Source: Streptococcus porcinus
GTDB lineage: Bacteria > Bacillota > Bacilli > Lactobacillales > Streptococcaceae
NCBI RefSeq assembly: GCF_901542335.1
Contig: NZ_LR594036.1
Coordinates: forward strand, 930,001 to 994,000
DNA: 64,000 bases
Reading direction: 5' to 3'
Below are positions 1 to 64,000 of the stretch, in pieces. How positions within the stretch are numbered: the stretch's first letter is position 1; every line of letters begins with the position of its first letter. The position numbers and the translations under genes were made by a program. The notes under the pieces were generated by a model, which had not been told where the DNA came from, did no database searches, and saw nothing but the letters and a program-made list of their open reading frames with translations.

Positions 1-463
1 AGCTGCAAGCGATGATGAGGTTATTGAAGCAGCTAAAAAAGCTCAGTGTATGGAATTCTTAAATAGACTTCCGGATGGTATTTATTCTTTAGCAGGGGAA
101 GCAGGAAAAATGCTTTCAGGTGGAGAAAGACAAAGAATATCGTTAGCGAGAGCTATTTTGAAGAATGCTCCGATTGTTGTACTTGATGAGGCAACAGCCT
201 ATGCAGATCCTGAAAATGAAGAAAAAATGGAAGCAGCTATTCGTGAACTTGTAAAAGGGAAAACCTTAATTGTTATTGCACACAAGTTACCATCTATTGT
301 AGATGCAGATCAGATATTAGTTATGGATCATGGTCATTTAGTTGCAAATGGAAAGCATAAATACTTATTAGAATCTTCAGCAGAATATCGCAAATTATGG
401 GATGCGACACTATTTAGTAAAGATTGGAAAATCAGCAGAAAGGAAGGTGAAATGAATGTTTAG
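1..463 (+). CDS. ABC exporter subunit, C-terminal ATPase part (partial at window edge)
   Basis: The reading frame is open from base 2 and runs to the TAG at 461-463; the 5' part of the gene lies before the window. What is visible is the end of a nucleotide-binding domain: signature motif LSGGERQR, Walker B IVVLDEAT, and the H-loop histidine in VIAHKL. The visible part closely matches the same stretch of the next gene, so the two proteins probably form a heterodimeric type IV exporter with fused membrane and ATPase domains. The last 8 bases overlap the next start, which points to translational coupling. The substrate is unknown; a peptide or drug would be typical. Confidence 0.85.
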   Translation, partial: AASDDEVIEAAKKAQCMEFLNRLPDGIYSLAGEAGKMLSGGERQRISLARAILKNAPIVVLDEATAYADPENEEKMEAAIRELVKGKTLIVIAHKLPSIVDADQILVMDHGHLVANGKHKYLLESSAEYRKLWDATLFSKDWKISRKEGEMNV

Positions 464-2201
464 ACTAATTTCAAGAATTTTAAATTTATCAGGTAAATAC
501 AAAAACAGAATAAAGTCCGCATTTATATTTGCCTTTGTTGAATCTATATTAAGTAAAATGCCGATATTTATTGCATTTACCGTTTTGATTGGATTTTATG
601 AAAAAAGGAATACGTCCCAAACTTTTCTATATGTAGGAATAGGACTTGTTTTAGTGGTTTTATTACAAGCTGTGGTTCACTTCTTAAGCGATAAATTACA
701 AAGTGCAGCCGGCTTTATGATTTTTGCTGATAAAAGAATGGAGCTTGGGAATCATCTTAGAAAGCTTCCGATGGGATATTTTACAGCAGGTAATTTAGGA
801 AAAATAAATTCTGTTTTAAGTTCGGACATGGCTTTTATTGAAGAAGTTTCCATGAGTACGATTGCCAATATGATGAGCTATGTATTATCAACACTTGTAC
901 TAACAGTATTCATGTTTGTTTTAGATTACAGAATTGGACTGATTGCGGTGTGTGTAACACTGGTTGCAACATTGCTTGCAAATAGCATGAATAAGATGTC
1001 TTTATCGGAGTCGGCTATTAGACAAGAACAAAGTGAAAAACTCACCGATGCAGTTTTGTCATTTGCTGAGGGGATCAGTGTTATTAAAAGTTACAACCTT
1101 TTAGGCGAAAATTCTAAATCTCTTACAGATAATTTTATATCCTCAAAGGACACATCTATAAAATTTGAAAATAAAATAACACCATGGACAACCGGTTTAA
1201 ATATTATTTATGGAATTGGGATTATATTTATTTTAGCAGTGGCTTTATATCTTAATCATCAAGGAACTTTGGGACTTCCATATATGTTGGGGCTTATTTT
1301 GTTTGTGTTTGACTTATTCAGCCCTTTAAAAACACTTTATGGTGAAGCGACAAGGCTTACTGTAATGAACGCTGCATTGGATCGTATTGAAGAAGTGTTA
1401 AATGAAACTGAACTGCAAGATGTGGGCAAAAAACATATTTCAAAATCTGATACCTCAGAACCTGAAATTTGTTTTAATCATGTTAAATTTTCTTATGGCG
1501 AAAAAGAGGTCTTGCATGATATGAGTTTCAAAATGAATAAGAATACAATGACGGCTTTAGTTGGACAGTCCGGGGGAGGTAAATCCACAGTAGCAAATCT
1601 TTTGACAAGATTTTGGGATGTAGACTCCGGTGAAATTTTGATTAGAGGAGTGAATATAAAGGATGTTTCACTATCTGAATTGATGTCGGAAATCAGTATG
1701 GTTTTCCAGAGAGTTTATTTATTTCAAGATACGATTTTTAACAATATTGCCATGGGGAAAGAAAATGCAACGAAAGAAGAAGTTATAGAAGCAGCCAAGA
1801 AAGCAAGATGCTATGATTTTATTATGGCACTTCCTGATGGATTTGACACAATGATTGGAGAGGGAGGAGCAACTTTATCCGGTGGTGAAAAACAAAGAAT
1901 TTCTATTGCCCGTTGCATGTTAAAAGATGCTCCTATTGTAATTCTTGACGAGGCAACAGCAAGTGTTGATGTGGACAATGAAAGCTATATACAGGAAGCA
2001 ATTAGTGAATTGGTAAAGAATAAAACCTTATTAGTTATTGCTCACAGATTAAATACGATTAGGGATGCCGACAATATTGTTGTAATCAAGGAAGGGAATA
2101 TTGCAGAACAAGGAACGCATAATGAGCTAATTGCTTTAAATGGGATTTATAAGAATATGGTAGAACTACAAAATAAAAATAATGGCGTAAAAATACTGTA
2201 A
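456..2201 (+). CDS. ABC exporter with fused membrane and ATPase domains
   Basis: This 581-residue protein has an N-terminal membrane domain (about residues 15-310, with roughly six hydrophobic segments) and a C-terminal ATPase domain (about 335-575). Walker A GQSGGGKST, signature LSGGEKQR, Walker B IVILDEAT and an H-loop histidine in VIAHRL are all present, so the ATPase looks competent. It starts at ATG 456 behind AAGGAAGG and overlaps the upstream half-transporter gene. Together they most likely make one heterodimeric exporter in the cytoplasmic membrane, carried as cargo of the mobile element. The substrate cannot be told from the sequence. Confidence 0.9.
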   Translation: MFRLISRILNLSGKYKNRIKSAFIFAFVESILSKMPIFIAFTVLIGFYEKRNTSQTFLYVGIGLVLVVLLQAVVHFLSDKLQSAAGFMIFADKRMELGNHLRKLPMGYFTAGNLGKINSVLSSDMAFIEEVSMSTIANMMSYVLSTLVLTVFMFVLDYRIGLIAVCVTLVATLLANSMNKMSLSESAIRQEQSEKLTDAVLSFAEGISVIKSYNLLGENSKSLTDNFISSKDTSIKFENKITPWTTGLNIIYGIGIIFILAVALYLNHQGTLGLPYMLGLILFVFDLFSPLKTLYGEATRLTVMNAALDRIEEVLNETELQDVGKKHISKSDTSEPEICFNHVKFSYGEKEVLHDMSFKMNKNTMTALVGQSGGGKSTVANLLTRFWDVDSGEILIRGVNIKDVSLSELMSEISMVFQRVYLFQDTIFNNIAMGKENATKEEVIEAAKKARCYDFIMALPDGFDTMIGEGGATLSGGEKQRISIARCMLKDAPIVILDEATASVDVDNESYIQEAISELVKNKTLLVIAHRLNTIRDADNIVVIKEGNIAEQGTHNELIALNGIYKNMVELQNKNNGVKIL

Positions 2202-2747
2202 GAATATATTTGTAATAAATGGAGGTAAGTACTTGAAACAGGATATGAAAGAACAACTACTAACCAAAAGGCCGATAGACTTACTCTTTCAGCTATCAGT
2301 TCCGGCGGTAATCGGAATGATAGTCATCGGTCTATATCCCTTGATGGATGGGATTTTTGCCGGAAAAATTATAGGACAAACAGCAATGACCGCTTGTGGT
2401 GTTGCAATGCCCCTCACCTTTTTTAACAGCGGTGTTTCAACCTTGCTTGGTGTAGGTTCTGCGTCTGTCCTATCACGAGCCATTGGAAAAGGGGATCAGA
2501 AAACTGTAGATAAAATTATGGGTAACTTAATCTTTTGGGTGATTTTGTTCTCTGCTATCATCACAGTCGGAGGAATCCTCCTCGCACCACACTTTTTAGA
2601 TATGGTCGGTGCAACAGGTGAAATTAAAGCCTATGGTATCAGATACCTTAGAGTGATTTTTATAGGTTCTCTATTTGTGAACTTTACACAGTCTGCCAAT
2701 ATGGTGATGCGTGGCGAAGGACTGATGAAAAAAGCCATGTTGATTAT

Positions 2748-2751
2748 GTAC
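2748..2751. repeat. Target-site duplication GTAC, left copy
   Basis: GTAC directly precedes the left end of the IS and is repeated at 4154-4157 just after the right end. Keeping one copy restores the MATE reading frame exactly, which confirms the IS borders. Confidence 0.92.
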
Positions 2752-2778
2752 TGACCCCCAAAAGTTAGACATTATATT

Positions 2779-3593
2779 TTAAGCAAAGGATTTAGTTCTG
2801 TATTGTACGGGACTAAGTCCTTTTAGTTTTACTTTGATCCGTTTATTGTTGTAATAATCAATATATTTTTTAATAGCTTTTTCTAAATCTCCCAGAGATT
2901 TATAGTAGCTCTCATAGCCATAGAACATTTCTGACTTTAATATGCCAAAGAAGGATTCCATTATCCCATTGTCAGGGCTGTTTCCTTTACGTGACATAGA
3001 TGGACGGATACCTTTAGAGTTTAAAAAGTGATGATAATAGTTGTGCTGATACTGCCAGCCTTGATCACTATGTAAAATAGTTCCGTTATAGTATTTATCT
3101 GGAAATGTCTTTTCTAGCATCGTTTTAATTTGGTTTAAGTTAGGAGAACGTGAAATGGTATAGTTTATTATCTCGCTATTATAACCATCAAGAACTGGTG
3201 ATAAATAGAGTTTTCCCTCAGGTAAAGCAAATTCAGTCACATCGGTGTAACACTTCTCAAAAGGTTTAGAGGCTTCAAAATGGCGTTGAATAAGGTTATC
3301 TGCTTTCTTTCCAACCTCACCCTTATAAGATGAATAGCGTCTTTTGCGACGTATTCTCGCTGTTAAACCTAGTTCTTTCATCAAGCGCTGAACTCTTTTG
3401 TGGTTGATGATAAAACCTCTGTTACGCAGTTCCAAAGTGATTCGACGATAGCCATAGTTACCTTTTGAATTTGGTTTTTAATGGACTTGTCTAAATCATC
3501 TTGTTCTAGTTGCTTAAGATGATAGTAATAGGTTGAACGAGCTAATTGAGCTGCTCTTAGAAGTAAACCTAATCTAAATCCTCCATCAACCAT
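2779..3593 (-). pseudogene. IS3-family transposase OrfB, frameshifted
   Basis: The DDE integrase part is split into two frames, 3381-3593 and 2779-3435. The catalytic residues remain visible in the second piece: D in YTDVTEF, D in LHSDQGWQ, and E in NGIMESFFG. Around base 3460 the first frame reads IKNQIQ and then leaves the family sequence, while KGNYGYRRITLELRN continues in another frame. About six linker residues expected there also seem to be missing, so a small deletion rather than a single-base slip is likely. The product should be inactive. Confidence 0.85.
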
Positions 3594-4120
3594 TTCTTTA
3601 ATGATTTCTGTCGTTCTTTCTCGATAGCTTCGTCCCGTTCTTCTAACTCTTTTAACTTTTTTAGGAAGGCGTTCTCCGTTCTGAGATATTCGTTCTCTTC
3701 CTGAAGGCGCTCTAATTCAGTCATTTCTTCCCAAGTTTTCTTTGGTTTACGTCCCATTTTTGCTGGTCTCCCTTTTGTTGTCTCAACAATAGTATAACCA
3801 TTTTTCTTGTATTGCGCTATCCAATTGGCAAGAGTTCCTGGATTTGGGAAGGCGTAATCTAGAGAAACTGACATTAAGGATTGCCCATCTTTCAAGACTT
3901 TATTAATCATTTCTTGCTTCATTTCAGGTGAATAAGCTTGGTACTTTTGCTTCTTAACGATCTCAACTCCATAACGATCCATCAGTCGAATGGTATATTT
4001 TAAGTTGCAGCGGGTTACTCCAAATTGAATCTCTAATTGAGTCCAGGAAACACCTGACTTCTTTAAACGATAAATTTCTAATTTATCTTCATAACTTAAT
4101 TTCATACAAAAACACCCCAA
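3569..4120 (-). CDS. IS3-family transposase OrfA (helix-turn-helix protein)
   Basis: This 183-residue protein holds two helix-turn-helix regions (about residues 5-50 and 65-110) and a C-terminal leucine-rich coiled coil (about 130-175, with [20 protein letters not shown]). That is the normal layout of an IS150-group OrfA, which binds the IS ends. Its 3' end overlaps the orfB frame by about 25 bases; in this family a ribosomal frameshift there normally makes the OrfAB transposase. The frame itself is intact. Confidence 0.9.
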
Positions 4121-4153
4121 ATGTTAGATTTTTTGTCCAACTTTTGGGGTGCA

Positions 4154-4157
4154 GTAC
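4154..4157. repeat. Target-site duplication GTAC, right copy
   Basis: This is the second copy of the 4-bp duplication made on IS insertion; the partner is at 2748-2751. Confidence 0.92.
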
Positions 4158-5081
4158 ATTATGGGTTTTGGTGCTTTGCTTAATATCATACTTGATCCGA
4201 TACTAATGACCGTTATGGGTGAATATGCTATTGAAGGTGCTGCACTTGCAACGATCACAGCCCAATTTGTTCAAGCTACTGTAACACTACATTATTTCTT
4301 GAAAAAGAGTAAGGTCGTTAAAATTCATAAGATACAATCTGATGCGGAAATTAAAAAAGAAATGTTTTCTGTCGGTTCATCCGCTATGATGATGCAGCTC
4401 TTATTTATGATACAACAAACAATGCTTTATAAAATGGCATTTAAGTATGGGGGAGATCCAAACGGAATTTTAATGGCAGCATCACTTCGTGTATATGCCT
4501 TTTCGTTTATCCCACTTTGGGGAATGAGCCAAGGATTACAACCTATTGTTGGAACTAACTTCGGAGCAAAACAGTATGACAGAGTAAGACAGGCTATGAA
4601 GGTGTTTTCTATCGGAGGACTGGTTCTCGCAGCAATCTTTTGGGTTCCAGCCTTATTGCTTTCAAGTCAAATACTATCTTTGTTCGGTGTAGAAGCAAAT
4701 ATTATTGCACAAGGTGTCGGAAACTTTAGATTGTTCTATTCCGTATTTATCCTGTATGGAGTAATGGTTATGACGATTACTTTCTTTCAATCTATTGGAA
4801 ATGGAAAGAAAGCAGGAATTATTGTTATGCTTAGACAACTGTTCCTATTTGTTCCTGCAATGATCATTTTACCAATGGCATTTGGAGTCAAAGCAGTTTG
4901 GTTCACACAGCCTCTTGTATATTTCATTATGATTGTTGTTGGATTTATTATGATGATAAATACAGTAAAGAATCTAGAAAATGTAAATTTAAAGTAAAAG
5001 TAATGCTTTGTAGGATTAAAATTTCTAATAGCTAATTTTTAAGGAGGCACATTTAATATGTATTGAGAATGAGGAGCATAT

Positions 5082-5174
5082 ATGTGGAAATTGTTTTTAT
5101 CAACAAGAAAATATTATAAATATATTATATATGTTTTCAAATTATTTTTGATTTCTATATATTGCCCTTTTTAA
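5082..5174 (+). CDS. Possible 30-residue membrane peptide
   Basis: ATG 5082 lies 5 bases after GAGGAG and opens a 30-codon frame with a basic N-terminal part (KYYKY) and a hydrophobic stretch (IIYVFKLFLISIY). A two-codon frame (ATG TAT TGA at 5058-5066) lies just before it behind AAGGAGG. It could be a small membrane peptide, a leader, or a remnant of a longer gene. I do not recognise a family, and such a short frame in AT-rich DNA may be chance. Confidence 0.3.
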   Translation: MWKLFLSTRKYYKYIIYVFKLFLISIYCPF

Positions 5175-5228
5175 AGAACTAAAAACTAAATATAAGAAAA
5201 ACAAAAGAGCTTTCAAATGTTTACATCT

Positions 5229-5270
5229 AAGAGGATTTCGCATGTCAAAATGCCGGAGTCCTCCTTTTTT
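5229..5270 (+). terminator. Rho-independent terminator before the sigma-like gene
   Basis: GAGGA at 5231 pairs with TCCTC ending at 5264, with an inner GCAT/ATGC helix, followed by TTTTTT. It ends transcription from the exporter side and isolates the sigma-like gene. The stretch 4998-5228 before it holds only the small possible peptide gene. Confidence 0.7.
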
Positions 5271-5314
5271 ATGCTTAAAAATCAAAATTTAGAGTAAAAA
5301 AGGAGGACTAAAGG

Positions 5315-5716
5315 ATGTCAAACAAAGAAAAATACATTTATGTCAAGGGGAAAAAGATATATGTACCTGACGAAGTGTATAGAACATATAAAAAAGAGCT
5401 TAATCATGAGGCTCATTTAAAAAGATTGGATAGAAAGCATGGTGTACTTCATTTTGGAGACTTTAACACAAGTATTGTAGATATTGCAGATAATACTGTT
5501 GATGTTGAAAAAATCATTGAAACAAAAATGCTGATAGAAGATCTGTATCATGCATTAGACAGTTTGAATGATGAAGAGAGAAAACTAATTGAAGCATTAT
5601 ATTTTGAGGATAAGACTCTCGCAGAAGTTGCAAAAAGGGAAGATACAAATCCAATGAAAATCAGTAGATTAAGAAATAAGATTTTAGAAAAGCTGAGAAA
5701 ACTTTTGGATAAGTAA
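5315..5716 (+). CDS. Small sigma-70-like helix-turn-helix protein
   Basis: This is a 133-residue protein with an excellent ribosome site (AAAGGAGGA) before ATG 5315. Its C-terminal half (about 75-130) resembles sigma-70 region 4: LNDEERKLIEALYFEDKTL, then a helix-turn-helix reading LAEVAKREDTNPMKISRLR. Proteins of this size and type, like Orf7 of Tn916, sit just before the excision/integration genes of Gram-positive conjugative elements and are thought to take part in their control. Its place 1 kb ahead of the recombinases fits that role. Whether it acts as a true sigma factor is unknown. Confidence 0.75.
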   Translation: MSNKEKYIYVKGKKIYVPDEVYRTYKKELNHEAHLKRLDRKHGVLHFGDFNTSIVDIADNTVDVEKIIETKMLIEDLYHALDSLNDEERKLIEALYFEDKTLAEVAKREDTNPMKISRLRNKILEKLRKLLDK

Positions 5717-5722
5717 ATTAAG

Positions 5723-5758
5723 TAGAGGGCAGGGGAAACATCTCTGTCCTCTATTTTT
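5723..5758 (+). terminator. Terminator after the sigma-like gene
   Basis: TAGAGG and CAG at 5723-5732 pair with CTG and CCTCTA at 5744-5753, followed by TTTTT. It closes the sigma-like transcription unit six bases after its stop codon. Confidence 0.85.
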
Positions 5759-5849
5759 GAAAATTTTTCAAAAATAGTGTTAAAAGTTGTCCTGAAAGTA
5801 AGGTTTATATATAGAGGGAGTTTTATACCTCGTTATATATAGATTTGAT

Positions 5850-6120
5850 CTTTGACAACTAGATAGACCAAGACAAGACGTTAACTGGTAATGGAGCAAT
5901 TTACAATTTACGCCAAGATAAACCTGCTAAGTTAAATTGGTTTAAATGAATACCTACATTTGTAGAGGATATAAGGTTTGGAGCGATAAATAAGTCTGTA
6001 TAAAAAGAGTGTGGCAACTCTTGTGCGATGATATTAACGGGGATAATGATACTTCTACAGTTGAAGCCGGCTCATCTTGAAAAGGGGCGGAGGTGAAATT
6101 CCTATGTAGCAGCCAATGCA
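5850..6120 (+). ncRNA. Candidate structured RNA or long leader upstream of the recombinases
   Basis: Between the terminator at 5758 and the 55-residue gene at 6171 there is no convincing reading frame, yet several paired segments can be seen. AAACCT 5920-5925 can pair with AGGTTT 5974-5979 around a CTAC/GTAG hairpin (5954-5965). AAGAGT 6005-6010 pairs with ACTCTT 6017-6022. TTAACT 5881-5886 can pair with AGTTAA 5930-5935. The G-rich segment GGGGCGGAGGTGAAATTCC (about 6084-6102) recalls, from memory, segments seen before recombinase genes in clostridial elements. It may be a regulatory leader, a trans-acting RNA or recombination-related DNA. No named RNA family is claimed. Confidence 0.4.
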
Positions 6121-6170
6121 CTTGTCAATGTCATAAAACTTAAAAATACTGAAGATAAGGAGAAGATATT

Positions 6171-6338
6171 ATGTGTGAAGAACATAATATAGATATTAAG
6201 ATGGAAATAGATAAAAAAGATAAACAGACAATAAATCAAATTGATGGTTGGAGTGTGGTAATTAAATTTAATGAAAATGGATTTAGCTTAGAAAATTTAG
6301 TAGAGGAATACATCAAAGAAAAATTTTCTGTCTATTAG
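6171..6338 (+). CDS. Small element protein, 55 residues (possibly TnpW-like)
   Basis: ATG 6171 follows ATAAGGAGA at a good distance and opens a 55-codon frame ending at TAG 6336-6338. The protein is acidic and lysine-rich at first, then reads INQIDGWSVVIKFNENGF and ends in a short helix-like part (LENLVEEYIKEKF). A small protein of similar size and layout (TnpW) accompanies large serine recombinases in Tn4451-type elements, and the strand-then-helix pattern is loosely alike. The similarity is weak and judged by eye. Its position about 100 bases ahead of the first recombinase supports a role in the same module. Confidence 0.55.
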   Translation: MCEEHNIDIKMEIDKKDKQTINQIDGWSVVIKFNENGFSLENLVEEYIKEKFSVY

Positions 6339-6436
6339 GGGCTGACAAAAAATATAAGGAGCGTTATAATATTTTTGTGGAAGCCTAGCCTTGGTTCGAT
6401 TTATTGTATGTAAATTGAATTTAAGGAGGCTTTTTT

Positions 6437-8155
6437 GTGTTTAAAAATAGTGTAGATAAAGAAAATATTGCAGTTATGTATTTGAGGCTTTCAAAAGAAG
6501 ATGGAGAAAAAGTAGAAAGTAATTCCATATCAAATCAAAGAGAAATTATAAATTCATATGTAAAAAGAAATCAAATTACAATGGTCAAAGAGTATGTTGA
6601 TGACGGATATTCAGGAGCGAATTTTGATAGACCGAATTTTAAAGAAATGATAAAGGATGCTTATGATAAGAAATTTGATACCATTATTGTAAAAGACCTG
6701 TCAAGATTTGGAAGAGATTATATAGAAGCTGGAAAGTTTATACAAAGAATATTTCCGGAAAACGGGATAAGATTTATATCCGTTAATGACAATTATGATA
6801 GTAAAAGTGCGGATATGAATGACACACATTTAATACTGCCTATAAAAAATTTTATCAACGACAGCTATTGCCTAGACATTTCTAATAAGGTAAAAAGCTC
6901 CCAGAAGATAAAAAGAGAAAAAGGTGATTTTATTAGTGCTTTTGCACCTTATGGATATAAAAAATCTGATGAGAATAAAAATAAGTTGGTGGTTGATGAA
7001 CAAGCTGCTCCTAACATCAAAAATATATTCGATATGAAGCTATTGGGATATTCTTCAAAGGCAATTGCAGATGAGTTAAATCACTTAGGTGTTCTAACTC
7101 CAAGAAAATATAAAGAAAGTCAAGGCTTTAAGTGTAATGGATTTCAAAATATAAAAGGTGGAAATTGGTCAGCGAAGGCAGTAAACAGAATTATAGAAAA
7201 TGAAGTATATATTGGAAACACCTTACAGGGAAAGAGTATTACCTTAAACTATAAAAATAAAAAGCAAATTGGAAAAGATAAAGAAGAATGGATAAGGGTA
7301 GAAGATACCCACGAAGCAATCGTAAGTAAGGAAGTTTTTGCTATTGCAAATACAATGCTTAAAAGAGATTTAAACAACTCTCGTGGTAAGGATAAAATTG
7401 ATATTTTTACCGGGATGCTGTTTTGTAAAGAATGTGGAAGTTCTTTGATTAGAAGAACTGTAAAGTATAAAGAAAGAGAAGAAGTTTTCTATATATGCTC
7501 AAAGTATAACAAGGAAAAATCTTGCAAAAGACACAGCATAAAGGAAGAAACCTTGATAAAAGCAGTGTCTAAAATAATAAAATCATATATTGAATTTAAC
7601 GAAAAGCTATATTCCAAAGTTCGGCTTATAGATATAAATAGAAATCTGAAAGACAAACAGATTCCTATATTAAAACGAGAAAAAGCTATGACAGAAGAAC
7701 TCTTATCTTCCCTTTACCTTGATTTAAAAGAGGATGTGATTAGTAAAGAAGAATATCACCTTTTTAGAAAAAACTATATGGAAAAACTCACTAAGCTAGA
7801 TGAAAGTATCCAGTATAGATTAAGAAAACAAGAAGATACAAAGGATAAAATAGATGAAAATAAGAGCTGGATCATTGATATTAACAGATATAAAAATTTA
7901 TCTGAAATAGACAGGCTATCTGTTGTGATGCTCATTGATAAAATTTTTATTTCTGAAGATAAGACGATAGATGTCAGGTTTAATCATACCGAAGAGCTAT
8001 CTTTACTTGAGGAAATGACAAAAGCGGGCAAGACCAAATTTAAGAATAATATTATAGCAAAGAAAAGTATTTCTACAAACGGAAAGTCAAAAGCTATACC
8101 TGTTGCTATGAATAAAAGTCTTGTAAGTGCTGAAAGTGAGGTATGTTATGGCTAG
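6437..8155 (+). CDS. Large serine recombinase 1 of 3
   Basis: This 572-residue recombinase starts at GTG 6437 behind AAGGAGG. The N-terminal catalytic domain (about 10-155) has the active serine in YLRLS, plus VDDGYSGANFDRP and KDLSRFGRDY. A recombinase domain (about 160-290, with FAPYGYKK) follows, then a zinc ribbon with CKECG and a second Cys pair (CSKYNKEKSC), then a long coiled coil. Such enzymes cut and join att sites to integrate or excise an element. Its end overlaps the next recombinase gene by 8 bases. All catalytic features look intact. Confidence 0.92.
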   Translation: MFKNSVDKENIAVMYLRLSKEDGEKVESNSISNQREIINSYVKRNQITMVKEYVDDGYSGANFDRPNFKEMIKDAYDKKFDTIIVKDLSRFGRDYIEAGKFIQRIFPENGIRFISVNDNYDSKSADMNDTHLILPIKNFINDSYCLDISNKVKSSQKIKREKGDFISAFAPYGYKKSDENKNKLVVDEQAAPNIKNIFDMKLLGYSSKAIADELNHLGVLTPRKYKESQGFKCNGFQNIKGGNWSAKAVNRIIENEVYIGNTLQGKSITLNYKNKKQIGKDKEEWIRVEDTHEAIVSKEVFAIANTMLKRDLNNSRGKDKIDIFTGMLFCKECGSSLIRRTVKYKEREEVFYICSKYNKEKSCKRHSIKEETLIKAVSKIIKSYIEFNEKLYSKVRLIDINRNLKDKQIPILKREKAMTEELLSSLYLDLKEDVISKEEYHLFRKNYMEKLTKLDESIQYRLRKQEDTKDKIDENKSWIIDINRYKNLSEIDRLSVVMLIDKIFISEDKTIDVRFNHTEELSLLEEMTKAGKTKFKNNIIAKKSISTNGKSKAIPVAMNKSLVSAESEVCYG

Positions 8156-9899
8156 AACGAAAAATAGACATAAATCACAATCAGAAATAAATACAGAAAA
8201 TATAAAAATAGTTGAAAAAACATATATTGCCGGTGTTTATACACGACTATCACAAGAAAGAAAAGAAGATTATAGGGATAAAAGCAATTCACTTGAAATG
8301 CAGGAAGAACTTTGTGTAAAAGAAGCAAATGAAAAAGATATAAAAGTTTTTAGAATATATAAAGATTATGAGTATTCCGGAACAAACTTTAAAAGACCAG
8401 CTTTTCTTGAAATGATGGAAGATATAAGGATAGGGAGAATAAATTGTATCATCGTAAAAGATATGTCTAGGTTTGGAAGAGAATATTTAGAAATTGCGAA
8501 TTATATAGAAAAAGTATTTCCGTTCTTAGGGGTTAGATTTATTTCTGTAAATGACAATCTTGATACAAAAAACGGTATAAAATCGGATAAGAGTTATGAA
8601 ATAGCAATCAAAAATATCTTCAATGACTTGTATGCTAAAGATATTTCAAAGAAAGTAAAAGCCTCAAAAGAAGTAAAAATGAAACAAGGAGCCTTTATAG
8701 GAGCTACTGCTCCGTATGGCTATAAGGTAGAAAAAATAGACGGAAAAAGAGTTTTGGTGGTTGATAAAAAGGTAGCAGAAGTAGTAAGGCTTATATTTCA
8801 TTTAGCTGGTCAAGGCAAATCTAATATACAAATAGCAAGAGAATTGACAAGTATATACACTACACCTGCTGAATACAAAAGAACAGGAGAGCCTTACAAA
8901 AATAAACCGGATACAAGACAATGGGATCCTTCTTATCTATCAAAAATTCTTTCTGACGAAGTGTATATTGGAAATTTAACTCAAAGGGTATATTCAAACA
9001 GATATGATTCGGGTAGAAAAAGTAAATTTCGTGATAAAGAAGAATGGATAAGGGTAGAAGATACCCATGAAGCACTGGTTGAAAAAGATTTATTTGAAAG
9101 GGTAAGAATACTTAAAGAAAAAAATAAAGGTTCATTACCTTATCGTTCATTAAAAAATACCATAAAAGATGGTAAAGAAAATATAGGTTTAAAAATCCAA
9201 AGAGACCGAAACAGAGAAGGAAAGTATGATGGTCTCATAATTTGTGGTATATGCGGTAGAGATTTACAAAAACAATATGGTTCAAGGAGGCTCAAGTCTA
9301 ATGATGAAGTTTGTTATTGCTATTACTGTAAAGGTGGTGATAAATTAAAATTAGAAAAATCTCATATCAGAATTTATGAAACGGATATCGATAAAATTTT
9401 CGTTGATACCTTAAAAAGATTATTTTCAAGTTTTTATCAAGAGGATAAAGGATTATATCTTAAAAATTATTTGGAGAAGGCAAGCAATGAAAAAATAAAG
9501 CAAGTTTCTTTGAAAATAGATACTGATAGAAAGAAGATTGATGCTCTTAGAGTTAAGCTACAGAAAGAATATGAAAGCTATGTTAGAGGAGATGTTCTTT
9601 TAAGGAAATTTAAAGCAGAAAGTAATAAAATAGATAGACAGATAAAAACGATTAAAAATGAATTAAAGGTAGTAGACGATAAAAAGAGGAACATAAAGAG
9701 AAGAAAAGATGAAATCAAAAAATTCATAGAAGCTCTATTTTACTGTTTGGAGGATTACAAGAGTATAGAGGTGGATAAAGAACTGGTTGATACCTTAATT
9801 AACCGTATAGAAATCTCAAAATACAAGCAAGTAACTATATACTTTAAATTTAGTTTTGATAAAGATATAGAAAAGCAGTTGGAGGTAGAGCATGAATAG
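8148..9899 (+). CDS. Large serine recombinase 2 of 3
   Basis: I place the start at ATG 8148 (MARTKNRHK), preceded by GTGAGG and overlapping the stop of recombinase 1; an in-frame GTG lies at 8127. The product is 583 residues. The active serine is in YTRLS; KDMSRFGREY and APYGYKVE mark the catalytic and recombinase domains. Two Cys pairs (CGICG, CYYC) form the zinc ribbon, followed by a lysine-rich coiled coil. It shares a 35-base identical block with recombinase 1. It overlaps the next gene by 8 bases, so the three are translationally coupled. Confidence 0.92.
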   Translation: MARTKNRHKSQSEINTENIKIVEKTYIAGVYTRLSQERKEDYRDKSNSLEMQEELCVKEANEKDIKVFRIYKDYEYSGTNFKRPAFLEMMEDIRIGRINCIIVKDMSRFGREYLEIANYIEKVFPFLGVRFISVNDNLDTKNGIKSDKSYEIAIKNIFNDLYAKDISKKVKASKEVKMKQGAFIGATAPYGYKVEKIDGKRVLVVDKKVAEVVRLIFHLAGQGKSNIQIARELTSIYTTPAEYKRTGEPYKNKPDTRQWDPSYLSKILSDEVYIGNLTQRVYSNRYDSGRKSKFRDKEEWIRVEDTHEALVEKDLFERVRILKEKNKGSLPYRSLKNTIKDGKENIGLKIQRDRNREGKYDGLIICGICGRDLQKQYGSRRLKSNDEVCYCYYCKGGDKLKLEKSHIRIYETDIDKIFVDTLKRLFSSFYQEDKGLYLKNYLEKASNEKIKQVSLKIDTDRKKIDALRVKLQKEYESYVRGDVLLRKFKAESNKIDRQIKTIKNELKVVDDKKRNIKRRKDEIKKFIEALFYCLEDYKSIEVDKELVDTLINRIEISKYKQVTIYFKFSFDKDIEKQLEVEHE

Positions 9900-11412
9900 A
9901 ATAGCCATTTATTTAAGACTTTCAGAAGAAGATTATAAAAAAAAGGATGAGAGTGTAAGTATAGTAAATCAGAGAGACTATATAAGAAATTACATTGAAA
10001 ACGAGAACTCTCTGAAGGATTGTGAGATAGAAGAATATATAGATGATGGCTTTTCTGCTACAAATACAAACAGACCTTCGTTTTTAAGACTTATTGATAA
10101 TATAAAAGCCGGGAGAATAAATACGATAATTGTAAAGGATATGTCGAGATTTTCAAGAGATTATATATTGCTTGGAGACTATCTGAGTAATATATTTCCA
10201 TTTTTGAAAATACGGTTTATTGCTATCAATGACAACTACGATTCTATAAATGAAGATGGAAATGGGATAGATACAGATATACAGTTTAAGACATTGTACT
10301 ATGATTTGTTCAGTAAGGAATTATCGGAAAAAGTAAAAAGTTCTTTTAAACAACTTAAATCACAGGGGAAAAATACTAATTGGGCAGCACCTTTTGGATA
10401 CATAAAAGATCCAAAAGACAAATATCATATTATACCTGATGAAAAGACAGCTTTTATAGTTAAAGAAGCTTTTGACTTGCTGTTAGAGGGATATTCTTGC
10501 AATCAGGTAGCAAATATATTCAATGAAAAAGATTATATAACCTGTTCTGAAAGAAAAGAAGAACTAAAAATTTCAAAGTACACAAGAAATCTTGTTACTG
10601 GCAGTAAAATAAATAAAAGAGTTTGGACAAGTGCGGCTATATCCAGAATAACGAGTAATGAATTATATACAGGAGATTATGTATATAATAAATATAAAGA
10701 TACAAGGATTGGTGGAAGAAAAAGTATATTACTTCCTGAAGAAGAATGGAAGGTAATTCTTAATACTCATGAAGCGATTGTTTCTAGAGAAGTTTTTGAT
10801 AAAGTAGGGATAATAAAGAAAAAAAGAATTTTCGGGGGATACACAAAAAACAGAGAAGAATCTATTTTTTCTGACAAGATTTTTTGTAAAGAATGCGGTA
10901 GACATATGGGATTTAGATGTGATAGTAGGCAAAAGAAAAATCCAAATAAAGTGTATAAATATAGAAATTACTATTGTTATTTCTGTAAAGCTAGTAGAAC
11001 TCCCAACAATGTCAAAGAAAGAGACATTATAGAGTTGATAAGACCAAAATTAGATGAATTTAAGTCCCAAAATACAGAAAAAGAAGAAAGCATAATAGAT
11101 TATGAAAAAAGAAAGGAAGAGTATTTAAAAGAAATATCTGAATTAAATAGTAACCTGCAAATAATCTATGAGAATTACAAGAAAAACAGTATTTCAAAAG
11201 AAGAATATTTACGAAAAAAAATACTTGTTCAAGACAAAAAGAAGTTACTGGAAAACAAGATAAGAGAATTAGAAAATATAGAAGATGATTCCAAGAAAGA
11301 ACTGGATATTAATAACTTAGATGAAGATAATTTGTTGAAAATATATGTAGATAATATAATTGATAAAATAATTGCATCAAGAACTGGAGAAATAGAGATT
11401 ATAGAGAAATAG
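9892..11412 (+). CDS. Large serine recombinase 3 of 3
   Basis: This 506-residue recombinase begins at ATG 9892 behind GGAGGTAGAGC. The active serine lies in YLRLS near the N-terminus, followed by KDMSRFSRDY, a recombinase domain (APFGYIKD), a zinc ribbon (CKECG and CYFC), and a C-terminal coiled coil. It is the gene nearest the element boundary; its stop is only about 40 bases from the chromosomal ABC-F sequence. Whether one, two or all three recombinases are needed for integration and excision cannot be read from the sequence. Confidence 0.92.
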   Translation: MNRIAIYLRLSEEDYKKKDESVSIVNQRDYIRNYIENENSLKDCEIEEYIDDGFSATNTNRPSFLRLIDNIKAGRINTIIVKDMSRFSRDYILLGDYLSNIFPFLKIRFIAINDNYDSINEDGNGIDTDIQFKTLYYDLFSKELSEKVKSSFKQLKSQGKNTNWAAPFGYIKDPKDKYHIIPDEKTAFIVKEAFDLLLEGYSCNQVANIFNEKDYITCSERKEELKISKYTRNLVTGSKINKRVWTSAAISRITSNELYTGDYVYNKYKDTRIGGRKSILLPEEEWKVILNTHEAIVSREVFDKVGIIKKKRIFGGYTKNREESIFSDKIFCKECGRHMGFRCDSRQKKNPNKVYKYRNYYCYFCKASRTPNNVKERDIIELIRPKLDEFKSQNTEKEESIIDYEKRKEEYLKEISELNSNLQIIYENYKKNSISKEEYLRKKILVQDKKKLLENKIRELENIEDDSKKELDINNLDEDNLLKIYVDNIIDKIIASRTGEIEIIEK

Positions 11413-11455
11413 ATAATTCAGGAAATTCTATATCAATTGCTTGACATTGTAGGGG
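11413..11455. other. Element-chromosome junction (att site)
   Basis: After the third recombinase stop (11410-11412) about 40 non-coding bases lead into the ABC-F frame. Coding for the ABC-F protein resumes with GGG AAA TCA ACC at 11453-11464, the G-K-S-T of Walker A; the codon before it would be TAG, so the crossover lies at about 11,451-11,455. Serine recombinases usually exchange at a two-base core; GG or GA in AGGGGAAA are candidates. The matching other half should sit at the far end of the element. Confidence 0.75.
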
Positions 11456-12877
11456 AAATCAACCTTTATGAGCATTGTTACCGGTCATTTACAACCCGAT
11501 GAAGGAAAGGTTGAATGGTCTAAATATGTCACAGCAGGTTACTTAGATCAGCACACGGTCTTAGAAGCAGGACAAACCGTTCGTGATGTTCTAAGAACAG
11601 CTTTTGATGAGTTGTTTAAAACTGAAGCCCGTATTAATGATATCTACTTATCAATGGCTGAAGAAGGAGCTGATGTCGACGGTCTTATGGAAGAAGTCGG
11701 TGAATTGCAAGATCGTCTGGAGTCACGAGATTTCTATACACTGGACGCAAAGATTGATGAGGTAGCAAGAGCTCTAGGGGTTATGGATTTTGGCATGGAG
11801 TCTGATGTGACAGAATTATCTGGAGGCCAGAGGACAAAAATTCTGCTAGCAAAGCTATTACTTGAAAAGCCAGATATTTTACTGTTGGATGAACCAACAA
11901 ACTATCTTGACGCAGAGCATATCGAATGGCTTAAACGTTACCTTCAAAATTATGAAAATGCCTTTGTTCTTATTTCACATGACATTCCATTTCTTAATGA
12001 GGTTATTAATATTGTCTACCACGTTGAAAATCAGAATCTGGTAAGGTATTCGGGCGACTATTATCAGTTCAAAGAGATTCATGAAATGAAAAAGGCACAA
12101 TTAGAGGCTGCCTATGAACGTCAACAAAAAGAAATTGCTGATTTACAAGACTTTGTTAACCGTAATAAGGCGCGTGTTGCTACTCGCAATATGGCTATGT
12201 CTAGACAGAAAAAATTGGATAAAATGGACATTATTGAGTTGCAGGTTGAGAAACCTAAACCAAACTTTGAGTTTAAAGAATCTCGCACTCCTAGTCGCTA
12301 TATTTTTCAAGCAAAAGAATTGGTTATTGGCTATGATCGCCCTCTAACAAAAAATCCTTTAACTCTTAATTTTGAACGAAATCAAAAAATTGCTATCATA
12401 GGTGCGAATGGTATTGGTAAATCTACACTATTAAAGAGTTTATTGGGTATCATCAAGCCGTTAGCAGGGCAAGTGGAGCGTGGTGATTTTATTGAATTAG
12501 GTTATTTTGAACAAGAAGTTTCAGGAGTAAATCGTCAAACACCATTAGAAGCAGTTTGGGATGCTTTCCCAGCTTTAAATCAAGCAGAAGTAAGAGCAGC
12601 ACTTGCACGTTGCGGCTTAACTTCAAAACATATTGAAAGTCAGATTCAGCTTTTATCCGGAGGAGAACAAGCTAAGGTGCGCTTTTGTCTTCTCATGAAT
12701 CGAGAAAATAATGTTTTGGTATTGGATGAGCCAACTAACCATTTAGACGTTGATGCTAAAGCTGAACTAAAAAGAGCTTTGCAAGCCTACAAGGGATCTA
12801 TCTTAATGGTATGTCACGAACCTGATTTTTATCAAGGTTGGGTAACGGATATTTGGGATTTCAACCAACTAACCTAA
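11453..12877 (+). pseudogene. ABC-F family ATPase, 5' end removed by the element
   Basis: About 474 residues of a two-domain ABC-F protein (family length about 540) remain. The first ATPase domain keeps only KST of Walker A, then LSGGQRTK and LLLDEPTNYLDAEH. The linker and second domain are complete (GANGIGKST, LLSGGEQAK, LVLDEPTNHLD). It looks like the EttA/YbiT-type translation factor group of Firmicutes, not a membrane transporter. An ATG at 11468 could start a 469-residue product, but its first nucleotide site would lack the phosphate-binding loop. Excision of the element would restore the gene. Confidence 0.85.
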
Positions 12878-12900
12878 GTTAAACCTAGATAATAGTTATA

Positions 12901-12930
12901 AAAAAGTTGGCCAATTGTACCAACTTTTTT
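12901..12930 (+). terminator. Terminator after the ABC-F gene
   Basis: AAAAAGTTGG (12901-12910) pairs with CCAACTTTTT (12920-12929) around a 9-base loop, and the T run continues. It can work in both directions. Confidence 0.9.
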
Positions 12931-12950
12931 TATATCTGATAGCAAAATTC

Positions 12951-12979
12951 TTGACTAGGATTCAAAATAAAAGTATAAT
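12951..12979 (+). promoter_or_regulatory. Strong sigma-A promoter for the small-protein / YtxH operon
   Basis: TTGACT at 12951-12956 and TATAAT at 12974-12979 are 17 bases apart. The start codon of the first gene follows only at 13190, so there is a leader of about 200 bases. That leader contains a good unused ribosome site (GAGGAGG at 13117) followed by an open frame without a usual start codon. Confidence 0.85.
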
Positions 12980-13189
12980 GACAATATAAATAATTAATTG
13001 AGTAGTCTCTTTTATTTATCTTGTAATAATAGCTTTGTTAAAGAAAACACAAAGAAAATATTCTATCTATCAACAAAAGTAGCTACATAAAATTAATTAT
13101 AATGGTCACTTTATAGAGGAGGCATTTTATCATAGAAAGTGAGAACTATCAAAAAGTAATTAATGTCTCAGATAGAAAAGGAGTCTAAT

Positions 13190-13342
13190 ATGAACTTTAA
13201 GGGAAACAATGTGAAAGCAGGACACACTGTCAATACTAAACATAATAGAGTAAAGATTGCGGAGGTACTTCAATTAGTGTTACTACTTATCCCCGTCTTC
13301 AAACTAAGTCGGAAAATTTTGAAAGATCGTAAAATGAAATAG
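13190..13342 (+). CDS. 50-residue basic protein with one hydrophobic segment
   Basis: ATG 13190 lies behind AAAAGGAG. The 50-residue product is polar and basic at both ends, with a hydrophobic middle (LQLVLLLIPVF) that could be a single membrane anchor. It is followed after 9 bases by the YtxH-type gene, so both are probably cotranscribed from the promoter at 12951. I do not recognise a family. It may be a small envelope-stress or YtxH partner protein, but that rests only on position. Confidence 0.65.
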   Translation: MNFKGNNVKAGHTVNTKHNRVKIAEVLQLVLLLIPVFKLSRKILKDRKMK

Positions 13343-13351
13343 GAGATAGAC

Positions 13352-13699
13352 ATGATGAACTCAAAACAAAAAGGTATAGCTATCGCTCTTATTGCCGGAG
13401 CCGCCGCAGCAACTATTGCTTATTTAAGCCTATCAGAAACTGACAAACAAGACTTGCTTGAAGAAAGTAATAAGAAGATGGGTGAATTAAATGACACCAT
13501 TAAGGGTTTTAGTGAGCAGTTTTTAGGAACAGTTACTGAAAAGTTAGAAGATTCAAAATCAAAGATAGACCAGTATTCTGATTTCGCTTCAACTAAGCTT
13601 GAAGATTCCCTTTCAAAGGCAAAGGGCACTATTGAACACTACTCAGATGTGGCTGGGGATAAGATTGATGAGCAATTGAATCATTTTAAAAATAAATAA
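13352..13699 (+). CDS. YtxH-type small membrane-anchored protein
   Basis: This 115-residue protein has an N-terminal hydrophobic segment (about residues 8-26, IAIALIAGAAAATIAYLSL) and then a long charged helix with repeated LEDS / DKID patterns typical of YtxH-like general stress proteins. Two ATG codons lie in tandem (13352, 13355) behind AGGAGATA; either may be used. Members are often stress-induced and membrane-attached, but their molecular function is not known. A terminator follows at 13771. Confidence 0.7.
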   Translation: MMNSKQKGIAIALIAGAAAATIAYLSLSETDKQDLLEESNKKMGELNDTIKGFSEQFLGTVTEKLEDSKSKIDQYSDFASTKLEDSLSKAKGTIEHYSDVAGDKIDEQLNHFKNK

Positions 13700-13770
13700 A
13701 GCTAGCTATGCTATTCCACATTAAAAAACGAGAGTTTGATAAGACAAAGTAAACTCATTCGGTAAGACAC

Positions 13771-13794
13771 AAAAGGGCTTTTAGCCCTTTTTTT
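13771..13794 (+). terminator. Terminator after the YtxH-type gene
   Basis: AAAAGGGCT and AGCCCTTTT form a tight hairpin with a TTT loop, followed by a T run. The same hairpin sequence returns at 13965-13990. Confidence 0.88.
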
Positions 13795-13916
13795 AGAACG
13801 TAGACAAACTCCTAACAATAAAAAATGTGAATAGACTTGCGTAAAATGACAAGATATTAAACTCTTAAAGATGTTGATGTTCCAATGTTTCTGAGAGTTT
13901 TTGCTTTTCATAATAA

Positions 13917-13964
13917 AGAAAAAAGATTGAAGAAAATTGTCCAAAATGGACTTTGTCTTCAATC
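13917..13964 (-). terminator. Terminator of the lipid kinase gene (minus strand)
   Basis: On the minus strand GATTGAAG pairs with CTTCAATC, with an inner TCCA/TGGA helix, then TTTTTTCTTT follows. It lies about 40 bases after the lipid kinase stop at 14006. Confidence 0.8.
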
Positions 13965-13990
13965 TGAAAGGGCTTTTAGCCCTTTTTTTA
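13965..13990 (+). terminator. Second plus-strand terminator with the same hairpin
   Basis: GAAAGGGCTTTTAGCCC followed by seven T repeats the hairpin at 13771-13794. No gene on the + strand lies between the two, so it would end an unannotated transcript from 13795-13964. The stretch 13700-14005 holds no convincing gene. Confidence 0.75.
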
Positions 13991-14005
13991 TATGTATGGA
14001 TTGTT

Positions 14006-14917
14006 TTAGGAATTAGGAACGCGAACGGTGACCGCTTCCTTTAAGACTGTGAGTGTCACTGGCACCATATCGCTTTTATCACCATCAATACGGGTTCGAG
14101 GTAAAATCAATGTTTTTAATTTTGATGGCGTAATAGTTAACTTCTGAGTTGAAAAGTGTGTAATCTCTTCAGCCATAGAGAAATCTCCTTTACGAAAATC
14201 ATTTATATGTAATAAAAATTTTATAAATGAAACTTTCTTCATGGTATAGACCTGCAATAGCCCATCATTAACCGTAGCAGAGGGTGAGAAAGATGGAAAA
14301 CCAGCAATGGAATTGGTCATGGTTACAAGTAAGAACTTTGTCTTAATAGCAAATTGTCGACGATCATCTTCAAGGTTTAGGTAATAGGAACGGTTGCGTT
14401 TTAAAATTCGGAAACTATCCTTTAAAAAAGCTAAGGGTCCAAATTTTCGTTTATCTTCAGTGGTCACATTAGCTGCTATATCTGCTAACAGTCCAAGAGT
14501 TAGACTACTAATCATATAATGATCATTAACTTTACAAAGGTCTACTCTTTTATCTTGCCCATTTAAAATGGTATCAATAGCTAAATCAGGATCTAATGGA
14601 ATGGATAGAGATTTTGCAAAGTTATTGACAGTACCAGAGGGGATAAGGCCTATTTTAGTATGCTGACCACCTTCATGGACGCCACCTATTATTTTATTAA
14701 TAGTTCCATCTCCCCCAAGTGGAATAACCAAGTCAATTCCCCTGCTAGAAGCTTCTTTGGCCTTCTTAAAGGCATCAGAAGCTGACTCAGGGCTAACAAC
14801 GGTAATGTTCTTTTCAAGAAAACCATGCTTTAGGAAAGAGTCTTTGATATGTTGTGTAAGGTCTTTTTCGTTTTTCTTTCCGGAAAAAGGATTGACAAAT
14901 AAGTGTACTGTCTCCAT
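14006..14917 (-). CDS. Diacylglycerol kinase family lipid kinase (DagK/YegS/BmrU type)
   Basis: The 303-residue protein has the family's N-terminal kinase domain with NPFSGKK near the start and the nucleotide-binding GGDGTINKIIGG at about residues 68-79, then a C-terminal beta domain. Enzymes of this family phosphorylate diacylglycerol or related lipids at the membrane; DagK recycles the diacylglycerol released in lipoteichoic acid synthesis. Start is ATG 14917 behind AGAAAGGTAA on the minus strand. It is a single-gene unit with its own terminator. Whether the substrate is diacylglycerol or another lipid is not decided. Confidence 0.85.
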   Translation of the reverse strand: METVHLFVNPFSGKKNEKDLTQHIKDSFLKHGFLEKNITVVSPESASDAFKKAKEASSRGIDLVIPLGGDGTINKIIGGVHEGGQHTKIGLIPSGTVNNFAKSLSIPLDPDLAIDTILNGQDKRVDLCKVNDHYMISSLTLGLLADIAANVTTEDKRKFGPLAFLKDSFRILKRNRSYYLNLEDDRRQFAIKTKFLLVTMTNSIAGFPSFSPSATVNDGLLQVYTMKKVSFIKFLLHINDFRKGDFSMAEEITHFSTQKLTITPSKLKTLILPRTRIDGDKSDMVPVTLTVLKEAVTVRVPNS

Positions 14918-15017
14918 AATGAATTACCTTTCTTTCTAATCATACTTATTATAACACTCCTCTATCTATTTGTAAGTAATAAAAAAGCTAGTCTTATTTC
15001 ATTAGACTAGCACTTCA

Positions 15018-15689
15018 TTATAGCATGTAAAAAACAATGGCAATAAATTGCAGGGCAGACGCTAGCAGAATAAAGAGATGCCAAATCATATGAAAGTAGG
15101 GCTTTTTCTTAGCATAAAATATAGCACCAATAGTGTAGGATAAGCCTCCTAAAAACATCAGAATAGCAAATACTAATCCCGTCTTATTAATAATGACCGG
15201 TAAAATAAAGATAACTAACCATCCCATAAAAAGATAGAGTATTAAACTGAATTTTTCATTAATAGATTTTGCAAAAATTTTATAGAGAATGCCAAATAAG
15301 GTTATTCCCCATTGTAGAATGATAATAAGATAACCTAACCAGCCTCCTACTAAAGAAAGTGCAATGGGTGTATAACTGCCAGCAATAGCAATATAAATCA
15401 TACTATGATCAATGATTCGAAGTACATATTTTTGGGGTGTTCCATAAGCCATGGAATGATAAATAGTTGATGACAGGAACATCAGAAATAGGCTAATGAC
15501 AAAAATTGAAGTACCAACAGCAACTTTAAGTTGGTAAGTTTGATAACTATAAATAGCAACAAATGGCAAAATAAACAGCATGACAACGGAACCGACAGCA
15601 TGCGTTATGGCATTTGCAACCTCTTCTCCAAATGATAGGGGAAGACTTTGTTTAAAAGTTTGATTCAAGGCAAGGACCTCCTTATTCAT
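15018..15689 (-). CDS. Hemolysin III family membrane protein (TrhA/PAQR)
   Basis: A 223-residue protein with seven predicted membrane segments. Conserved family residues are seen in SSTIYHSMAYGTP, the DHSMIYIAIAGSYTP stretch and the C-terminal HMIWHLFIL; the His residues resemble the metal site of PAQR proteins. In B. subtilis and E. coli relatives have been linked to membrane energetics and fluidity; the hemolysin name is historical. Its start overlaps the end of the DUF1836 gene by 8 bases, so both form one operon. The RBS GGAGGT lies inside the upstream gene end. Confidence 0.88.
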   Translation of the reverse strand: MNKEVLALNQTFKQSLPLSFGEEVANAITHAVGSVVMLFILPFVAIYSYQTYQLKVAVGTSIFVISLFLMFLSSTIYHSMAYGTPQKYVLRIIDHSMIYIAIAGSYTPIALSLVGGWLGYLIIILQWGITLFGILYKIFAKSINEKFSLILYLFMGWLVIFILPVIINKTGLVFAILMFLGGLSYTIGAIFYAKKKPYFHMIWHLFILLASALQFIAIVFYML

Positions 15690-16110
15690 TTTCCGTTAAT
15701 GAAAATGTTAGGCAATAATATTTAACAGTTTTACATGCTGCAACGATAATATCATCAACTCCATCAGTTTCTCCACTGTTCCAGTAATTAACAAAAGCAC
15801 GATAGAGCTGTTCAGAATCGTTTTTATCTTTTAAACTTTGTAGGACCTGACTAATATTTTGAATGGGAAAGCTATGCTTTAGAATCGCTATTGCAATGAG
15901 TCGCGCTAACTGATGTCTAGCGTATTTCTTCTTAAAGGGCTTTTCAAGATAGCCATGCTTAACATAATTATTGACCATAGAAGCGGTTAGAGGTTTTTGT
16001 TGATTTGGTTCTATAATAGTTGCTACTTGATTAACATATAGTAGAACTTGATCAAGATATAAGTCAATCTCAGGCAAATTTTCCCAATTAGGAAGAATAG
16101 TATATTTCAT
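15682..16110 (-). CDS. DUF1836 protein, possible DNA-binding regulator
   Basis: The 142-residue protein matches the DUF1836 pattern: TASMVNNYVKHGYLEKP followed by KKYARHQLARLIAIAILKH, which looks like a MerR-like winged helix region (about 40-90). No effector domain is seen. It is translationally coupled to the hemolysin III gene. A 19-bp palindrome lies just upstream of its start (16127-16145) and could be its own operator. The function of this family is not established; a regulatory role is an inference from the fold-like motif. Confidence 0.75.
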   Translation of the reverse strand: MKYTILPNWENLPEIDLYLDQVLLYVNQVATIIEPNQQKPLTASMVNNYVKHGYLEKPFKKKYARHQLARLIAIAILKHSFPIQNISQVLQSLKDKNDSEQLYRAFVNYWNSGETDGVDDIIVAACKTVKYYCLTFSLTENE

Positions 16111-16126
16111 TTCACAAACCCTTTCA

Positions 16127-16145
16127 TCTAGTTATGATAACTAGA
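16127..16145. promoter_or_regulatory. 19-bp palindrome upstream of the DUF1836 gene
   Basis: TCTAGTTAT-G-ATAACTAGA is a perfect inverted repeat 17 bases before the DUF1836 start codon. It has the form of a dimeric repressor site. It lies in the divergent region shared with rbgA, whose likely -10 box (TATAAT, about 16223) is further right. Confidence 0.6.
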
Positions 16146-16287
16146 TTTTACAATAATTAAAATAAAAATACAAGAAAAAATTTTACTTTTAAAATATGAA
16201 AATAGGATTAGGCACAATTTCATGATATAATAAGCAGTAATACTATCAACTAGTCTCATATTTGAAACTAGGAAAGGAGAGCTATAA

Positions 16288-17151
16288 ATGGCTATTATTC
16301 AATGGTTCCCTGGACACATGTCTAAAGCTCGTAGACAAGTACAAGAAAATTTAAAACATGTTGATTTTGTAACTATATTAGTTGACGCACGTTTACCATT
16401 ATCTAGTCAGAATCCAATGTTAACGAAGATTGTTGGTGATAAACCAAAGTTGATGATTCTTAATAAGGCTGATTTAGCGGACCAAAGTAGAACAAAGGAG
16501 TGGAAACAATTCTACGAATCAAAAGGTATCAAAACACTAGCTATTAATTCAAAGGAACAAGCTACTGTCAAAAAGGTGACAGAGGCTGCTAAAGCTTTGA
16601 TGATGGATAAAATTGCAAAACTGCGTCAACGTGGTATTCAAAAAGAAACCTTACGGACAATGATTATTGGAATCCCAAATGCTGGTAAGTCAACTTTGAT
16701 GAACCGTTTAGCAGGTAAAAAAATTGCAGTTGTTGGTAATAAGCCAGGTGTTACCAAGGGGCAACAGTGGTTGAAGTCTAATAAAGACCTTGAAATTTTA
16801 GACACTCCTGGTATTTTATGGCCTAAATTTGAAGACCAAGTAGTTGGCTTGAAATTAGCCTTAACAGGTGCCATCAAAGATCAACTTTTACCCTTAGATG
16901 AAGTCACTATATTTGGCCTTAACTACTTCAAAGAGTATTATCCTAGTCGTCTAATCGAAAGATTTAAAGGAATAAATCTTGAAGCAGAAGCACCTGATAT
17001 CATCATAAGCATGACACAGAAACTGGGCTTCAGGGATGATTATGACCGCTTCTATACCCTATTTATCAAAGAAGTTAGAGATGGAAAATTAGGAACTTTT
17101 ACCTTAGATCAAGTAGAGGAAGCATATGACTCAGACAATCAGGGAAATTAA
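16288..17151 (+). CDS. rbgA: Ribosome biogenesis GTPase RbgA (YlqF)
   Basis: The 287-residue protein starts [16 protein letters not shown], typical of RbgA. It has circularly permuted GTPase motifs: G4 NKAD near residue 60, then G1 GIPNAGKST (about 129-137), then G3 DTPG. The family assembles the late 50S ribosomal subunit (uL16 incorporation) in the cytoplasm. The start ATG 16288 has AAAGGAGAG behind it. The last 26 bases overlap rnhB, an arrangement common in streptococci. All nucleotide-binding motifs are intact, so it should be an active, essential gene. Confidence 0.96.
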
Positions 17152-17902
17152 AGAAAATCTTGAGGCTGTTACTGCCCTTTCTGACCCCATTTGGGAAAAA
17201 CTTGAGCAGGATGAGCGTCAGGGTGTAAAAAAGGCGATCGCCCTTCGAAAAAAAGTGATAGAAGATAACTCTAAAGAAGAACAACGGCTTGAATACATGC
17301 TGCGCTACGAACGAGACATCTACCGACAAGGCTATCATTGTATTGCCGGAATTGATGAGGTAGGGCGGGGGCCATTAGCAGGTCCTGTTGTAGCTGCTTG
17401 TGTTATTCTTCCCAGAAATTGTAAAATTAAGGGATTGAATGATTCAAAAAAAATTCCGAAATCCAAGCATAATATTTTGTTTGAACAAATTAAAAATCAA
17501 GCTGTTGGTATTGGAATAGGTATTGTTGATAATAAAATGATAGACTCTGTCAATATCTACCAAGCTACTAAACTAGCAATGTTGGAAGCTATTAACGATT
17601 TAAAAAAAGTTGAGGTTTTCCCTGATTATTTACTTATTGATGCGATGACGTTAGATATTTCAATACCACAAATGTCACTTATTAAAGGCGATGCCAATTC
17701 CTTATCTATAGCTGCTGCTTCAATAGTTGCTAAAGTAACGAGGGATCAGCTAATGATGAGTTACGATCAAAATTATCCTGGCTATGACTTTGCCCAAAAT
17801 GCAGGCTATGGTACTAAAAAACACTTGTATGGTTTAAAAAAGCATGGTGTCACACCAATTCATCGAAAAAGTTTTGAACCTATTAAATCAATGTTACTGT
17901 AG
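17126..17902 (+). CDS. rnhB: Ribonuclease HII
   Basis: The 258-residue enzyme cuts RNA in RNA-DNA hybrids, including single ribonucleotides. The active site carboxylates are visible: DE in [16 protein letters not shown] (about residue 76), D in LLIDAM and D in AKVTRD. The N-terminal 70 residues are the helical extension usual in Gram-positive RNase HII. It starts at ATG 17126 inside rbgA behind AGAGGAAG, so translation is coupled. A weak hairpin (AATAGT/ACTATT, 17905-17922) after the stop may be a terminator. Confidence 0.96.
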
Positions 17903-17959
17903 CAATAGTTGTAGTACTATTACTTTATATTTTATATTGATAATAATATGGAGATTAAG

Positions 17960-18508
17960 ATGACTGAATTAGAAAAAATGCTTGCTGGTCACTTGTACGA
18001 CGCAAGTGACATAGAGTTAAAAGAAATGCGTAATAGAGCACGGCAAATCATGGCTGTCTTTAATGCTGAGACAGATGCTCAAAAAAGAAGTCATCTTTTA
18101 AAAAAGTGGCTTGGTAAAACGGGTGAAAATATTTATATGGAAACTCGATTTGTCTGTGATTACGGCTCTAATATTTTTGTAGGTGAGAATTTTTATGCCA
18201 ATTTCAATACAACCATGTTAGATGTCTGTGAAATAAAAATTGGTGATAATGCCATGTTTGGTCCAAACTGTCAGTTATTAACCCCTCTACACCCTCTTGA
18301 TGCGCAAGAACGTATTGCTGGACTAGAATACGGAGCCCCTATAACACTTGGCGATAATATCTGGCTAGGAGGAGGAGTTACTATCTTACCTGGAGTGTCA
18401 CTTGGTGACAACGTTGTTGTCGGAGCAGGAAGTGTTGTAACCAAATCTTTTGGAGATAATGTTGTCTTGGCTGGTAATCCAGCAAAAATTATTAAGTGGT
18501 TGGATTAA
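17960..18508 (+). CDS. Maltose/galactoside-type O-acetyltransferase
   Basis: I choose ATG 17960 (MTELEKMLAGHLYDASD) over ATG 17948, because GGAG at 17950 is then a well-placed ribosome site; the product is 182 residues. The N-terminal Mac domain is followed by left-handed beta-helix hexapeptide repeats, including IGDNAMFGPNCQLL, HPLDAQER and LGDNIWLGGGVTILPGV. The His in LHPLD is the expected catalytic base. Relatives transfer acetyl from acetyl-CoA to sugars such as maltose or galactosides; the natural substrate is not known. A strong terminator follows, so it ends the rbgA-rnhB unit or stands alone. Confidence 0.88.
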   Translation: MTELEKMLAGHLYDASDIELKEMRNRARQIMAVFNAETDAQKRSHLLKKWLGKTGENIYMETRFVCDYGSNIFVGENFYANFNTTMLDVCEIKIGDNAMFGPNCQLLTPLHPLDAQERIAGLEYGAPITLGDNIWLGGGVTILPGVSLGDNVVVGAGSVVTKSFGDNVVLAGNPAKIIKWLD

Positions 18509-18510
18509 TT

Positions 18511-18549
18511 AAAAAAACTTTTACTGTCTTAGTAAAAAGTTTTTTAATT
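18511..18549 (+). terminator. Terminator after the acetyltransferase gene
   Basis: AAAAAACTTTTACT pairs with AGTAAAAAGTTTTTT around a 5-base loop. The A/T flanks make it work in both directions. Confidence 0.9.
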
Positions 18550-18581
18550 TTTGCGAATGGTAGAAGTAGAGAGGTATAATT

Positions 18582-19421
18582 ATGAATAATTTTGAACTTT
18601 ATAAACTTCGAAAAGCCGGTTTGAAAAATCATCACATTTTAAATGTTATTAATTATTATCAAACTTATGGTAAATCCCTATCTTTACGAAATATCGCAGT
18701 TGCTTCTGAAACATCGGATCCAATACAATTTATTGAAACTTACAAAGCAATTGATAGTAAAGCTCTGCGGAAAGAATTTAATCAGTATCCTAGTATTTCC
18801 TTACTTGATAAAAATTACCCCTCATATTTAAAAGAAATCTATAACCCACCGGTTTTACTTTTTTACCAAGGGAATTTAGAACTTTTAAATTATCCCAAAC
18901 TAGCAGTAGTAGGCTCTCGCAAGGCGAGTCAATCAGGCCTAAAAGCGACTCAAAAAATAATAGAAGAATTAAATAATAAACTCATTATTGTTAGTGGTCT
19001 TGCCAGAGGAGTTGATACTGCGGCACATTGTTGTGCACTTAAAACAGGTGGTCATACAATTGCTGTCATTGGCTCTGGTTTCACGCATTACTACCCTAAA
19101 GAAAACCAAAGATTGCAAAAATTTATTGCTTCTAATCACCTTTTACTAACTGAATATGGACCAAATGATCCGCCATTATCCATTCATTTTTCAGAAAGAA
19201 ATCGAATCATTGCTGGTTTAGCAAAGGCGGTTTTAGTTATTGAAGCTAAAAGACGATCCGGAAGCTTAATAACATGTCGATATGCTCTTGAAAATGGTCG
19301 TGAAGTTTTCGCAATTCCTGGAAATATTAGTGATGGTTTTTCAGATGGCTGTAATCAGCTTATTCAAGAAGGCGCAAAGTGCATCATGAGTGGTTTGGAT
19401 GTGCTTACAGAGCTTTTTTAA
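18582..19421 (+). CDS. dprA: DNA processing protein DprA
   Basis: The 279-residue protein has the DprA Rossmann-like domain with VVGSRKASQSG, SGLARGVDTAAH, VIGSGFTHYYP and SERNRIIAGL. DprA binds incoming single-stranded DNA and loads RecA in natural transformation. It acts in the cytoplasm. The gene lies just ahead of topA, the common streptococcal order, but topA has its own promoter. There is no C-terminal winged-helix extension, so it is the short streptococcal form. A late-competence promoter box was not found in the 70 bases upstream. Confidence 0.95.
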   Translation: MNNFELYKLRKAGLKNHHILNVINYYQTYGKSLSLRNIAVASETSDPIQFIETYKAIDSKALRKEFNQYPSISLLDKNYPSYLKEIYNPPVLLFYQGNLELLNYPKLAVVGSRKASQSGLKATQKIIEELNNKLIIVSGLARGVDTAAHCCALKTGGHTIAVIGSGFTHYYPKENQRLQKFIASNHLLLTEYGPNDPPLSIHFSERNRIIAGLAKAVLVIEAKRRSGSLITCRYALENGREVFAIPGNISDGFSDGCNQLIQEGAKCIMSGLDVLTELF

Positions 19422-19454
19422 CTAATAACTTTCTTCCTATATGGAATTTTTTTA

Positions 19455-19483
19455 TTGACAGTTATCTAAAAATGGGATATTAT
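19455..19483 (+). promoter_or_regulatory. Promoter of topA
   Basis: TTGACA at 19455-19460 and TATTAT at 19478-19483 are 17 bases apart, about 40 bases before the topA start. Confidence 0.8.
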
Positions 19484-19524
19484 TCTATAAGCTTTAACCA
19501 TTAAGTTATAGGAAGTGTGACACA

Positions 19525-21651
19525 TTGGTAACAAAAACCGCAACTAAAACAAATTCAAAAAAAAACACTAAAAAGAAAAAGACAACTACAAAGAAGAATT
19601 TGGTTATTGTAGAATCTCCTGCCAAAGCCAAAACAATTGAAAAATATTTAGGGCGCAATTATAAAGTTGTTGCATCAGTTGGTCATATCAGGGATTTAAA
19701 AAAATCATCTATGTCAATTGATTTTGAGAATAATTATCAGCCTGAGTATATCAATATTAGAGGTAAGGGACCACTTATCAACTCTTTAAAAAAGGAAGCT
19801 AAAAATGCCAAAAAAGTTTTCCTGGCAAGTGACCCGGACCGTGAAGGGGAAGCTATTTCATGGCATCTTTCCCATATTCTAGGTCTTGATATCACTGATA
19901 AAAACCGTGTTGTTTTTAATGAGATTACAAAAGATGCTGTAAAAAATGCTTTTGTCGAACCAAGAGAAATTGATATGAATCTAGTTGACTCTCAACAAGC
20001 GAGGCGCGTTCTAGACCGAATCGTTGGGTATTCAATATCACCAATTCTTTGGAAAAAAGTTAAAAAAGGATTGTCAGCTGGGCGTGTGCAATCAGTAGCT
20101 TTGAAATTGATTATTGACCGTGAAAATGAAATTAAAGCTTTTATTCCGGAAGAGTACTGGACTATTGATGGGCTTTTTAAAAAAGGTAAACATAAATTTC
20201 AAGCCAGCTTCTATGGTCTAGATGATAAAAAGATGAAATTAAATACTAATGAGGATGTTCAATTAGTATTGTCAAGGATTACCAGCGATGATTTTAATGT
20301 ATCTAAAGTTGAGAAGAAAGAGAGACGTCGTAATGCACCATTACCCTATACGACCTCTTCCTTACAACAGGATGCAGCTAATAAAATAAATTTCAGAACA
20401 CGAAAAACCATGATGGTTGCTCAACAACTCTATGAGGGGATTAATTTAGGTAGCAACGGAACTCAAGGATTAATTACCTATATGCGTACTGATTCAACAC
20501 GTATTAGTCCTGTTGCTCAAAATGATGCTGCCACTTTTATTAGTCAAAAATTTGGTAGTCATTATTCAAAACATGGAAATCGCGTTAAGAATGCAAGTAG
20601 TTCACAAGATGCCCATGAGGCTATCAGACCTTCAAGTGTTTTTCATACGCCTGAATCAATTGCTAAGTATCTTAATAAAGACCAGTTGAAACTTTATACT
20701 TTAATTTGGAACCGTTTTGTTGCGAGTCAAATGACTGCTGCAGTTTTTGACACTGTCAAAGTAACCCTAGAACAAAACAAGGTTGTCTTTACTTCTAATG
20801 GTAGTCAAATTAAATTTGATGGGTATATGGCGGTCTACAATGATTCCGATAAAAATAAAATGTTACCCGAGATGTCAGAAGGAGAAGTAGTTAAAAAGGA
20901 GAAGACAAGTCCTGAACAGCACTTTACCCAACCACCAGCTCGCTATTCTGAGGCAACTTTAATCAAAACTTTGGAAGAAAATGGAGTAGGACGTCCGTCT
21001 ACCTATGCACCTACCTTAGAGGTCATTCAAAGACGTTACTACGTTAAGTTAGCTGCCAAACGTTTTGAACCAACTGAGCTTGGTGAAATTGTTAATACCT
21101 TAATTGTTGAATTTTTCCCTGATATTGTTGATGTTACCTTTACTGCTGATATGGAATCAAAACTAGATCAAGTAGAAACAGGAGAACGTCAATGGCAAAC
21201 TGTTATTGATAGCTTTTACCAACCTTTTGTGAAAGACTTGGAAAAAGCTGAAGATGAAATTGAAAAAATCCAAATCAAAGATGAGCCTGCTGGGTTTGAT
21301 TGTGACATTTGTGGCCATCCTATGGTAATTAAACTTGGTCGTTTTGGGAAATTTTATGCGTGTAGTAATTTTCCGGAGTGCCGCAATACCAAAGCAATTA
21401 CTAAAGAAATTGGTGTGACCTGTCCAATATGCGGTAAGGGGCAAGTTATTGAACGAAAAACCAAACGTAATCGTGTCTTCTACGGCTGTGATCGTTATCC
21501 AGACTGTGAATTTACTTCTTGGGATATCCCTATCGGAAGAGCTTGTCCTAAATCTGGCGATTACTTAGTTGAAAAGAAAATTCGAGGTGGTAGTAAACAA
21601 GTTGTGTGTAGCAACGAAGCTTGTGATTATAAAGAAGATAAAATCAAATAG
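19525..21651 (+). CDS. topA: DNA topoisomerase I
   Basis: The 708-residue enzyme relaxes negative supercoils. It starts at TTG 19525 behind AGGAAGTG. After a lysine-rich N-terminal tail comes the TOPRIM domain ([16 protein letters not shown], then [13 protein letters not shown]), the catalytic tyrosine in [10 protein letters not shown] (about residue 326), and the core with PARYSEATL. Three C-terminal Cys-type zinc ribbons follow (CDICG, CPICG and CPKSG with their partner Cys pairs). Length and domain order are normal. It is preceded by its own promoter. Confidence 0.97.
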
Positions 21652-21810
21652 AGATTAACCTTTATTGGTTTTGGGTTGAAGAAAAATCTAGTGTGATAAT
21701 TTTCTTTAGCCTTTTTTCTTTGCTATCCTATAATTGCTGTAATGACTAAAACTGACACAGAGGTTATAAGACTTTTGAGTGTAGATAAATATACGATATT
21801 GATAAGTCGA

Positions 21811-21843
21811 AAAAAGCATGCTATTAGTTTTTAGCATGCTTTT
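21811..21843. terminator. Terminator between topA and the LysR gene (bidirectional)
   Basis: AAAAAGCATGCTA pairs with TAGCATGCTTTT. It reaches the stop codon of the LysR gene at 21842, so it serves the minus-strand gene as well as read-through from topA. Confidence 0.85.
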
Positions 21844-22726
21844 AATTAGTTTTTAGGGTTGATAAAAGTTCCTCAATCATTGGACTGAAAGAGTAGTCAT
21901 GACGATAAGCAATTCCAATTGGGTAAAAATCATTTTTGTCTTGGAAAGGAATCCAGACTAAGTCGTCTACTTTACTTAGGCTTTCAAATTCACTGGGTAG
22001 TATAGCGACAGCATTAAGACTTTTTAGGCTATGAATAATAACTTCCCAGTCATTATGTTTAAAAACTATGTCAGGTTCAAAACCTAATGCCCGACTTCGT
22101 CTAGGGAGCATTTCACCTAGCATAAAGTGTTCGTTAAGGGATGCAAATTTACAATCTTTTAAATCGACTAATTTCAAGTGGCTATGGTGAGCCAATTGGT
22201 GATTCTTGGGCAGGACAATACTTACTTTATAACCTTTTGTTGATGTCTGTAGAGGCTCAATGACGATATCTTTACGAAGGCTTGGAAAGGAGAGTAACCC
22301 AATATCAATCTCACCTTTTGCAAGTAAATCTTGTAATTTTCGAGATCCATCTTGAATTAAAGATACTTCAACGTTAGAATGTGTGGCCATAAAAGTAGAA
22401 ATTTGCTTCATAAATTGGATAGCAAAAAGTGCTGTCAAACCAACTCGGATGACTTCTTTCTTTTCCTGATTAAGCTGTTGAATTTCAGCGACAATTTGAT
22501 TGAAATCAGCCATTAAAATTTTGCCTCGTTCATACAAAATATCACCGGCTTCTGTTAGAAGGAGTTGACGACCGTTTTGTGAAAACAAGGTTGTATTTAA
22601 TTCTAATTCTAGTTTTTTGATTGATTGCGATAGTGTCGGCTGTGTAACAAAAAGACTTTTAGCAGCATGAGAGTAATTTTTTGTCTCGGCAACAGCAATA
22701 AAATAAGTTAGTTGTCTGATATCCAT
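21842..22726 (-). CDS. LysR family transcriptional regulator
   Basis: The 294-residue protein has an N-terminal winged helix (MDIRQLTYFIAVAE, then TQPTLSQSIKKLELEL at about 29-44) and a C-terminal effector-binding domain. It is divergent from the EIIC-like permease and D-lactate dehydrogenase type genes, with 210 bases between, the classic layout for a LysR activator of the facing operon. The effector is unknown; a hydroxy acid or related metabolite handled by the facing genes is a fair guess. The DNA recognition site could not be fixed by eye. Confidence 0.9.
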   Translation of the reverse strand: MDIRQLTYFIAVAETKNYSHAAKSLFVTQPTLSQSIKKLELELNTTLFSQNGRQLLLTEAGDILYERGKILMADFNQIVAEIQQLNQEKKEVIRVGLTALFAIQFMKQISTFMATHSNVEVSLIQDGSRKLQDLLAKGEIDIGLLSFPSLRKDIVIEPLQTSTKGYKVSIVLPKNHQLAHHSHLKLVDLKDCKFASLNEHFMLGEMLPRRSRALGFEPDIVFKHNDWEVIIHSLKSLNAVAILPSEFESLSKVDDLVWIPFQDKNDFYPIGIAYRHDYSFSPMIEELLSTLKTN

Positions 22727-22799
22727 AATGAATCCTTTTCTAAAGTTAGTATACCATAAAATGCTATCTTTTATTTAAGAGCATCTATTTATTTGTAGT

Positions 22800-22829
22800 T
22801 TGACAATATAAATTTGTGAACTCTATTAT
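22800..22829 (+). promoter_or_regulatory. Possible promoter in the LysR/permease intergenic region
   Basis: TTGACA at 22800-22805 and TATTAT at 22824-22829 are 18 bases apart on the + strand, 108 bases before the permease start. A second -10-like TATAGT lies near 22882. Which one serves the operon is unclear. Confidence 0.5.
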
Positions 22830-22936
22830 AAAAAGTTATAGTATTATAATTTTTATTAATTTTTATTTTTACTGTGCCTATGTTATAGTTTATATAGTTA
22901 GTGAAATCACAAACAATATTTTGAGGAGGCATTTTA

Positions 22937-23995
22937 ATGTCAGAAACAATTCAAAAGCAGTCTGCTAAATCTTTTACAATGAATGTATTAAATGGTATAG
23001 CATTAGGAACTGTTATCGTCCTTATTCCAGGAGCAATCTTTGGCGAATTAATGAAAGCTTTATTGCCAATGTGGACAGGATTTGCTACGCTTATCGCAGC
23101 AACAGGTCTTGCGACAAGTATGATGGGTCTAGTGATAGGGATGCTTGTCGGGATTAATTTTAAATTTGCTCCAATTCAATCTGCGTCTCTAGGATTAGCT
23201 GTTATGTTTGCAGGTGGAGCAGCTAACTTCAGTAATGGTATGGTGATGCTCAAAGGGACTGGTGATATCATCAATATGGGTATTACAGCTGCATTTGGCG
23301 TACTCTTAATCCAATTTTTAGCTGATAAAACCAAATCCTTTACCTTGATTATCGTTCCAACTGTGACCTTATTGTTAATTGGGGGTGTGGGCCGTTTTCT
23401 ATTGCCTTATGTGAAGTTAATTACGGCTATGATTGGGCAGGGAATTGCCGGATTACTAGGTTTACAGCCAATTTTAATGTCAATTTTAATCGCTATGATC
23501 TTTTGTTTCTTAATCGTTTCACCAATTACAACGGTTGGTATTGCCTTGGCTATTAGTCTGTCAGGTATTGGTTCTGGAGCAGCCAACTTAGGAATTTGTG
23601 CAGCAAGTTTTGGTTTATGTATAGCTGGTTGGACGGTTAATTCTAAAGGAACTTCGCTGGCTCATGTACTTGGTTCGCCAAAAATTTCTATGGCAAATGT
23701 CCTTTCTAAACCAATTATTATGTTGCCAATGCTTTCTACAGCTTCTGTTCTCGGACTTCTTACAGCTATCTTTAATATTCAGGGGACTCCTGCCAGTGCA
23801 GGATTTGGAATTAGTGGCTTGATTGGGCCTATAAATGCATTAAATCTAGCCAAAGGTGGATGGTCGTTTATCAATATTGTGATTGTAATTCTTATTTTTG
23901 TCATAGCTCCAATCGTTTTAAGCTTCGTTTTTAACTACCTCTTTATTAGAGTACTTAAAATCATTAAACTAGAAGATTATAAACTAGATATCTAA
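22937..23995 (+). CDS. PTS EIIC-like membrane permease
   Basis: The 352-residue protein has about ten hydrophobic segments and matches the PTS_EIIC_2-type proteins (PTS transporter subunit IIC without attached IIA or IIB): NGIALGTVIVLIPGAIFGE at the start and the Gly-rich GIGSGAANLGICAASFG in the middle. No EIIA or EIIB gene is nearby, so it may not be a true phosphotransferase permease. It starts at ATG 22937 behind GGAGG. The D-2-hydroxyacid dehydrogenase follows 15 bases after its stop, so both are one operon facing the LysR gene. The substrate may be a hydroxy acid; this is inference. Confidence 0.8.
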   Translation: MSETIQKQSAKSFTMNVLNGIALGTVIVLIPGAIFGELMKALLPMWTGFATLIAATGLATSMMGLVIGMLVGINFKFAPIQSASLGLAVMFAGGAANFSNGMVMLKGTGDIINMGITAAFGVLLIQFLADKTKSFTLIIVPTVTLLLIGGVGRFLLPYVKLITAMIGQGIAGLLGLQPILMSILIAMIFCFLIVSPITTVGIALAISLSGIGSGAANLGICAASFGLCIAGWTVNSKGTSLAHVLGSPKISMANVLSKPIIMLPMLSTASVLGLLTAIFNIQGTPASAGFGISGLIGPINALNLAKGGWSFINIVIVILIFVIAPIVLSFVFNYLFIRVLKIIKLEDYKLDI

Positions 23996-24010
23996 TTAAG
24001 GAGAAACAAA

Positions 24011-25003
24011 ATGAAAATAAAATTATTCAATGTTCGTGGTGAAGAAGCTGTTTTAGCAGAACAGTGGGCAAAAGTTAATCAGGTTGAACTGTCACTTGAT
24101 CAAGGTCCTCTAACTCTAGATACAGTCAAAGAAGCGCAAGGCTTCGATGGCATCGCTAATGCTCAGATTGAACCACTCGACGACTCTATTTATCCAATTT
24201 TAAAAGAAATGGGAATTAAGCAGATTGCTCAGCGCAGTGCAGGAGTGGATATGTACAATCTTGAATTAGCTAAAGAAAATGGAATTATTATTAGTAATGT
24301 TCCAAGCTATTCACCAGAATCGATAGCTGAGTTTACGGTAACTATTGCTTTGAACTTGATTCGTAAAGTAGAACTTATCCGATCAAATGTTAAAGAACAT
24401 AATTTCACTTGGAATCTTCCAATTAGAGGTCGCGTGCTTGGTGATATGACAGTGGCAATAATTGGTACAGGACGTATCGGACTTGCTACTGCAAAAATTT
24501 TTAAAGGATTCGGTTGTAAAGTGGTGGGGTATGATATTTATCAAAGCCCAGCTGCTAAAGAGGTTTTAGAATATAAAGACTCGATTTTAGAGGCTATCCA
24601 AGTTGCAGATGTGGTTTCACTGCACATGCCACCTACATCTGATAATAGTCACTATTTCAATGCTGAACTATTTAAACACTTTAAAAAAGGAGCTATACTT
24701 TTAAATATGGCGCGAGGAGCTTTGATCGATACGGCTGATTTACTAGCTGCCTTAGATCAAGGACTTCTTGATGGTGCGGGGATTGATACGTATGAGTTTG
24801 AAGGTCCTTATGTTCCTAAAAACTTCCAAGAAAAAGTAATTACTGATGCTCTGTTTCTTGATTTAATTCATCATCCAAAGGTCATTTATACTCCTCACGC
24901 CGCTTACTATACAGATGAGGCTGTTAAAAACCTGGTTGAAGGTGCGCTAAATGCAACTGTTGATGTCATTAAGACTGGTACAACACCAATGCGTGTTAAT
25001 TAA
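24011..25003 (+). CDS. D-2-hydroxyacid dehydrogenase (D-lactate dehydrogenase type)
   Basis: The 330-residue enzyme has the family layout: an NAD-binding site GTGRIGLATAKIFKGFG (about 149-165), catalytic Arg in NMARGALIDT (about 234), Glu in DTYEFEGP and His in TPHAAYYTDEA. It interconverts a 2-oxo acid such as pyruvate and the D-hydroxy acid using NAD. It is the second gene of the operon with the EIIC-like permease, and a clear terminator follows. D-lactate dehydrogenase fits best, but D-hydroxyisocaproate dehydrogenase types look alike. Confidence 0.87.
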   Translation: MKIKLFNVRGEEAVLAEQWAKVNQVELSLDQGPLTLDTVKEAQGFDGIANAQIEPLDDSIYPILKEMGIKQIAQRSAGVDMYNLELAKENGIIISNVPSYSPESIAEFTVTIALNLIRKVELIRSNVKEHNFTWNLPIRGRVLGDMTVAIIGTGRIGLATAKIFKGFGCKVVGYDIYQSPAAKEVLEYKDSILEAIQVADVVSLHMPPTSDNSHYFNAELFKHFKKGAILLNMARGALIDTADLLAALDQGLLDGAGIDTYEFEGPYVPKNFQEKVITDALFLDLIHHPKVIYTPHAAYYTDEAVKNLVEGALNATVDVIKTGTTPMRVN

Positions 25004-25011
25004 TACTATAT

Positions 25012-25053
25012 CCGTTAGGCAGACTACATTTTCTGTTTTAACGGACTTTTTTT
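25012..25053 (+). terminator. Terminator after the D-hydroxyacid dehydrogenase gene
   Basis: CCGTTA (25012-25017) pairs with TAACGG (25039-25044), with an inner CAGA/TCTG pairing, followed by a T-rich run. Confidence 0.8.
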
Positions 25054-25092
25054 ATTTTGTCCATTTTAAACGACTTTTTATATATTTTCCTC

Positions 25093-25126
25093 TATAATGG
25101 ACTTTTTTGTTTTTTCCTGTTATAAT
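25093..25126 (+). promoter_or_regulatory. Tandem -10 elements upstream of satD
   Basis: TATAATGGA at 25093 and TATAATGAA at 25121 lie 28 bases apart ahead of satD. GTCCATT (25059-25065) and AATGGAC (25096-25102) form an inverted pair over the first one. No convincing -35 boxes are seen. Confidence 0.45.
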
Positions 25127-25148
25127 GAATCTAGAAAAGGAGAAAACG

Positions 25149-25820
25149 ATGGTATATTTAGCACTTATTGGAGATATTATTCAATCCAAGCAGCTTTCTC
25201 AGCGTTCAGAGGCGCAAGAGCGCTTGAAGACTTGTTTAAAGCGCTTAAATGAGTTCTTTAAACCTTATATCATCTCTAATTTTTCTCTTACACTTGGAGA
25301 TGAGTTCCAAGGGCTAATGAGAATTGATGCTCCTATCTTTTATCTAATTGATTTAATTAATGATGAAATGCGTGATATCCCAATGAGATATGGAATCGGA
25401 GTGGGTGAAATCCTTACTGATATTAATCCAGAAATTAGCATCGGAGCAGATGGTCCTGCTTATTGGTACGCTCGCGAGGCTATTAAGTTCATTCATCAAA
25501 AAAATGATTATGGAATCACTCAAGTTGCTATACGAACAGGAGAAATGGAGGAAGATATTCTTTTAAATAGCTTGTTATCAGCGGGGGAGGCAATCAAATA
25601 TAATTGGCGAACTAGTCAACTAGAGGTCTTTCATGCGTTATTAATATCTAATATCTACCAAGAACATTTTGATCAGCAACAATTAGGTAAGCTGATTGGT
25701 CTATCTCCAAGTGCCTTATCAAAACGTCTGAAAAGTAGTAATCTCAAAATATATTTAAGGAGTCGTCACAGTGCCCAGCAATATATCAACCAAAGATTTG
25801 GAAAGGAGGTAGACAAATGA
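25149..25820 (+). CDS. satD: SatD family protein
   Basis: I choose ATG 25149 (MVYLALIGDIIQSK) behind AAAAGGAG; the frame is open further upstream but lacks a better ribosome site. The 223-residue protein matches SatD, first named in the sat (secretion and acid tolerance) operon of S. mutans, where it follows ylxM, ffh and satC. It has an N-terminal nucleotidyl-cyclase-like part with LTLGDEFQGL and GIGVGEI, and a C-terminal helix-turn-helix-like end (KLIGLSPSALSKRLKSS). Its function is unknown. It overlaps satE by 4 bases. Confidence 0.85.
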   Translation: MVYLALIGDIIQSKQLSQRSEAQERLKTCLKRLNEFFKPYIISNFSLTLGDEFQGLMRIDAPIFYLIDLINDEMRDIPMRYGIGVGEILTDINPEISIGADGPAYWYAREAIKFIHQKNDYGITQVAIRTGEMEEDILLNSLLSAGEAIKYNWRTSQLEVFHALLISNIYQEHFDQQQLGKLIGLSPSALSKRLKSSNLKIYLRSRHSAQQYINQRFGKEVDK

Positions 25821-26533
25821 TTGAAGGTCTAGCCCCGTTCTTACAAACTCATTCACTACTTACCGTATTGTTAATTTGTCATTTTTTATCTGACTTTCAT
25901 TTCCAAAGTCCTGAAATAGCTGATCAGAAAGACACTAGTCTTCGTTATCTTGCTTATCATATCCTTGGAGTCGCAGCCCCTTTAATTATTTTGACTTGTT
26001 TAATTCCTAAGCTATGGTTAATTACTTTTCTTATAGTGGCTAGTCACAGTCTCATTGATTTGTGCAAATCTAAAGTGATTAAGCTATTCCAATGGAAGCA
26101 AGGGTGGATTTTTTTGTTGGATCAGTTTATTCATATCATGATTATTGTTTATGCAAGCATTATTTTGACACCTAATCCCTTACCTCAATGGTTAAGTCAT
26201 AGGTCTCTACTAGTGATTCTCTTCCTTATTTTAATAACAAAACCGACCAATATTTCATTTAAAATCTTTTTTAGTAAATATCAACCTGAACAAGGGCAAA
26301 AGATGGACACCATCAGGGGAGCCGGAGCAACAATTGGTATTTTAGAAAGAATAGTGATTGGCATTTGTATGATAATGGGGCAATTTGCCTCTATAGGACT
26401 TGTTTTTACTGCTAAATCAATTGCTCGGTATAATAAAATTTCAGAAAGTCCGGCCTTTGCAGAGTATTATCTAATTGGTTCACTTTTTAGCATTTTAAGT
26501 GTCTTCTTGGCAGCATGGATTTGTTTCTTTTAA
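25817..26533 (+). CDS. satE: SatE-like DUF3307 membrane protein
   Basis: The 238-residue protein has about six hydrophobic segments and the DUF3307 hallmark near the start: LLICHFLSDFHFQSPEIADQK, then a His in ASHSLIDLCKSKVIK. Another motif, DTIRGAGATIGILERI, lies at about 170-185. It starts at ATG 25817 behind AAAGGAGG and overlaps satD (ATGA). In S. mutans satE is the last gene of the ylxM-ffh-sat operon; here satDE stand alone, 17 kb from ffh. The function is not known. Confidence 0.83.
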   Translation: MIEGLAPFLQTHSLLTVLLICHFLSDFHFQSPEIADQKDTSLRYLAYHILGVAAPLIILTCLIPKLWLITFLIVASHSLIDLCKSKVIKLFQWKQGWIFLLDQFIHIMIIVYASIILTPNPLPQWLSHRSLLVILFLILITKPTNISFKIFFSKYQPEQGQKMDTIRGAGATIGILERIVIGICMIMGQFASIGLVFTAKSIARYNKISESPAFAEYYLIGSLFSILSVFLAAWICFF

Positions 26534-26568
26534 CATAACTATAGTTACGTCATTTAACTCTCGTGCTT

Positions 26569-26596
26569 TTGCTTTTATAGGAAATTCTGCTATAAT
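26569..26596 (+). promoter_or_regulatory. Promoter of trmFO
   Basis: TTGCTT at 26569-26574 and TATAAT at 26591-26596 are 16 bases apart, about 60 bases before the trmFO start. A palindromic ATAACTATAGTTA lies just upstream (about 26535-26547). Confidence 0.7.
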
Positions 26597-26659
26597 ATAG
26601 CAAGTAAAATTTAAAGAAAGATTTGTGGGAAGGAAACTTTCCAAAGAGGTATTAGTCTA

Positions 26660-27994
26660 TTGTCTCAATCTTATATTAACGTTATTGGAGCAGGTTTAGC
26701 TGGCTCAGAAGCTGCTTACCAAATTGCTAAGCGTGGCATTCCTGTAAAGCTCTACGAAATGCGAGGTGTTAAACAAACCCCTCAACATAAAACAGATAAC
26801 TTTGCTGAATTGGTTTGTTCAAATTCTTTTCGGGGTGATAGTCTTACCAACGCGGTAGGACTGTTGAAGGAAGAGATGCGTCGTTTAGATTCCATTATTA
26901 TGCGTGCTGGAGAAGCACACCGCGTCCCAGCAGGTGGTGCAATGGCAGTTGATCGTATTGGTTATGCAGAAGCCGTCACGGCTGAGCTGGAGAATCATCC
27001 TCTCATCGAGGTTATTCGTGGTGAGATAACCGAAATACCTAGTGATGCTATTACAGTTATTGCAACAGGTCCCCTAACGTCAGATGCTTTGGCTGAAAAG
27101 ATCCATGCTCTAAATGGTGGTGATGGGTTTTATTTCTATGATGCTGCAGCACCAATTATTGATAAAACAACCATTAACATGAATAAAGTTTACCTTAAGT
27201 CCCGTTATGATAAAGGCGAAGCTGCTTACCTTAACTGTCCGATGACTAAAGAAGAATTCATGGCTTTCCACGAAGCTTTAACAACAGCAGAAGAAGCACC
27301 ACTTAACTCGTTCGAAAAAGAAAAGTATTTTGAAGGATGTATGCCAATTGAGGTGATGGCTAAACGTGGGATTAAAACAATGTTATATGGACCAATGAAA
27401 CCTGTGGGCTTAGAATATCCAGAAGACTATCCCGAACCACGTGATGGAGAGTTTAAAACACCCTATGCAGTTGTACAATTGCGTCAGGATAATGCTGCTG
27501 GAAGTCTCTACAATATGGTTGGTTTCCAAACACATTTGAAGTGGGGGGAACAAAAACGTGTCTTCCAGATGATTCCTGGTCTTGAAAATGCAGAATTTGT
27601 CCGTTATGGGGTCATGCACCGTAATTCTTATATGGATTCGCCAAACTTACTCAAACAAACTTTTCAATCACGCGCCAATGACAACCTTTTCTTCGCTGGT
27701 CAGATGACAGGAGTAGAGGGATATGTGGAGTCCGCAGCTTCTGGTCTTGTTGCTGGTATCAATGCCGTTAAAAAATTCAAAGGTGAAGAAGAGGTCATCT
27801 TCCCAGAAACAACAGCTATTGGTAGCTTACCACATTATGTCACTCATGCTGATAGTAAACATTTTCAACCCATGAATGTTAATTTTGGTATCATTAAAGA
27901 ACTGGAAGGCCCACGGATTAGAGACAAAAAAGAACGTTATGAAGCCATCGCTGAGCGCTCATTACGAGATTTAGAACCATTCTTAGCTAACTAA
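26660..27994 (+). CDS. trmFO: tRNA (uracil-5-)-methyltransferase TrmFO
   Basis: The 444-residue flavoenzyme makes ribothymidine at position 54 of tRNAs using methylene-tetrahydrofolate and FADH2. It starts at TTG 26660 (the family start [11 protein letters not shown]) behind AAAGAGGT. The FAD-binding [17 protein letters not shown] is at about 10-26, [14 protein letters not shown] and the catalytic Cys region [14 protein letters not shown] follow, and [15 protein letters not shown] is the C-terminal FAD motif. Length is normal. It has its own promoter and a strong terminator. Confidence 0.96.
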
Positions 27995-28096
27995 GATAAG
28001 AGATTAATGAGACTTGAATTTTAAGCACATTTATGGCTTAAAAGATGAAAGTTCCAGTTATAATTGAAACCAAACTAGTAATAAGCAGATTAATAT

Positions 28097-28135
28097 ACAA
28101 GAAAGCACTCACTAAATAAGTGGGTGCTTTCTTGT
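28097..28135. terminator. Bidirectional terminator between trmFO and the PASTA gene
   Basis: ACAAGAAAGCAC (28097-28108) pairs with GTGCTTTCTTGT (28124-28135) with an inner CACT/AGTG helix. It lies between two convergent genes. Confidence 0.88.
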
Positions 28136-28156
28136 AAAATATGATTATCTAAATGC

Positions 28157-28642
28157 CTATTTTCGTCCAAAAGGGAGTTTGATGTGTTTAAAACTCTCAA
28201 AAGTATCTGCAATTTTTTGATTACGCTCTACAGTTCGTAAGTTCTCCTGATCCAAAATTGCCTGACTTTTCTCTAAAACATCATAGGTGACATAGTATAG
28301 TTTGACCAGACTACCGACTGGTAATTTCCCAAAACGTGGGGACATAATAACGACTTCATCTAATGAAGCTTTTAACCACTTTTTATCCGGAAGGACAGGT
28401 ATGGTTGCGACAACAAAGCCTTGTTTTTCAAGATGCTGTCTAGCTTCCTCAACAGGAAGGTTAATGACATTATCGAGACTTTTTAATTTCTCTTCTCTGG
28501 CTTGTTTTTGATCCATGTATTTTTCAACTATGGGACGGCCATTATCCAGGCCTTTACCAATAATTTCTGTTGTGTCGGGAATGATAGAGATAATCTTACC
28601 GAAAACACCTAATGATTTCGAAAATTTACTGATTTTAACCAT
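28157..28642 (-). CDS. PASTA-domain cytoplasmic protein
   Basis: This 161-residue protein has one PASTA-like domain at about residues 57-115: VINLPVEEARQHLEKQGF, then a P-G-rich strand (SPRFGKLPVGSLVKLYYV). There is no signal peptide, membrane segment or kinase domain, so it is not a serine/threonine kinase or PBP2x. Such short cytoplasmic PASTA proteins are found in streptococci without a known role. Start ATG 28642 is preceded by AAAGGAGAG on the minus strand. Confidence 0.7.
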   Translation of the reverse strand: MVKISKFSKSLGVFGKIISIIPDTTEIIGKGLDNGRPIVEKYMDQKQAREEKLKSLDNVINLPVEEARQHLEKQGFVVATIPVLPDKKWLKASLDEVVIMSPRFGKLPVGSLVKLYYVTYDVLEKSQAILDQENLRTVERNQKIADTFESFKHIKLPFGRK

Positions 28643-28841
28643 AATACTCTCCTTTAGGGAAATTCTTAAGTCTATTATAGCAGAAGAAGAACTGATTCCC
28701 TTTTTGAAAACTTACAAAATTGTAAGTTATCAAGCGCAGCCTGTAAGTTTGCAAGCCTGATAGAAATCTATAATAGTAAGTGTCAATAAGTCATCAGACA
28801 TTAATTCTCAAAAAAAGTTATAATGTTTAAAGGAGACAGTT

Positions 28842-29594
28842 ATGCTATTAGATATTCAACATTTAGAAAAAGTATTTCGCACACGTTTCTCAAAAGAAGA
28901 AACAAGGGCCTTACAGGACGTTGATTTTAAGGTGGACCAAGGTGAGTTTATCGCCATTATGGGAGAATCGGGATCTGGGAAGTCAACCTTATTAAATATT
29001 CTTGCAACCTTAGAAAAGCCCACCAATGGATCAGTCTTGCTCGAAGGAAAAGATATTACTAAAATCAGAGAGAATCAGTTAGCACAGTTCCGTTTACATC
29101 ACCTTGGTTTTGTTTTCCAGGAATTTAACCTCTTAGATACCTTGTCTATTCGAGATAATATCTTTTTACCGTTAGTTTTAGGCCGCAAACCTTATAAAGA
29201 AATGAGTCGTCGCTTAGACCAGCTGGCGCCAAAACTACGTATTCAAGAATTGCTAGACAAAAGACCTTTTGAAATTTCCGGAGGACAGAAACAGCGTGTT
29301 GCCATTGCTCGCAGCTTAATTACAAATCCTAAGTTACTCTTAGCTGATGAACCTACCGCAGCACTGGATTACCGTAATTCAGAGGACCTCTTAAACCTTT
29401 TTGAAGATATCAATATCGATGGTCAAACCATCTTAATGGTTACCCACTCTGCCAATGCAGCTAGTCATGCTAAACGCGTCCTCTTTATTAAAGATGGTCG
29501 TATTTTCCACCAAATGTATCGAGGCGATAAAACGACGACACAATTCTCCAAGGATATCTCGTTAGCTATGACTGGTTTATTAGGAGGTGAGTAA
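28842..29594 (+). CDS. BceA-type ABC transporter ATPase
   Basis: The 250-residue ATPase has Walker A GESGSGKST (about 41-49), signature ISGGQKQR, Walker B LLLADEPTAALD and the H-loop in MVTHSANAA. It belongs to the group that pairs with ten-segment FtsX-type permeases for defence against or sensing of cell-wall-active peptides such as bacitracin. It starts at ATG 28842 behind AAAGGAG. The permease follows directly, then the response regulator and kinase, so it is one peptide-sensing module. The inducing peptide is unknown. Confidence 0.9.
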   Translation: MLLDIQHLEKVFRTRFSKEETRALQDVDFKVDQGEFIAIMGESGSGKSTLLNILATLEKPTNGSVLLEGKDITKIRENQLAQFRLHHLGFVFQEFNLLDTLSIRDNIFLPLVLGRKPYKEMSRRLDQLAPKLRIQELLDKRPFEISGGQKQRVAIARSLITNPKLLLADEPTAALDYRNSEDLLNLFEDINIDGQTILMVTHSANAASHAKRVLFIKDGRIFHQMYRGDKTTTQFSKDISLAMTGLLGGE

Positions 29595-29595
29595 C

Positions 29596-31551
29596 ATGTT
29601 CTACCTCAAATTAGCTTGGAATAATCTTAAAAAATCAAAAGAAGTAGTAGCTCCATTCTTACTAGCAAGCTCTGTACTTTTCATGCTTAATGGCATCGTT
29701 ACCATTATTTTAATGAGTCCTATCTCAAAAGCAATGCAAAATGGCAAAATTCTTTTAGGCTTGGCGGCAGTCGTTCTGACAATTTTTGCTACTATCATGG
29801 AAATTTATAGTTACAATTTTCTGTTAAAACAAAGGACTCGCGAATTTGGTCTCTATAATATTCTCGGAATGACCAAAAAACAAATTGGATTGCTTTCTGT
29901 TTTAGAGCTGTGGATCCTCTTTCTTGCAGTTATCATTGTTGGTTCCATTGCTTCTTATATTTTCTCCCATCTCTTTTATTTGATTTTTGTTAATTTAGTT
30001 CACTATAACAAATTACAATTAGAAATTGCTCCAATTGCTGTTGTGCAAACCAGCATTGTTTTTGCTTTGATTTTTGTCCTACTTATGATCATTGGACTTT
30101 TCAAAGTTCGTCAGACATCACCATTAATGCTTTTTAAAGATCAAGAACAAGGGGAAAAAGAACCCAAAGGGAACATCCTCCTGGCATCCTTAGCCATTAT
30201 TGCAATTAGTATCGGCTATTATATTTCCATTACCTCGACCAAATTAGCGGCATTAGCCGTTTTATATCGCTTCTTTATTGCTGTTATATTTGTCATTATT
30301 GGTACCTACCTTTTCTATATTGCCTTTATGACTTGGTACTTAAAACATAAAAGAAGTCAAAAAGCCTATTTCTACCAACCAGAACACTTTGTTTCAACTT
30401 CCCAAATGATTTTCCGGATGAAACAAAATGCTGTTGGTTTAGCAAATATCACACTTTTAGCAGTTATGGCTTTTGTTGCAATTGCGACTACAACAGCTTT
30501 GTATAACAATACTGAATATCAAACTAAGGAGATTTTCCCTAAGAATACCAAAATTATTCTTGAAGCCAAAAACCCAAAGGAACTTCAACACTATTTTGAA
30601 GCTTCTGTATTAAAGCCCTTGGACCGTCCTTCTGAAGAATTTACCACTTATACAAGTGCGATGATAAACTTCCAACTGGATAATAAAAAATCTGTCTCAA
30701 TAACAGAAACAGGACTAAGAAATCCTAATTATGCTTCCTTAACTTATTCTTACCTTATTACAGCAGCTGACTTTAAAGCACTTGGTAACAAAGTCCCTGA
30801 CCTTGAGACTAATGAAATTCTCTTTTTTAAGCAAAAGGGTAACAGTCGTTTGGAAAAACTTGATTTTCTGGGCCTATCTTTAAAAGTCAAAAAAAATCTT
30901 AAAACTGTTTCTCACCCTGAAACTGTCAATACCTATAATCCCTCTGTCATTGTTGTTAAAGACCGGAAGGTCTTTAACAAGTTGCTTAATCGATATAATC
31001 AATACCCTAAATATCCTCAAACACCATCGTTGGTCGTTATAGCTGATTTGAACAAAGAAGAAATCGGGCGACTAATAGATGAAAAAGGTGTCTTGAGTAT
31101 CAACGATAAATATGTTGGCCATCTCGAACAGCGCACTCAATTTAAAAAAGAATTCTATGCTATTTCAGGTGGTTTTCTCTTTACAGGCTTTATTTTAGGA
31201 CTTAGCTTTATCCTGGGAGCAGCTTTAATTATTTACTATAAACAATATACAGAAGGTCATCTTGATAAGAAATCATACAAAATCTTACAGGAAGTAGGTA
31301 TGTCTAAACAACAAGTTAAGAAAACCATTAATTCACAGTTGCTTCTGGTCTTCTTTACCCCAATCATCTTCGCTGTATTACATTATATCGTGGCTTCGGT
31401 CATGTTGAACCAAATGCTCTTGCTCTTTGGTGTCACTAATAGTCCCATGATTTACTTGGTAAGTAGTCTAACCATATTGGTTATTATCAGTATATACTTC
31501 CTAATCTATCGCTTAACCAGTCATACTTATTATAAAATAATAGAAAGGTAG
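29596..31551 (+). CDS. BceB-type ABC transporter permease
   Basis: I choose ATG 29596 (MFYLKLAWNNLKKS), because GGAGGT at 29583-29588 fits it; a GTG lies at 29587. The 651-residue protein has the BceB layout: membrane segment near 20-38, three segments at about 55-160, further pairs, a large extracellular domain of about 200 residues between segments seven and eight (roughly 300-510), and three final segments. In related systems this loop recognises the antimicrobial peptide and signals to the kinase. Start is one base after the ATPase gene stop. Confidence 0.9.
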   Translation: MFYLKLAWNNLKKSKEVVAPFLLASSVLFMLNGIVTIILMSPISKAMQNGKILLGLAAVVLTIFATIMEIYSYNFLLKQRTREFGLYNILGMTKKQIGLLSVLELWILFLAVIIVGSIASYIFSHLFYLIFVNLVHYNKLQLEIAPIAVVQTSIVFALIFVLLMIIGLFKVRQTSPLMLFKDQEQGEKEPKGNILLASLAIIAISIGYYISITSTKLAALAVLYRFFIAVIFVIIGTYLFYIAFMTWYLKHKRSQKAYFYQPEHFVSTSQMIFRMKQNAVGLANITLLAVMAFVAIATTTALYNNTEYQTKEIFPKNTKIILEAKNPKELQHYFEASVLKPLDRPSEEFTTYTSAMINFQLDNKKSVSITETGLRNPNYASLTYSYLITAADFKALGNKVPDLETNEILFFKQKGNSRLEKLDFLGLSLKVKKNLKTVSHPETVNTYNPSVIVVKDRKVFNKLLNRYNQYPKYPQTPSLVVIADLNKEEIGRLIDEKGVLSINDKYVGHLEQRTQFKKEFYAISGGFLFTGFILGLSFILGAALIIYYKQYTEGHLDKKSYKILQEVGMSKQQVKKTINSQLLLVFFTPIIFAVLHYIVASVMLNQMLLLFGVTNSPMIYLVSSLTILVIISIYFLIYRLTSHTYYKIIER

Positions 31552-31555
31552 AAGA

Positions 31556-31580
31556 AGTAGCGAATTTTCGCTACTTTTTT
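31556..31580 (+). terminator. Hairpin terminator inside the bce module
   Basis: AGTAGCGAA (31556-31564) pairs perfectly with TTCGCTACT (31567-31575) and is followed by T's, just 15 bases before the response regulator start. It should end or reduce transcription from bceAB into the regulator genes. Confidence 0.85.
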
Positions 31581-31594
31581 GTTAGAATAGAGCT

Positions 31595-32260
31595 ATGAAG
31601 AAAACCATGAAAATTTACTTAGTGGAAGACGATTCAACCATTCTTTCACTTTTAAAATCACATTTAGAAAAAGACTATCAGGTTGCTGCCGTTAGCAATT
31701 TTCGTGATATTAAAAATGAAATCCTAGACTTTGAACCTGATTTAATTCTAATGGATATTACCTTGCCATTTTTTAATGGTTTTTATTGGACCAGTGAGAT
31801 TCGTAAACAATCAACTGTCCCAATTATCTTTATTTCTAGTTCTAATGATGAGATGGATGCTGTCATGGCCCTTAATATGGGAGGCGATGACTATATAACC
31901 AAGCCATTCTCTTTGACCATTCTAGATGCGAAAATAGCAGCCTTTTTACGGAGAGCCACGCAATTTGCTGCAGATTGCTTTAGTTACAAAGATTATCAGT
32001 TACATTTTGATTCAATCTTAAGTAAGGGGGAGCAAAAGATTTCTTTATCACCAACTGAGCATAAAATCCTCTCTCTCTTTTTTAGTAAACAAGGGACTAT
32101 CGTTAGTAAAGAGGATCTCCTAAAATCCTTATGGGATAATGACCAATTTATTGATCAAAACACCTTAAACGTTAATATGACCCGTTTGAGAAAGAAGTTA
32201 TTAGATATTGATTTTGACTATATTCACACCGTGAGAGGAGTAGGCTATATCCTAAAATGA
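31595..32260 (+). CDS. Response regulator, OmpR/BceR type
   Basis: The 221-residue regulator has a receiver domain (acid pocket VEDD, phosphorylated Asp in LILMDITLPF at about 55, Lys in YITKPF) and a C-terminal winged-helix DNA-binding domain (SPTEHKILSLFF, then LNVNMTRLRKKL and VRGVGYIL). It pairs with the kinase whose start overlaps by 4 bases. The start is ATG 31595 or 31607; neither has a clear ribosome site. Its likely target is the bceAB promoter upstream of 28842. Confidence 0.9.
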   Translation: MKKTMKIYLVEDDSTILSLLKSHLEKDYQVAAVSNFRDIKNEILDFEPDLILMDITLPFFNGFYWTSEIRKQSTVPIIFISSSNDEMDAVMALNMGGDDYITKPFSLTILDAKIAAFLRRATQFAADCFSYKDYQLHFDSILSKGEQKISLSPTEHKILSLFFSKQGTIVSKEDLLKSLWDNDQFIDQNTLNVNMTRLRKKLLDIDFDYIHTVRGVGYILK

Positions 32261-33201
32261 TCCGATTATTTTTTAAAGAATACCGAATCTGGTACCTGCA
32301 ATTTTGCTTGCTCATACTGATGTATCTATTAGTATTTAGTCTCTATCACTTACCCTTGGCTTATTTCCTAACGGCAAGCCTAATATCGGTTACACTTATT
32401 ATTCTTGTATCAATTTTTCACTATCTGAGTTTTCGACGTAAACTAAAAACATTACAAGAATTTAGTTATGTAAAAGAATTAGAAACATTAGATGATCCAA
32501 GTGATTTAGAATATAGACGGTTAATTTCTAAGGTAATCGCTGAGCAGAATGACCAATTGGACACTGAGAGGTCTCGGCAAAAAGATCTTGATGCCTTAAT
32601 TAAGATTTGGTCCCACCAAATGAAGATCCCCCTGTCAGCAATCTCTTTAATGGTTCAAACAGATCATTTATCAAAAAATGATTTACAAAAGCAACTCCTT
32701 TATCTCGAAAACCATTTAAACCAACTCTTAAGTTATTTGAAATTTAGTCAAAATAAGGATGATTATCGTTTTGAAAAACTTGAAATTTCTAGTATTGTAA
32801 AAGATATTCTGAAAGAAATGGCGCCAATATGTTTTAGTAAAGATATCAGCTTTACGATTGATGGAAATTGGACAGTAATAAGTGATAAAAAATGGTTACG
32901 TTTTGCATTGATGCAAATTATTGATAATGCCATTAAATACTCCCATCAAGGTGGTCATATTTCTATTAAATTTTCTGATGGTATTAACATATCAGATAAT
33001 GGTATCGGAATACTTTCAGAAGACATCCCTCGATTATTTGAAGAAGGTTATACAGGTTTCAATGGCCATGAACACCAGAAAGCCAGTGGTTTAGGGCTAT
33101 TTATGACCAAAACAATTCTTCATCAATTACAACTTGACATCAAAATAGAGAGTCAAGTTGACCAGGGGACAAAGGTCAGTATTTTTAAAAAAGAAAGGTA
33201 A
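32257..33201 (+). CDS. Intramembrane-sensing histidine kinase, BceS type
   Basis: The 314-residue kinase has two membrane segments near the N-terminus (about 13-31 and 36-55) with almost no extracellular loop, the mark of kinases that sense through a partner ABC transporter. The phosphorylated His is in IWSHQMKIPLSAISL (about 127). ATP-binding motifs follow: N box MQIIDNAIKYS, GIGILSEDIPRLF and ASGLGLFMTK. It overlaps the response regulator gene by 4 bases and works with the BceAB proteins just upstream. Confidence 0.9.
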   Translation: MIRLFFKEYRIWYLQFCLLILMYLLVFSLYHLPLAYFLTASLISVTLIILVSIFHYLSFRRKLKTLQEFSYVKELETLDDPSDLEYRRLISKVIAEQNDQLDTERSRQKDLDALIKIWSHQMKIPLSAISLMVQTDHLSKNDLQKQLLYLENHLNQLLSYLKFSQNKDDYRFEKLEISSIVKDILKEMAPICFSKDISFTIDGNWTVISDKKWLRFALMQIIDNAIKYSHQGGHISIKFSDGINISDNGIGILSEDIPRLFEEGYTGFNGHEHQKASGLGLFMTKTILHQLQLDIKIESQVDQGTKVSIFKKER

Positions 33202-33204
33202 AAA

Positions 33205-33507
33205 ATGAGCGATTATAAGCAATTATTTGACAATAAAGAGGAAGAAGTTTTAGATATTTTTTCGACTCTATTAGATTTCTTACATGACTTAGGACCCTTT
33301 GACATTGAAGTCAAAAAGACTAGTCTGCACTTGGTTAAAGAAAAAGCCTTTCTAGGCGCTCACCCTAAAAAGAAATGGTTAGATCTGAACATCGTGAGCA
33401 ATTAAGCCATTGATCATCCGCTGATTACAAAAATTGAACAAGTATCTAAGAATCGTTGGCATAATAATCTTCGTCTGAGTACTGTAGAAGAAGTGGATGA
33501 CACTTGG
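33205..33507 (+). pseudogene. DUF5655-type protein, broken by a stop codon and truncated
   Basis: ATG 33205 opens a 66-codon frame (LFDNKEEEVLDIFSTLLDFL, then FLGAHPKKKWLDLNIVSN) that stops at TAA 33403-33405. The same frame then continues sensibly without a start: AIDHPLITKIEQVSKNRWHNN and LRLSTVEEVDDT. The stop sits where a CAA codon would give a continuous protein. After VDDT the frame runs into NUDIX-gene DNA, so the 3' end is lost. Similar small proteins of this type have no settled role. Confidence 0.75.
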
Positions 33508-33769
33508 TGGAAGTGCCTTATCAGGTGAAACTGCTCAGCAAGCTGCAATGCGAGAAGTCAAATTCGATGATACCTTTTTAGTGGTTGAGAACATCAATCT
33601 TGAAGACATTCATTTTACAGATAAGGAAGTTCAGGCTGTTGAATGGGCATCTTATAGTGACATCTGTCAGATGATTGAGCATGGAACTTTTATTACTTAC
33701 TTTGATAGTAAAATCAGAATGTGTTTTGAAATACGTGGACAATTTGATGCTCATAAGCACCGTCATTAA
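33497..33769 (+). pseudogene. NUDIX hydrolase remnant
   Basis: A 90-codon frame contains part of a NUDIX box (GGSALSGETAQQAAMREV) but then jumps to DDTFLVVENI, so the second half of the box (REUXEEXGU) and perhaps 40-60 further residues are missing. The N-terminal part of the protein is missing too. The end (EVQAVEWASYSDICQMIEHG) looks like a normal NUDIX C-terminus. The piece cannot be a working phosphohydrolase. It is joined directly to the broken gene before it, so deletions removed the DNA in between. Confidence 0.75.
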
Positions 33770-33783
33770 TCATTTGTATTAGT

Positions 33784-33817
33784 AAAAATCACCGAGAAAA
33801 TTTCTCAGTGATTTTTA
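33784..33817. terminator. Terminator between the NUDIX remnant and xerS
   Basis: AAAAATCAC-c-GAGAAA pairs with TTTCTC-a-GTGATTTTT around two bases. It is symmetrical and can serve both convergent directions. Confidence 0.9.
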
Positions 33818-33893
33818 AAATGGCATTTTTTACATAACTATAATTATGTTCATTTAAAATGAAGTGGTGATAAAAAATTTGATTCTTCTAGTT

Positions 33894-34964
33894 TTATAAT
33901 TTATCTAAGGCGTTTTTTTGTTCGTCATTGACAATGTGGGTATAAAGGTCAGTAACTTGTGTAGAGGCATGCCCCAGTTGGTGACTGACAAGTACTTGAG
34001 ATTTTGTAGCATCATATAATCTGGTTGCCAGCGTATGCCTTAATTTATGGGGAGTGACACGAATTTTGAAGTTTTGTGAATATTTTGCTACCATTTTTTC
34101 GATACTTGAAGCATCAATGCGGTTAGGGATGCCACGATACTCGGTCAAAAAGAAAGCTTGATCTTGTTTTTCAGCTTTATAACGCTTTTGGCGTATCTCT
34201 AAATAGGCTTCCAAATAAGGTTTAGCAAAGCCTGCAACGTTGACTGAGTCCCGTTTACCCCCTTTTCGAGTAACTTCAATGACCATCATTCTGAGATTGA
34301 CATCTTTAAGATCAAGGTTAACAGCTTCGGATAAACGAACTCCAGATGCCAGAAGTAGGGCAATAATAGCTAAATCCCGTTCTTTATTTTTTCGGAAAGA
34401 TGATTTCGCCCGATTTGAGAGCTTGTTTTCATATTCACAATCAACATACTCGAGGAACTCCATAGTTTCATCACCTAAGAAGAGTTTTTGCTTAATATTT
34501 TCCGCTCTGGATGCTAAGGTTTCTTTTTTCTTCTTAGTAGCAACCTTTTTCATGACATTACGGTAAAAATAAGGTTCGCCCTGTTCATTTTCGACCTCCT
34601 CAGTTAAGTACTTAAAGAGTGAAGAGAGGGCTGACAAGGTTCTATTGATGGTTGTTTGAGAGACGCCTTCCTTGTTTGAATAGGTATTAAGTGAGGGTCT
34701 TTCCCGTAAATAGAGGACAAATGACTCCATATCTTTTTTGGTCAATTGTTCCAAAGTAACCAGATCTATATCAGTGATTCTAGAAGCATTTGAGATACCA
34801 GAGTCCAGTAACCAATCAAAAAAGCGTTTATATTCCTTAAGGTATTCATATAAGGTTGTAAAGCTATAAGGCACAGACAATTTCGATTGATAATACTCTA
34901 AAACAAACCACGGCATTATTGCTTTATATTCTTCAATTTTTTCTAAAAGCAGTTCACGTCTCAT
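33894..34964 (-). CDS. xerS: Tyrosine recombinase XerS
   Basis: I choose the internal ATG at 34964 ([14 protein letters not shown]), giving the usual 356 residues, with GAGG 11 bases ahead; an in-frame ATG at 34985 is possible. The catalytic residues are visible: Arg in SGVRLSEA, His and Arg in [13 protein letters not shown], His in LGHASTQ and Tyr in DLYTHI. XerS is the single streptococcal recombinase that resolves chromosome dimers at dif with help from FtsK. The dif-like site lies 77 bases upstream of the gene, the known streptococcal arrangement. Confidence 0.97.
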
Positions 34965-35040
34965 TGTTTTGATAACCTCATTCATTTATTGTATTATATT
35001 ATTTTTCTATTAATAGAAGTATAGCATAGTCCTATTTGTT

Positions 35041-35071
35041 TTTCAAGAAAATTAAAGTTTTTCGGAAAGAT
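35041..35071 (-). other. dif-SL-like chromosome dimer resolution site
   Basis: Read on the minus strand this 31-base segment begins ATCTTTCCGAAAAACTTTAA and ends TTTCTTGAAA. It agrees with the streptococcal dif-SL site as I remember it (two unequal arms containing CCGAAAAACT and TTTTCTTGAAA). It lies just upstream of xerS. It marks the point where XerS resolves dimers and hence the replication terminus. The gene strand bias changes at about this place, which supports the call. Confidence 0.9.
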
Positions 35072-35131
35072 GTTATGAGGTTTTATTCTTTGTTTTCTTT
35101 GTGATAAAACCCTACGTTATTAGACTAAACC

Positions 35132-35184
35132 ATCAAGACACAGCTGACTATGACAAGTATCTTAATAGCTAGCTGTGTCTTGAT
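35132..35184. repeat. Perfect 14-bp inverted repeat at the end of the YjjB gene
   Basis: ATCAAGACACAGCT (35132-35145) and AGCTGTGTCTTGAT (35171-35184) are perfect inverted copies 25 bases apart, touching the yjjB-type stop codon. On the + strand a T run follows at 35191. It may be a terminator or a structure near dif. Confidence 0.65.
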
Positions 35185-35630
35185 TAATTATTTTTTAAAC
35201 TTTTAGTTTTTAAAGTATTGTAGATTTCTAGGAATGAATCAACTAAGAAAACCGATAATGCAATTGCTCCTGAGACTAACATAGATTCGATGAAGTTTTT
35301 CCCAGCTAGATGACTATTTCCTTGGATATAAAAATAAGCAATTTTATAGACCCCAGCTCCTGGGACTAATGGGAAATAACTTGGGATATAGAAAACTGTT
35401 ACTGGAGACTTTAAGACCCTTGCTGCCAGCTGTGATAAGAAGGCAATTACTATGCCACCACATAAGGTTGCTAAAGCATTATCAGAATAGGGTAAGGTAA
35501 GTAAATAAACAGTATAGCCCGAGGCCCCGATGACTCCTGTTTGAAAAACAAGATGACGCGGGATTTCCAAAATAATACCGGATGTTATAGTTGCCACATA
35601 AGCCCCTATAATTTGTAAAATCATAGCCAT
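35184..35630 (-). CDS. ThrE-family exporter, YjjB-type subunit
   Basis: The 148-residue membrane protein has about four to five hydrophobic segments and the motif YIPSYFPLVPGAGVYKIAYF, typical of the YjjB (DUF3815) half of threonine/serine exporters. In actinobacteria both halves are fused as ThrE; in Firmicutes and E. coli they are separate. Relatives export threonine, serine or dicarboxylic acids; which one here is unknown. Its start overlaps the end of the YjjP gene by 10 bases, so the two are coupled. Confidence 0.85.
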   Translation of the reverse strand: MAMILQIIGAYVATITSGIILEIPRHLVFQTGVIGASGYTVYLLTLPYSDNALATLCGGIVIAFLSQLAARVLKSPVTVFYIPSYFPLVPGAGVYKIAYFYIQGNSHLAGKNFIESMLVSGAIALSVFLVDSFLEIYNTLKTKSLKNN

Positions 35631-36406
35631 AACAAAATTCCTTTCGCAATAAAGAGTCCCAATGCTACTCCTACTCCTAAACTAATAGCAATGATTAAAG
35701 CTTCCACGATTTTTGAAACACCTGCACCATAATCTCCTTTGAAGGAGTCTCTAAAGCCATTTGTAAATGCTGTCCCCGGAAACAGAGGCATTAGCACTGA
35801 TATGACAACAATATCAAAGGAGCTATCGCTTTTTCCTAACAAATGAATAATAAGTGGAATAAGAGTGGCTACAATTAAGGTTGCTACTGTTCCGAAAATA
35901 AAATCGTTAAGTTGGAAAAAAGCTTTTAACCGATAAGAAAACAACAGTAAAACAGCCGCTACCAACGAAAGTAAAATTTCGGTTGTTTGTCCCCCAAGCA
36001 AAATGGCAAAGGCTAATACTAATAACAAGGTTGAATAAGAAATAAGCTTTGGAGAATAGTTTTTTCCATCAACATGCTGGAGTTTTGTATAGGCATCCTC
36101 AATTGATATTTTTTCACTAGTCAAATCTCTAGAAATTTGATTAACAATGTGAATTTTTCGGAGATTTGTATCCCTTCGTGTAATACGTTTAATGAAGGTT
36201 ATTGGTTCATCTAAGTCTGGACCATCTAAAGTAATAAAAAGACCAGTTGTATTAGCAAAAACTTCTGTTATCGGTTGATGGCTAACCTGTAAAATGCGAG
36301 ATACAGTATTCTCAACGCGATAACACTCAGCATTTGCTTCAAGCATTGTCATCCCAGCTAGCGTCGCAACCTCTAACACACGTTTATTGTATTTATCTGT
36401 TGTCAT
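35621..36406 (-). CDS. ThrE-family exporter, YjjP-type subunit
   Basis: The 261-residue protein has an N-terminal soluble part (about 1-115, with LAGMTMLEANAECYRVENTV) and about five membrane segments with MPLFPGTAFTNGFRDSFKGDYGAG split over the last loop, as in the YjjP (DUF1212) family. It pairs with the YjjB subunit encoded downstream. Together they form a probable amino-acid or organic-acid exporter. A perfect 12-bp inverted repeat at 36464-36488 lies in the leader. Confidence 0.87.
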   Translation of the reverse strand: MTTDKYNKRVLEVATLAGMTMLEANAECYRVENTVSRILQVSHQPITEVFANTTGLFITLDGPDLDEPITFIKRITRRDTNLRKIHIVNQISRDLTSEKISIEDAYTKLQHVDGKNYSPKLISYSTLLLVLAFAILLGGQTTEILLSLVAAVLLLFSYRLKAFFQLNDFIFGTVATLIVATLIPLIIHLLGKSDSSFDIVVISVLMPLFPGTAFTNGFRDSFKGDYGAGVSKIVEALIIAISLGVGVALGLFIAKGILLWL

Positions 36407-36463
36407 TAATAATAAATTTCCTAAAATAAGATTGTGATAGGATAGATTTTGGCTTCGGCAAAA

Positions 36464-36488
36464 ATCCCTTTAAAAATTTTAAAGGGAT
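36464..36488 (-). terminator. Hairpin in the leader of the YjjP/YjjB operon
   Basis: ATCCCTTTAAAA and TTTTAAAGGGAT are perfect inverted arms around one base. On the minus strand TTTTTGCC follows, so it has terminator form, 58 bases ahead of the YjjP start. A second inverted pair, TCATGATAT / ATATCATGA, lies at 36506-36536. They may form an attenuator or stop transcripts from the right. Confidence 0.55.
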
Positions 36489-36603
36489 CTATAAAATTGC
36501 CCTTTTCATGATATCCTTCTTCTAAGTATATCATGACTTTGTATTATTGAGGGGAAATTTCCCAGCAAAGACATGAAAATAATCACCAATTTAATATAAA
36601 AAA

Positions 36604-36635
36604 CCTTAACTAGTCAGAGACCAGTCAAGGTACAT
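36604..36635 (-). terminator. Terminator of the cupin gene
   Basis: On the minus strand CCTTGACTGG and CTAGTTAAGG form an imperfect hairpin followed by TTTTTTATATT, about 35 bases after the cupin stop. Confidence 0.65.
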
Positions 36636-36668
36636 TTTTAAAATCTATCAATTACATATGATTTATTA

Positions 36669-37091
36669 TCAATCTTCATTAGGGTCGTTTTTAGCGTCCT
36701 CATGTGTTTTATGAATAGTTCCAGGCACGTGATCAGGACCAGCGTATATTGAATAGATTTTCAGAGGTTTATCGCCGGTATTAGTGACATTATGCCAAGT
36801 GTCAGCAGGTACCAAAATCACATCATCATCTGAAACTTCTTGTTCAAAGGTTAAGTTGTCTTCAGCATCCCCCATTTGACATAGTCCCTTACCTTCTTCA
36901 ATACGTAAAAATTGATCAATGCCTTTATGAACTTCAAGTCCAATATCATCACCTGGTTGGATAGCCATTAAAGTAACTTGAAGTTTTTCACCAGTCCAAA
37001 TAGTTGTTCGGTAGTTTTCATTTTCTTTGGTATAATCTTCAATGTTGACGATATACTTTTCTTTGCCATGATCCTTATAGTCAAATGTCAT
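36669..37091 (-). CDS. Cupin-domain protein
   Basis: The 140-residue protein is a single cupin domain. The metal-binding motifs are partly seen: GLEVHKGIDQFLRIEEGKG (one His, one Glu), then VPADTWHNVTNTG (His). The C-terminal tail GPDHVPGTIHKTHEDA is typical of a widespread small cupin group. The role is unknown; such proteins bind a metal and sometimes act as isomerases or dioxygenases. Start ATG 37091 has AAAGGAGG before it. A short inverted repeat CTTGAC-aa-GTCAAG lies upstream at about 37168-37181. Confidence 0.85.
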   Translation of the reverse strand: MTFDYKDHGKEKYIVNIEDYTKENENYRTTIWTGEKLQVTLMAIQPGDDIGLEVHKGIDQFLRIEEGKGLCQMGDAEDNLTFEQEVSDDDVILVPADTWHNVTNTGDKPLKIYSIYAGPDHVPGTIHKTHEDAKNDPNED

Positions 37092-37331
37092 TGTGAGTGC
37101 CTCCTTTTAGTTTTCTTAATTAGATTTATTCTAATTAACTTATGCCTTTATGATGCCATAATAACCTTGACAAGTCAAGAAAAAAGCATTACCTTACCAA
37201 AATTCAGACAGTGGTTAGTCTTAAGATAGTTTCTAGACAAGTGTGGGATTTTTCGATACACTTGGTATGTGGTTTCACTTTTAAGTCTTTGTACTATTGA
37301 GACTGAAATATCTTAGAGAGAGGTCTATTCA

Positions 37332-38183
37332 ATGCTAGAAAAAATTAGTCTTTGGGCGAAAAAGGAGCAATCCTCCAAAGCTACCATAGCTCAGACAATC
37401 ATTGAACATTTAGGGGAAATAGAGCGAATCAGCCTTAATGAACTCGCTAAACTTAGCTATAGTTCTAAGTCTAGTATTGTTCGCTTTGCCCAAGCCTTAG
37501 GTTACAAAGGATGGACCGATTTTCTACCAGCTCTTCTATCTGAGCGTTTTTATTCAGACACCCACTATTCCGACGTTGACCATAACCTTCCTTTCCAAGA
37601 AGAAGATTCCAGCCAGGCAATCATTCAAAAAGTTGCCACTATTGCGAAAGAAAGTATTCAAGATACGGCTGATCAGATGTCTACTGAAGCTTTAGAAAAA
37701 GCTGGGCAAGAATTAAGAAAAGCTAGACGCATCGTTGTTTTTGGTCTAAGTCCCAACGACTACATTGCCCAATTATTTCGTCGTAAAATGCTGACGCTGG
37801 GAAAAATAGTTGAGGTGGCTCATACTAGCGAGTTTGGTTTGATGACAGCTTCTCTAAGGAAAGGCGATATAGCTATTCTTGTCTCCTACTCTGGAACTTC
37901 TGAATCAAGTGACACCTTAAAACACCTGCGACTATTAAAAGAGCGGGGGATTTTTATCATTGGTCTATCTAGTCACTTTGGTACTTATCTTAAAGACAAT
38001 TCGGATGCCTTCTTTGCAATTTGTCCCCGTGAAGACAAACATAGAAAAATCGCTAATTTCTCAACTGAAGAATCCATACTCTTCATCTTAAATAGTCTTT
38101 ATGCTATTTACTTCCAATCCGACTATATGGGACACTATATCCGTAAATTAACTTTGTCCAAAGAATTAGAAAAAGAACGATAG
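37332..38183 (+). CDS. MurR/RpiR family transcriptional regulator
   Basis: The 283-residue protein has an N-terminal helix-turn-helix domain (about 1-77, with ISLNELAKLSYSSKSSIVRFAQ) and a C-terminal SIS sugar-phosphate-binding domain (about 120-260, with VVFGLSPNDYIAQLFRRK and ILVSYSGTSESSDTLKHL). The family senses phosphosugars and controls sugar catabolic genes. No sugar operon lies beside it, so its target is not evident. The start is ATG 37332 behind AGAGAGG. It is alone between a divergent cupin gene and a terminator. Confidence 0.9.
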   Translation: MLEKISLWAKKEQSSKATIAQTIIEHLGEIERISLNELAKLSYSSKSSIVRFAQALGYKGWTDFLPALLSERFYSDTHYSDVDHNLPFQEEDSSQAIIQKVATIAKESIQDTADQMSTEALEKAGQELRKARRIVVFGLSPNDYIAQLFRRKMLTLGKIVEVAHTSEFGLMTASLRKGDIAILVSYSGTSESSDTLKHLRLLKERGIFIIGLSSHFGTYLKDNSDAFFAICPREDKHRKIANFSTEESILFILNSLYAIYFQSDYMGHYIRKLTLSKELEKER

Positions 38184-38209
38184 GAAAGACTCCTCTACCG
38201 TTCTTTTTT
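38172..38209 (+). terminator. Terminator of the RpiR-type gene
   Basis: AAAGAACG (38172-38179), which overlaps the stop codon region, pairs with CGTTCTTTTTT (38199-38208). Confidence 0.8.
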
Positions 38210-38220
38210 AGTTTATGAGC

Positions 38221-38595
38221 TTAAAGTAATTGTTTAAGAGTAGTGACTTCAACTTGTAAAACACTTCTAATAAAAGGATATTTTTCCTTCATTTCTTCAA
38301 AGTATGGGCCTTCGGTGATAAAGCTTGCGCTGCCGTTGATTCTGAACCCCGTTCCTTGATAACCATTGAAGCCTTCAACATCTCGCGCAGCTAGGGTTAG
38401 AATTAGCTGATTGTTGATGGCGATATCTTCTTCAGTACTTCTCATTCCTGCCGCAGGGATAAGGATAAGATTATCCTTTTTCAGAACTAAATAACTATTC
38501 CAAGTGCAGGTAACGTGGGGATCTCCTTTACCCCAAGAAGTAATGGAAACTGGACCTTCGTACTGGAGTACTTCTAAGAATGTATCAGTGAACAT
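38221..38595 (-). CDS. Pyridoxamine 5'-phosphate oxidase family protein
   Basis: The 124-residue protein fits the small flavin-binding split-barrel family: SITSWGKGDPHVTCTWNSYLV near the start, LILIPAAGMRSTEED and the middle LTLAARDVEGFNGYQGTGF. Such short members are usually FMN-binding oxidoreductases of unknown substrate and are not the vitamin B6 enzyme itself. The start is ATG 38595 behind AAAGGAGA on the minus strand. It converges with the RpiR-type gene. Confidence 0.8.
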   Translation of the reverse strand: MFTDTFLEVLQYEGPVSITSWGKGDPHVTCTWNSYLVLKKDNLILIPAAGMRSTEEDIAINNQLILTLAARDVEGFNGYQGTGFRINGSASFITEGPYFEEMKEKYPFIRSVLQVEVTTLKQLL

Positions 38596-38666
38596 GGTTT
38601 TCTCCTTTAAGATATTCTTTATTTTAAGGCTAGTATTTAAAAAAACAGGTTTGCTATATTATCTAG

Positions 38667-38717
38667 TTACTTCTTGGTAATTTGTTGATAGGTAGCAATG
38701 AATTCTTCTTGTTGCAT
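38667..38717 (-). CDS. Possible 16-residue peptide or gene remnant
   Basis: On the minus strand an ATG at 38717 behind TTGGAGATAAA opens a 16-codon frame (MQQEEFIATYQQITKK) with a well-spaced ribosome site. It could be a small peptide, a leader of the gene downstream, or what is left of a longer gene. The evidence is only the good ribosome site. Confidence 0.25.
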   Translation of the reverse strand: MQQEEFIATYQQITKK

Positions 38718-38779
38718 TTTTATCTCCAAATTTTCTGCTTCTATTATATCAATAAACTGGATAGAAACTTTTTTAGTTA

Positions 38780-39796
38780 TCAGCCTTGATTCATGTGACG
38801 GATACCTTCTTCAATTATTTCAATTTGACGGATTGTTTCTTCATCTTTGACAATTTTTTCTTTACCGTGGATAATGCTATCGTGGACAGCCTGATACATA
38901 CGAGCATAATTTCCTATTTCTGAGATTACCTTCTCTTCATGGTAGAGGCCCTGGTCATCAATATAAGTTAGGGTACCATAGTGCTCAGGGCTATCCATGC
39001 CAAAGTCAGGATTAGTGGGCATATAGAAACGCTTTAAATCATCTTCTTGTCGGTCCTTACTTTCTTTGACAAACATCCCTTTTTTGCCATAAACGACAAA
39101 ACTTGGCCGTTCCTTAATACGAAAATAACTTGATTTAATGGACACTTTTTTAGGACCATAGTAAAAATCCAAATCAAAGTAATCATTCATACGACCTTTA
39201 CCTAATAATTGACGAACATCATAATGAACAGATTCTGGCATACCAAAGTAAGAAATGACTTGATCGATGGTATGGCAAGCATGCCCATAAAGATAACTTG
39301 TATTAATCGAATATTCCTTTGTACCTTCCGGAATTTCTGGACGGAAATAATCAAAATGCATTTCTACCTCAAGAATATCTCCTAAAACACCGCTATCAAT
39401 AACCTTTTGAACGGTTAAGAAGTCTGAGTCAAAACGTCGATTTTGATAAGCTTGAACAAAAAGTCCTCTTTCTTTAGCAAGCTTAAATAATTCTTTAGCT
39501 TCAGCCGCTGTTTCTGTAAATGGTTTTTCCACTAAAGTATTTTTGCCAGCTAGTAAGCATTGTTTAGCAAGACTATAGTGAGCTGAAGGAGGAACTGAAA
39601 GGACAACTAATTGAATATCTGGGTCTTCTAAGACATTTTCAATTTTATTTGTATAATGAACTCCAGAAAGAGACTCCCAAGGACTTGGGGTTGGCGAATA
39701 AATCGTTTTTATTTTGATATCTTCCAATTGGGTTGAGAAGGGCATGTGATAACGGTTAGCACTTTTTCCATTCCCGATGTAAGCAATAGTCAGCAT
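38780..39796 (-). CDS. Gfo/Idh/MocA family oxidoreductase
   Basis: The 338-residue enzyme has an N-terminal Rossmann fold (IAYIGNGKSANRYHMPF), the family's EKPFTETAAEAKELF (about 91-105, with the conserved Lys) and a C-terminal domain with YLYGHACHTIDQVISYFG, where His and Asp are the usual active site. Relatives oxidise sugars, inositols or related compounds with NAD(P). The substrate is not known. The start is ATG 39796 behind CAGGAGT. It is divergent from the HdiR-type repressor gene. Confidence 0.88.
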   Translation of the reverse strand: MLTIAYIGNGKSANRYHMPFSTQLEDIKIKTIYSPTPSPWESLSGVHYTNKIENVLEDPDIQLVVLSVPPSAHYSLAKQCLLAGKNTLVEKPFTETAAEAKELFKLAKERGLFVQAYQNRRFDSDFLTVQKVIDSGVLGDILEVEMHFDYFRPEIPEGTKEYSINTSYLYGHACHTIDQVISYFGMPESVHYDVRQLLGKGRMNDYFDLDFYYGPKKVSIKSSYFRIKERPSFVVYGKKGMFVKESKDRQEDDLKRFYMPTNPDFGMDSPEHYGTLTYIDDQGLYHEEKVISEIGNYARMYQAVHDSIIHGKEKIVKDEETIRQIEIIEEGIRHMNQG

Positions 39797-39935
39797 AATG
39801 GACTCCTGTCATTTATTTGCATATTCCACAAACTTTTTGTAAATATGATGAAAAAATTTGTGGAAATAAGTTATTTTCATCATACGACTAATTAGTGGAA
39901 TTGTCAAAATATACTCATTTTTACTGTAAAAAAAC

Positions 39936-39987
39936 TTGTCATGTAGAAAAATATCTGCTATACTCGTAGTAAAGTTATAACTTTACT
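39936..39987 (+). promoter_or_regulatory. Promoter and 20-bp palindromic operator of the HdiR-type gene
   Basis: TTGTCA (39936-39941) and TATACT (39959-39964) are 17 bases apart. Three bases later the perfect palindrome AGTAAAGTTA / TAACTTTACT (39968-39987) covers the transcription start. This is the expected form of an autoregulatory LexA-like operator. Confidence 0.85.
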
Positions 39988-40002
39988 AAAGGAGTCGTGA
40001 GA

Positions 40003-40695
40003 ATGTTTTCAGGAAAACAATTAAAAGCTATCCGTCAAAAAGAAAAGATGAGTCAAGAGGAACTCGGTGACCAAATAGGTGTCAATAAAATGACTATTTC
40101 TAATTGGGAGCAAGGCAAAAACAATCCTAATCAGAAACACCTAGCACAATTAGTTGATATTTTTCGAGTTTCAGAAGATTATTTCAATTCTTACTCTACT
40201 ATCCTCATACCTTATAAACAGCTGAATAGTGATAACCAAAAAAAGGTAGTGACCTTTTCTCAGACTTTGTTGGCAAAGCAAAGGAATGTTACTACTATAT
40301 CTACTCTTAAAAAGAAACTGTATCGTTATCGTGTCTACGAGAGTCTTTCTGCAGGTGGTGGCTTCTCTTATTTTGGTGATGGAAACTATGACGAAGTCTT
40401 CTACGATGAACAATTAGACTATGACTTTGCTTCTTGGGTGTTTGGGGATTCTATGGAGCCTACTTATCTTAATGGTGAAGTTGTTCTTATAAAACAAGAA
40501 GGTTTCGACTACGATGGAGCAATCTATGCCGTTGAATGGGATGGACAGACTTATATAAAAAAGGTCTACCGAGAAGAAAATGGCTTACGGCTAGTTTCTC
40601 TAAATAAAAAATATTCAGATAAGTTTGCTCCTTTCGATGAAAATCCACGTATTATTGGTAAGATTATTGCTAATTTTATGCCCTTGGAAGTTTAA
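40003..40695 (+). CDS. hdiR: HdiR-type LexA-like repressor (XRE + S24 peptidase)
   Basis: I take ATG 40003 behind AAAGGAGTCGTGAGA; an in-frame codon at 39997 (GTG) is possible. About 230 residues: an XRE helix-turn-helix (about 3-58, MSQEELGDQIGVNKMTISNWE) and a C-terminal S24 peptidase domain with the self-cleavage bond Ala-Gly in SLSAGGGF, catalytic Ser in FGDSMEP and Lys in TYIKKVY. HdiR of Lactococcus and S. uberis is cleaved after DNA damage and controls an SOS-like response, including an error-prone polymerase gene. No such gene follows here; an IS remnant does. Confidence 0.82.
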   Translation: MFSGKQLKAIRQKEKMSQEELGDQIGVNKMTISNWEQGKNNPNQKHLAQLVDIFRVSEDYFNSYSTILIPYKQLNSDNQKKVVTFSQTLLAKQRNVTTISTLKKKLYRYRVYESLSAGGGFSYFGDGNYDEVFYDEQLDYDFASWVFGDSMEPTYLNGEVVLIKQEGFDYDGAIYAVEWDGQTYIKKVYREENGLRLVSLNKKYSDKFAPFDENPRIIGKIIANFMPLEV

Positions 40696-40729
40696 AAGTT
40701 AGATAGAGAAATAGCAATATAAAAAAGTA

Positions 40730-40960
40730 TTAGTTAGTAAGGTATGTTTCCCTGAATTGCATAGGGGCCATACCTTTTAATATTTCTTTAGGTCTATCGC
40801 AGTTATACCAATCCATGTAGGTTTTGATTTGTTGCATGTATCCTTCTCCTTCTCGTTGCTAGGAGGAAATAGTCTTATAGAGTCACTCCTGAGATGGGAA
40901 AAGAAATTCTCAAAAGAGGCATTGTCATAACAATTCCCTTTTCCGGAACTTAATGTCTGA
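40730..40960 (-). pseudogene. IS3-family transposase remnant
   Basis: The minus strand encodes the C-terminal end of an IS3-family transposase in two frames. One gives SSGKGNCYDNASFENFFSHL with the catalytic Glu, the next gives YMQQIKTYMDWYNCDRPKE and APMQFRETYLTN before the stop. A frameshift lies near 40855, and the rest of the transposase is absent. No IS ends were recognised. The whole 40,696-41,168 gap holds this remnant plus the hairpin at 41101-41130. Confidence 0.8.
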
Positions 40961-41100
40961 TTTCAAGCTATATTTTTTAACAATAGCTTCATTCCACCAC
41001 TTTTCCACTAAGATGGTCCTCCGCTACCTACAATTTGAATTCTAATGGATGCTTTGTAAAGTTACTTCTTTTTTAGCCATAAGAAAAGAACCTCATTATA

Positions 41101-41130
41101 TGAATAGTATAGTACTTTTTATACTATTCA
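41101..41130. terminator. Inverted repeat downstream of the ferric-reductase-like gene
   Basis: TGAATAGTATA (41101-41111) and TATACTATTCA (41120-41130) are perfect inverted arms. They lie 40 bases after the stop of the minus-strand gene at 41169. The sequence AGTACTTTTTATA in the loop region is repeated directly at 41156. A terminator is likely but the T run is poor. Confidence 0.5.
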
Positions 41131-41168
41131 TTATAAGAGATTCTTTTTGGAGGAAAGTACTTTTTATA

Positions 41169-42452
41169 TTACCAAGAGAATTCTTCAAAATAGATCCGTT
41201 CAGGATCAATGCCTCTAGCTTGAATCACCTTTTGCCAATATCTGCCCATACTGATAGGCCCACTTATAAGAAAAACACAGTCCTTAGTATTTTGAGGTAG
41301 GGATTCTAAGATTTCATTCTCGCTAAAGCGCCCAACTTGATAATAAATATTAGTATTGGGACGTCTCTGCAAGTCCAAGAGTTCCTCTTTATAAATCAAT
41401 TGCTCTTGACTTTTAACTGTGTAAAAAAAGTTAACTGGGATGTTAGGATTACCCTCGATTACTGAAAATAAAGGAACTACTCCTATGCCTCCGCCTATAA
41501 CAATTAACTGTTTGGGTTTAAAATAATTAATGACAGCTTGGTATTTGCCAAAGCCACCATCGACACGAACTGGTGAATTGCTTGGAATAAAAGGTAACTG
41601 TTTGGTAAAATCACCATCACCTCGGATAGCAAAAAATAATTTACCATCTTTTCTCGGTGCTTTGGCTAGAGAAAAAGGGTGAGGCTCTGCCATCTGAGAA
41701 ATATCCGGAAAGGAAATAAAAGCAAAATCACCTGGTCGAAACTTCAAACCAGACTTTGTTGGAAGTTGAATTACTAACTCTCTAACATTTGGAGCGATTT
41801 CCTGGTTAATAAGTAAATTTGCTCTAACTCCGTGAGCATTTGGTTTAAAATGAAACCACATATAAGAACCAAAAACAAAAATAGTGTAAAACCAAATCAA
41901 AATAATGAAGGGACTAATGTTGACAATATAATTGATTAATTGAATATGGATAAAAATAAGTATCGTTGCTACTATATTAAGTCGGTGCAACCAAACTGAA
42001 AATTCATGCTTAAACAATTGTTCTAAGAAATTTTTTATACTTTGTAATAGAGGAATACGCGTTGTTAACCAGCCAGCCATAAACACTAGAGAATAAGTCG
42101 CTAATCCTAAGAAAATAATAAAAGCAAAATCTCCAGTCCACTTAATTAACCCTTCAGATGAATCCAATTCTTTATGGAAAAAGGCTAGAACGAGTGCTAA
42201 TAGAGCTATTATTCCATGAATCATGTAAGCACTAGGAAGTCCCACCCATCGATCTATCCATTTAGGTTTGGTAGCAATATAGATTGCCGTTAGCATCCAT
42301 ACATAAGCTAAGGCACCTAACAGTATTCCGAAACTACTATGGACATGTAGTTGTTTTAATCCATTGTTTAAAGTATACAGAAAGGGGAAGGGGAGAATAA
42401 ATAGAATGGTTAGCCAAGAAAGTCCTAAATGACTCGTCAATTTTTTATGCAT
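41169..42452 (-). CDS. Ferric-reductase-like flavocytochrome / ferredoxin reductase type membrane protein
   Basis: I choose ATG 42452 (MHKKLTSHLGLSWL) with AAGGAAG before it; the frame is open a further 17 codons upstream. The 427-residue protein has about six N-terminal membrane segments (about 12-205) with several His residues that could bind heme, then an FAD domain (RPGDFAFISF, PHPFSLAKAP) and an NAD(P) domain (VIGGGIGVVPLFSV and FLISGPISM). Such proteins move electrons from NAD(P)H across the membrane to iron or other acceptors. Hemes in a streptococcus would have to come from outside. Confidence 0.8.
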   Translation of the reverse strand: MHKKLTSHLGLSWLTILFILPFPFLYTLNNGLKQLHVHSSFGILLGALAYVWMLTAIYIATKPKWIDRWVGLPSAYMIHGIIALLALVLAFFHKELDSSEGLIKWTGDFAFIIFLGLATYSLVFMAGWLTTRIPLLQSIKNFLEQLFKHEFSVWLHRLNIVATILIFIHIQLINYIVNISPFIILIWFYTIFVFGSYMWFHFKPNAHGVRANLLINQEIAPNVRELVIQLPTKSGLKFRPGDFAFISFPDISQMAEPHPFSLAKAPRKDGKLFFAIRGDGDFTKQLPFIPSNSPVRVDGGFGKYQAVINYFKPKQLIVIGGGIGVVPLFSVIEGNPNIPVNFFYTVKSQEQLIYKEELLDLQRRPNTNIYYQVGRFSENEILESLPQNTKDCVFLISGPISMGRYWQKVIQARGIDPERIYFEEFSW

Positions 42453-42716
42453 AATGTTATCTTCCTTTATAATAGTCGTCTCTTGAATTTGAGGTTTAAA
42501 CACTACTGAGTTGATTTTTTACTTTTAATTGATTAAACCAATAACACTTCAAGAGCTTAAAGAGAGATGAATAAGCTTCGTTTCCCTTCTTTATATTGAT
42601 TATAAAGAAAAATAACTAAATTTTCTTAAACAAAACTAAAAAGACTGATATTTTAATAAAATCAAGTTTTTAGCAAAAGAGTATCCCTTCAGAGATGAGC
42701 GTACATAGTTAAGTAA

Positions 42717-42790
42717 TAAAAAAGAGAGAAGGTGACTACTTCTCAAAAAGCTTAGTTTTTGAGAGTTAGGTTACCTATCTCTTTTATATT
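42717..42790 (-). terminator. Long hairpin terminator after ffh
   Basis: The outer arms AAAGAGA / TCTCTTT, then GGT-AC / GT-ACC, and the inner CTCAAAAA / TTTTTGAG form a three-step stem, with T's following on the minus strand. The rest of the stretch 42,453-42,833 holds no gene that I can see. Confidence 0.75.
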
Positions 42791-42833
42791 TTAATCCTTC
42801 TAAAGCGAGGTAAACTTTCTATTATATGAAAAG

Positions 42834-44387
42834 TTATTTCCGTTTTTTCTTAGCTTTTTTAATTTTGTTAGCTTGACGTTTCATAATCTGCTTCATAGCA
42901 AATTCATTAACTTTACCTTTGAGACCCCCACCAAATAGTTGACTCATGTCCATATCAGGCATTGCACTTCCACCCATCATACCTTCTAATGCTGACATAT
43001 CGGGCATATTAGCACCATTGCTATTTGGCATATTTTTTGGCATGCGACTAGGGTCAATTCCCATTTGTTTCATCGCCTTGTTCATATCTCCAGACATTAC
43101 CCCTTGCATCATTGCTTTAGCTTGGTTGAAATCTTTGATAAATTTGTTAACGTCAACGAAACTATTACCAGAGCCTGCTGCGATGCGACGACGACGACTT
43201 GGATTGAGTAAGTCAGGATTTTCACGCTCTGCTTTTGTCATTGAAGAAACGATGGCACGTTTACGAGCAATTTGCTTTTCATCAATCTTGATATTAGCAA
43301 GAGCTGGATTTCCAGCCATACCTGGAATCATTTTTAGCAAATCTTCCATTGGCCCCATGTTTTGAACCTGATCCAATTGATCAATAAAATCATTGAAATC
43401 AAAGGTGTTTTCGCGCATTTTTTCAGCTAATTCAAGTGATTTTTGTTCATCGTATTCGTGACTTGCCTTTTCAATTAATGTTAAAAGGTCACCCATTCCC
43501 AAAATCCGACTTGACATCCGATCTGGGTGGAAGGTCTCGATATCAGTGATTTTTTCACCAGTACCTGTAAATTTAATGGGTTTACCAGTAATTTCGCGAA
43601 CCGATAATGCTGCTCCACCACGAGTATCTCCATCAATTTTGGTTAGTACAACTCCTGTTATTTCTAACTGTTTATTGAATTCGTCAGCGACATTTGCTGC
43701 CTCCTGACCAATCATACTATCAACAACTAGGAGAATTTCATTTGGATTGGCTAGTGCTTTAACCTCTCGCAACTCAGTCATGAGTTTTTCATCAATTTGT
43801 AGACGACCTGCTGTATCAATCAAAACATAGTCGTTGCGATTTTCTCGTGCTAAAGAAAGTCCTTGACGAACAATCTCAACTGCTGAGTGGTCTGTTCCCA
43901 TATCAAAAACGGGAACATTGATTTGTTGACCTAAGGTTTTTAACTGATCAATGGCTGCAGGACGATAAATGTCAGCTGCAATCATTAAAGGACGTGCATT
44001 TTCCTCTTTAATCAGCTTGTTAGCCAATTTCCCTGCAAAAGTTGTTTTACCGGCTCCTTGTAGCCCCACCATCATAATGATTGTGGGAATTTTTGGCGCT
44101 TTCTCAATTGTCGCTGTTTCTGACCCTAGAATACCAGTTAGCTCTTCATTAACTATTTTGACAATTTGTTGGGTTGGGTCTAAAGTATCAATGATTTCAT
44201 GACCTACCGCACGTTCACGTACATGTTTGATAAAAGTTTTAACGACTGGTAGGGCGACATCTGCTTCAAGTAAGGCAAGGCGGATCTCTTTAGTGACCTC
44301 TTGAACATCCTTCTCAGATAATTTTTTCTTTCCACGAATATTTTTAAAGACGCCTTGTAGACGTTCCGTTAAACTTTCAAAAGCCAT
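42834..44387 (-). CDS. ffh: Signal recognition particle protein Ffh
   Basis: The 517-residue GTPase has the N helical domain (MAFESLTERLQGVFKNIRGK), GTPase motifs GLQGAGKTTFAGKLA (about 108-122), DTAGR and TKIDGDTRGGAA, and a methionine-rich C-terminal M domain (about 300-430) for 4.5S RNA and signal peptides; the tail is Gly/Met-rich and ends in Lys/Arg. It targets membrane and secreted proteins cotranslationally. It follows ylxM by 11 bases in one operon. In S. mutans this unit continues into satC-D-E; here a terminator follows. Confidence 0.97.
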   Translation of the reverse strand: MAFESLTERLQGVFKNIRGKKKLSEKDVQEVTKEIRLALLEADVALPVVKTFIKHVRERAVGHEIIDTLDPTQQIVKIVNEELTGILGSETATIEKAPKIPTIIMMVGLQGAGKTTFAGKLANKLIKEENARPLMIAADIYRPAAIDQLKTLGQQINVPVFDMGTDHSAVEIVRQGLSLARENRNDYVLIDTAGRLQIDEKLMTELREVKALANPNEILLVVDSMIGQEAANVADEFNKQLEITGVVLTKIDGDTRGGAALSVREITGKPIKFTGTGEKITDIETFHPDRMSSRILGMGDLLTLIEKASHEYDEQKSLELAEKMRENTFDFNDFIDQLDQVQNMGPMEDLLKMIPGMAGNPALANIKIDEKQIARKRAIVSSMTKAERENPDLLNPSRRRRIAAGSGNSFVDVNKFIKDFNQAKAMMQGVMSGDMNKAMKQMGIDPSRMPKNMPNSNGANMPDMSALEGMMGGSAMPDMDMSQLFGGGLKGKVNEFAMKQIMKRQANKIKKAKKKRK

Positions 44388-44398
44388 AACTACTCCTC

Positions 44399-44740
44399 TT
44401 AATCTCTATTATCGATGCTTGTTAATATGGAAATTTTCTCTTGTAAATAACTATCAGTAGGATACTTTGTTAATATCTCATCAAAAATTTCATTACGAAC
44501 AATATAGTCTGAATACATATGTAGCTTCATTTCATAGGTTTCCAAGATCTTTTCTGTTCGCTTAATATTGTCATAAACCGCCTGGCGACTAACCCCAAAC
44601 TCTTCTGCAATTTCAGCTAGACTATAGTCATCAGCATAATAAAGTTCAATATAGTTCATTTGCTTATCGGTTAATAGCGCAGCATAAAATTCAAAAAGGG
44701 CATTCATTCGATTTGTTTTTTCAATTTCCATAATTTTCAT
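44399..44740 (-). CDS. ylxM: YlxM helix-turn-helix SRP-associated protein
   Basis: The 113-residue protein reads [28 protein letters not shown], then the helix-turn-helix [20 protein letters not shown], resembling sigma-70 region 4. YlxM binds SRP and modulates its GTPase activity in streptococci. It lies directly ahead of ffh, the usual order. ATG 44740 or the next ATG at 44731 could be the start; neither has a strong ribosome site. A TATGGT/TAAAAT-like -10 overlaps the start region, so the leader may be very short. Confidence 0.93.
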
Positions 44741-44803
44741 TTTACCATATCTTAGTGCATAATAACAGTAGGATATCAGTTAATAGCTGAGCTTTATAGC
44801 TAG

Positions 44804-44831
44804 GTAAAAAAAGAGTTTGGGACCAAACTCT
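44804..44831 (-). terminator. Terminator of the gntR gene
   Basis: AGAGTTTGG and CCAAACTCT form a near-perfect hairpin, followed on the minus strand by seven T's. It lies 4 bases past the gntR stop. Confidence 0.9.
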
Positions 44832-44834
44832 TAC

Positions 44835-45533
44835 TCAATTGTTTTCCAGATAGAATTCAAAGCGATCACCAACGTATTGGCTACGCACGTATTCAAATGG
44901 ATTTCCATTAGTAAAATAGGATACTTGGGTTAAGGCCAGTATGGCATGTCCCCGACTTACCGCTAAATAACTAGCAATCCGCTCACTAGCCGTTTTTGCA
45001 TAAATAGTTTGGCGGCTTTTGCCGATTTCATAACCATTAGATATCAGGGTCTTAAAGAAATGTTCAGTAATATCCTCACGTTTGACATCTTTAATAAATT
45101 TTTCGGGAATAGATGCCACTTCGTAGACCAAGGGAATATTGTCAGCATAACGAATCCGCTCCATCCGAATAACATAATCCGTTGCTTCTAACTGAAGCTC
45201 TTTGATTTCCGTATCTGACGCTAGTTGCTTTTGGTAAGTCAATAGTTTTGAAGAAGGTTTTTTACCTTGAGAATTAACAATCTCGGTAAAGGAAGTTGTC
45301 CCTCTCATTTTTTCTTGGACTCTTTGACTGGAAACATAAGTACCACTACCAATACGTCTTTCCAAAATACCTTCTTCAACCAATAAGGTAATAGCTTGTC
45401 TAAGAGTCATCCGACTAACCTCAAAATGTTCAGCTAGGTCACGCTCACTGGGAAGACGATCACCAATTGCCCAGACCTGGTCGTCAATGTCTTTTTTGAT
45501 GGCATCATGAATCTTGATATATGCTGGTAACAT
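44835..45533 (-). CDS. GntR/HutC family regulator next to guaA
   Basis: The 232-residue protein has an N-terminal winged helix (LPSERDLAEHFEVSRMTLRQAI at about 26-47 and RRIGSGTYV) and a C-terminal UTRA ligand-binding domain (about 90-230). It faces away from guaA across a 308-base gap, an arrangement kept in streptococci. GACTAAT / ATTAGTC motifs in that gap may be its operators. The ligand is not known; a link to purine supply is suggested only by the guaA neighbourhood. Confidence 0.9.
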   Translation of the reverse strand: MLPAYIKIHDAIKKDIDDQVWAIGDRLPSERDLAEHFEVSRMTLRQAITLLVEEGILERRIGSGTYVSSQRVQEKMRGTTSFTEIVNSQGKKPSSKLLTYQKQLASDTEIKELQLEATDYVIRMERIRYADNIPLVYEVASIPEKFIKDVKREDITEHFFKTLISNGYEIGKSRQTIYAKTASERIASYLAVSRGHAILALTQVSYFTNGNPFEYVRSQYVGDRFEFYLENN

Positions 45534-45804
45534 GCTCGTGTCTCCCTAAGTATGATTTTATGACTAATTATAGATATTATTTTACCATATTCTAAGAGAA
45601 TTAACTGATTAATATGGTAAAATAGGATAATTATTCCATTAGTCAAATGATCAAAAATGATATTCCGAAATACTTATAAACCGTTTTTTCACGAAACTAT
45701 ATTCTGAAATATCTTTTAACGTTAAGAAATTACCAAAAGCATACAGCTTATTGAGGAATTCTAATGTTATTTTCTTAAAAATATGCTACAATTAGGTTTA
45801 AAAT

Positions 45805-45824
45805 CATTAGTCTATAGTCTAATG
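45805..45824. promoter_or_regulatory. Inverted repeat in the guaA leader
   Basis: CATTAG (45805-45810) and CTAATG (45819-45824) are inverted arms 8 bases apart, just after a probable -10 box (TACAAT, 45787-45792). GACTAAT at about 45561 and ATTAGTC at about 45639 repeat the same core near gntR. It could be a GntR operator. Confidence 0.55.
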
Positions 45825-45841
45825 GAAATGAAAGGATTACA

Positions 45842-47404
45842 ATGACTGAAATTTCAATTTTGAAAGATCTTCAAAAAATCATCGTTCTTGATTATGGTAG
45901 TCAATATAATCAGTTAATAGCTAGACGCATCAGAGAGTTTGGTGTTTTTTCTGAACTAAAGAGCCATAAGATTAGTGCTCAAGAACTTCGTGAGATTAAC
46001 CCTATCGGTATTGTCCTATCAGGTGGTCCTAATTCTGTTTATGCAGAAAATTCTTTTGGTATTGATCCAGAAATCTTTGAATTAGGTATCCCGATTCTAG
46101 GAATCTGTTATGGTATGCAACTCATTACTCATAAACTTGGTGGAAAAGTTCTTCCCGCAGGACAAGCTGGTCATCGTGAATACGGTCAGTCCACCTTAAA
46201 TCTTCGGAAAGAATCTAAATTGTTTGCAGATACTCCTGAAGAACAGCTAGTTCTCATGAGTCATGGTGATGCTGTCACAGAAATTCCTGATGGATTTCAC
46301 TTAGTAGGTGATTCTGTGGATTGCCCTTATGCTGCTATTGAAAATACAGAAAAAAATATCTATGGAATTCAATTTCACCCAGAAGTAAGACACTCTGTTT
46401 ATGGTAACGATATCCTTAAAAACTTCGCTATCTTCATTTGTGGTGCTCGTGGTGACTGGTCAATGGATAACTTCATTGAAATGGAGATTGAAAAAATTAG
46501 AGAAACTGTTGGGGATAAAAAAGTCTTATTAGGTCTTTCTGGCGGTGTTGATTCTTCTGTAGTTGGTGTGCTTTTACAAAAAGCTATTGGCGATCAATTA
46601 ACCTGTATCTTCGTTGATCATGGCCTTCTTCGTAAAGATGAAGGTGATCAAGTTATGGGGATGCTTGGTGGTAAATTTGGTTTAAATATTATCCGCGTTG
46701 ATGCTAAAGATAGATTCTTAGATTTGTTAGCTAATGTGGATGATCCCGAGAAAAAACGGAAAATCATTGGAAATGAATTTGTCTACGTCTTTGACGATGA
46801 AGCAAGTAAGCTTAAAGGGGTAGATTTTCTTGCTCAAGGTACCCTCTACACTGATATCATTGAATCTGGGACAGAAACTGCTCAAACTATTAAATCCCAC
46901 CATAATGTCGGAGGTCTTCCAGAAGATATGCAGTTCCAATTGATTGAACCCCTCAATACTTTGTTCAAAGATGAGGTGCGTGAGCTTGGAATTGCACTTG
47001 GGATGCCTGAAAATATCGTCTGGCGGCAACCATTTCCTGGACCCGGTTTAGCTATTCGTGTTATGGGAGCTATCACGGAAGAAAAACTGGAAACAGTCCG
47101 TGAATCAGATGCAATCCTTCGTGAAGAAATTGCTAAAGCTGGTCTTGATCGCGATGTATGGCAATATTTCACTGTGAATACAGGTGTGCGTTCCGTTGGA
47201 GTTATGGGAGATGGCCGTACCTATGACTACACTATTGCTATTCGTGCTATCACTTCAATTGATGGTATGACGGCGGATTTTGCCCAACTTCCATGGGAAG
47301 TCCTAAAGAAAATCTCAACTCGCATTGTCAATGAAGTTGATCACGTCAATCGTATTGTGTACGATATTACAAGCAAGCCACCTGCAACAGTCGAGTGGGA
47401 ATAG
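45842..47404 (+). CDS. guaA: GMP synthase (glutamine-hydrolysing)
   Basis: The 520-residue enzyme converts XMP to GMP with ATP and glutamine. The N-terminal amidotransferase domain has the catalytic Cys in GICYGMQL and His in GIQFHPEV; the synthetase domain has the PP-loop [10 protein letters not shown] (about 232-241), and the C-terminal dimerisation domain ends KPPATVEWE. Length is normal. ATG 45842 follows AAAGGATTAC. No purine riboswitch fold is visible in the leader. A terminator follows at 47505. Confidence 0.98.
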
Positions 47405-47504
47405 CAGCGAAACTTGCCTTAATATAGTAATTAAGGGTGTTAAGGTTTTTTTAAGGCTCATTGATTATATTATAAATATCCTAATAACCCTTTTCATTTC
47501 TCTT

Positions 47505-47537
47505 AAACTCGAGTCCTAGTACTCGAGTTTTTTTGGT
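47505..47537 (+). terminator. Terminator after guaA
   Basis: AAACTCGAGT (47505-47514) pairs with ACTCGAGTTT (47521-47530), followed by more T's. Confidence 0.9.
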
Positions 47538-47632
47538 TTAAAAAGCTTTCGGGAACATAGAGCTTTGTTTGTTAACCAAGTCATGGTATAATAGTAACGA
47601 TTTATGCAATTTAGGAGACTTATGGAGGAATT

Positions 47633-48766
47633 ATGCAAGAATTATTTCAAATTACCATTATATTAATTGCCAGTTTTTTGGCTATTGAAGTATCAAAGAA
47701 GCTATCAATACCAGCTGTTGTGGGACAGTTATTAGTCGGAATTATCATAGGACCCAGTCTCTTAAACTTAGTCCATCAAGGAGAGATTATTCATTTTCTG
47801 TCAGAATTAGGGGTCATCTTACTTATGTTCTTAGCTGGACTTGAAGCTGATTTGGGCTTACTAAAAAGGTATTTAAAACCAAGTTTAGCTGTTGCTATTT
47901 CTGGTGTTCTCATTCCCGTAGGAATATTCTTTTTGGTCACCAAAATCATGGGATACGAAATGGAAACCTCTATTTTCTACGGTATCGTCTTCGCAGCTAC
48001 CAGCGTTTCTATCACAGTTGAGGTACTTCAAGAGTATAAAAAAGTTCAAACCAAAACGGGTGCAGTCATTCTGGGTGCAGCTGTGGCTGATGATATTATT
48101 GCTGTTCTTCTCTTAAGTTTCTTTGTTTCAAGCATGAAGGGTACTGGTTCTAGTAACCATTTAATCTGGCAAATGCTCGGACAAGCCTTTTTCTTACTAT
48201 TTTTAATGGTTTTAGTTAAGTACATTGTTCCAGCTATTTACCGTTTAACATTTAAAGTAAGTTTCTTTGAAAAAGACAGCTTTCTGGCTCTTTTAATTTG
48301 TTTTAGTATGGCACTACTAGCAACAAGCGTCGGAATGAGTGCTGTTATTGGCTCCTTCTTTGCTGGCTTAGCCATTGGTCAAACTCATAAAGGTGAAGAA
48401 ATTATGCATGATATCTCCGAACTTTCTTATATGTTCTTTATCCCTATTTTCTTCGCTTCAATAGCACTTCCATTAAATCTAGATGGTATTCTTTCAAATC
48501 TTGGAGTTATCTTACTTTTCACTGTTTTAGCAGTTCTTACAAAACTATTGCCAGGTTATTTAGTCGCACGTGGCTTTCAATTTTCTAAAATGGACTCTTT
48601 GACAGTTGGTGGCGGAATGGTCAGCCGAGGGGAGATGGCTCTGATTATCGTTCAAATTGGTTTGGCTGAAAAATTAATATCTAATCAAATTTACTCTATC
48701 TTGGTTATAGTTGTTATTTTATCTACCATTATTGCACCATTTATTTTAAAAAGATCATTTAAGTAA
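47633..48766 (+). CDS. Cation:proton antiporter, CPA2 family
   Basis: The 377-residue membrane protein has 11-13 hydrophobic segments over its whole length and the core CPA2 sequence AAVADDIIAVLLL with the paired Asp that binds the ion, plus VGQLLVGIIIGPSLL near the start. It lacks the C-terminal TrkA-N and TrkA-C domains of KefB-type potassium transporters, so it is the short NapA-like Na+/H+ antiporter form. The start is ATG 47633 behind GGAGGAA; a probable promoter has TATAAT at about 47586. It stands alone. Confidence 0.88.
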   Translation: MQELFQITIILIASFLAIEVSKKLSIPAVVGQLLVGIIIGPSLLNLVHQGEIIHFLSELGVILLMFLAGLEADLGLLKRYLKPSLAVAISGVLIPVGIFFLVTKIMGYEMETSIFYGIVFAATSVSITVEVLQEYKKVQTKTGAVILGAAVADDIIAVLLLSFFVSSMKGTGSSNHLIWQMLGQAFFLLFLMVLVKYIVPAIYRLTFKVSFFEKDSFLALLICFSMALLATSVGMSAVIGSFFAGLAIGQTHKGEEIMHDISELSYMFFIPIFFASIALPLNLDGILSNLGVILLFTVLAVLTKLLPGYLVARGFQFSKMDSLTVGGGMVSRGEMALIIVQIGLAEKLISNQIYSILVIVVILSTIIAPFILKRSFK

Positions 48767-48788
48767 AAATCTTAAATGGTTTTTTACT
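48755..48788 (+). terminator. Terminator of the antiporter gene
   Basis: CATTTAAG (48756-48763) pairs with CTTAAATG (48771-48778), followed by TTTTTT. The left arm runs into the stop codon. Confidence 0.82.
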
Positions 48789-48871
48789 TTAGAGAATTAT
48801 TTGTAATCAATAATTATTATTTATATAAGGAGTTATGCAAGAAAAATTTATATTATAAAATTTTCACAAAA

Positions 48872-48900
48872 TTGACATAATTCCTCATTTAAGGTATGCT
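48872..48900 (+). promoter_or_regulatory. Promoter of the peptide transporter gene
   Basis: TTGACA at about 48872 and TATGCT 17 bases later lie about 35 bases ahead of the gene. Confidence 0.6.
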
Positions 48901-48931
48901 ATAAGATGTTATTATGAAGGAGATAATTGAG

Positions 48932-50410
48932 ATGAATTCAAATGATACAAAATCATTCTTTGGACATCCTCGTGGTTTGTCCACTCTCTTTTTTACAGAA
49001 ATGTGGGAAAGATTTTCATACTATGGTATGCGTGCTATTTTACTTTATTACATGTATTATAGTGTCAGTCAAGGCGGTTTAGGATTTGACAAAGTAACCG
49101 CTGCTTCTATTATGGCTATTTATGGTTCCCTAGTCTATTTGTCATCGATTATTGGCGGGTATATTAGTGATAGAATCCTCGGAAGTCGTAAATCAGTCCT
49201 TTATGGTGGAATTCTTATCATGTTAGGACATATTGCATTGGCAACACCATTTGGGAAAACAGCTCTTTTTGTTTCAATTGCTTTAATCATTTTAGGGACT
49301 GGCTTTTTAAAACCCAATGTCTCAGAAATGGTTGGAGGTCTCTATGGTGAGAAAGATTTACGTCGTGATGCAGGGTTCAGTATTTTTGTTTTTGGAATTA
49401 ATCTGGGTGCTTTTATTGCACCTGCTATTGTCGGTTATCTTGGTCAGGAAATAAATTTTCACCTAGGATTTTCTCTAGCAGCTATTGGGATGTTCTTTGG
49501 TTTACTACAATATGTTCGAGATGGTAAAAAATACCTTTCAAAAGATAGTTTACACCCAACGGATCCACTATCAGATGCTGAGAAAAAAGAGTTAAAGAAA
49601 AAATTCTTAATTGGTAGTATTCTAGTCGTCTTGTTAATAGTTATTCTTAAATTACTAAACCTTTTAACTATTAATAGTATTATTAATATCTTTACCTTTA
49701 TTGCCATTGTTATTCCCATCTACTACTTCTTTAAGATTTTAAGTAGTAAGAAAATTTCAGATACTGAGCGGTCGCGAGTTTGGGCCTATATCCCACTCTT
49801 CATTGCCTCAATTCTATTCTGGTCAATTGAAGAACAAGGTTCTGTGGTCTTAGCTCTTTTCGCAGATGATCAAACACGTCTTTCTTTTAACCTATTTGGC
49901 CAACATATTAATTTCCCATCATCATATTTTCAAAGTATTAATCCCTTATTTATCATGCTTTATGTTCCTTTCTTTGCATGGATTTGGGCAAAATTAGGAA
50001 GTAAACAACCATCGTCACCCAAGAAATTTGCCTACGGATTAATTGCAGCTGGTCTATCCTTTGTTTGGATGATGTTCCCAGGTATGTTATTTGGGGTTCA
50101 TGCTAAGGTTAGTCCTATGTGGCTAATTGTTAGTTGGGCTATCGTAATTGTTGGTGAAATGCTTATTTCTCCAATTGGCTTATCAGTCACAACTAAATTG
50201 GCTCCAAAAGCTTTCCAAGCACAAATGATGTCAATTTGGTTCTTGAGTAACGCATCAGCTCAAGCTATTAACGCACAAATTGTGAAGTTTTATACTCCAG
50301 GAAATGAAGTGGCCTATTATGGTATTGTAGGTACTATAACCATCGTCTTTGGTCTCCTCTTATTCTTCTATGTACCGCGTATCGACAAATTGATGGCTGG
50401 TGTAAAATAA
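48932..50410 (+). CDS. dtpT: Proton-dependent di/tripeptide transporter (POT family)
   Basis: I choose ATG 48932 ([15 protein letters not shown]), because GAAGGAG at 48915 lies nine bases ahead; ATG 48914 would place that site inside the gene. About 492 residues with around 14 membrane segments. The proton-coupling motif [15 protein letters not shown] lies in the first segment, and GxxxxD-type [13 protein letters not shown] follows. The protein is closest in type to lactococcal DtpT, which takes up di- and tripeptides. It stands alone with its own promoter and terminator. Confidence 0.93.
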
Positions 50411-50453
50411 AACAAAGGTCACTCGCTTATGAGAGTGGCCTTTGTTTTATTTT
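50405..50453. terminator. Bidirectional terminator after dtpT
   Basis: AAATAAAACAAAGG and CCTTTGTTTTATTT form a long stem with an inner CACTC/GAGTG helix. Its right arm overlaps the end of the truncated acetyltransferase frame. Confidence 0.92.
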
Positions 50454-50605
50454 ACTAAAAGTTTTTCTTTTATTTTCTCAAGAAGAAACATTGCTGGATT
50501 AGTCTTGAAGTCTTGATACTTATGTAGCAGCGGCTGAAAGGCAAGTTGTTGTAATAATAGCACTTCTTTAGCCTCTTGAGGTTTAGCAGGAAGTAATTCA
50601 ATCAT
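50447..50605 (-). pseudogene. GNAT acetyltransferase, N-terminal fragment
   Basis: On the minus strand a 52-codon frame from ATG 50605 reads IELLPAKPQEAKEVLLLQQ, then LAFQPLLHKYQDFKTNPA and a helix ending KEKLLVK. This is the N-terminal third of a GNAT acetyltransferase; the acetyl-CoA-binding motif part is absent, cut off by the dtpT terminator. It lies 44 bases after the ribbon-helix-helix gene on the same strand. It is most likely a dead remnant, although a small stable product cannot be excluded. Confidence 0.65.
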
Positions 50606-50649
50606 ATATAAATATCCTTCTTTTAATATGCTTCAGGATCTAACTTTTT

Positions 50650-50916
50650 TTAAATCGTTATTCCCATATCACTAGCAATCTCAGGTGGGGTTAGGGACTG
50701 GTTTTCGGGTTTGTTAGCATTGTCAATCAGTGCTTCGTCATGATCTTTATATGTTCTTTCTGTTTTTACTTCAGTAGTCTTTATCCGTTCTTCTCTGGCA
50801 AGTGCATCATGAATCAACTCTTCTGTGATCTCTTCGATAGATTTTTGACTAAGTTCTGCTCTTACTTTAAGCATATCGTAGTCATGGTCGTTTAGTTGTG
50901 TCCTAATTGTTTTCAT
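50650..50916 (-). CDS. Ribbon-helix-helix antitoxin-like protein
   Basis: The 88-residue protein begins MKTIRTQLNDHDYDMLKVRAELSQKS in part, the strand and helices of a ribbon-helix-helix DNA-binding domain as in RelB/DinJ-type antitoxins. The C-terminal half is acidic and likely flexible (EVKTERTYKDHDEALIDN), as in antitoxins. No intact toxin gene lies next to it; only the acetyltransferase fragment follows. Start ATG 50916 has GGAGGAAT before it. It is an orphan antitoxin or a plain regulator. Confidence 0.65.
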   Translation of the reverse strand: MKTIRTQLNDHDYDMLKVRAELSQKSIEEITEELIHDALAREERIKTTEVKTERTYKDHDEALIDNANKPENQSLTPPEIASDMGITI

Positions 50917-51233
50917 AATTATTCCTCCGTTTGTTCTTTTCTTTAGTATACCCTAAAATGGTTAAAAAGACTCAAAAAAGTATTTCTTATAATATGAACT
51001 ACTACTTACATTATGGGGTTCAAAACAGTCTATTCCAATACAGCAAAGTTTCCTCTTATAAGTTTCTCAATTTTAATACTAACCATTTCTGATTTTATCA
51101 AATTACTTAAAATGAGAATATTATTAATATGTGTCTATTGTTTGAAAGATGGCAATATATGGATTTTTCTCTCTTTTACTATTATTGGCAAAAATCTTTA
51201 TTTTTAATATTATTATAATTATTAGATTTTATG

Positions 51234-51261
51234 TTGACAAGTATTCCTTCTATTGTATAAT
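51234..51261 (+). promoter_or_regulatory. Promoter of the DUF554 gene
   Basis: TTGACA (51234-51239) and TATAAT (51256-51261) are 16 bases apart, about 30 bases before the start. The remaining part of the gap 50,917-51,233 is AT-rich with no gene I can support. Confidence 0.82.
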
Positions 51262-51292
51262 AGCCATAGATGCTTTAGGAGGATTACAGCAA

Positions 51293-52015
51293 ATGACCTA
51301 TTTCACTGGTTTTGGAACCATAATCGATACCATTTCTATTCTTTTAGCAGGGATTTTTGGAGTACTTTTTGGTAAATATTTGAATGAAAGACATCAAAGC
51401 GGTTTAACGATGGCTTCAGGTGTTAGTGTATTATTTATTGGTATTTCTGGAGCTATGCCTGGCATGCTAAAGTTTGCTAATAATAGTATGACTAATGAAC
51501 ATGCAATGCTTGTTGTTAGTTGCTTATGTTTAGGAAGTCTACTTGGTGAATTTCTAAATATTGAAGCCTTTTTTGATAAGTTTGGCAACTGGTTGAAAAC
51601 TAAGACAGGTAGTAATAAAGATCCTGACTTTGTTAATGGTTTCGTGACTGCTACGTTAACAGTGAGTATTGGTGCTATGGCTATTATTGGTCCTATTCAA
51701 GATGGCATTTCCAATAATCCAAGTATCTTATTGACTAAAAGTGTTTTAGATTTCGTTATTATCATCGTCTTAACGACAACTTTAGGAAAGGGTGCAGTTT
51801 TTTCAGCTATTCCGGTATTTTTCTTACAAGGTTTAATCACCATTTTAGCAAAGATAGTACAACCTTTCATGACTTCTGCAGCCTTAACAAATATTTCTTT
51901 AGTTGGTTCTATCCTTATCTTTTGCGTCGGACTGAATATTATTTGGGGTAAAACAATGCGTGTAGCTAACATGTTGCCTGCACTGCTTTTGGCAGCTATA
52001 ATAGCCTATCTTTAA
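51293..52015 (+). CDS. DUF554 membrane protein
   Basis: I choose ATG 51293 (MTYFTGFGTIIDTISILLAG) behind TAGGAGG and a strong promoter; the frame is open upstream but that part precedes the promoter. The 240-residue protein has about seven hydrophobic segments and fits DUF554: GVLFGKYLNERHQ, then VATLTVSIGAMAIIGPIQDG split across a loop. Members such as YdfK/YqgA are integral membrane proteins with no established function. It stands alone and ends in a very stable terminator. Confidence 0.87.
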   Translation: MTYFTGFGTIIDTISILLAGIFGVLFGKYLNERHQSGLTMASGVSVLFIGISGAMPGMLKFANNSMTNEHAMLVVSCLCLGSLLGEFLNIEAFFDKFGNWLKTKTGSNKDPDFVNGFVTATLTVSIGAMAIIGPIQDGISNNPSILLTKSVLDFVIIIVLTTTLGKGAVFSAIPVFFLQGLITILAKIVQPFMTSAALTNISLVGSILIFCVGLNIIWGKTMRVANMLPALLLAAIIAYL

Positions 52016-52031
52016 ATGATTAATTAGTAAA

Positions 52032-52079
52032 AAGTGATAAAAATCGATCTCTTTTCAAAGAGGTCGATTTTTATCACTT
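52032..52079. terminator. Terminator of the DUF554 gene
   Basis: AAGTGATAAAAATCGA pairs perfectly with TCGATTTTTATCACTT, with an inner CTCTTT/AAAGAG helix. It can work both ways. Confidence 0.93.
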
Positions 52080-52251
52080 ATGTAGTAGTATAGTTTAGCT
52101 TAGCAAAGCCACAATAAAGGAATATCTTCAAAATCAACAAAAAGATGAAACTAAAATACAGCAACTTTAGGCATTAGGGGAAGTCAAATTCTTTCTCTTC
52201 AATTGGGTCGGGTCTTTTTTATAGTCCAAATGAAAAGCTAAATAGGAGAGA

Positions 52252-52286
52252 AAAAGAGAAAAAAGAGCGACGTAGTCACTCTTTTT
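52252..52286 (-). terminator. Terminator of the DUF1002 gene
   Basis: On the minus strand AAAGAGTGAC and GTCGCTCTTT pair, followed by TTTTTCTC. It lies directly after the gene. Between 52,080 and 52,251 I see no recognisable gene. Confidence 0.82.
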
Positions 52287-52290
52287 AAGC

Positions 52291-53256
52291 CTATCCGATT
52301 AAGGATTTAAAGAATTCAATGATTTGCTGCCAGATTCCCTTACCAGTTTCAACTGCTTTTGCAGAGTCAAAATTAAGGTTTATATTTTTAAAAGTTGATC
52401 CAGATTTAGAAACAATGGAATCCTTCAATGAATTTAAAGTAGCAGTAAAGTGAGAGTTACTAATGATGCCACTGTTAGAAAGATTAACTGCAAAGTTAAC
52501 AATCAAGTTAATTTGTTCAGAGGTCATGGCATTTTTAAGACCATAATTCTTTAATGTTTCATCAACAATTTTTTGAATCTCTTCCTTAGATAAACTACTT
52601 CCACCTTTAGCTACTGCTGCTTTAATATCCGTTAAAGCAACATTTAACTTATCAGAATCATAGCCATTTTTACCAGAATTTTCAGCATTGATACCAGATA
52701 AAGTCGAAAGTTCTTGCTGGGCTAAATTTTTATTTTCTTGCGGGACCTTTGCTCCATTTTCCTCAAGAGAATAATAGATGCCTGCTAATGCAGACTCGCC
52801 CGTTACTCTGATTGGTGAGGCGATAGTGATATTTGCATGTTCAATTCCTAAGGTAACAGCTGCATTACGATACATATCTTGAGTTACCTTGGTAATGTTT
52901 TCAGGGGTAACAATGGCTACCTTTAGAATATCGTTGGAACCTAACTTTTCAATTTTAACTGATGAATACAGTTGAATACTCGAATCATCTGCAGTATTCA
53001 TAATTTTAGCATATGAAGTTGTCGTCAGTGTTTTCAGTTTCGTGTCTTTACCACTATTATAGTTTAACAATGATAAGGTTTGATCTTTTTGTGCTTGATC
53101 TAGTGAGTAACCAAGGACGTAATCAGGCTGAACATAGGCTTCATCAATAACGCCTTGAACATCATTACTAGCAGCAAAGGCCGTCGAAACCATAAAGCTA
53201 CTCGCCAATGCGAAGCCAGCCAATAAAATTTTTTTCTTAATAGTCATTATAGTCAT
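52291..53256 (-). CDS. Secreted DUF1002 protein
   Basis: The 321-residue protein starts with a signal peptide (basic KKK, hydrophobic LLAGFALASSFMVSTAFA, probable cleavage after AFA-A). The rest fits DUF1002: YVLGYSLDQAQKDQTLSLLN at the start, YSSVKIEKL, VTPENITKVTQDMYRNAAVT and GESALAGIYYSLEENG. No LPXTG anchor or repeat is present, so it is released or loosely bound. Function is unknown. The start is ATG 53256 behind AAGAGGAA (ATG 53247 is an alternative). A near-perfect 17-bp hairpin lies in its upstream region. Confidence 0.87.
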   Translation of the reverse strand: MTIMTIKKKILLAGFALASSFMVSTAFAASNDVQGVIDEAYVQPDYVLGYSLDQAQKDQTLSLLNYNSGKDTKLKTLTTTSYAKIMNTADDSSIQLYSSVKIEKLGSNDILKVAIVTPENITKVTQDMYRNAAVTLGIEHANITIASPIRVTGESALAGIYYSLEENGAKVPQENKNLAQQELSTLSGINAENSGKNGYDSDKLNVALTDIKAAVAKGGSSLSKEEIQKIVDETLKNYGLKNAMTSEQINLIVNFAVNLSNSGIISNSHFTATLNSLKDSIVSKSGSTFKNINLNFDSAKAVETGKGIWQQIIEFFKSLIG

Positions 53257-53290
53257 TTTTTCCTCTTATCCTATAGATTTAACCTTCTTC

Positions 53291-53328
53291 AATATGAGAA
53301 CAGATTTGAAAAAATCTGTCCTCATATT
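53291..53328. promoter_or_regulatory. Large inverted repeat upstream of the DUF1002 gene
   Basis: AATATGAGaACAGATTT and AAATCTGTcCTCATATT are inverted arms of 17 bases with one mismatch pair, separated by 4 bases, 35 bases ahead of the start codon. There is no T run, so it is more likely an operator or leader structure than a terminator. Confidence 0.6.
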
Positions 53329-53472
53329 ATAACATCTTCTTTTTAAAAGTTGTATTAAAAACATACTACAGACTGAAGTCAATTAAAACAATTTGGTAAC
53401 CATTTGTCAGGATACTATCTAGAAATTCTCTTAAAAAATCACTTATTTCTAGGAAGTAGAAATTAGCTTAAC

Positions 53473-53892
53473 TTACTCATGAAGCTCTAAGGGGAGGCCG
53501 TCTGGATCAAAGAAAAAAGTCATTTTCTCACCAGTATAATCATCATACCTTAGTGGCTCAACTCTAATATTTTTTGCTTTTAATTCCTTAATATAATTTT
53601 CAATGTTTTTAACTCGAAAAGCTAAATGGCGTAAGCCACAGGCTTCGCGATTATATTCTGGTTGACCAATCCGCTTTGGAGGAGCTTGATAAGCGGGATC
53701 GGAGATTGAGTTACCAAAGATTTCTAATTCAATATCTCCACACTTAAGATCAAGTTTATAATCATGCCGCTCTGATCGATGATTTTCACGAATGATTTCA
53801 AAGCCTAATTGATTAACATAAAAATCTTTTGATTTGTCATAATCAGAGACAATAATCGCGACATGATGAATTGCAGAAAGTTTCATCTTCAT
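53473..53892 (-). CDS. VOC family (glyoxalase-like) enzyme
   Basis: The 139-residue protein is one vicinal-oxygen-chelate unit pair: LSAIHHVAIIVSDYDKSKDF (metal His near residue 8), then ELEIFGNS (metal Glu), GLRHLAFRVKNIENY (His) and FFDPDGLPLELHE (Glu). All four metal ligands are present. Relatives are annotated as lactoylglutathione lyase-like (YaeR type), but the substrate is uncertain. Start ATG 53892 follows AAGGGAGA. It comes right after srtA on the same strand, with an inverted repeat between. Confidence 0.87.
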   Translation of the reverse strand: MKMKLSAIHHVAIIVSDYDKSKDFYVNQLGFEIIRENHRSERHDYKLDLKCGDIELEIFGNSISDPAYQAPPKRIGQPEYNREACGLRHLAFRVKNIENYIKELKAKNIRVEPLRYDDYTGEKMTFFFDPDGLPLELHE

Positions 53893-53909
53893 TCTCCCTT
53901 CTTAATAAG

Positions 53910-53935
53910 AGAACAGGGATTTTATGCCCTGTTCT
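53910..53935. terminator. Hairpin between srtA and the VOC gene
   Basis: AGAACAGGG and CCCTGTTCT form a perfect 9-bp stem. The T run is short on either strand, so termination may be partial and allow read-through from srtA. Confidence 0.55.
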
Positions 53936-53941
53936 TTCACT

Positions 53942-54700
53942 CTATTCAATTGCAACTTGGTTATAGGAATGATTAAAGGCCTTCATAACAGAGTCGGGAG
54001 CTCCTTTATAAGACATTTCTTTTTTTAATATCCCCTTAACACAGATTCTTTGTGTAGCCTCTGCATCGGTACAAGTAATAAGAGTAATTTCCTTTGTACC
54101 AGGAGTATTATTTAAAACATCAATACGATTTGGGGCAACGGTTTGTACAGATACGATATCATACTGATAAATATTTTCCTTATCTGTTACGTAAATGGGC
54201 ATCCCCACCTTCGCTCGTTCTAGAGGTGAGAATAACATGTGAGAGGAACCAGCCATACCAAAAATATGGTGACTAGCTAATGAGTAGTTGTTTTCTCCCC
54301 CCATAACTTGTTCTTCTTTCATGGTTCCTGCACCATAAATTAGTTCTGTATTGCCTAATCCTTTGAATATAGGTAAATTGATATTCACATCAGGTATTGC
54401 AATACCTCCAATTACAGGAAGCTTTTGTGCTGCCATTTGAGCCTGTAAAACAGTATCTGTTGAAACTGCTTTGACAGAGTCGAAGTCAAATGTGCTCTCA
54501 GCCTGCTGATTTTTTTTAATGGTCTGTTTAGAGACATGTTGAACTTGGTATTTATTTGAATTCCAAGCAATAATAGTATTGCGGATAGTCTTGTTAAAAA
54601 GTAACCCCAAACCAAGGATTAAAAGAAAAGTGGCAACTAAAGTACGGAACTTTGACGATACACTTTTCTTCCTCTCTCTTCTTGTTCTTCTTCTTGTCAT
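53942..54700 (-). CDS. srtA: Sortase A (class A)
   Basis: The 252-residue transpeptidase joins LPXTG surface proteins to the cell wall. It has a basic N-terminus (RRRTRRERKK), one membrane anchor (about 17-36) and the sortase barrel. The catalytic His is in SLASHHIFG, Cys in LITCTDAE and Arg in ATQRICVKG. It is placed two bases after gyrA on the same strand, the conserved streptococcal order, and is probably cotranscribed. Substrates are not encoded in this window. Confidence 0.97.
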   Translation of the reverse strand: MTRRRTRRERKKSVSSKFRTLVATFLLILGLGLLFNKTIRNTIIAWNSNKYQVQHVSKQTIKKNQQAESTFDFDSVKAVSTDTVLQAQMAAQKLPVIGGIAIPDVNINLPIFKGLGNTELIYGAGTMKEEQVMGGENNYSLASHHIFGMAGSSHMLFSPLERAKVGMPIYVTDKENIYQYDIVSVQTVAPNRIDVLNNTPGTKEITLITCTDAEATQRICVKGILKKEMSYKGAPDSVMKAFNHSYNQVAIE

Positions 54701-54702
54701 TC

Positions 54703-57213
54703 TTAATCCTCACTTTTATCTATTGAAGTAGGGGTTATCTCTTGACTAGGTGCTACGTCTGAGGTTGATAATTCAGATAAATCTTTTTCGACTTCAGGAT
54801 CTACCAAGGCAAAGGTAACAATTTTTGAGTCTTGATCTAATCGCATGACCTTAACCCCCATTGTAGATCTACCAGTTTGAGAAACATCAGCTATGCTAGT
54901 TCTTATAATGACACCTTTGTTCGTTATAATCATAATATCCTCATGACCTGTAACAGTCACTAAACCTGCTAATTGACCATTCTTGGCGGTAATATTAGCA
55001 GTTTTGATGCCCTTACCTCCGCGGCCTTTTGTTGGGTATTCTGTGGCTAGCGTACGCTTACCATAGCCTTTTTCAGTAATGATAAGCACTTCTTGGTTGT
55101 CGCTAATCCTTGAAGCACCAACAACTAAATCATCCTCACGAAGCTTAACGCCACGAACACCCGTCGCTGAGCGCCCCATATTGCGAATACTTCCTTCTTC
55201 AAATCTAACTGAATAGCCTGATTTTGTTCCGATAATGATATCTTCTGTACCATCAGTTAGCAAGACGTTAATTAACTCGTCACCGTCCTTAAGATTTAAA
55301 GCACGCAAACCATTTTGTCTAATATTGCCAAATTCTGAAGCATTTGTTCTTTTAACCAATCCCTGACGAGTAGTAAAGAAGAAAAATTTATTATCAATGT
55401 CTTCTTTACGCGCGTTAATGATAGTTTGTATCGTTTCTTCTTCATCTAATTTTAAAAGATTAACAATTGGTAGACCTTTAGCTGTCCTTCCGTATTCTGG
55501 AATCTCATAAGCTTTTAGTCTATAGACACGCCCTTTATTGGTAAAAAAGAGGAGTGTATCATGTGTACTTGTTGAAACTAACTCTTTAACGAAATCATCA
55601 TCATTGACACCAGTGCCTTGAACTCCCCGGCCTCCACGTTTTTGAGAACGAAACTCATCTTGAGCCAAACGTTTGATATATCCTTTATTTGATAAGGTAA
55701 TCAAAACATCTTCTACTTCAATAAGGTCTTCATCTTCAAGTGACAATACTTCACCAACCATTAACTCTGTACGACGAGGGTCAGCGTATTTGCGTTTAAT
55801 CTCATCCATTTCTTGAATGATGATAGCACTAATTCGGTCTGGTTTAGCCAAAATATCAGCTAAATCAGCTATTAAAGCAATTAAATCATCATATTCTGAT
55901 TGAATTTTATCTCTTTCCAATCCTGTCAAGCGACGCAAACGCATATCCAAAATCGCCTGGCTTTGCCGTTCAGATAGTTGGAAGCGGCTCATCAACTCAG
56001 CTTGTGCAATAACATCTGTTTGGCTATTTCGAATAATTGCAATAACTTCATCAAGATGATCCAAGGCGATCAATAAACCTTCTAAAATATGCGCCCGTGC
56101 TTCTGCTTTTTCTTTATCAAAACGAGTTCGGCGAGTAATAACTTCTTTTTGGTGACTAATATAATTATCAATAATTTGTCTAAGAGTTAAGATTTTTGGT
56201 ACACCGTTCTCAATAGCTAGCATATTAAAACTAAAATTAGTTTGTAGGCTTGTTAGTTTAAACAAATTGTTTAGGATAACATTAGCTGATGCATCGCGTT
56301 TAACTTCAATAACGAAGCGAACCCCTTCACGGCTGGATTCGTCACGGACTGCAGTAATTCCCTCAATCCGTTTTTCTTGAGCTAGGCGGACAATATGCTC
56401 ATGAACTTTAGTTTTGTTAACACCATAAGGAAATTCAGTGACAACGATTCGCTCACGACCTGTCTTGGTTATCTCAATTTCTGTCCGTGAGCGTAAGACA
56501 ATGGAGCCTTTACCGGTATCATAAGCACGATGAATACCTGAACGTCCCATAACCATGGCCCCGGTTGGAAAATCTGGTCCCGGAATCACTTCCATTAAGT
56601 CTCTAGTTGTACATTCAGGATGCTCCATTACCATTTTGACAGCATCAATTGATTCTCCTAAATTATGAGGGGGAATATTAGTAGCCATCCCGACTGCAAT
56701 ACCAGTAGCACCATTTACCAACAAATTGGGAAATCGGGCTGGTAAAACGAGTGGTTCACGTTCACTTCCATCGTAGTTGTCTTGAAAATCAACAGTATTT
56801 TTATTAATATCCTTTAGAAGTTCTAGTGCTATTTTGCTCATTCGAGCTTCGGTATAACGCTGGGCTGCAGCACCATCTCCATCCATAGAACCAAAGTTTC
56901 CGTGACCATCTACTAGCATGTGACGATATGACCACCACTGTGCCATCCGAACCATAGCCTCGTAAATTGAAGAATCTCCGTGGGGATGATATTTACCCAT
57001 AACGTCACCTGTGATACGGGCAGATTTTTTATGCGGTTTATCTGGGGTAACTCCTAGTTCATTCATGCCATAAAGAATGCGACGATGGACAGGTTTTAAA
57101 CCATCACGAACATCTGGCAAGGCTCTAGCCACGATAACACTCATAGCATAGTCAATGAAACTTGTTTTCATTTCACTTGTCAGGTTGACGTCAATTAGAT
57201 TTTTATCTTGCAT
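54703..57213 (-). CDS. gyrA: DNA gyrase subunit A
   Basis: The 836-residue subunit cuts and rejoins DNA during negative supercoiling with GyrB. The catalytic Tyr is in [11 protein letters not shown] (about 118), the quinolone region reads [12 protein letters not shown] (Ser and Glu present, the quinolone-sensitive residues), and the GyrA box appears as [11 protein letters not shown]. The C-terminal beta-pinwheel has six repeats, ending in an acidic Ser/Thr-rich tail. Start is ATG 57213 behind AAGGAGCA... read on the minus strand. It is divergent from ldh and followed by srtA. Confidence 0.98.
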
Positions 57214-57326
57214 TTAAGGAATGCTCCTTTTCTAGTCAAACTCTATAACATTATATCATAAAATCCTTATTTTTTCACTTTGGAACCGCTATCAGAAAAC
57301 TATTTTCATTTTTTTCTCTGATTTGA

Positions 57327-57355
57327 GTGACAAAGTATTCACAAAGTGCTAAAAT
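57327..57355 (+). promoter_or_regulatory. Promoter of ldh with a TTGTGAA half-box
   Basis: GTGACA (57327-57332) and TAAAAT (57350-57355) are 17 bases apart. TTCACAAA at 57338-57345, inside the spacer, is a half-site of the Rex consensus TTGTGAAWWWWTTCACAA; the second half is poor. Confidence 0.6.
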
Positions 57356-57357
57356 GA

Positions 57358-58392
<1,035 letters not shown>

Positions 58393-58403
58393 ATTCTAAA
58401 AGC

Positions 58404-58434
58404 CAAAAGAGACCTTGATAGGTCTCTTTTTTAG
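58404..58434. terminator. Bidirectional terminator between ldh and the RibD-type gene
   Basis: AAAAGAGACC pairs with GGTCTCTTTTTT around a 6-base loop. It overlaps the end of the convergent gene. Confidence 0.9.
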
Positions 58435-58964
58435 GGTCTTTTCTGATAGCGAAGCATGGCAATCCCATCTGTAACAGTTGATTCAATCAGTTGCAATTTA
58501 TGCTCTATACTATACCCTTTAAACAAAGGTCTCCCTTGACCTAAAATGGTTGGGATAATTCCAATGATATACTGATCAATCAGCTCAGTAGCAAGCACAG
58601 AATGCACCAAATCTGCTCCTCCAAATAACCAAATCGGCCCACCCTCTTCTTGCTTGAGTTCTTTAAGGGTAGCTACTATATCCTTAGAAAAGTAAAGGTT
58701 GGGGTAATCTGAGTGTAAGTCCTGATGGCTAGCAACATAAAACCTTTTCTTATGATAGCCTTGTATCTGCTCGATAGGACAATCATCTAATGATTTTCGC
58801 CCCATAACGACAATATCGCACGAAGCGAAAAAGGCATCATTATCAAATTGTAAAGCAGAATCATAAGCTGTTGTTCCATGTCCTTCGATCCAATCATAAG
58901 AACCATCTGTTCGGGCAATAAAGCCATCTAAACTCATAGCGATATTTAGAATTAAGGGTCTCAT
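58431..58964 (-). CDS. RibD C-terminal / dihydrofolate-reductase-like protein
   Basis: The 177-residue protein has the DHFR-like fold of the RibD C-terminal family: NIAMSLDGFIARTDGSYDWI at the start, DIVVMGRKSLDD, then GGPIWLFGGADLVHSVLATELIDQ in parts, and ILGQGRPLF. These small proteins bind NADPH; many are of unknown substrate and are not the folate enzyme. Start ATG 58964 follows AGGAGGAA. It converges with ldh and is followed, on its upstream side, by the nox terminator. Confidence 0.85.
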   Translation of the reverse strand: MRPLILNIAMSLDGFIARTDGSYDWIEGHGTTAYDSALQFDNDAFFASCDIVVMGRKSLDDCPIEQIQGYHKKRFYVASHQDLHSDYPNLYFSKDIVATLKELKQEEGGPIWLFGGADLVHSVLATELIDQYIIGIIPTILGQGRPLFKGYSIEHKLQLIESTVTDGIAMLRYQKRP

Positions 58965-58976
58965 CTTTCCTCCTAA

Positions 58977-59008
58977 AAAAGTGTCCCTTCAGTGGGGACA
59001 CTTTATCA
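58977..59008 (-). terminator. Terminator of nox
   Basis: AAAGTGTCCC and GGGACACTTT form a perfect stem; on the minus strand TTTTTAGG follows. Confidence 0.88.
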
Positions 59009-59026
59009 TGTCATATTTGACCTATT

Positions 59027-60394
59027 TTATTCTGCTCCTAAAGCAGACATTGTGATGTAATTATATGGTTTATTGAAGTGAGGTAAGAAGAAAATATCCA
59101 TTAGAGATAATTTTTCAATAGTTACCTTTTCTTGGATAGCTAATGAGAACATGTGAATTCCCATTGAGATGTCTTCTTTTGAAACCATTTGACAGCCTAA
59201 GACAACACGACTGTCTCTATCGTAAACGATTTTGATTGCCACTTCATGATTTCCATGTTTGATAAATTCTGGTTTTTGTAAATCATTGTAGCTAGCTTCC
59301 AAGGCATTATAACCAGCTTCTTTTGCCTTTTCTAGGGTTAAACCAGTTGAAACCATGTTTAGGCCGTAAATTGAAATACCGTTTGATCCTTGAACACCTG
59401 CTCCTTCCAGTTCATGTCCACAAGCATTATGAGCAGCAACTATTCCTGTCCGTACAGCATTTGATGCTAAGGCAATGTAGTTAATATCATCTCGTGCGTT
59501 ATCATAAATAGTTGCACAATCTCCAATAGCATAGACATCTTTCATGCTTGTTTCTTGTTTTTTATCAACAATCCACGCTCCATTACGGAAGGTATCTAAT
59601 TGACCACGTCCTAGATCAGTATTTGGACGGAAACCAACTGCCATGATAACCATGTCAACGTCAAAGCTGTCTTTATCAGTGACAAGTCGTTCTACTTTTC
59701 CATCTCCTTCAACTGCCTGAACAGCTTGTCCGAAAGCTAATTGAATGCCATGCTCTTCAAGGTTTTTACTCATTAAATCAGTGAAATCACGATCGTAGTA
59801 ACCACCCATACATGTTTCAGCAATATCAACAAGAATTACTTCTTTTCCTTTTCGTTGGAAAGCCTCTGCCAGTTCAACACCAATGTAACCTGCCCCAACA
59901 ACTGCTACTCGATTAATTCCTGGTTTCTCTAACTTTTCAATAACATCAGATGAATTTTGGTAAAGTTTAACAAATTGTAAGTTTTCTAAAGTTGCTTTAA
60001 ACTCTCTTGACCCTTCAACGATTTCGACACCTTTAATAGGCGGTATAATTGGTTGTGATCCGGTTGCAAGAATTAATTTGTCATAGCTTTCAACATGTTC
60101 TTGACCTTCCACTAGTGCTGTTACTTCTTTTTTGTCATAGTCAATGTTTAAAACAGGCGATTCCATATAAACTTTAGCACCCATGGATTCTAACTGTTCT
60201 TTATTAGAATAAAAGAGACCTTCTGGGCCATCAATTTGCTCACCAATCCATAAAGCCATTCCACATCCAAGGAATGAAATGTTTGAATTCTGATCAAAAG
60301 TGACAATCTCATTTTCTAATCCATAGTTGGAGAGCATGGTTTTAATTGCAGCTGTGCCCGCATGATTTGTTCCAACAACAACGATTTTACTCAT
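59027..60394 (-). CDS. nox: NADH oxidase, water-forming
   Basis: The 455-residue flavoprotein reduces O2 to water with NADH and so renews NAD. FAD-binding [10 protein letters not shown] is at the start, the redox-active single Cys is in FLGCGMALW (about 44), the NAD motif [15 protein letters not shown] is at about 165-180, and [12 protein letters not shown] binds FAD. These match streptococcal Nox-2. ATG 60394 follows GAGGAAC. A TTGTGAAA box lies in the leader and others lie upstream of the promoter, suggesting NADH/NAD control by Rex. Confidence 0.96.
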
Positions 60395-60410
60395 ATATAT
60401 TTGTTCCTCA

Positions 60411-60627
60411 TTTCACAATATTTTCTGTTAGGTCTACATTATAGCACAGCAAAAAATTGCTTACAAAGAATTTGCTTACAGATTGTTAGCTTATTCACAA
60501 AAATAAAATTATCTAAAAATACTAATATACGGCCTTTTCTAGAGGTATAAAAATTTTATCTGTAAAAAAACTGGCTATGTTTGTGAAATAACAAACATTT
60601 GCATCGATTATTGTATTTTTTTGTGAA
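60411..60627. promoter_or_regulatory. Four TTGTGAA boxes around the nox promoter (possible Rex sites)
   Basis: TTGTGAAA or its complement occurs at 60411-60418 (between -10 and start), 60494-60501, 60581-60588 and 60621-60628. The third lies in GTTTGTGAAATAACAAAC, an inverted repeat (60579-60596). The Rex consensus is TTGTGAAWWWWTTCACAA; none of the four is a full site. The gap 60,395-60,699 holds this, the promoter and a terminator, but no gene. Confidence 0.45.
60438..60466 (-). promoter_or_regulatory. Promoter of nox
   Basis: On the minus strand TTGTAA (60466-60461) and TATAAT (60443-60438) are exactly 17 bases apart, about 45 bases ahead of the nox start. Confidence 0.82.
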
Positions 60628-60655
60628 AAACCGAACAGATTACATTTATATAAAA

Positions 60656-60684
60656 AACACTTCTGATCTTTTTCAGAAGTGTTA
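60656..60684 (-). terminator. Terminator of the lysozyme-like gene operon
   Basis: AACACTTCTGA and TCAGAAGTGTT form an 11-bp stem with a 6-base loop, followed on the minus strand by TTTTTATA. It ends the sua5-glyA-ndpA operon. Confidence 0.9.
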
Positions 60685-60699
60685 CGTCTTTTAACCTAA

Positions 60700-61302
60700 T
60701 TAAAACTTTGAAAAGAATTTAATGAGGTATAAATTAAAGTGTACCTCACGGGAATAGTAGAAATTTCCCCCATTTTTATATAACTGACCACCTGAAATAA
60801 TAGCTAAGGGATGATAATAGATGTATGTTTCCCCGGTGGTGTTACCAAGGCTAGGTGCAACGACCTCTCTTGAATATTTTTTAGCCAAAGCCAAAGAGTT
60901 TTCACCACCATTTTGAGCAACATAATGGATATAATTTGACCCAAAGTTATATGCTTGAATAGCAGTCCATGAGTCTACTCCTGCTTCTTCAGCTAGTTGC
61001 AAATTCTCTGATAAGAGTTTAATACCATGTTTAATTGACACTTGACTATCTGTTATAGAATTAGTCATTCCACTACTACTTTCACTTGATTGCATAACAT
61101 CGGCTGATCCACCTTTAGTTTCAGTATAAATCATGGCAAGAATTAAATTAAGATTCGTGTCGGTATCATGTTCAGCTAACGTTTTTTCGACCATGGGTTT
61201 ATAGCGCATGACATTTTTTACATTCTGATGAGTAACATAAAGCTGAAAAATACAAAAAATCAGAAAGACTAAGAAAATGACGCGCTTTAAAAATTTCAAC
61301 AT
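60700..61302 (-). CDS. Lysozyme-like exported protein (PvaA type)
   Basis: The 200-residue protein has an N-terminal anchor or signal (about 4-25, FLKRVIFLVFLIFCIFQLYV) and a lysozyme-like domain: LNLILAMIYTETKGGSADVMQSSES (Glu likely catalytic) and WTAIQAYNFGSNYIHYVAQNGG in parts. It resembles the pneumococcal vaccine antigen A / bacteriophage-lysozyme-like family, muramidase-like enzymes of the surface. It starts directly after the ndpA stop, so the two are one operon. The activity on peptidoglycan is expected from the family, not shown. Confidence 0.87.
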   Translation of the reverse strand: MLKFLKRVIFLVFLIFCIFQLYVTHQNVKNVMRYKPMVEKTLAEHDTDTNLNLILAMIYTETKGGSADVMQSSESSSGMTNSITDSQVSIKHGIKLLSENLQLAEEAGVDSWTAIQAYNFGSNYIHYVAQNGGENSLALAKKYSREVVAPSLGNTTGETYIYYHPLAIISGGQLYKNGGNFYYSREVHFNLYLIKFFSKF

Positions 61303-62280
61303 TTATTTATTTTTGATATCCTCTATATTTTTAATAAGTATTGAATAGGTTCCATCATCATTCATGATAAATTCAACCGAATCAGCATCTTGATAAATTG
61401 CATTCGGAACTGTTAATTCAATACCATTAGACAATGATAATTTTTGACTCTCCAACTTTTTAAGTTGTCGTGTATGGTCAATATCGCTGATTTTAATTGG
61501 TTCTGGTATAGTCTCTTTCACCTGGTCCACAAATGTTAAACGTGCTGTCAGATTATTATCAAATAATTGGTCAGCTAACTTTTCAGGGGACAGGTGATCA
61601 CCATTTTCAAGATTTTTTGAAATAGCCGACTTCATCTTTGATTGAAAAGCAAAGTCATCTTGATTGAAGTTTTCAGCTATTTTTTGTGCGGTTTGTTCAA
61701 TAGTCTTAATTGATTTTTTAACAGACTGCTCTGGTTGAACTTTTAATAAGGTTTCCGAAAAATAATTTGAAAAACTACCATTGTGCTTGATTCTTTTCTC
61801 AATTAGATAATAATCATTGCTTTCAAGGTTGATAACTAGGGCTTCATCGGGTGTTTGTGTTGCGCTGGGTAAATTATTTTGGGTAATACTTAAGGGATTT
61901 TCTTCCGAAATATTAGTATGAGCAAAAGATTCTCTAAGAGTAATTCTTAGAAAGGCAAAATAGACCTGTCCGTCTTTCTCAAACCTGATAAAAACTAAAT
62001 CATTGGTTTTTTGGTTTTCCGAGATAACAAATGCTTCTTTCCAAGCTTGAGCAACGGCTTTACTGCTACTTACAAAATCATCACTTATTAATTGACGAAA
62101 AGTGTTCTCATGATTCATACGACCTCTTTTAGCTTCATCGGAGAAAACTTTTTCCAACTTTTTGCGGAAATAATCATCAATACGTGGCGTAATACTCAAC
62201 TCGTTATCATTAAAGAATAAGTTTGTATCATTTGGTGAAAATTGATGAATAACTAATTTACGTATATAAATATCTAACAT
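61303..62280 (-). CDS. Nucleoid-associated protein NdpA (37-kDa type)
   Basis: The 325-residue protein fits the NA37/NdpA family: LDIYIRKLVIHQFSPNDTNL at the start, FIRFEKDGQVYFAFLRI (about 105-121), NHEN and a long C-terminal part with KKLESQKLSLSNGIELTVP. Family members bind double-stranded DNA in the nucleoid; the function in streptococci is not known. It starts 4 bases after the glyA stop, and the lysozyme-like gene follows without gap. Confidence 0.83.
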   Translation of the reverse strand: MLDIYIRKLVIHQFSPNDTNLFFNDNELSITPRIDDYFRKKLEKVFSDEAKRGRMNHENTFRQLISDDFVSSSKAVAQAWKEAFVISENQKTNDLVFIRFEKDGQVYFAFLRITLRESFAHTNISEENPLSITQNNLPSATQTPDEALVINLESNDYYLIEKRIKHNGSFSNYFSETLLKVQPEQSVKKSIKTIEQTAQKIAENFNQDDFAFQSKMKSAISKNLENGDHLSPEKLADQLFDNNLTARLTFVDQVKETIPEPIKISDIDHTRQLKKLESQKLSLSNGIELTVPNAIYQDADSVEFIMNDDGTYSILIKNIEDIKNK

Positions 62281-62284
62281 CTTA

Positions 62285-63541
62285 TCAATTACTATATAAT
62301 GGGAAGCGATTAGTGATAGAACGAACTTCTTGTCGAACCTCGTCTAAAACGGTTTGATCCTGATGATTAACAAGTGCTTTTATGATTAAGTGAGCAATAG
62401 CTTTGCTTTCTTCAACCCCCATTCCTCGACTTGTAATGGCAGCGCAGCCAATACGGATACCAGAGGTTTTAAAGGGTGACAAAGTTTCAAAAGGAATGGA
62501 ATTTTTATTTAGAGTGATATGGACATCATCTAAAAGATTTTGCGCCACTTTACCACTTTCGATGACTTTTGTTACATCTACTAAGAAAACATGATTATCT
62601 GTACCGCCTGAAATAAGGCGGAAGCGTTCATCTTCAGCAAAAACTTGTGCCATTGCCGACGTGTTTGCAATAACATTTTTAGCATAGTCCGTAAAAGCTG
62701 GATCTAAAGCTTCTTTAAAAGATACAGCTTTTGCAGCTATAACATGCTCAAGCGGACCGCCTTGTAAGCCAGGAAAGACAGCAGAATTAATTTTCTTAGC
62801 AAGGTTTTCATTATTAGTTAAAATCAAACCACCACGTGGCCCCCGCAAGGTTTTATGAGTAGTGGATGTTGTCACATCAGCAAAAGGTACTGGATTTGGA
62901 TGAAGACCGGTTGCCACTAAGCCTGCAATATGAGCCATGTCGACCATCAAATAGGCACCAACTTCGTCAGCGATTTGACGGAATTTTTCAAAATCAATGA
63001 TTCTAGAATATGCTGATGCTCCTGCTACAATTAGCTTGGGTTGCACTTCTTTGGCTTGTTCTAAAATAGCGTCATAATCAAGCATTTCTGTTTTAGGATC
63101 AACGGAATAACCGACAAAGTGATACGTTTTCCCCGAAAAGTTGACTGGTGAGCCATGCGTTAAATGACCACCGGCAGCCAAATCCATACCTAGCACCGTA
63201 TCTCCTGCCTCAATTAAAGCCATGTAAGCTGCTGCGTTAGCTTGACTACCTGAATGGGCTTGAACGTTTGCAAATTTAGCACCAAAGAGTTTTTTTGCAC
63301 GTTCAATGGCTAAATTTTCAACGATATCAACGCATTCTGTACCTCCATAATAACGTTTATCAGGATAGCCTTCAGCATATTTATTTGTTAAGAGGGAACC
63401 TTGTGCTTTCATTACGGCCTTAGAGACAATATTCTCCGAAGCAATTAATTCAATATTGTGCTCTTGCCTTTCTTCCTCAGCATGAATGGCTTCCCATAAT
63501 TCTGGATCAAACGCTTCATAATTATCCTTATCAAAAATCAT
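62285..63541 (-). CDS. glyA: Serine hydroxymethyltransferase
   Basis: The 418-residue PLP enzyme converts serine and tetrahydrofolate to glycine and methylene-tetrahydrofolate, which trmFO also uses. The PLP-Lys is in [15 protein letters not shown] (about 229), with [26 protein letters not shown] and [10 protein letters not shown] in the expected order. Start ATG 63541 follows AAGGAGAAAA. Length is normal. It is the second gene of a sua5-glyA-ndpA-lysozyme-like operon on the minus strand. Confidence 0.98.
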
Positions 63542-63570
63542 TTTTTCTCCTTATTTTAAATCTGAATTTA

Positions 63571-64000
63571 TTATTCAAAAACAATCCCACTAATTTTAGT
63601 TTGAATATCGACAGCACTTATACTTCCTTGCCTTAAAATTTTGGCCTTAGAACCAGATAAGTCAATAATCGTTGAATCTTGTCCTGTTAGAGACTGATCA
63701 TCTTCATAGCCTTCTACTTGATTATGAAAGGCTTTTATAATCTCAGCATATTGACAGCCACTTTGGCTACCTGATAAATTGGCGGAAGGACCAATTAAGG
63801 GCCCTGCTATTCTTATTAACTGCGCTGTTACAGGATGCTTAGGTAGGCGAAAGCCGACAGTGTCTTTACCAGAATTAATCCAAAAAGGAACTCGATCATT
63901 GGCTTTCAAAATAATGGTTAATGGACCAGGTAAAAAAGCGTCATATAGTTCTTTTAAATAAGTTGGCTGGTCCTTCGAATAATCTAAAATGGTTTGATAA
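63571..64000 (-). CDS. Sua5/YciO/YrdC (TsaC) family protein, 5' end outside the window
   Basis: The minus-strand frame is open to base 64,000; the start is beyond the window. The visible part has the family hallmark PGPLTIILKAND and GFRLPKHPVTAQLI, then GPLIGPSANLSGSQSG. Enzymes of this family make threonylcarbamoyl-AMP for the t6A modification of tRNA. The C-terminal part ends with IVFE 30 bases ahead of glyA; this order (prmC-sua5-glyA) is usual in streptococci. About 143 of the approximately 200 residues are seen. Confidence 0.92.
   Translation of the reverse strand, partial: YQTILDYSKDQPTYLKELYDAFLPGPLTIILKANDRVPFWINSGKDTVGFRLPKHPVTAQLIRIAGPLIGPSANLSGSQSGCQYAEIIKAFHNQVEGYEDDQSLTGQDSTIIDLSGSKAKILRQGSISAVDIQTKISGIVFE

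Follow-up and report, generated by a model that had tools for sequence, protein, structure and literature searches.

A triplet serine recombinase module with a predicted promoter across the circle joint and an antisense match to its own leader in a Streptococcus porcinus ICE

The integration module and its insertion site

The sequence analysed, called here the window, is a stretch of 64,000 nt from Streptococcus porcinus (assembly GCF_901542335.1, contig NZ_LR594036.1, positions 930,001-994,000 of the forward strand). The module under study occupies positions 5,850-11,455 of the window, with all its features on the forward strand, and constitutes the right-end integration module of an ICE of about 87.5 kb, the left end of which lies beyond the window, at approximately G000:C1:853,968. 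Upstream of the module there is a gene for a small protein of 133 aa resembling sigma-70 region 4 (5315-5716; PF04545, 39.5 bits). It is followed by a leader containing a pemK RNA, a 55-aa ORF, and the genes of three serine recombinases. The right element boundary is a G run (11452-11455) that includes the crossover dinucleotide GG, whose exact place inside the run is not determinable. The sequence AGGGG is common to both element ends, and the target gene, encoding an ABC-F ATPase, is split in its Walker A codons into a 5' part (G000:C1:853,834-853,968) and a 3' part (11455-12877 of the window). The triplet modules of Ambroset 2016 (PMC4701971) likewise have direct repeats, 2-8 bp long, and interrupt a protein-coding gene. 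An ABC-F gene with 86-91% identity was detected in 11 of 12 relatives from the same genus, and nothing close to positions 5300-11460 was found in collections of plasmids and phages. Examination of the insertion sites shows that triplet elements insert in DNA encoding widespread protein motifs, namely Walker A, methyltransferase motif I and the Nudix box, the Walker A targets being an addition of this analysis to published knowledge on triplets.

The leader and the recombinase promoter

A preliminary description of this DNA had noted an RNA-like leader and a 55-residue protein in the module of the recombinases. The former corresponds to the Rfam pemK RNA (RF02913; 6043-6107), with a score of 60.9 bits (gathering threshold 34.8; E 1.7e-8) and thus beyond chance. 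Its covariance model contains only 3 base pairs and thus works like a model of the primary sequence, for which reason it served here solely to obtain counts. The leader starts with a motif at 5850-5862 that we take to be boxA-like, and a similar motif was found 5' of 65 of 82 pemK RNAs, compared to 2.85 in shuffles. At the end of the pemK RNA, a Shine-Dalgarno-like GGAGGTGA precedes the start-stop ATG TAG (6089-6109). In almost all examined loci pemK RNA sits 5' of serine or tyrosine integrases; among the element types labeled here win, tn, mt and t2, it is present in 50 of the 54 win, tn and mt loci and in only 3 of 26 t2-like loci. Moreover, in a Tn916-like locus it was located at nt 283-383 past the stop codon of an ORF that is presumably orf8, inside canT (126-577). 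The canT RNA of Tn916 has been described as a cis antiterminator (PMC11658703). The RNA in the window shares the canT core and is flanked, near the right end, by regulator genes on one side and integration genes on the other. A likely role of pemK RNA is to form the core of the canT-type leaders that precede integration genes, and the leader in the window may let the polymerase pass terminators. No title found in searches of open-licence papers describes a link between pemK and canT.

The 55-residue protein could be assigned to an ORF at 6171-6338, for which no Pfam or NCBIfam family was found and which, from its place, may encode a regulator or a recombination directionality factor. Other triplet types also have small ORFs, the C-terminus of which looks similar by eye. 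Downstream of this ORF, a recombinase promoter is predicted at 6342-6370 (CTGACA and TATAAT, 17 bp spacing), followed by a hairpin at 6379-6434 (MFE -22.5, z -4.7) predicted to seal the Shine-Dalgarno at 6423-6429 (pairing 0.96). Sealing of the Shine-Dalgarno was predicted in 30 distinct leaders from four families, with hairpin z values of only -1.2 to -1.7 in several tn leaders. With the ribosome site sealed in this way, little recombinase would be made while the element is integrated.

The three recombinases

The genes of the Internal (6437-8155, 572 aa), Middle (8148-9899) and External (9892-11412, 506 aa) recombinases overlap by 8 bases each and end 40 bases before the G run at the element end, an arrangement already given correctly in the preliminary description. 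For the Middle gene, the ATG at 8148 was adopted as start instead of the GTG at 8127 proposed by the ORF caller. An active serine, an arginine-rich motif and a zinc ribbon had been attributed to each protein. The serine of YxRLS and the arginines of SRxxR, which we assume to be the corresponding recombinase motifs, are present in all three; the zinc ribbon was recognized in the Internal protein (PF13408, 50.9 bits) but remained below the Pfam cut-off of 25.3 bits in the Middle (23.0) and External (20.1) ones, in which Cys pairs are visible despite these scores. Each of the three adjacent genes encodes a Resolvase (PF00239) and a Recombinase (PF07508) domain, as in the triplet module of Ambroset 2016. 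Such triplets of serine integrases in streptococcal ICEs are already known, and their publication in 2016 also put forward an ancestral module of three genes (PMC4701971). Excision and integration are putative functions of the recombinases of the window; Tn1806-like relatives are described to circularise (PMC12942858).

The order Internal-Middle-External proved to be usual among relatives though not universal, best matches placing the genes in this order in 54 of 80 loci; most of the other loci are incomplete or have a divergent middle gene. The proteins clustered by position, in agreement with Ambroset 2016, forming three clades of mirrored topology (support of 100/100 for Internal, 92/80 for External and 64/94 for Middle, subject to long-branch warnings), and the catalytic motifs were retained in nearly all full-length copies at all three positions. 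In clostridial modules, a Middle recombinase without catalytic domain is retained between two complete ones (5/5 scanned). The gene order, the mirrored clades, the kept motifs and this catalytic-less variant indicate that the three enzymes belong together, and support their inheritance as one unit. The preliminary description had further proposed that the enzymes work together as a mixed complex or divide integration and excision between them; these data favor that the three belong together and separate neither version from the other. The mirrored phylogenies and the middle protein lacking a catalytic domain argue for joint action.

A predicted promoter split between the element ends

The right end carries TTGACA at 11441-11446, and the left end carries TATAAT beyond the window (G000:C1:853,978). 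Joining of the ends would place these hexamers 17 bp apart, with the empty-site G run included in the spacer. The same joint spacing was found in three families, the left-end -10 being CATAAT in the other two. At the right end, TTGACA lies beside the crossover in 21/21 win-, 17/23 tn-, 10/10 mt- and 2/4 t2-type loci; the motif was absent from the scanned stretch in 6/23 tn and 2/4 t2 right ends and was not recognized in more distant loci. One tn-like match (L392) was excluded from all counts. In 58 integrated left ends, the host DNA supplies mostly one or two of the six bases of a -35; the promoter is predicted to arise only in the excised circle. As far as can be judged from the sequence, this would be a circle-junction promoter of the Tn4451 type in that its hexamers are united by end joining. 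Nevertheless, it points into the left end, where a ParA-family gene lies, and away from the recombinases, unlike the Tn4451 promoter, which reportedly reads straight into the recombinase gene. In win-type elements, the left end leads into a terminator-like stem.

The left end of a second triplet in G000 was not found either by eye or by pattern search, which gave 88 matches in this genome vs 61 for the reversed control. The sole exact match in another genome (L372) was rejected, as there is no such end there. The mt element of G277 likewise yielded no left end.

Pairing of the joint RNA with the recombinase leader

The RNA predicted to start at the circle joint matches the Shine-Dalgarno hairpin in antisense over its loop and 5' arm, the complementarity including a foot patch of 14 bases (6373-6386) and a loop-side patch of 10 bases (6399-6408). 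On its own, the joint RNA is no more stably folded than shuffled sequences (z 0.06). The letters vary between three families while the pairing is retained, as the 32 same-genome pairs of joint RNA and leader beat shuffles with mean z values of -3.8, -4.5 and -4.3 in the three families, these duplex energies leaving out the folding of each RNA on itself. Furthermore, the recombinase leader out-paired all other scanned segments in four of five elements tested; the scan was weaker for S. anginosus J4206, where 7 of 1331 other segments equalled or surpassed the leader. Complementarity to the leader is therefore beyond chance and kept between families, as expected for a trans-acting antisense RNA. 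Good pairing was also obtained between the mt joint RNA and leaders of the tn type (-33.9 kcal/mol, in an energy table that still included a few weakly assigned leaders).

The set of leaders comprised those of Internal proteins above 500 bits, supplemented with that of the window and with three manually placed t2 leaders. The mt-type left ends were hand-picked from pattern matches, and in genomes with several left ends the best-pairing one was taken. Excluded from the set of left-end RNAs were L289 (no end motif), L321 (too short), and L308, L311, L323, L328 and L329 (end unrecognized). The antisense result covers three families; t2 falls outside it, as the second triplet yielded no left end. 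No title found in searches of open-licence papers describes an antisense RNA from a circle joint.

Proposed mechanism and alternative explanations

Starting from the genes, the two ends, the conservation and the complementarity, all of which were observed, we propose the following scheme. The three recombinases would recombine at GG within a conserved stretch of the target gene, here the Walker A codons, and the 5' leader would act as a canT-type RNA carrying the polymerase past terminators. The recombinase mRNA made from its own promoter would have its ribosome site locked in the hairpin. Excision would then unite the right-end -35 with the left-end -10 in a strong promoter, the RNA from which would pair with the hairpin along its 5' arm and loop and free the ribosome site, yielding more recombinase and re-integration of the circles. 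Pairing in the cell and its activating sign are predictions from the complementarity. We consider it somewhat probable that a promoter is assembled on excision and that its RNA stimulates translation of the recombinases and favors re-integration. The broader proposal of a self-sensing element, in which a circle-only split promoter yields a trans-acting RNA that opens the ribosome-site hairpin of the recombinase mRNA and drives re-integration, a design present in at least three triplet families across Bacillota, we hold to be close to an even call, with a slight leaning to doubt.

Recombinases and directionality factors bind near element ends, and the complementary patches are inverted repeats also at the DNA level, both of them near recombinase-related regions. 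Conserved inverted patches of this kind could be protein sites in DNA, occurring at the left end as well as in the region of the recombinase promoter and serving a recombinase or the small ORF product as operators or accessory sites, with RNA pairing as a by-product. However, a protein site would be expected to retain its letters, unlike these patches, two or three of which hold the same antiparallel order within the 5' arm and loop of the Shine-Dalgarno hairpin with letters that differ in three families, and such a role is unlikely. Many antisense RNAs repress, and the same complementarity would suit a joint RNA acting by cleavage or translation block, in which case recombinase synthesis would drop in the circles, which would remain excised and available for transfer. 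Since the joint RNA is complementary to the arm facing the Shine-Dalgarno and not to the Shine-Dalgarno arm itself, opening is predicted instead, and we consider repression rather unlikely.

A further explanation dispenses with control of the recombinases, the left-end -10 and T-run hairpin representing no more than an insulating terminator and a remnant end palindrome, comparable to T1 of Tn916. The stem after win-type left ends would fit, and for Tn916 a terminator close to the left end is described, together with an antiterminator active once the element has excised (PMC11658703); but the exact TTGACA with TATAAT or CATAAT at 17-bp spacing in three families, together with the antisense match to the recombinase leader, render this quite improbable. 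Regarding the enzymes themselves, one recombinase could do the work, the other two being redundant or serving other sites. In the gin element two of the three serine recombinases are indeed dispensable for excision, since girAB could be spared and only GirC with GirX was needed (PMC5595907). Nevertheless, the gin genes do not form one operon, and the mirrored phylogenies and the catalytic motifs retained at all three positions make a single working enzyme improbable here. Nor did we encounter a single-recombinase relative that still moves, which would have spoken against joint action: for ICESe2, the available part of its description gives no detectable circle (PMC3672683), and its single gene is itself truncated.

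If the self-sensing element is real, an RNA made only by the circle would report "I am excised" to the recombinase mRNA. The module sharpens the question of why some elements retain three serine recombinases and, if this reading holds, offers a compact answer to how an excised ICE registers being out of the chromosome. In addition, the motif-encoding insertion sites of triplet elements constitute a lead for site-specific integration enzymes.

Comparison with known systems

What this analysis adds is the link between pemK RNA and canT, the element ends with their split promoter, the antisense pairing and the mirrored clades, of which the split promoter and the antisense pairing are predictions. 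A parallel to the promoter is that of Tn4451/Tn4453, large-serine-recombinase elements whose joined ends also form a promoter; this circle promoter (Lyras and Rood 2000) reportedly drives the TnpX recombinase gene directly, whereas that of the window element points away and its RNA is predicted to act in trans.

The ICEs of Ambroset 2016 and the Tn1806-like ICEs share with the window element three tandem serine integrases in the same orientation, the External, Middle and Internal clades, very short direct repeats and insertion in protein genes, though the available parts of these accounts mention no joint promoter, antisense RNA, sealed leader or pemK RNA (PMC4701971, PMC12942858). ICESe2 of Streptococcus equi has in common the equibactin-type NRPS cargo and a right-end recombination module, but it is described with one truncated recombinase (PMC3672683), while all three genes are open in the window. 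A relative (G054) with a left end 98% identical to that of the window element and a truncated Internal gene probably carries ICESe2. Tn916 shares the leader before right-end integration genes, with pemK RNA in canT, and the terminator-like left-end stem, and differs in its tyrosine integrase with Xis (PMC11658703), compared to the serine recombinases and predicted antiterminator leader found here. Finally, in ICEKp1, with a gene set and integrase context unlike those of the window element, the excised form is described as maintaining the activity of a 3'-end promoter on joining, rather than assembling one split between the ends; both systems nonetheless have stem-loops in the 5' UTR of the integrase gene and a difference in integrase expression between integrated and excised forms, predicted in our case, that favors integration (PMC13023037).

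The recombinase module and its element

An ORF, sequence and Pfam check found the leader, the 55-aa ORF and the three serine recombinases (Internal, Middle and External), which overlap by 8 bases each, where the preliminary description had placed them. Its assignment of a zinc ribbon to each enzyme was overstated, as Middle and External were both under the Pfam cut-off. Two further families had no CxxC pair that could be found in their Middle proteins, the Tn1806-like (tn; 0/22) and the Nudix-gene targeting elements (mt; 0/9).

An ABC-F ATPase gene is split by the element: its 3' portion follows from 11455 and its 5' portion maps to G000:C1:853,834-853,968; a longer open frame, 86-91% identical to the window gene, was present in 11 of 12 same-genus relatives. 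The split gene and its intact relatives therefore delimit an element of ~87.5 kb (853,968-941,452), which, as read from sequence, interrupts the Walker A codons. A Pfam-type scan of host targets covered the window's gene; the other targets, named from reading split sites, appear to be mostly methyltransferase motif I for tn elements and the Nudix box or its vicinity for mt elements, with Walker A codons for window-like (win) ones.

From translations, the cargo seems to comprise transporters, conjugation-type genes and an NRPS cluster of apparent equibactin or yersiniabactin type. This cluster (G000:C1 about 904,800-925,100; L034/L033) resembles by eye the equibactin locus of ICESe2 and is accompanied by an apparent DtxR-type regulator. 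The MATE efflux gene of the element (2233-4997) is broken by an insertion sequence (2779-4120, minus strand), with an Rfam MOSES4 RNA match at one end (3943-4119, plus strand). External lies 40 bp from the element end in the window (11412-11452) versus 1050 bp in most win-type relatives; at locus L191 a 275-aa gene after 10521, KilA-N-like by eye, occupies this interval.

Co-inheritance of the three recombinases

The gene triplet itself is already known. Serine-integrase triplets that form position-specific clades, insert into genes and have repeats of 2-8 bp were described in 2016 (PMC4701971), and circularisation and transfer are reported for Tn1806-like ICEs with triple serine integrases (PMC12942858). 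For ICESe2, the account gives one recombinase of 284 aa and an undetectable circle (PMC3672683).

Named genomes were scanned with an External-protein alignment, and the best 80 of 253 relatives were used. Types are named after the nearest reference, which for tn is the S. anginosus J4206 element. In 54 of these 80 loci the order by best match was Internal-Middle-External; eight had a divergent Middle (Internal-Internal-External), and the remaining 18 were incomplete, at contig ends or carried extra genes. Every full-length win, tn and mt call contained YxR[LVI]S and SRxxR except L190, a late-starting Middle ORF. Among relatives of the source genome's second triplet (t2-like), the serine motif was absent from 3/29 and SRxxR from 2/29 Internal calls, and SRxxR from 1/17 External calls within the searched stretch; among the cases listed, L248, L269 and L253 are ORF calls that start late or are extended, and L260 is an extra ORF without recognisable N-terminus.

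In a 64-row maximum-likelihood tree, Internal, Middle and External each formed one side of a branch, with support of only 64/94 for Middle and a long-branch warning, and the grouping win, (mt, tn) was repeated within all three. Internal stems were shorter (win 0.47, versus 1.02 for Middle and 1.13 for External). In clostridial pemK-RNA modules, all five Middle proteins scanned had Recombinase and zinc-ribbon matches without a Resolvase domain, which both neighbours scanned possessed. Such LSR-short-LSR modules, whose Middle lacks the catalytic Resolvase domain, were seen at L105, L109, L104, L099 and L128.

A predicted promoter split between the element ends

The attL site reads GGTGAAGGGG then ACAATGCTATAATG, and attR reads CTTGACATTGTAGGGG then AAATC. 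Allowing for the host G run, joining the window ends gives TTGACA-17 bp-TATAAT, with a TG before the -10 that we take to be an extended -10; win joints share this form, and tn and mt joints read TTGACA-17-CATAAT. TTGACA directly preceded the right-end crossover in all eight streptococcal triplets inspected and, in sets of which several overlap, at External scores >500 in 21/21 win, 17/23 tn, 10/10 mt and 2/4 t2 loci; the 20 loci whose External call scored lower had no recognisable copy. Left ends matched in 22/22 win and 22/23 tn genomes, with the -10 motif in 23/24 and 25/30 loci, respectively, and in 10 mt places that we selected among pattern hits. Host hexamers at a spacing of 16-18 were compared with the -35 for 58 integrated left ends; the best one matched it at 0 (1 end), 1 (28), 2 (26), 3 (2) or 4 (1) of six bases.

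The predicted joint promoter of the window element faces a ParA-family gene. After the win -10, a stem differs on both sides (GATGATAG/CTATCATC to GATGACAG/CTGTCATC) and precedes a T run, possibly forming a terminator like T1 of Tn916.

Complementarity of the predicted joint RNA to the recombinase leader

The Shine-Dalgarno of the Internal gene lay within a hairpin in 30 distinct leaders (52 loci) from four families (z -1.2 to -5.8), with mean Shine-Dalgarno pairing of 0.58-1.0. The RNA predicted to start at the joint is complementary to this hairpin's 5' arm and its loop, in the same antiparallel order in win (UACAAUAAAU and AGGCUUCCACAAAA), tn (GGCAAAUAGUCA and CUUCUACCA) and mt (AGGUGCUUA and GUUCUAC). 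Over 32 distinct same-genome pairs, duplexes compared with dinucleotide-shuffled joint RNA gave mean z of -3.8 (11 win), -4.5 (12 tn) and -4.3 (9 mt), and at most 6/200 shuffles reached the real energy; because a large share of these sequences are closely related, the three families are the effective sample. Cognate family means were -35.6, -39.1 and -38.1 kcal/mol, and non-cognate means -21.6 to -28.1 kcal/mol except for mt RNA with tn leaders (-33.9). In four cases no other window of the same element paired as well as the recombinase leader (0/1054, 0/677, 0/426, 0/428); in S. anginosus J4206, 7/1331 did.

The pemK RNA in integration-module leaders

The window leader holds a pemK RNA (RF02913; 60.9 bits, gathering score 34.8). 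The RNA was detected in 141/284 Streptococcus and 26/398 phylum-sample genomes, the source genome being counted in both. Its four copies in the source genome each lie upstream of one integration module: the window triplet, the second triplet (593,007-597,909), a lone serine recombinase at 613,649 and, on the minus strand, a tyrosine integrase at 1,058,583. At the end of the RNA, all three serine-recombinase copies (window 6089-6109, L029, L030) have a Shine-Dalgarno-like GGAGGTGA and then an ATG directly followed by TAG, a possible start-stop ORF.

We fetched the 40 non-own loci listed for the phylum sample and, leaving out most near-identical 55-bit hits, 40 among the genus matches listed. 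With the four own loci, an ORF no shorter than 230 aa began within 2.3 kb after the RNA in 82/84; the other two (L130, L131) meet contig ends. These first ORFs carried Resolvase (44) or Phage_integrase (34) domains, except a serine-recombinase fragment (L140), unrelated genes preceded by shorter tyrosine-integrase fragments (L165, L168) and a ParA-family gene at L122, where a ParB-like gene also follows and the stretch that was read holds no integrase. A boxA-like motif lay upstream of the RNA in 65/82 loci versus 2.85 in shuffles. A sequence model from 28 copies matched once each in 53/80 triplet loci (win/tn/mt 50/54, t2-like 3/26). MazF/PemK-like genes, seen by eye inside clostridial modules L100, L104 and L132, may have given the Rfam family its name.

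A proposed circuit and the likeness of its leader to Tn916

The sequence features themselves are observed. From them we infer the strength of the joint promoter, pairing of the two RNAs, the direction of regulation and antitermination by the leader, and we propose that recombinase translation would be low in the integrated state. Excision would activate the joint promoter, whose RNA would unfold the leader hairpin; more recombinase could then be made and circles re-integrate. By shared family and place, the window leader may be a canT-type antiterminator, which in the circle would lie upstream of the left-end genes and let transcription pass the terminator. The predicted circle-assembled promoter, whose RNA would be antisense to the leader of the recombinase mRNA, appears to be new as far as literature searches showed, as does the putative pemK-canT link; both are directly open to experiment.

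At the Tn916-like locus L116, the pemK RNA occupies 283-383, counted from the stop of a gene that we take to be orf8. In Tn916, canT is placed at 126-577, and deletion of 229-390 is reported to abolish antitermination (PMC11658703). The same source describes an 83-codon orf5 overlapping canT, matched by the antisense 83-aa ORF that overlaps the pemK RNA in two of the three Tn916-like loci examined.
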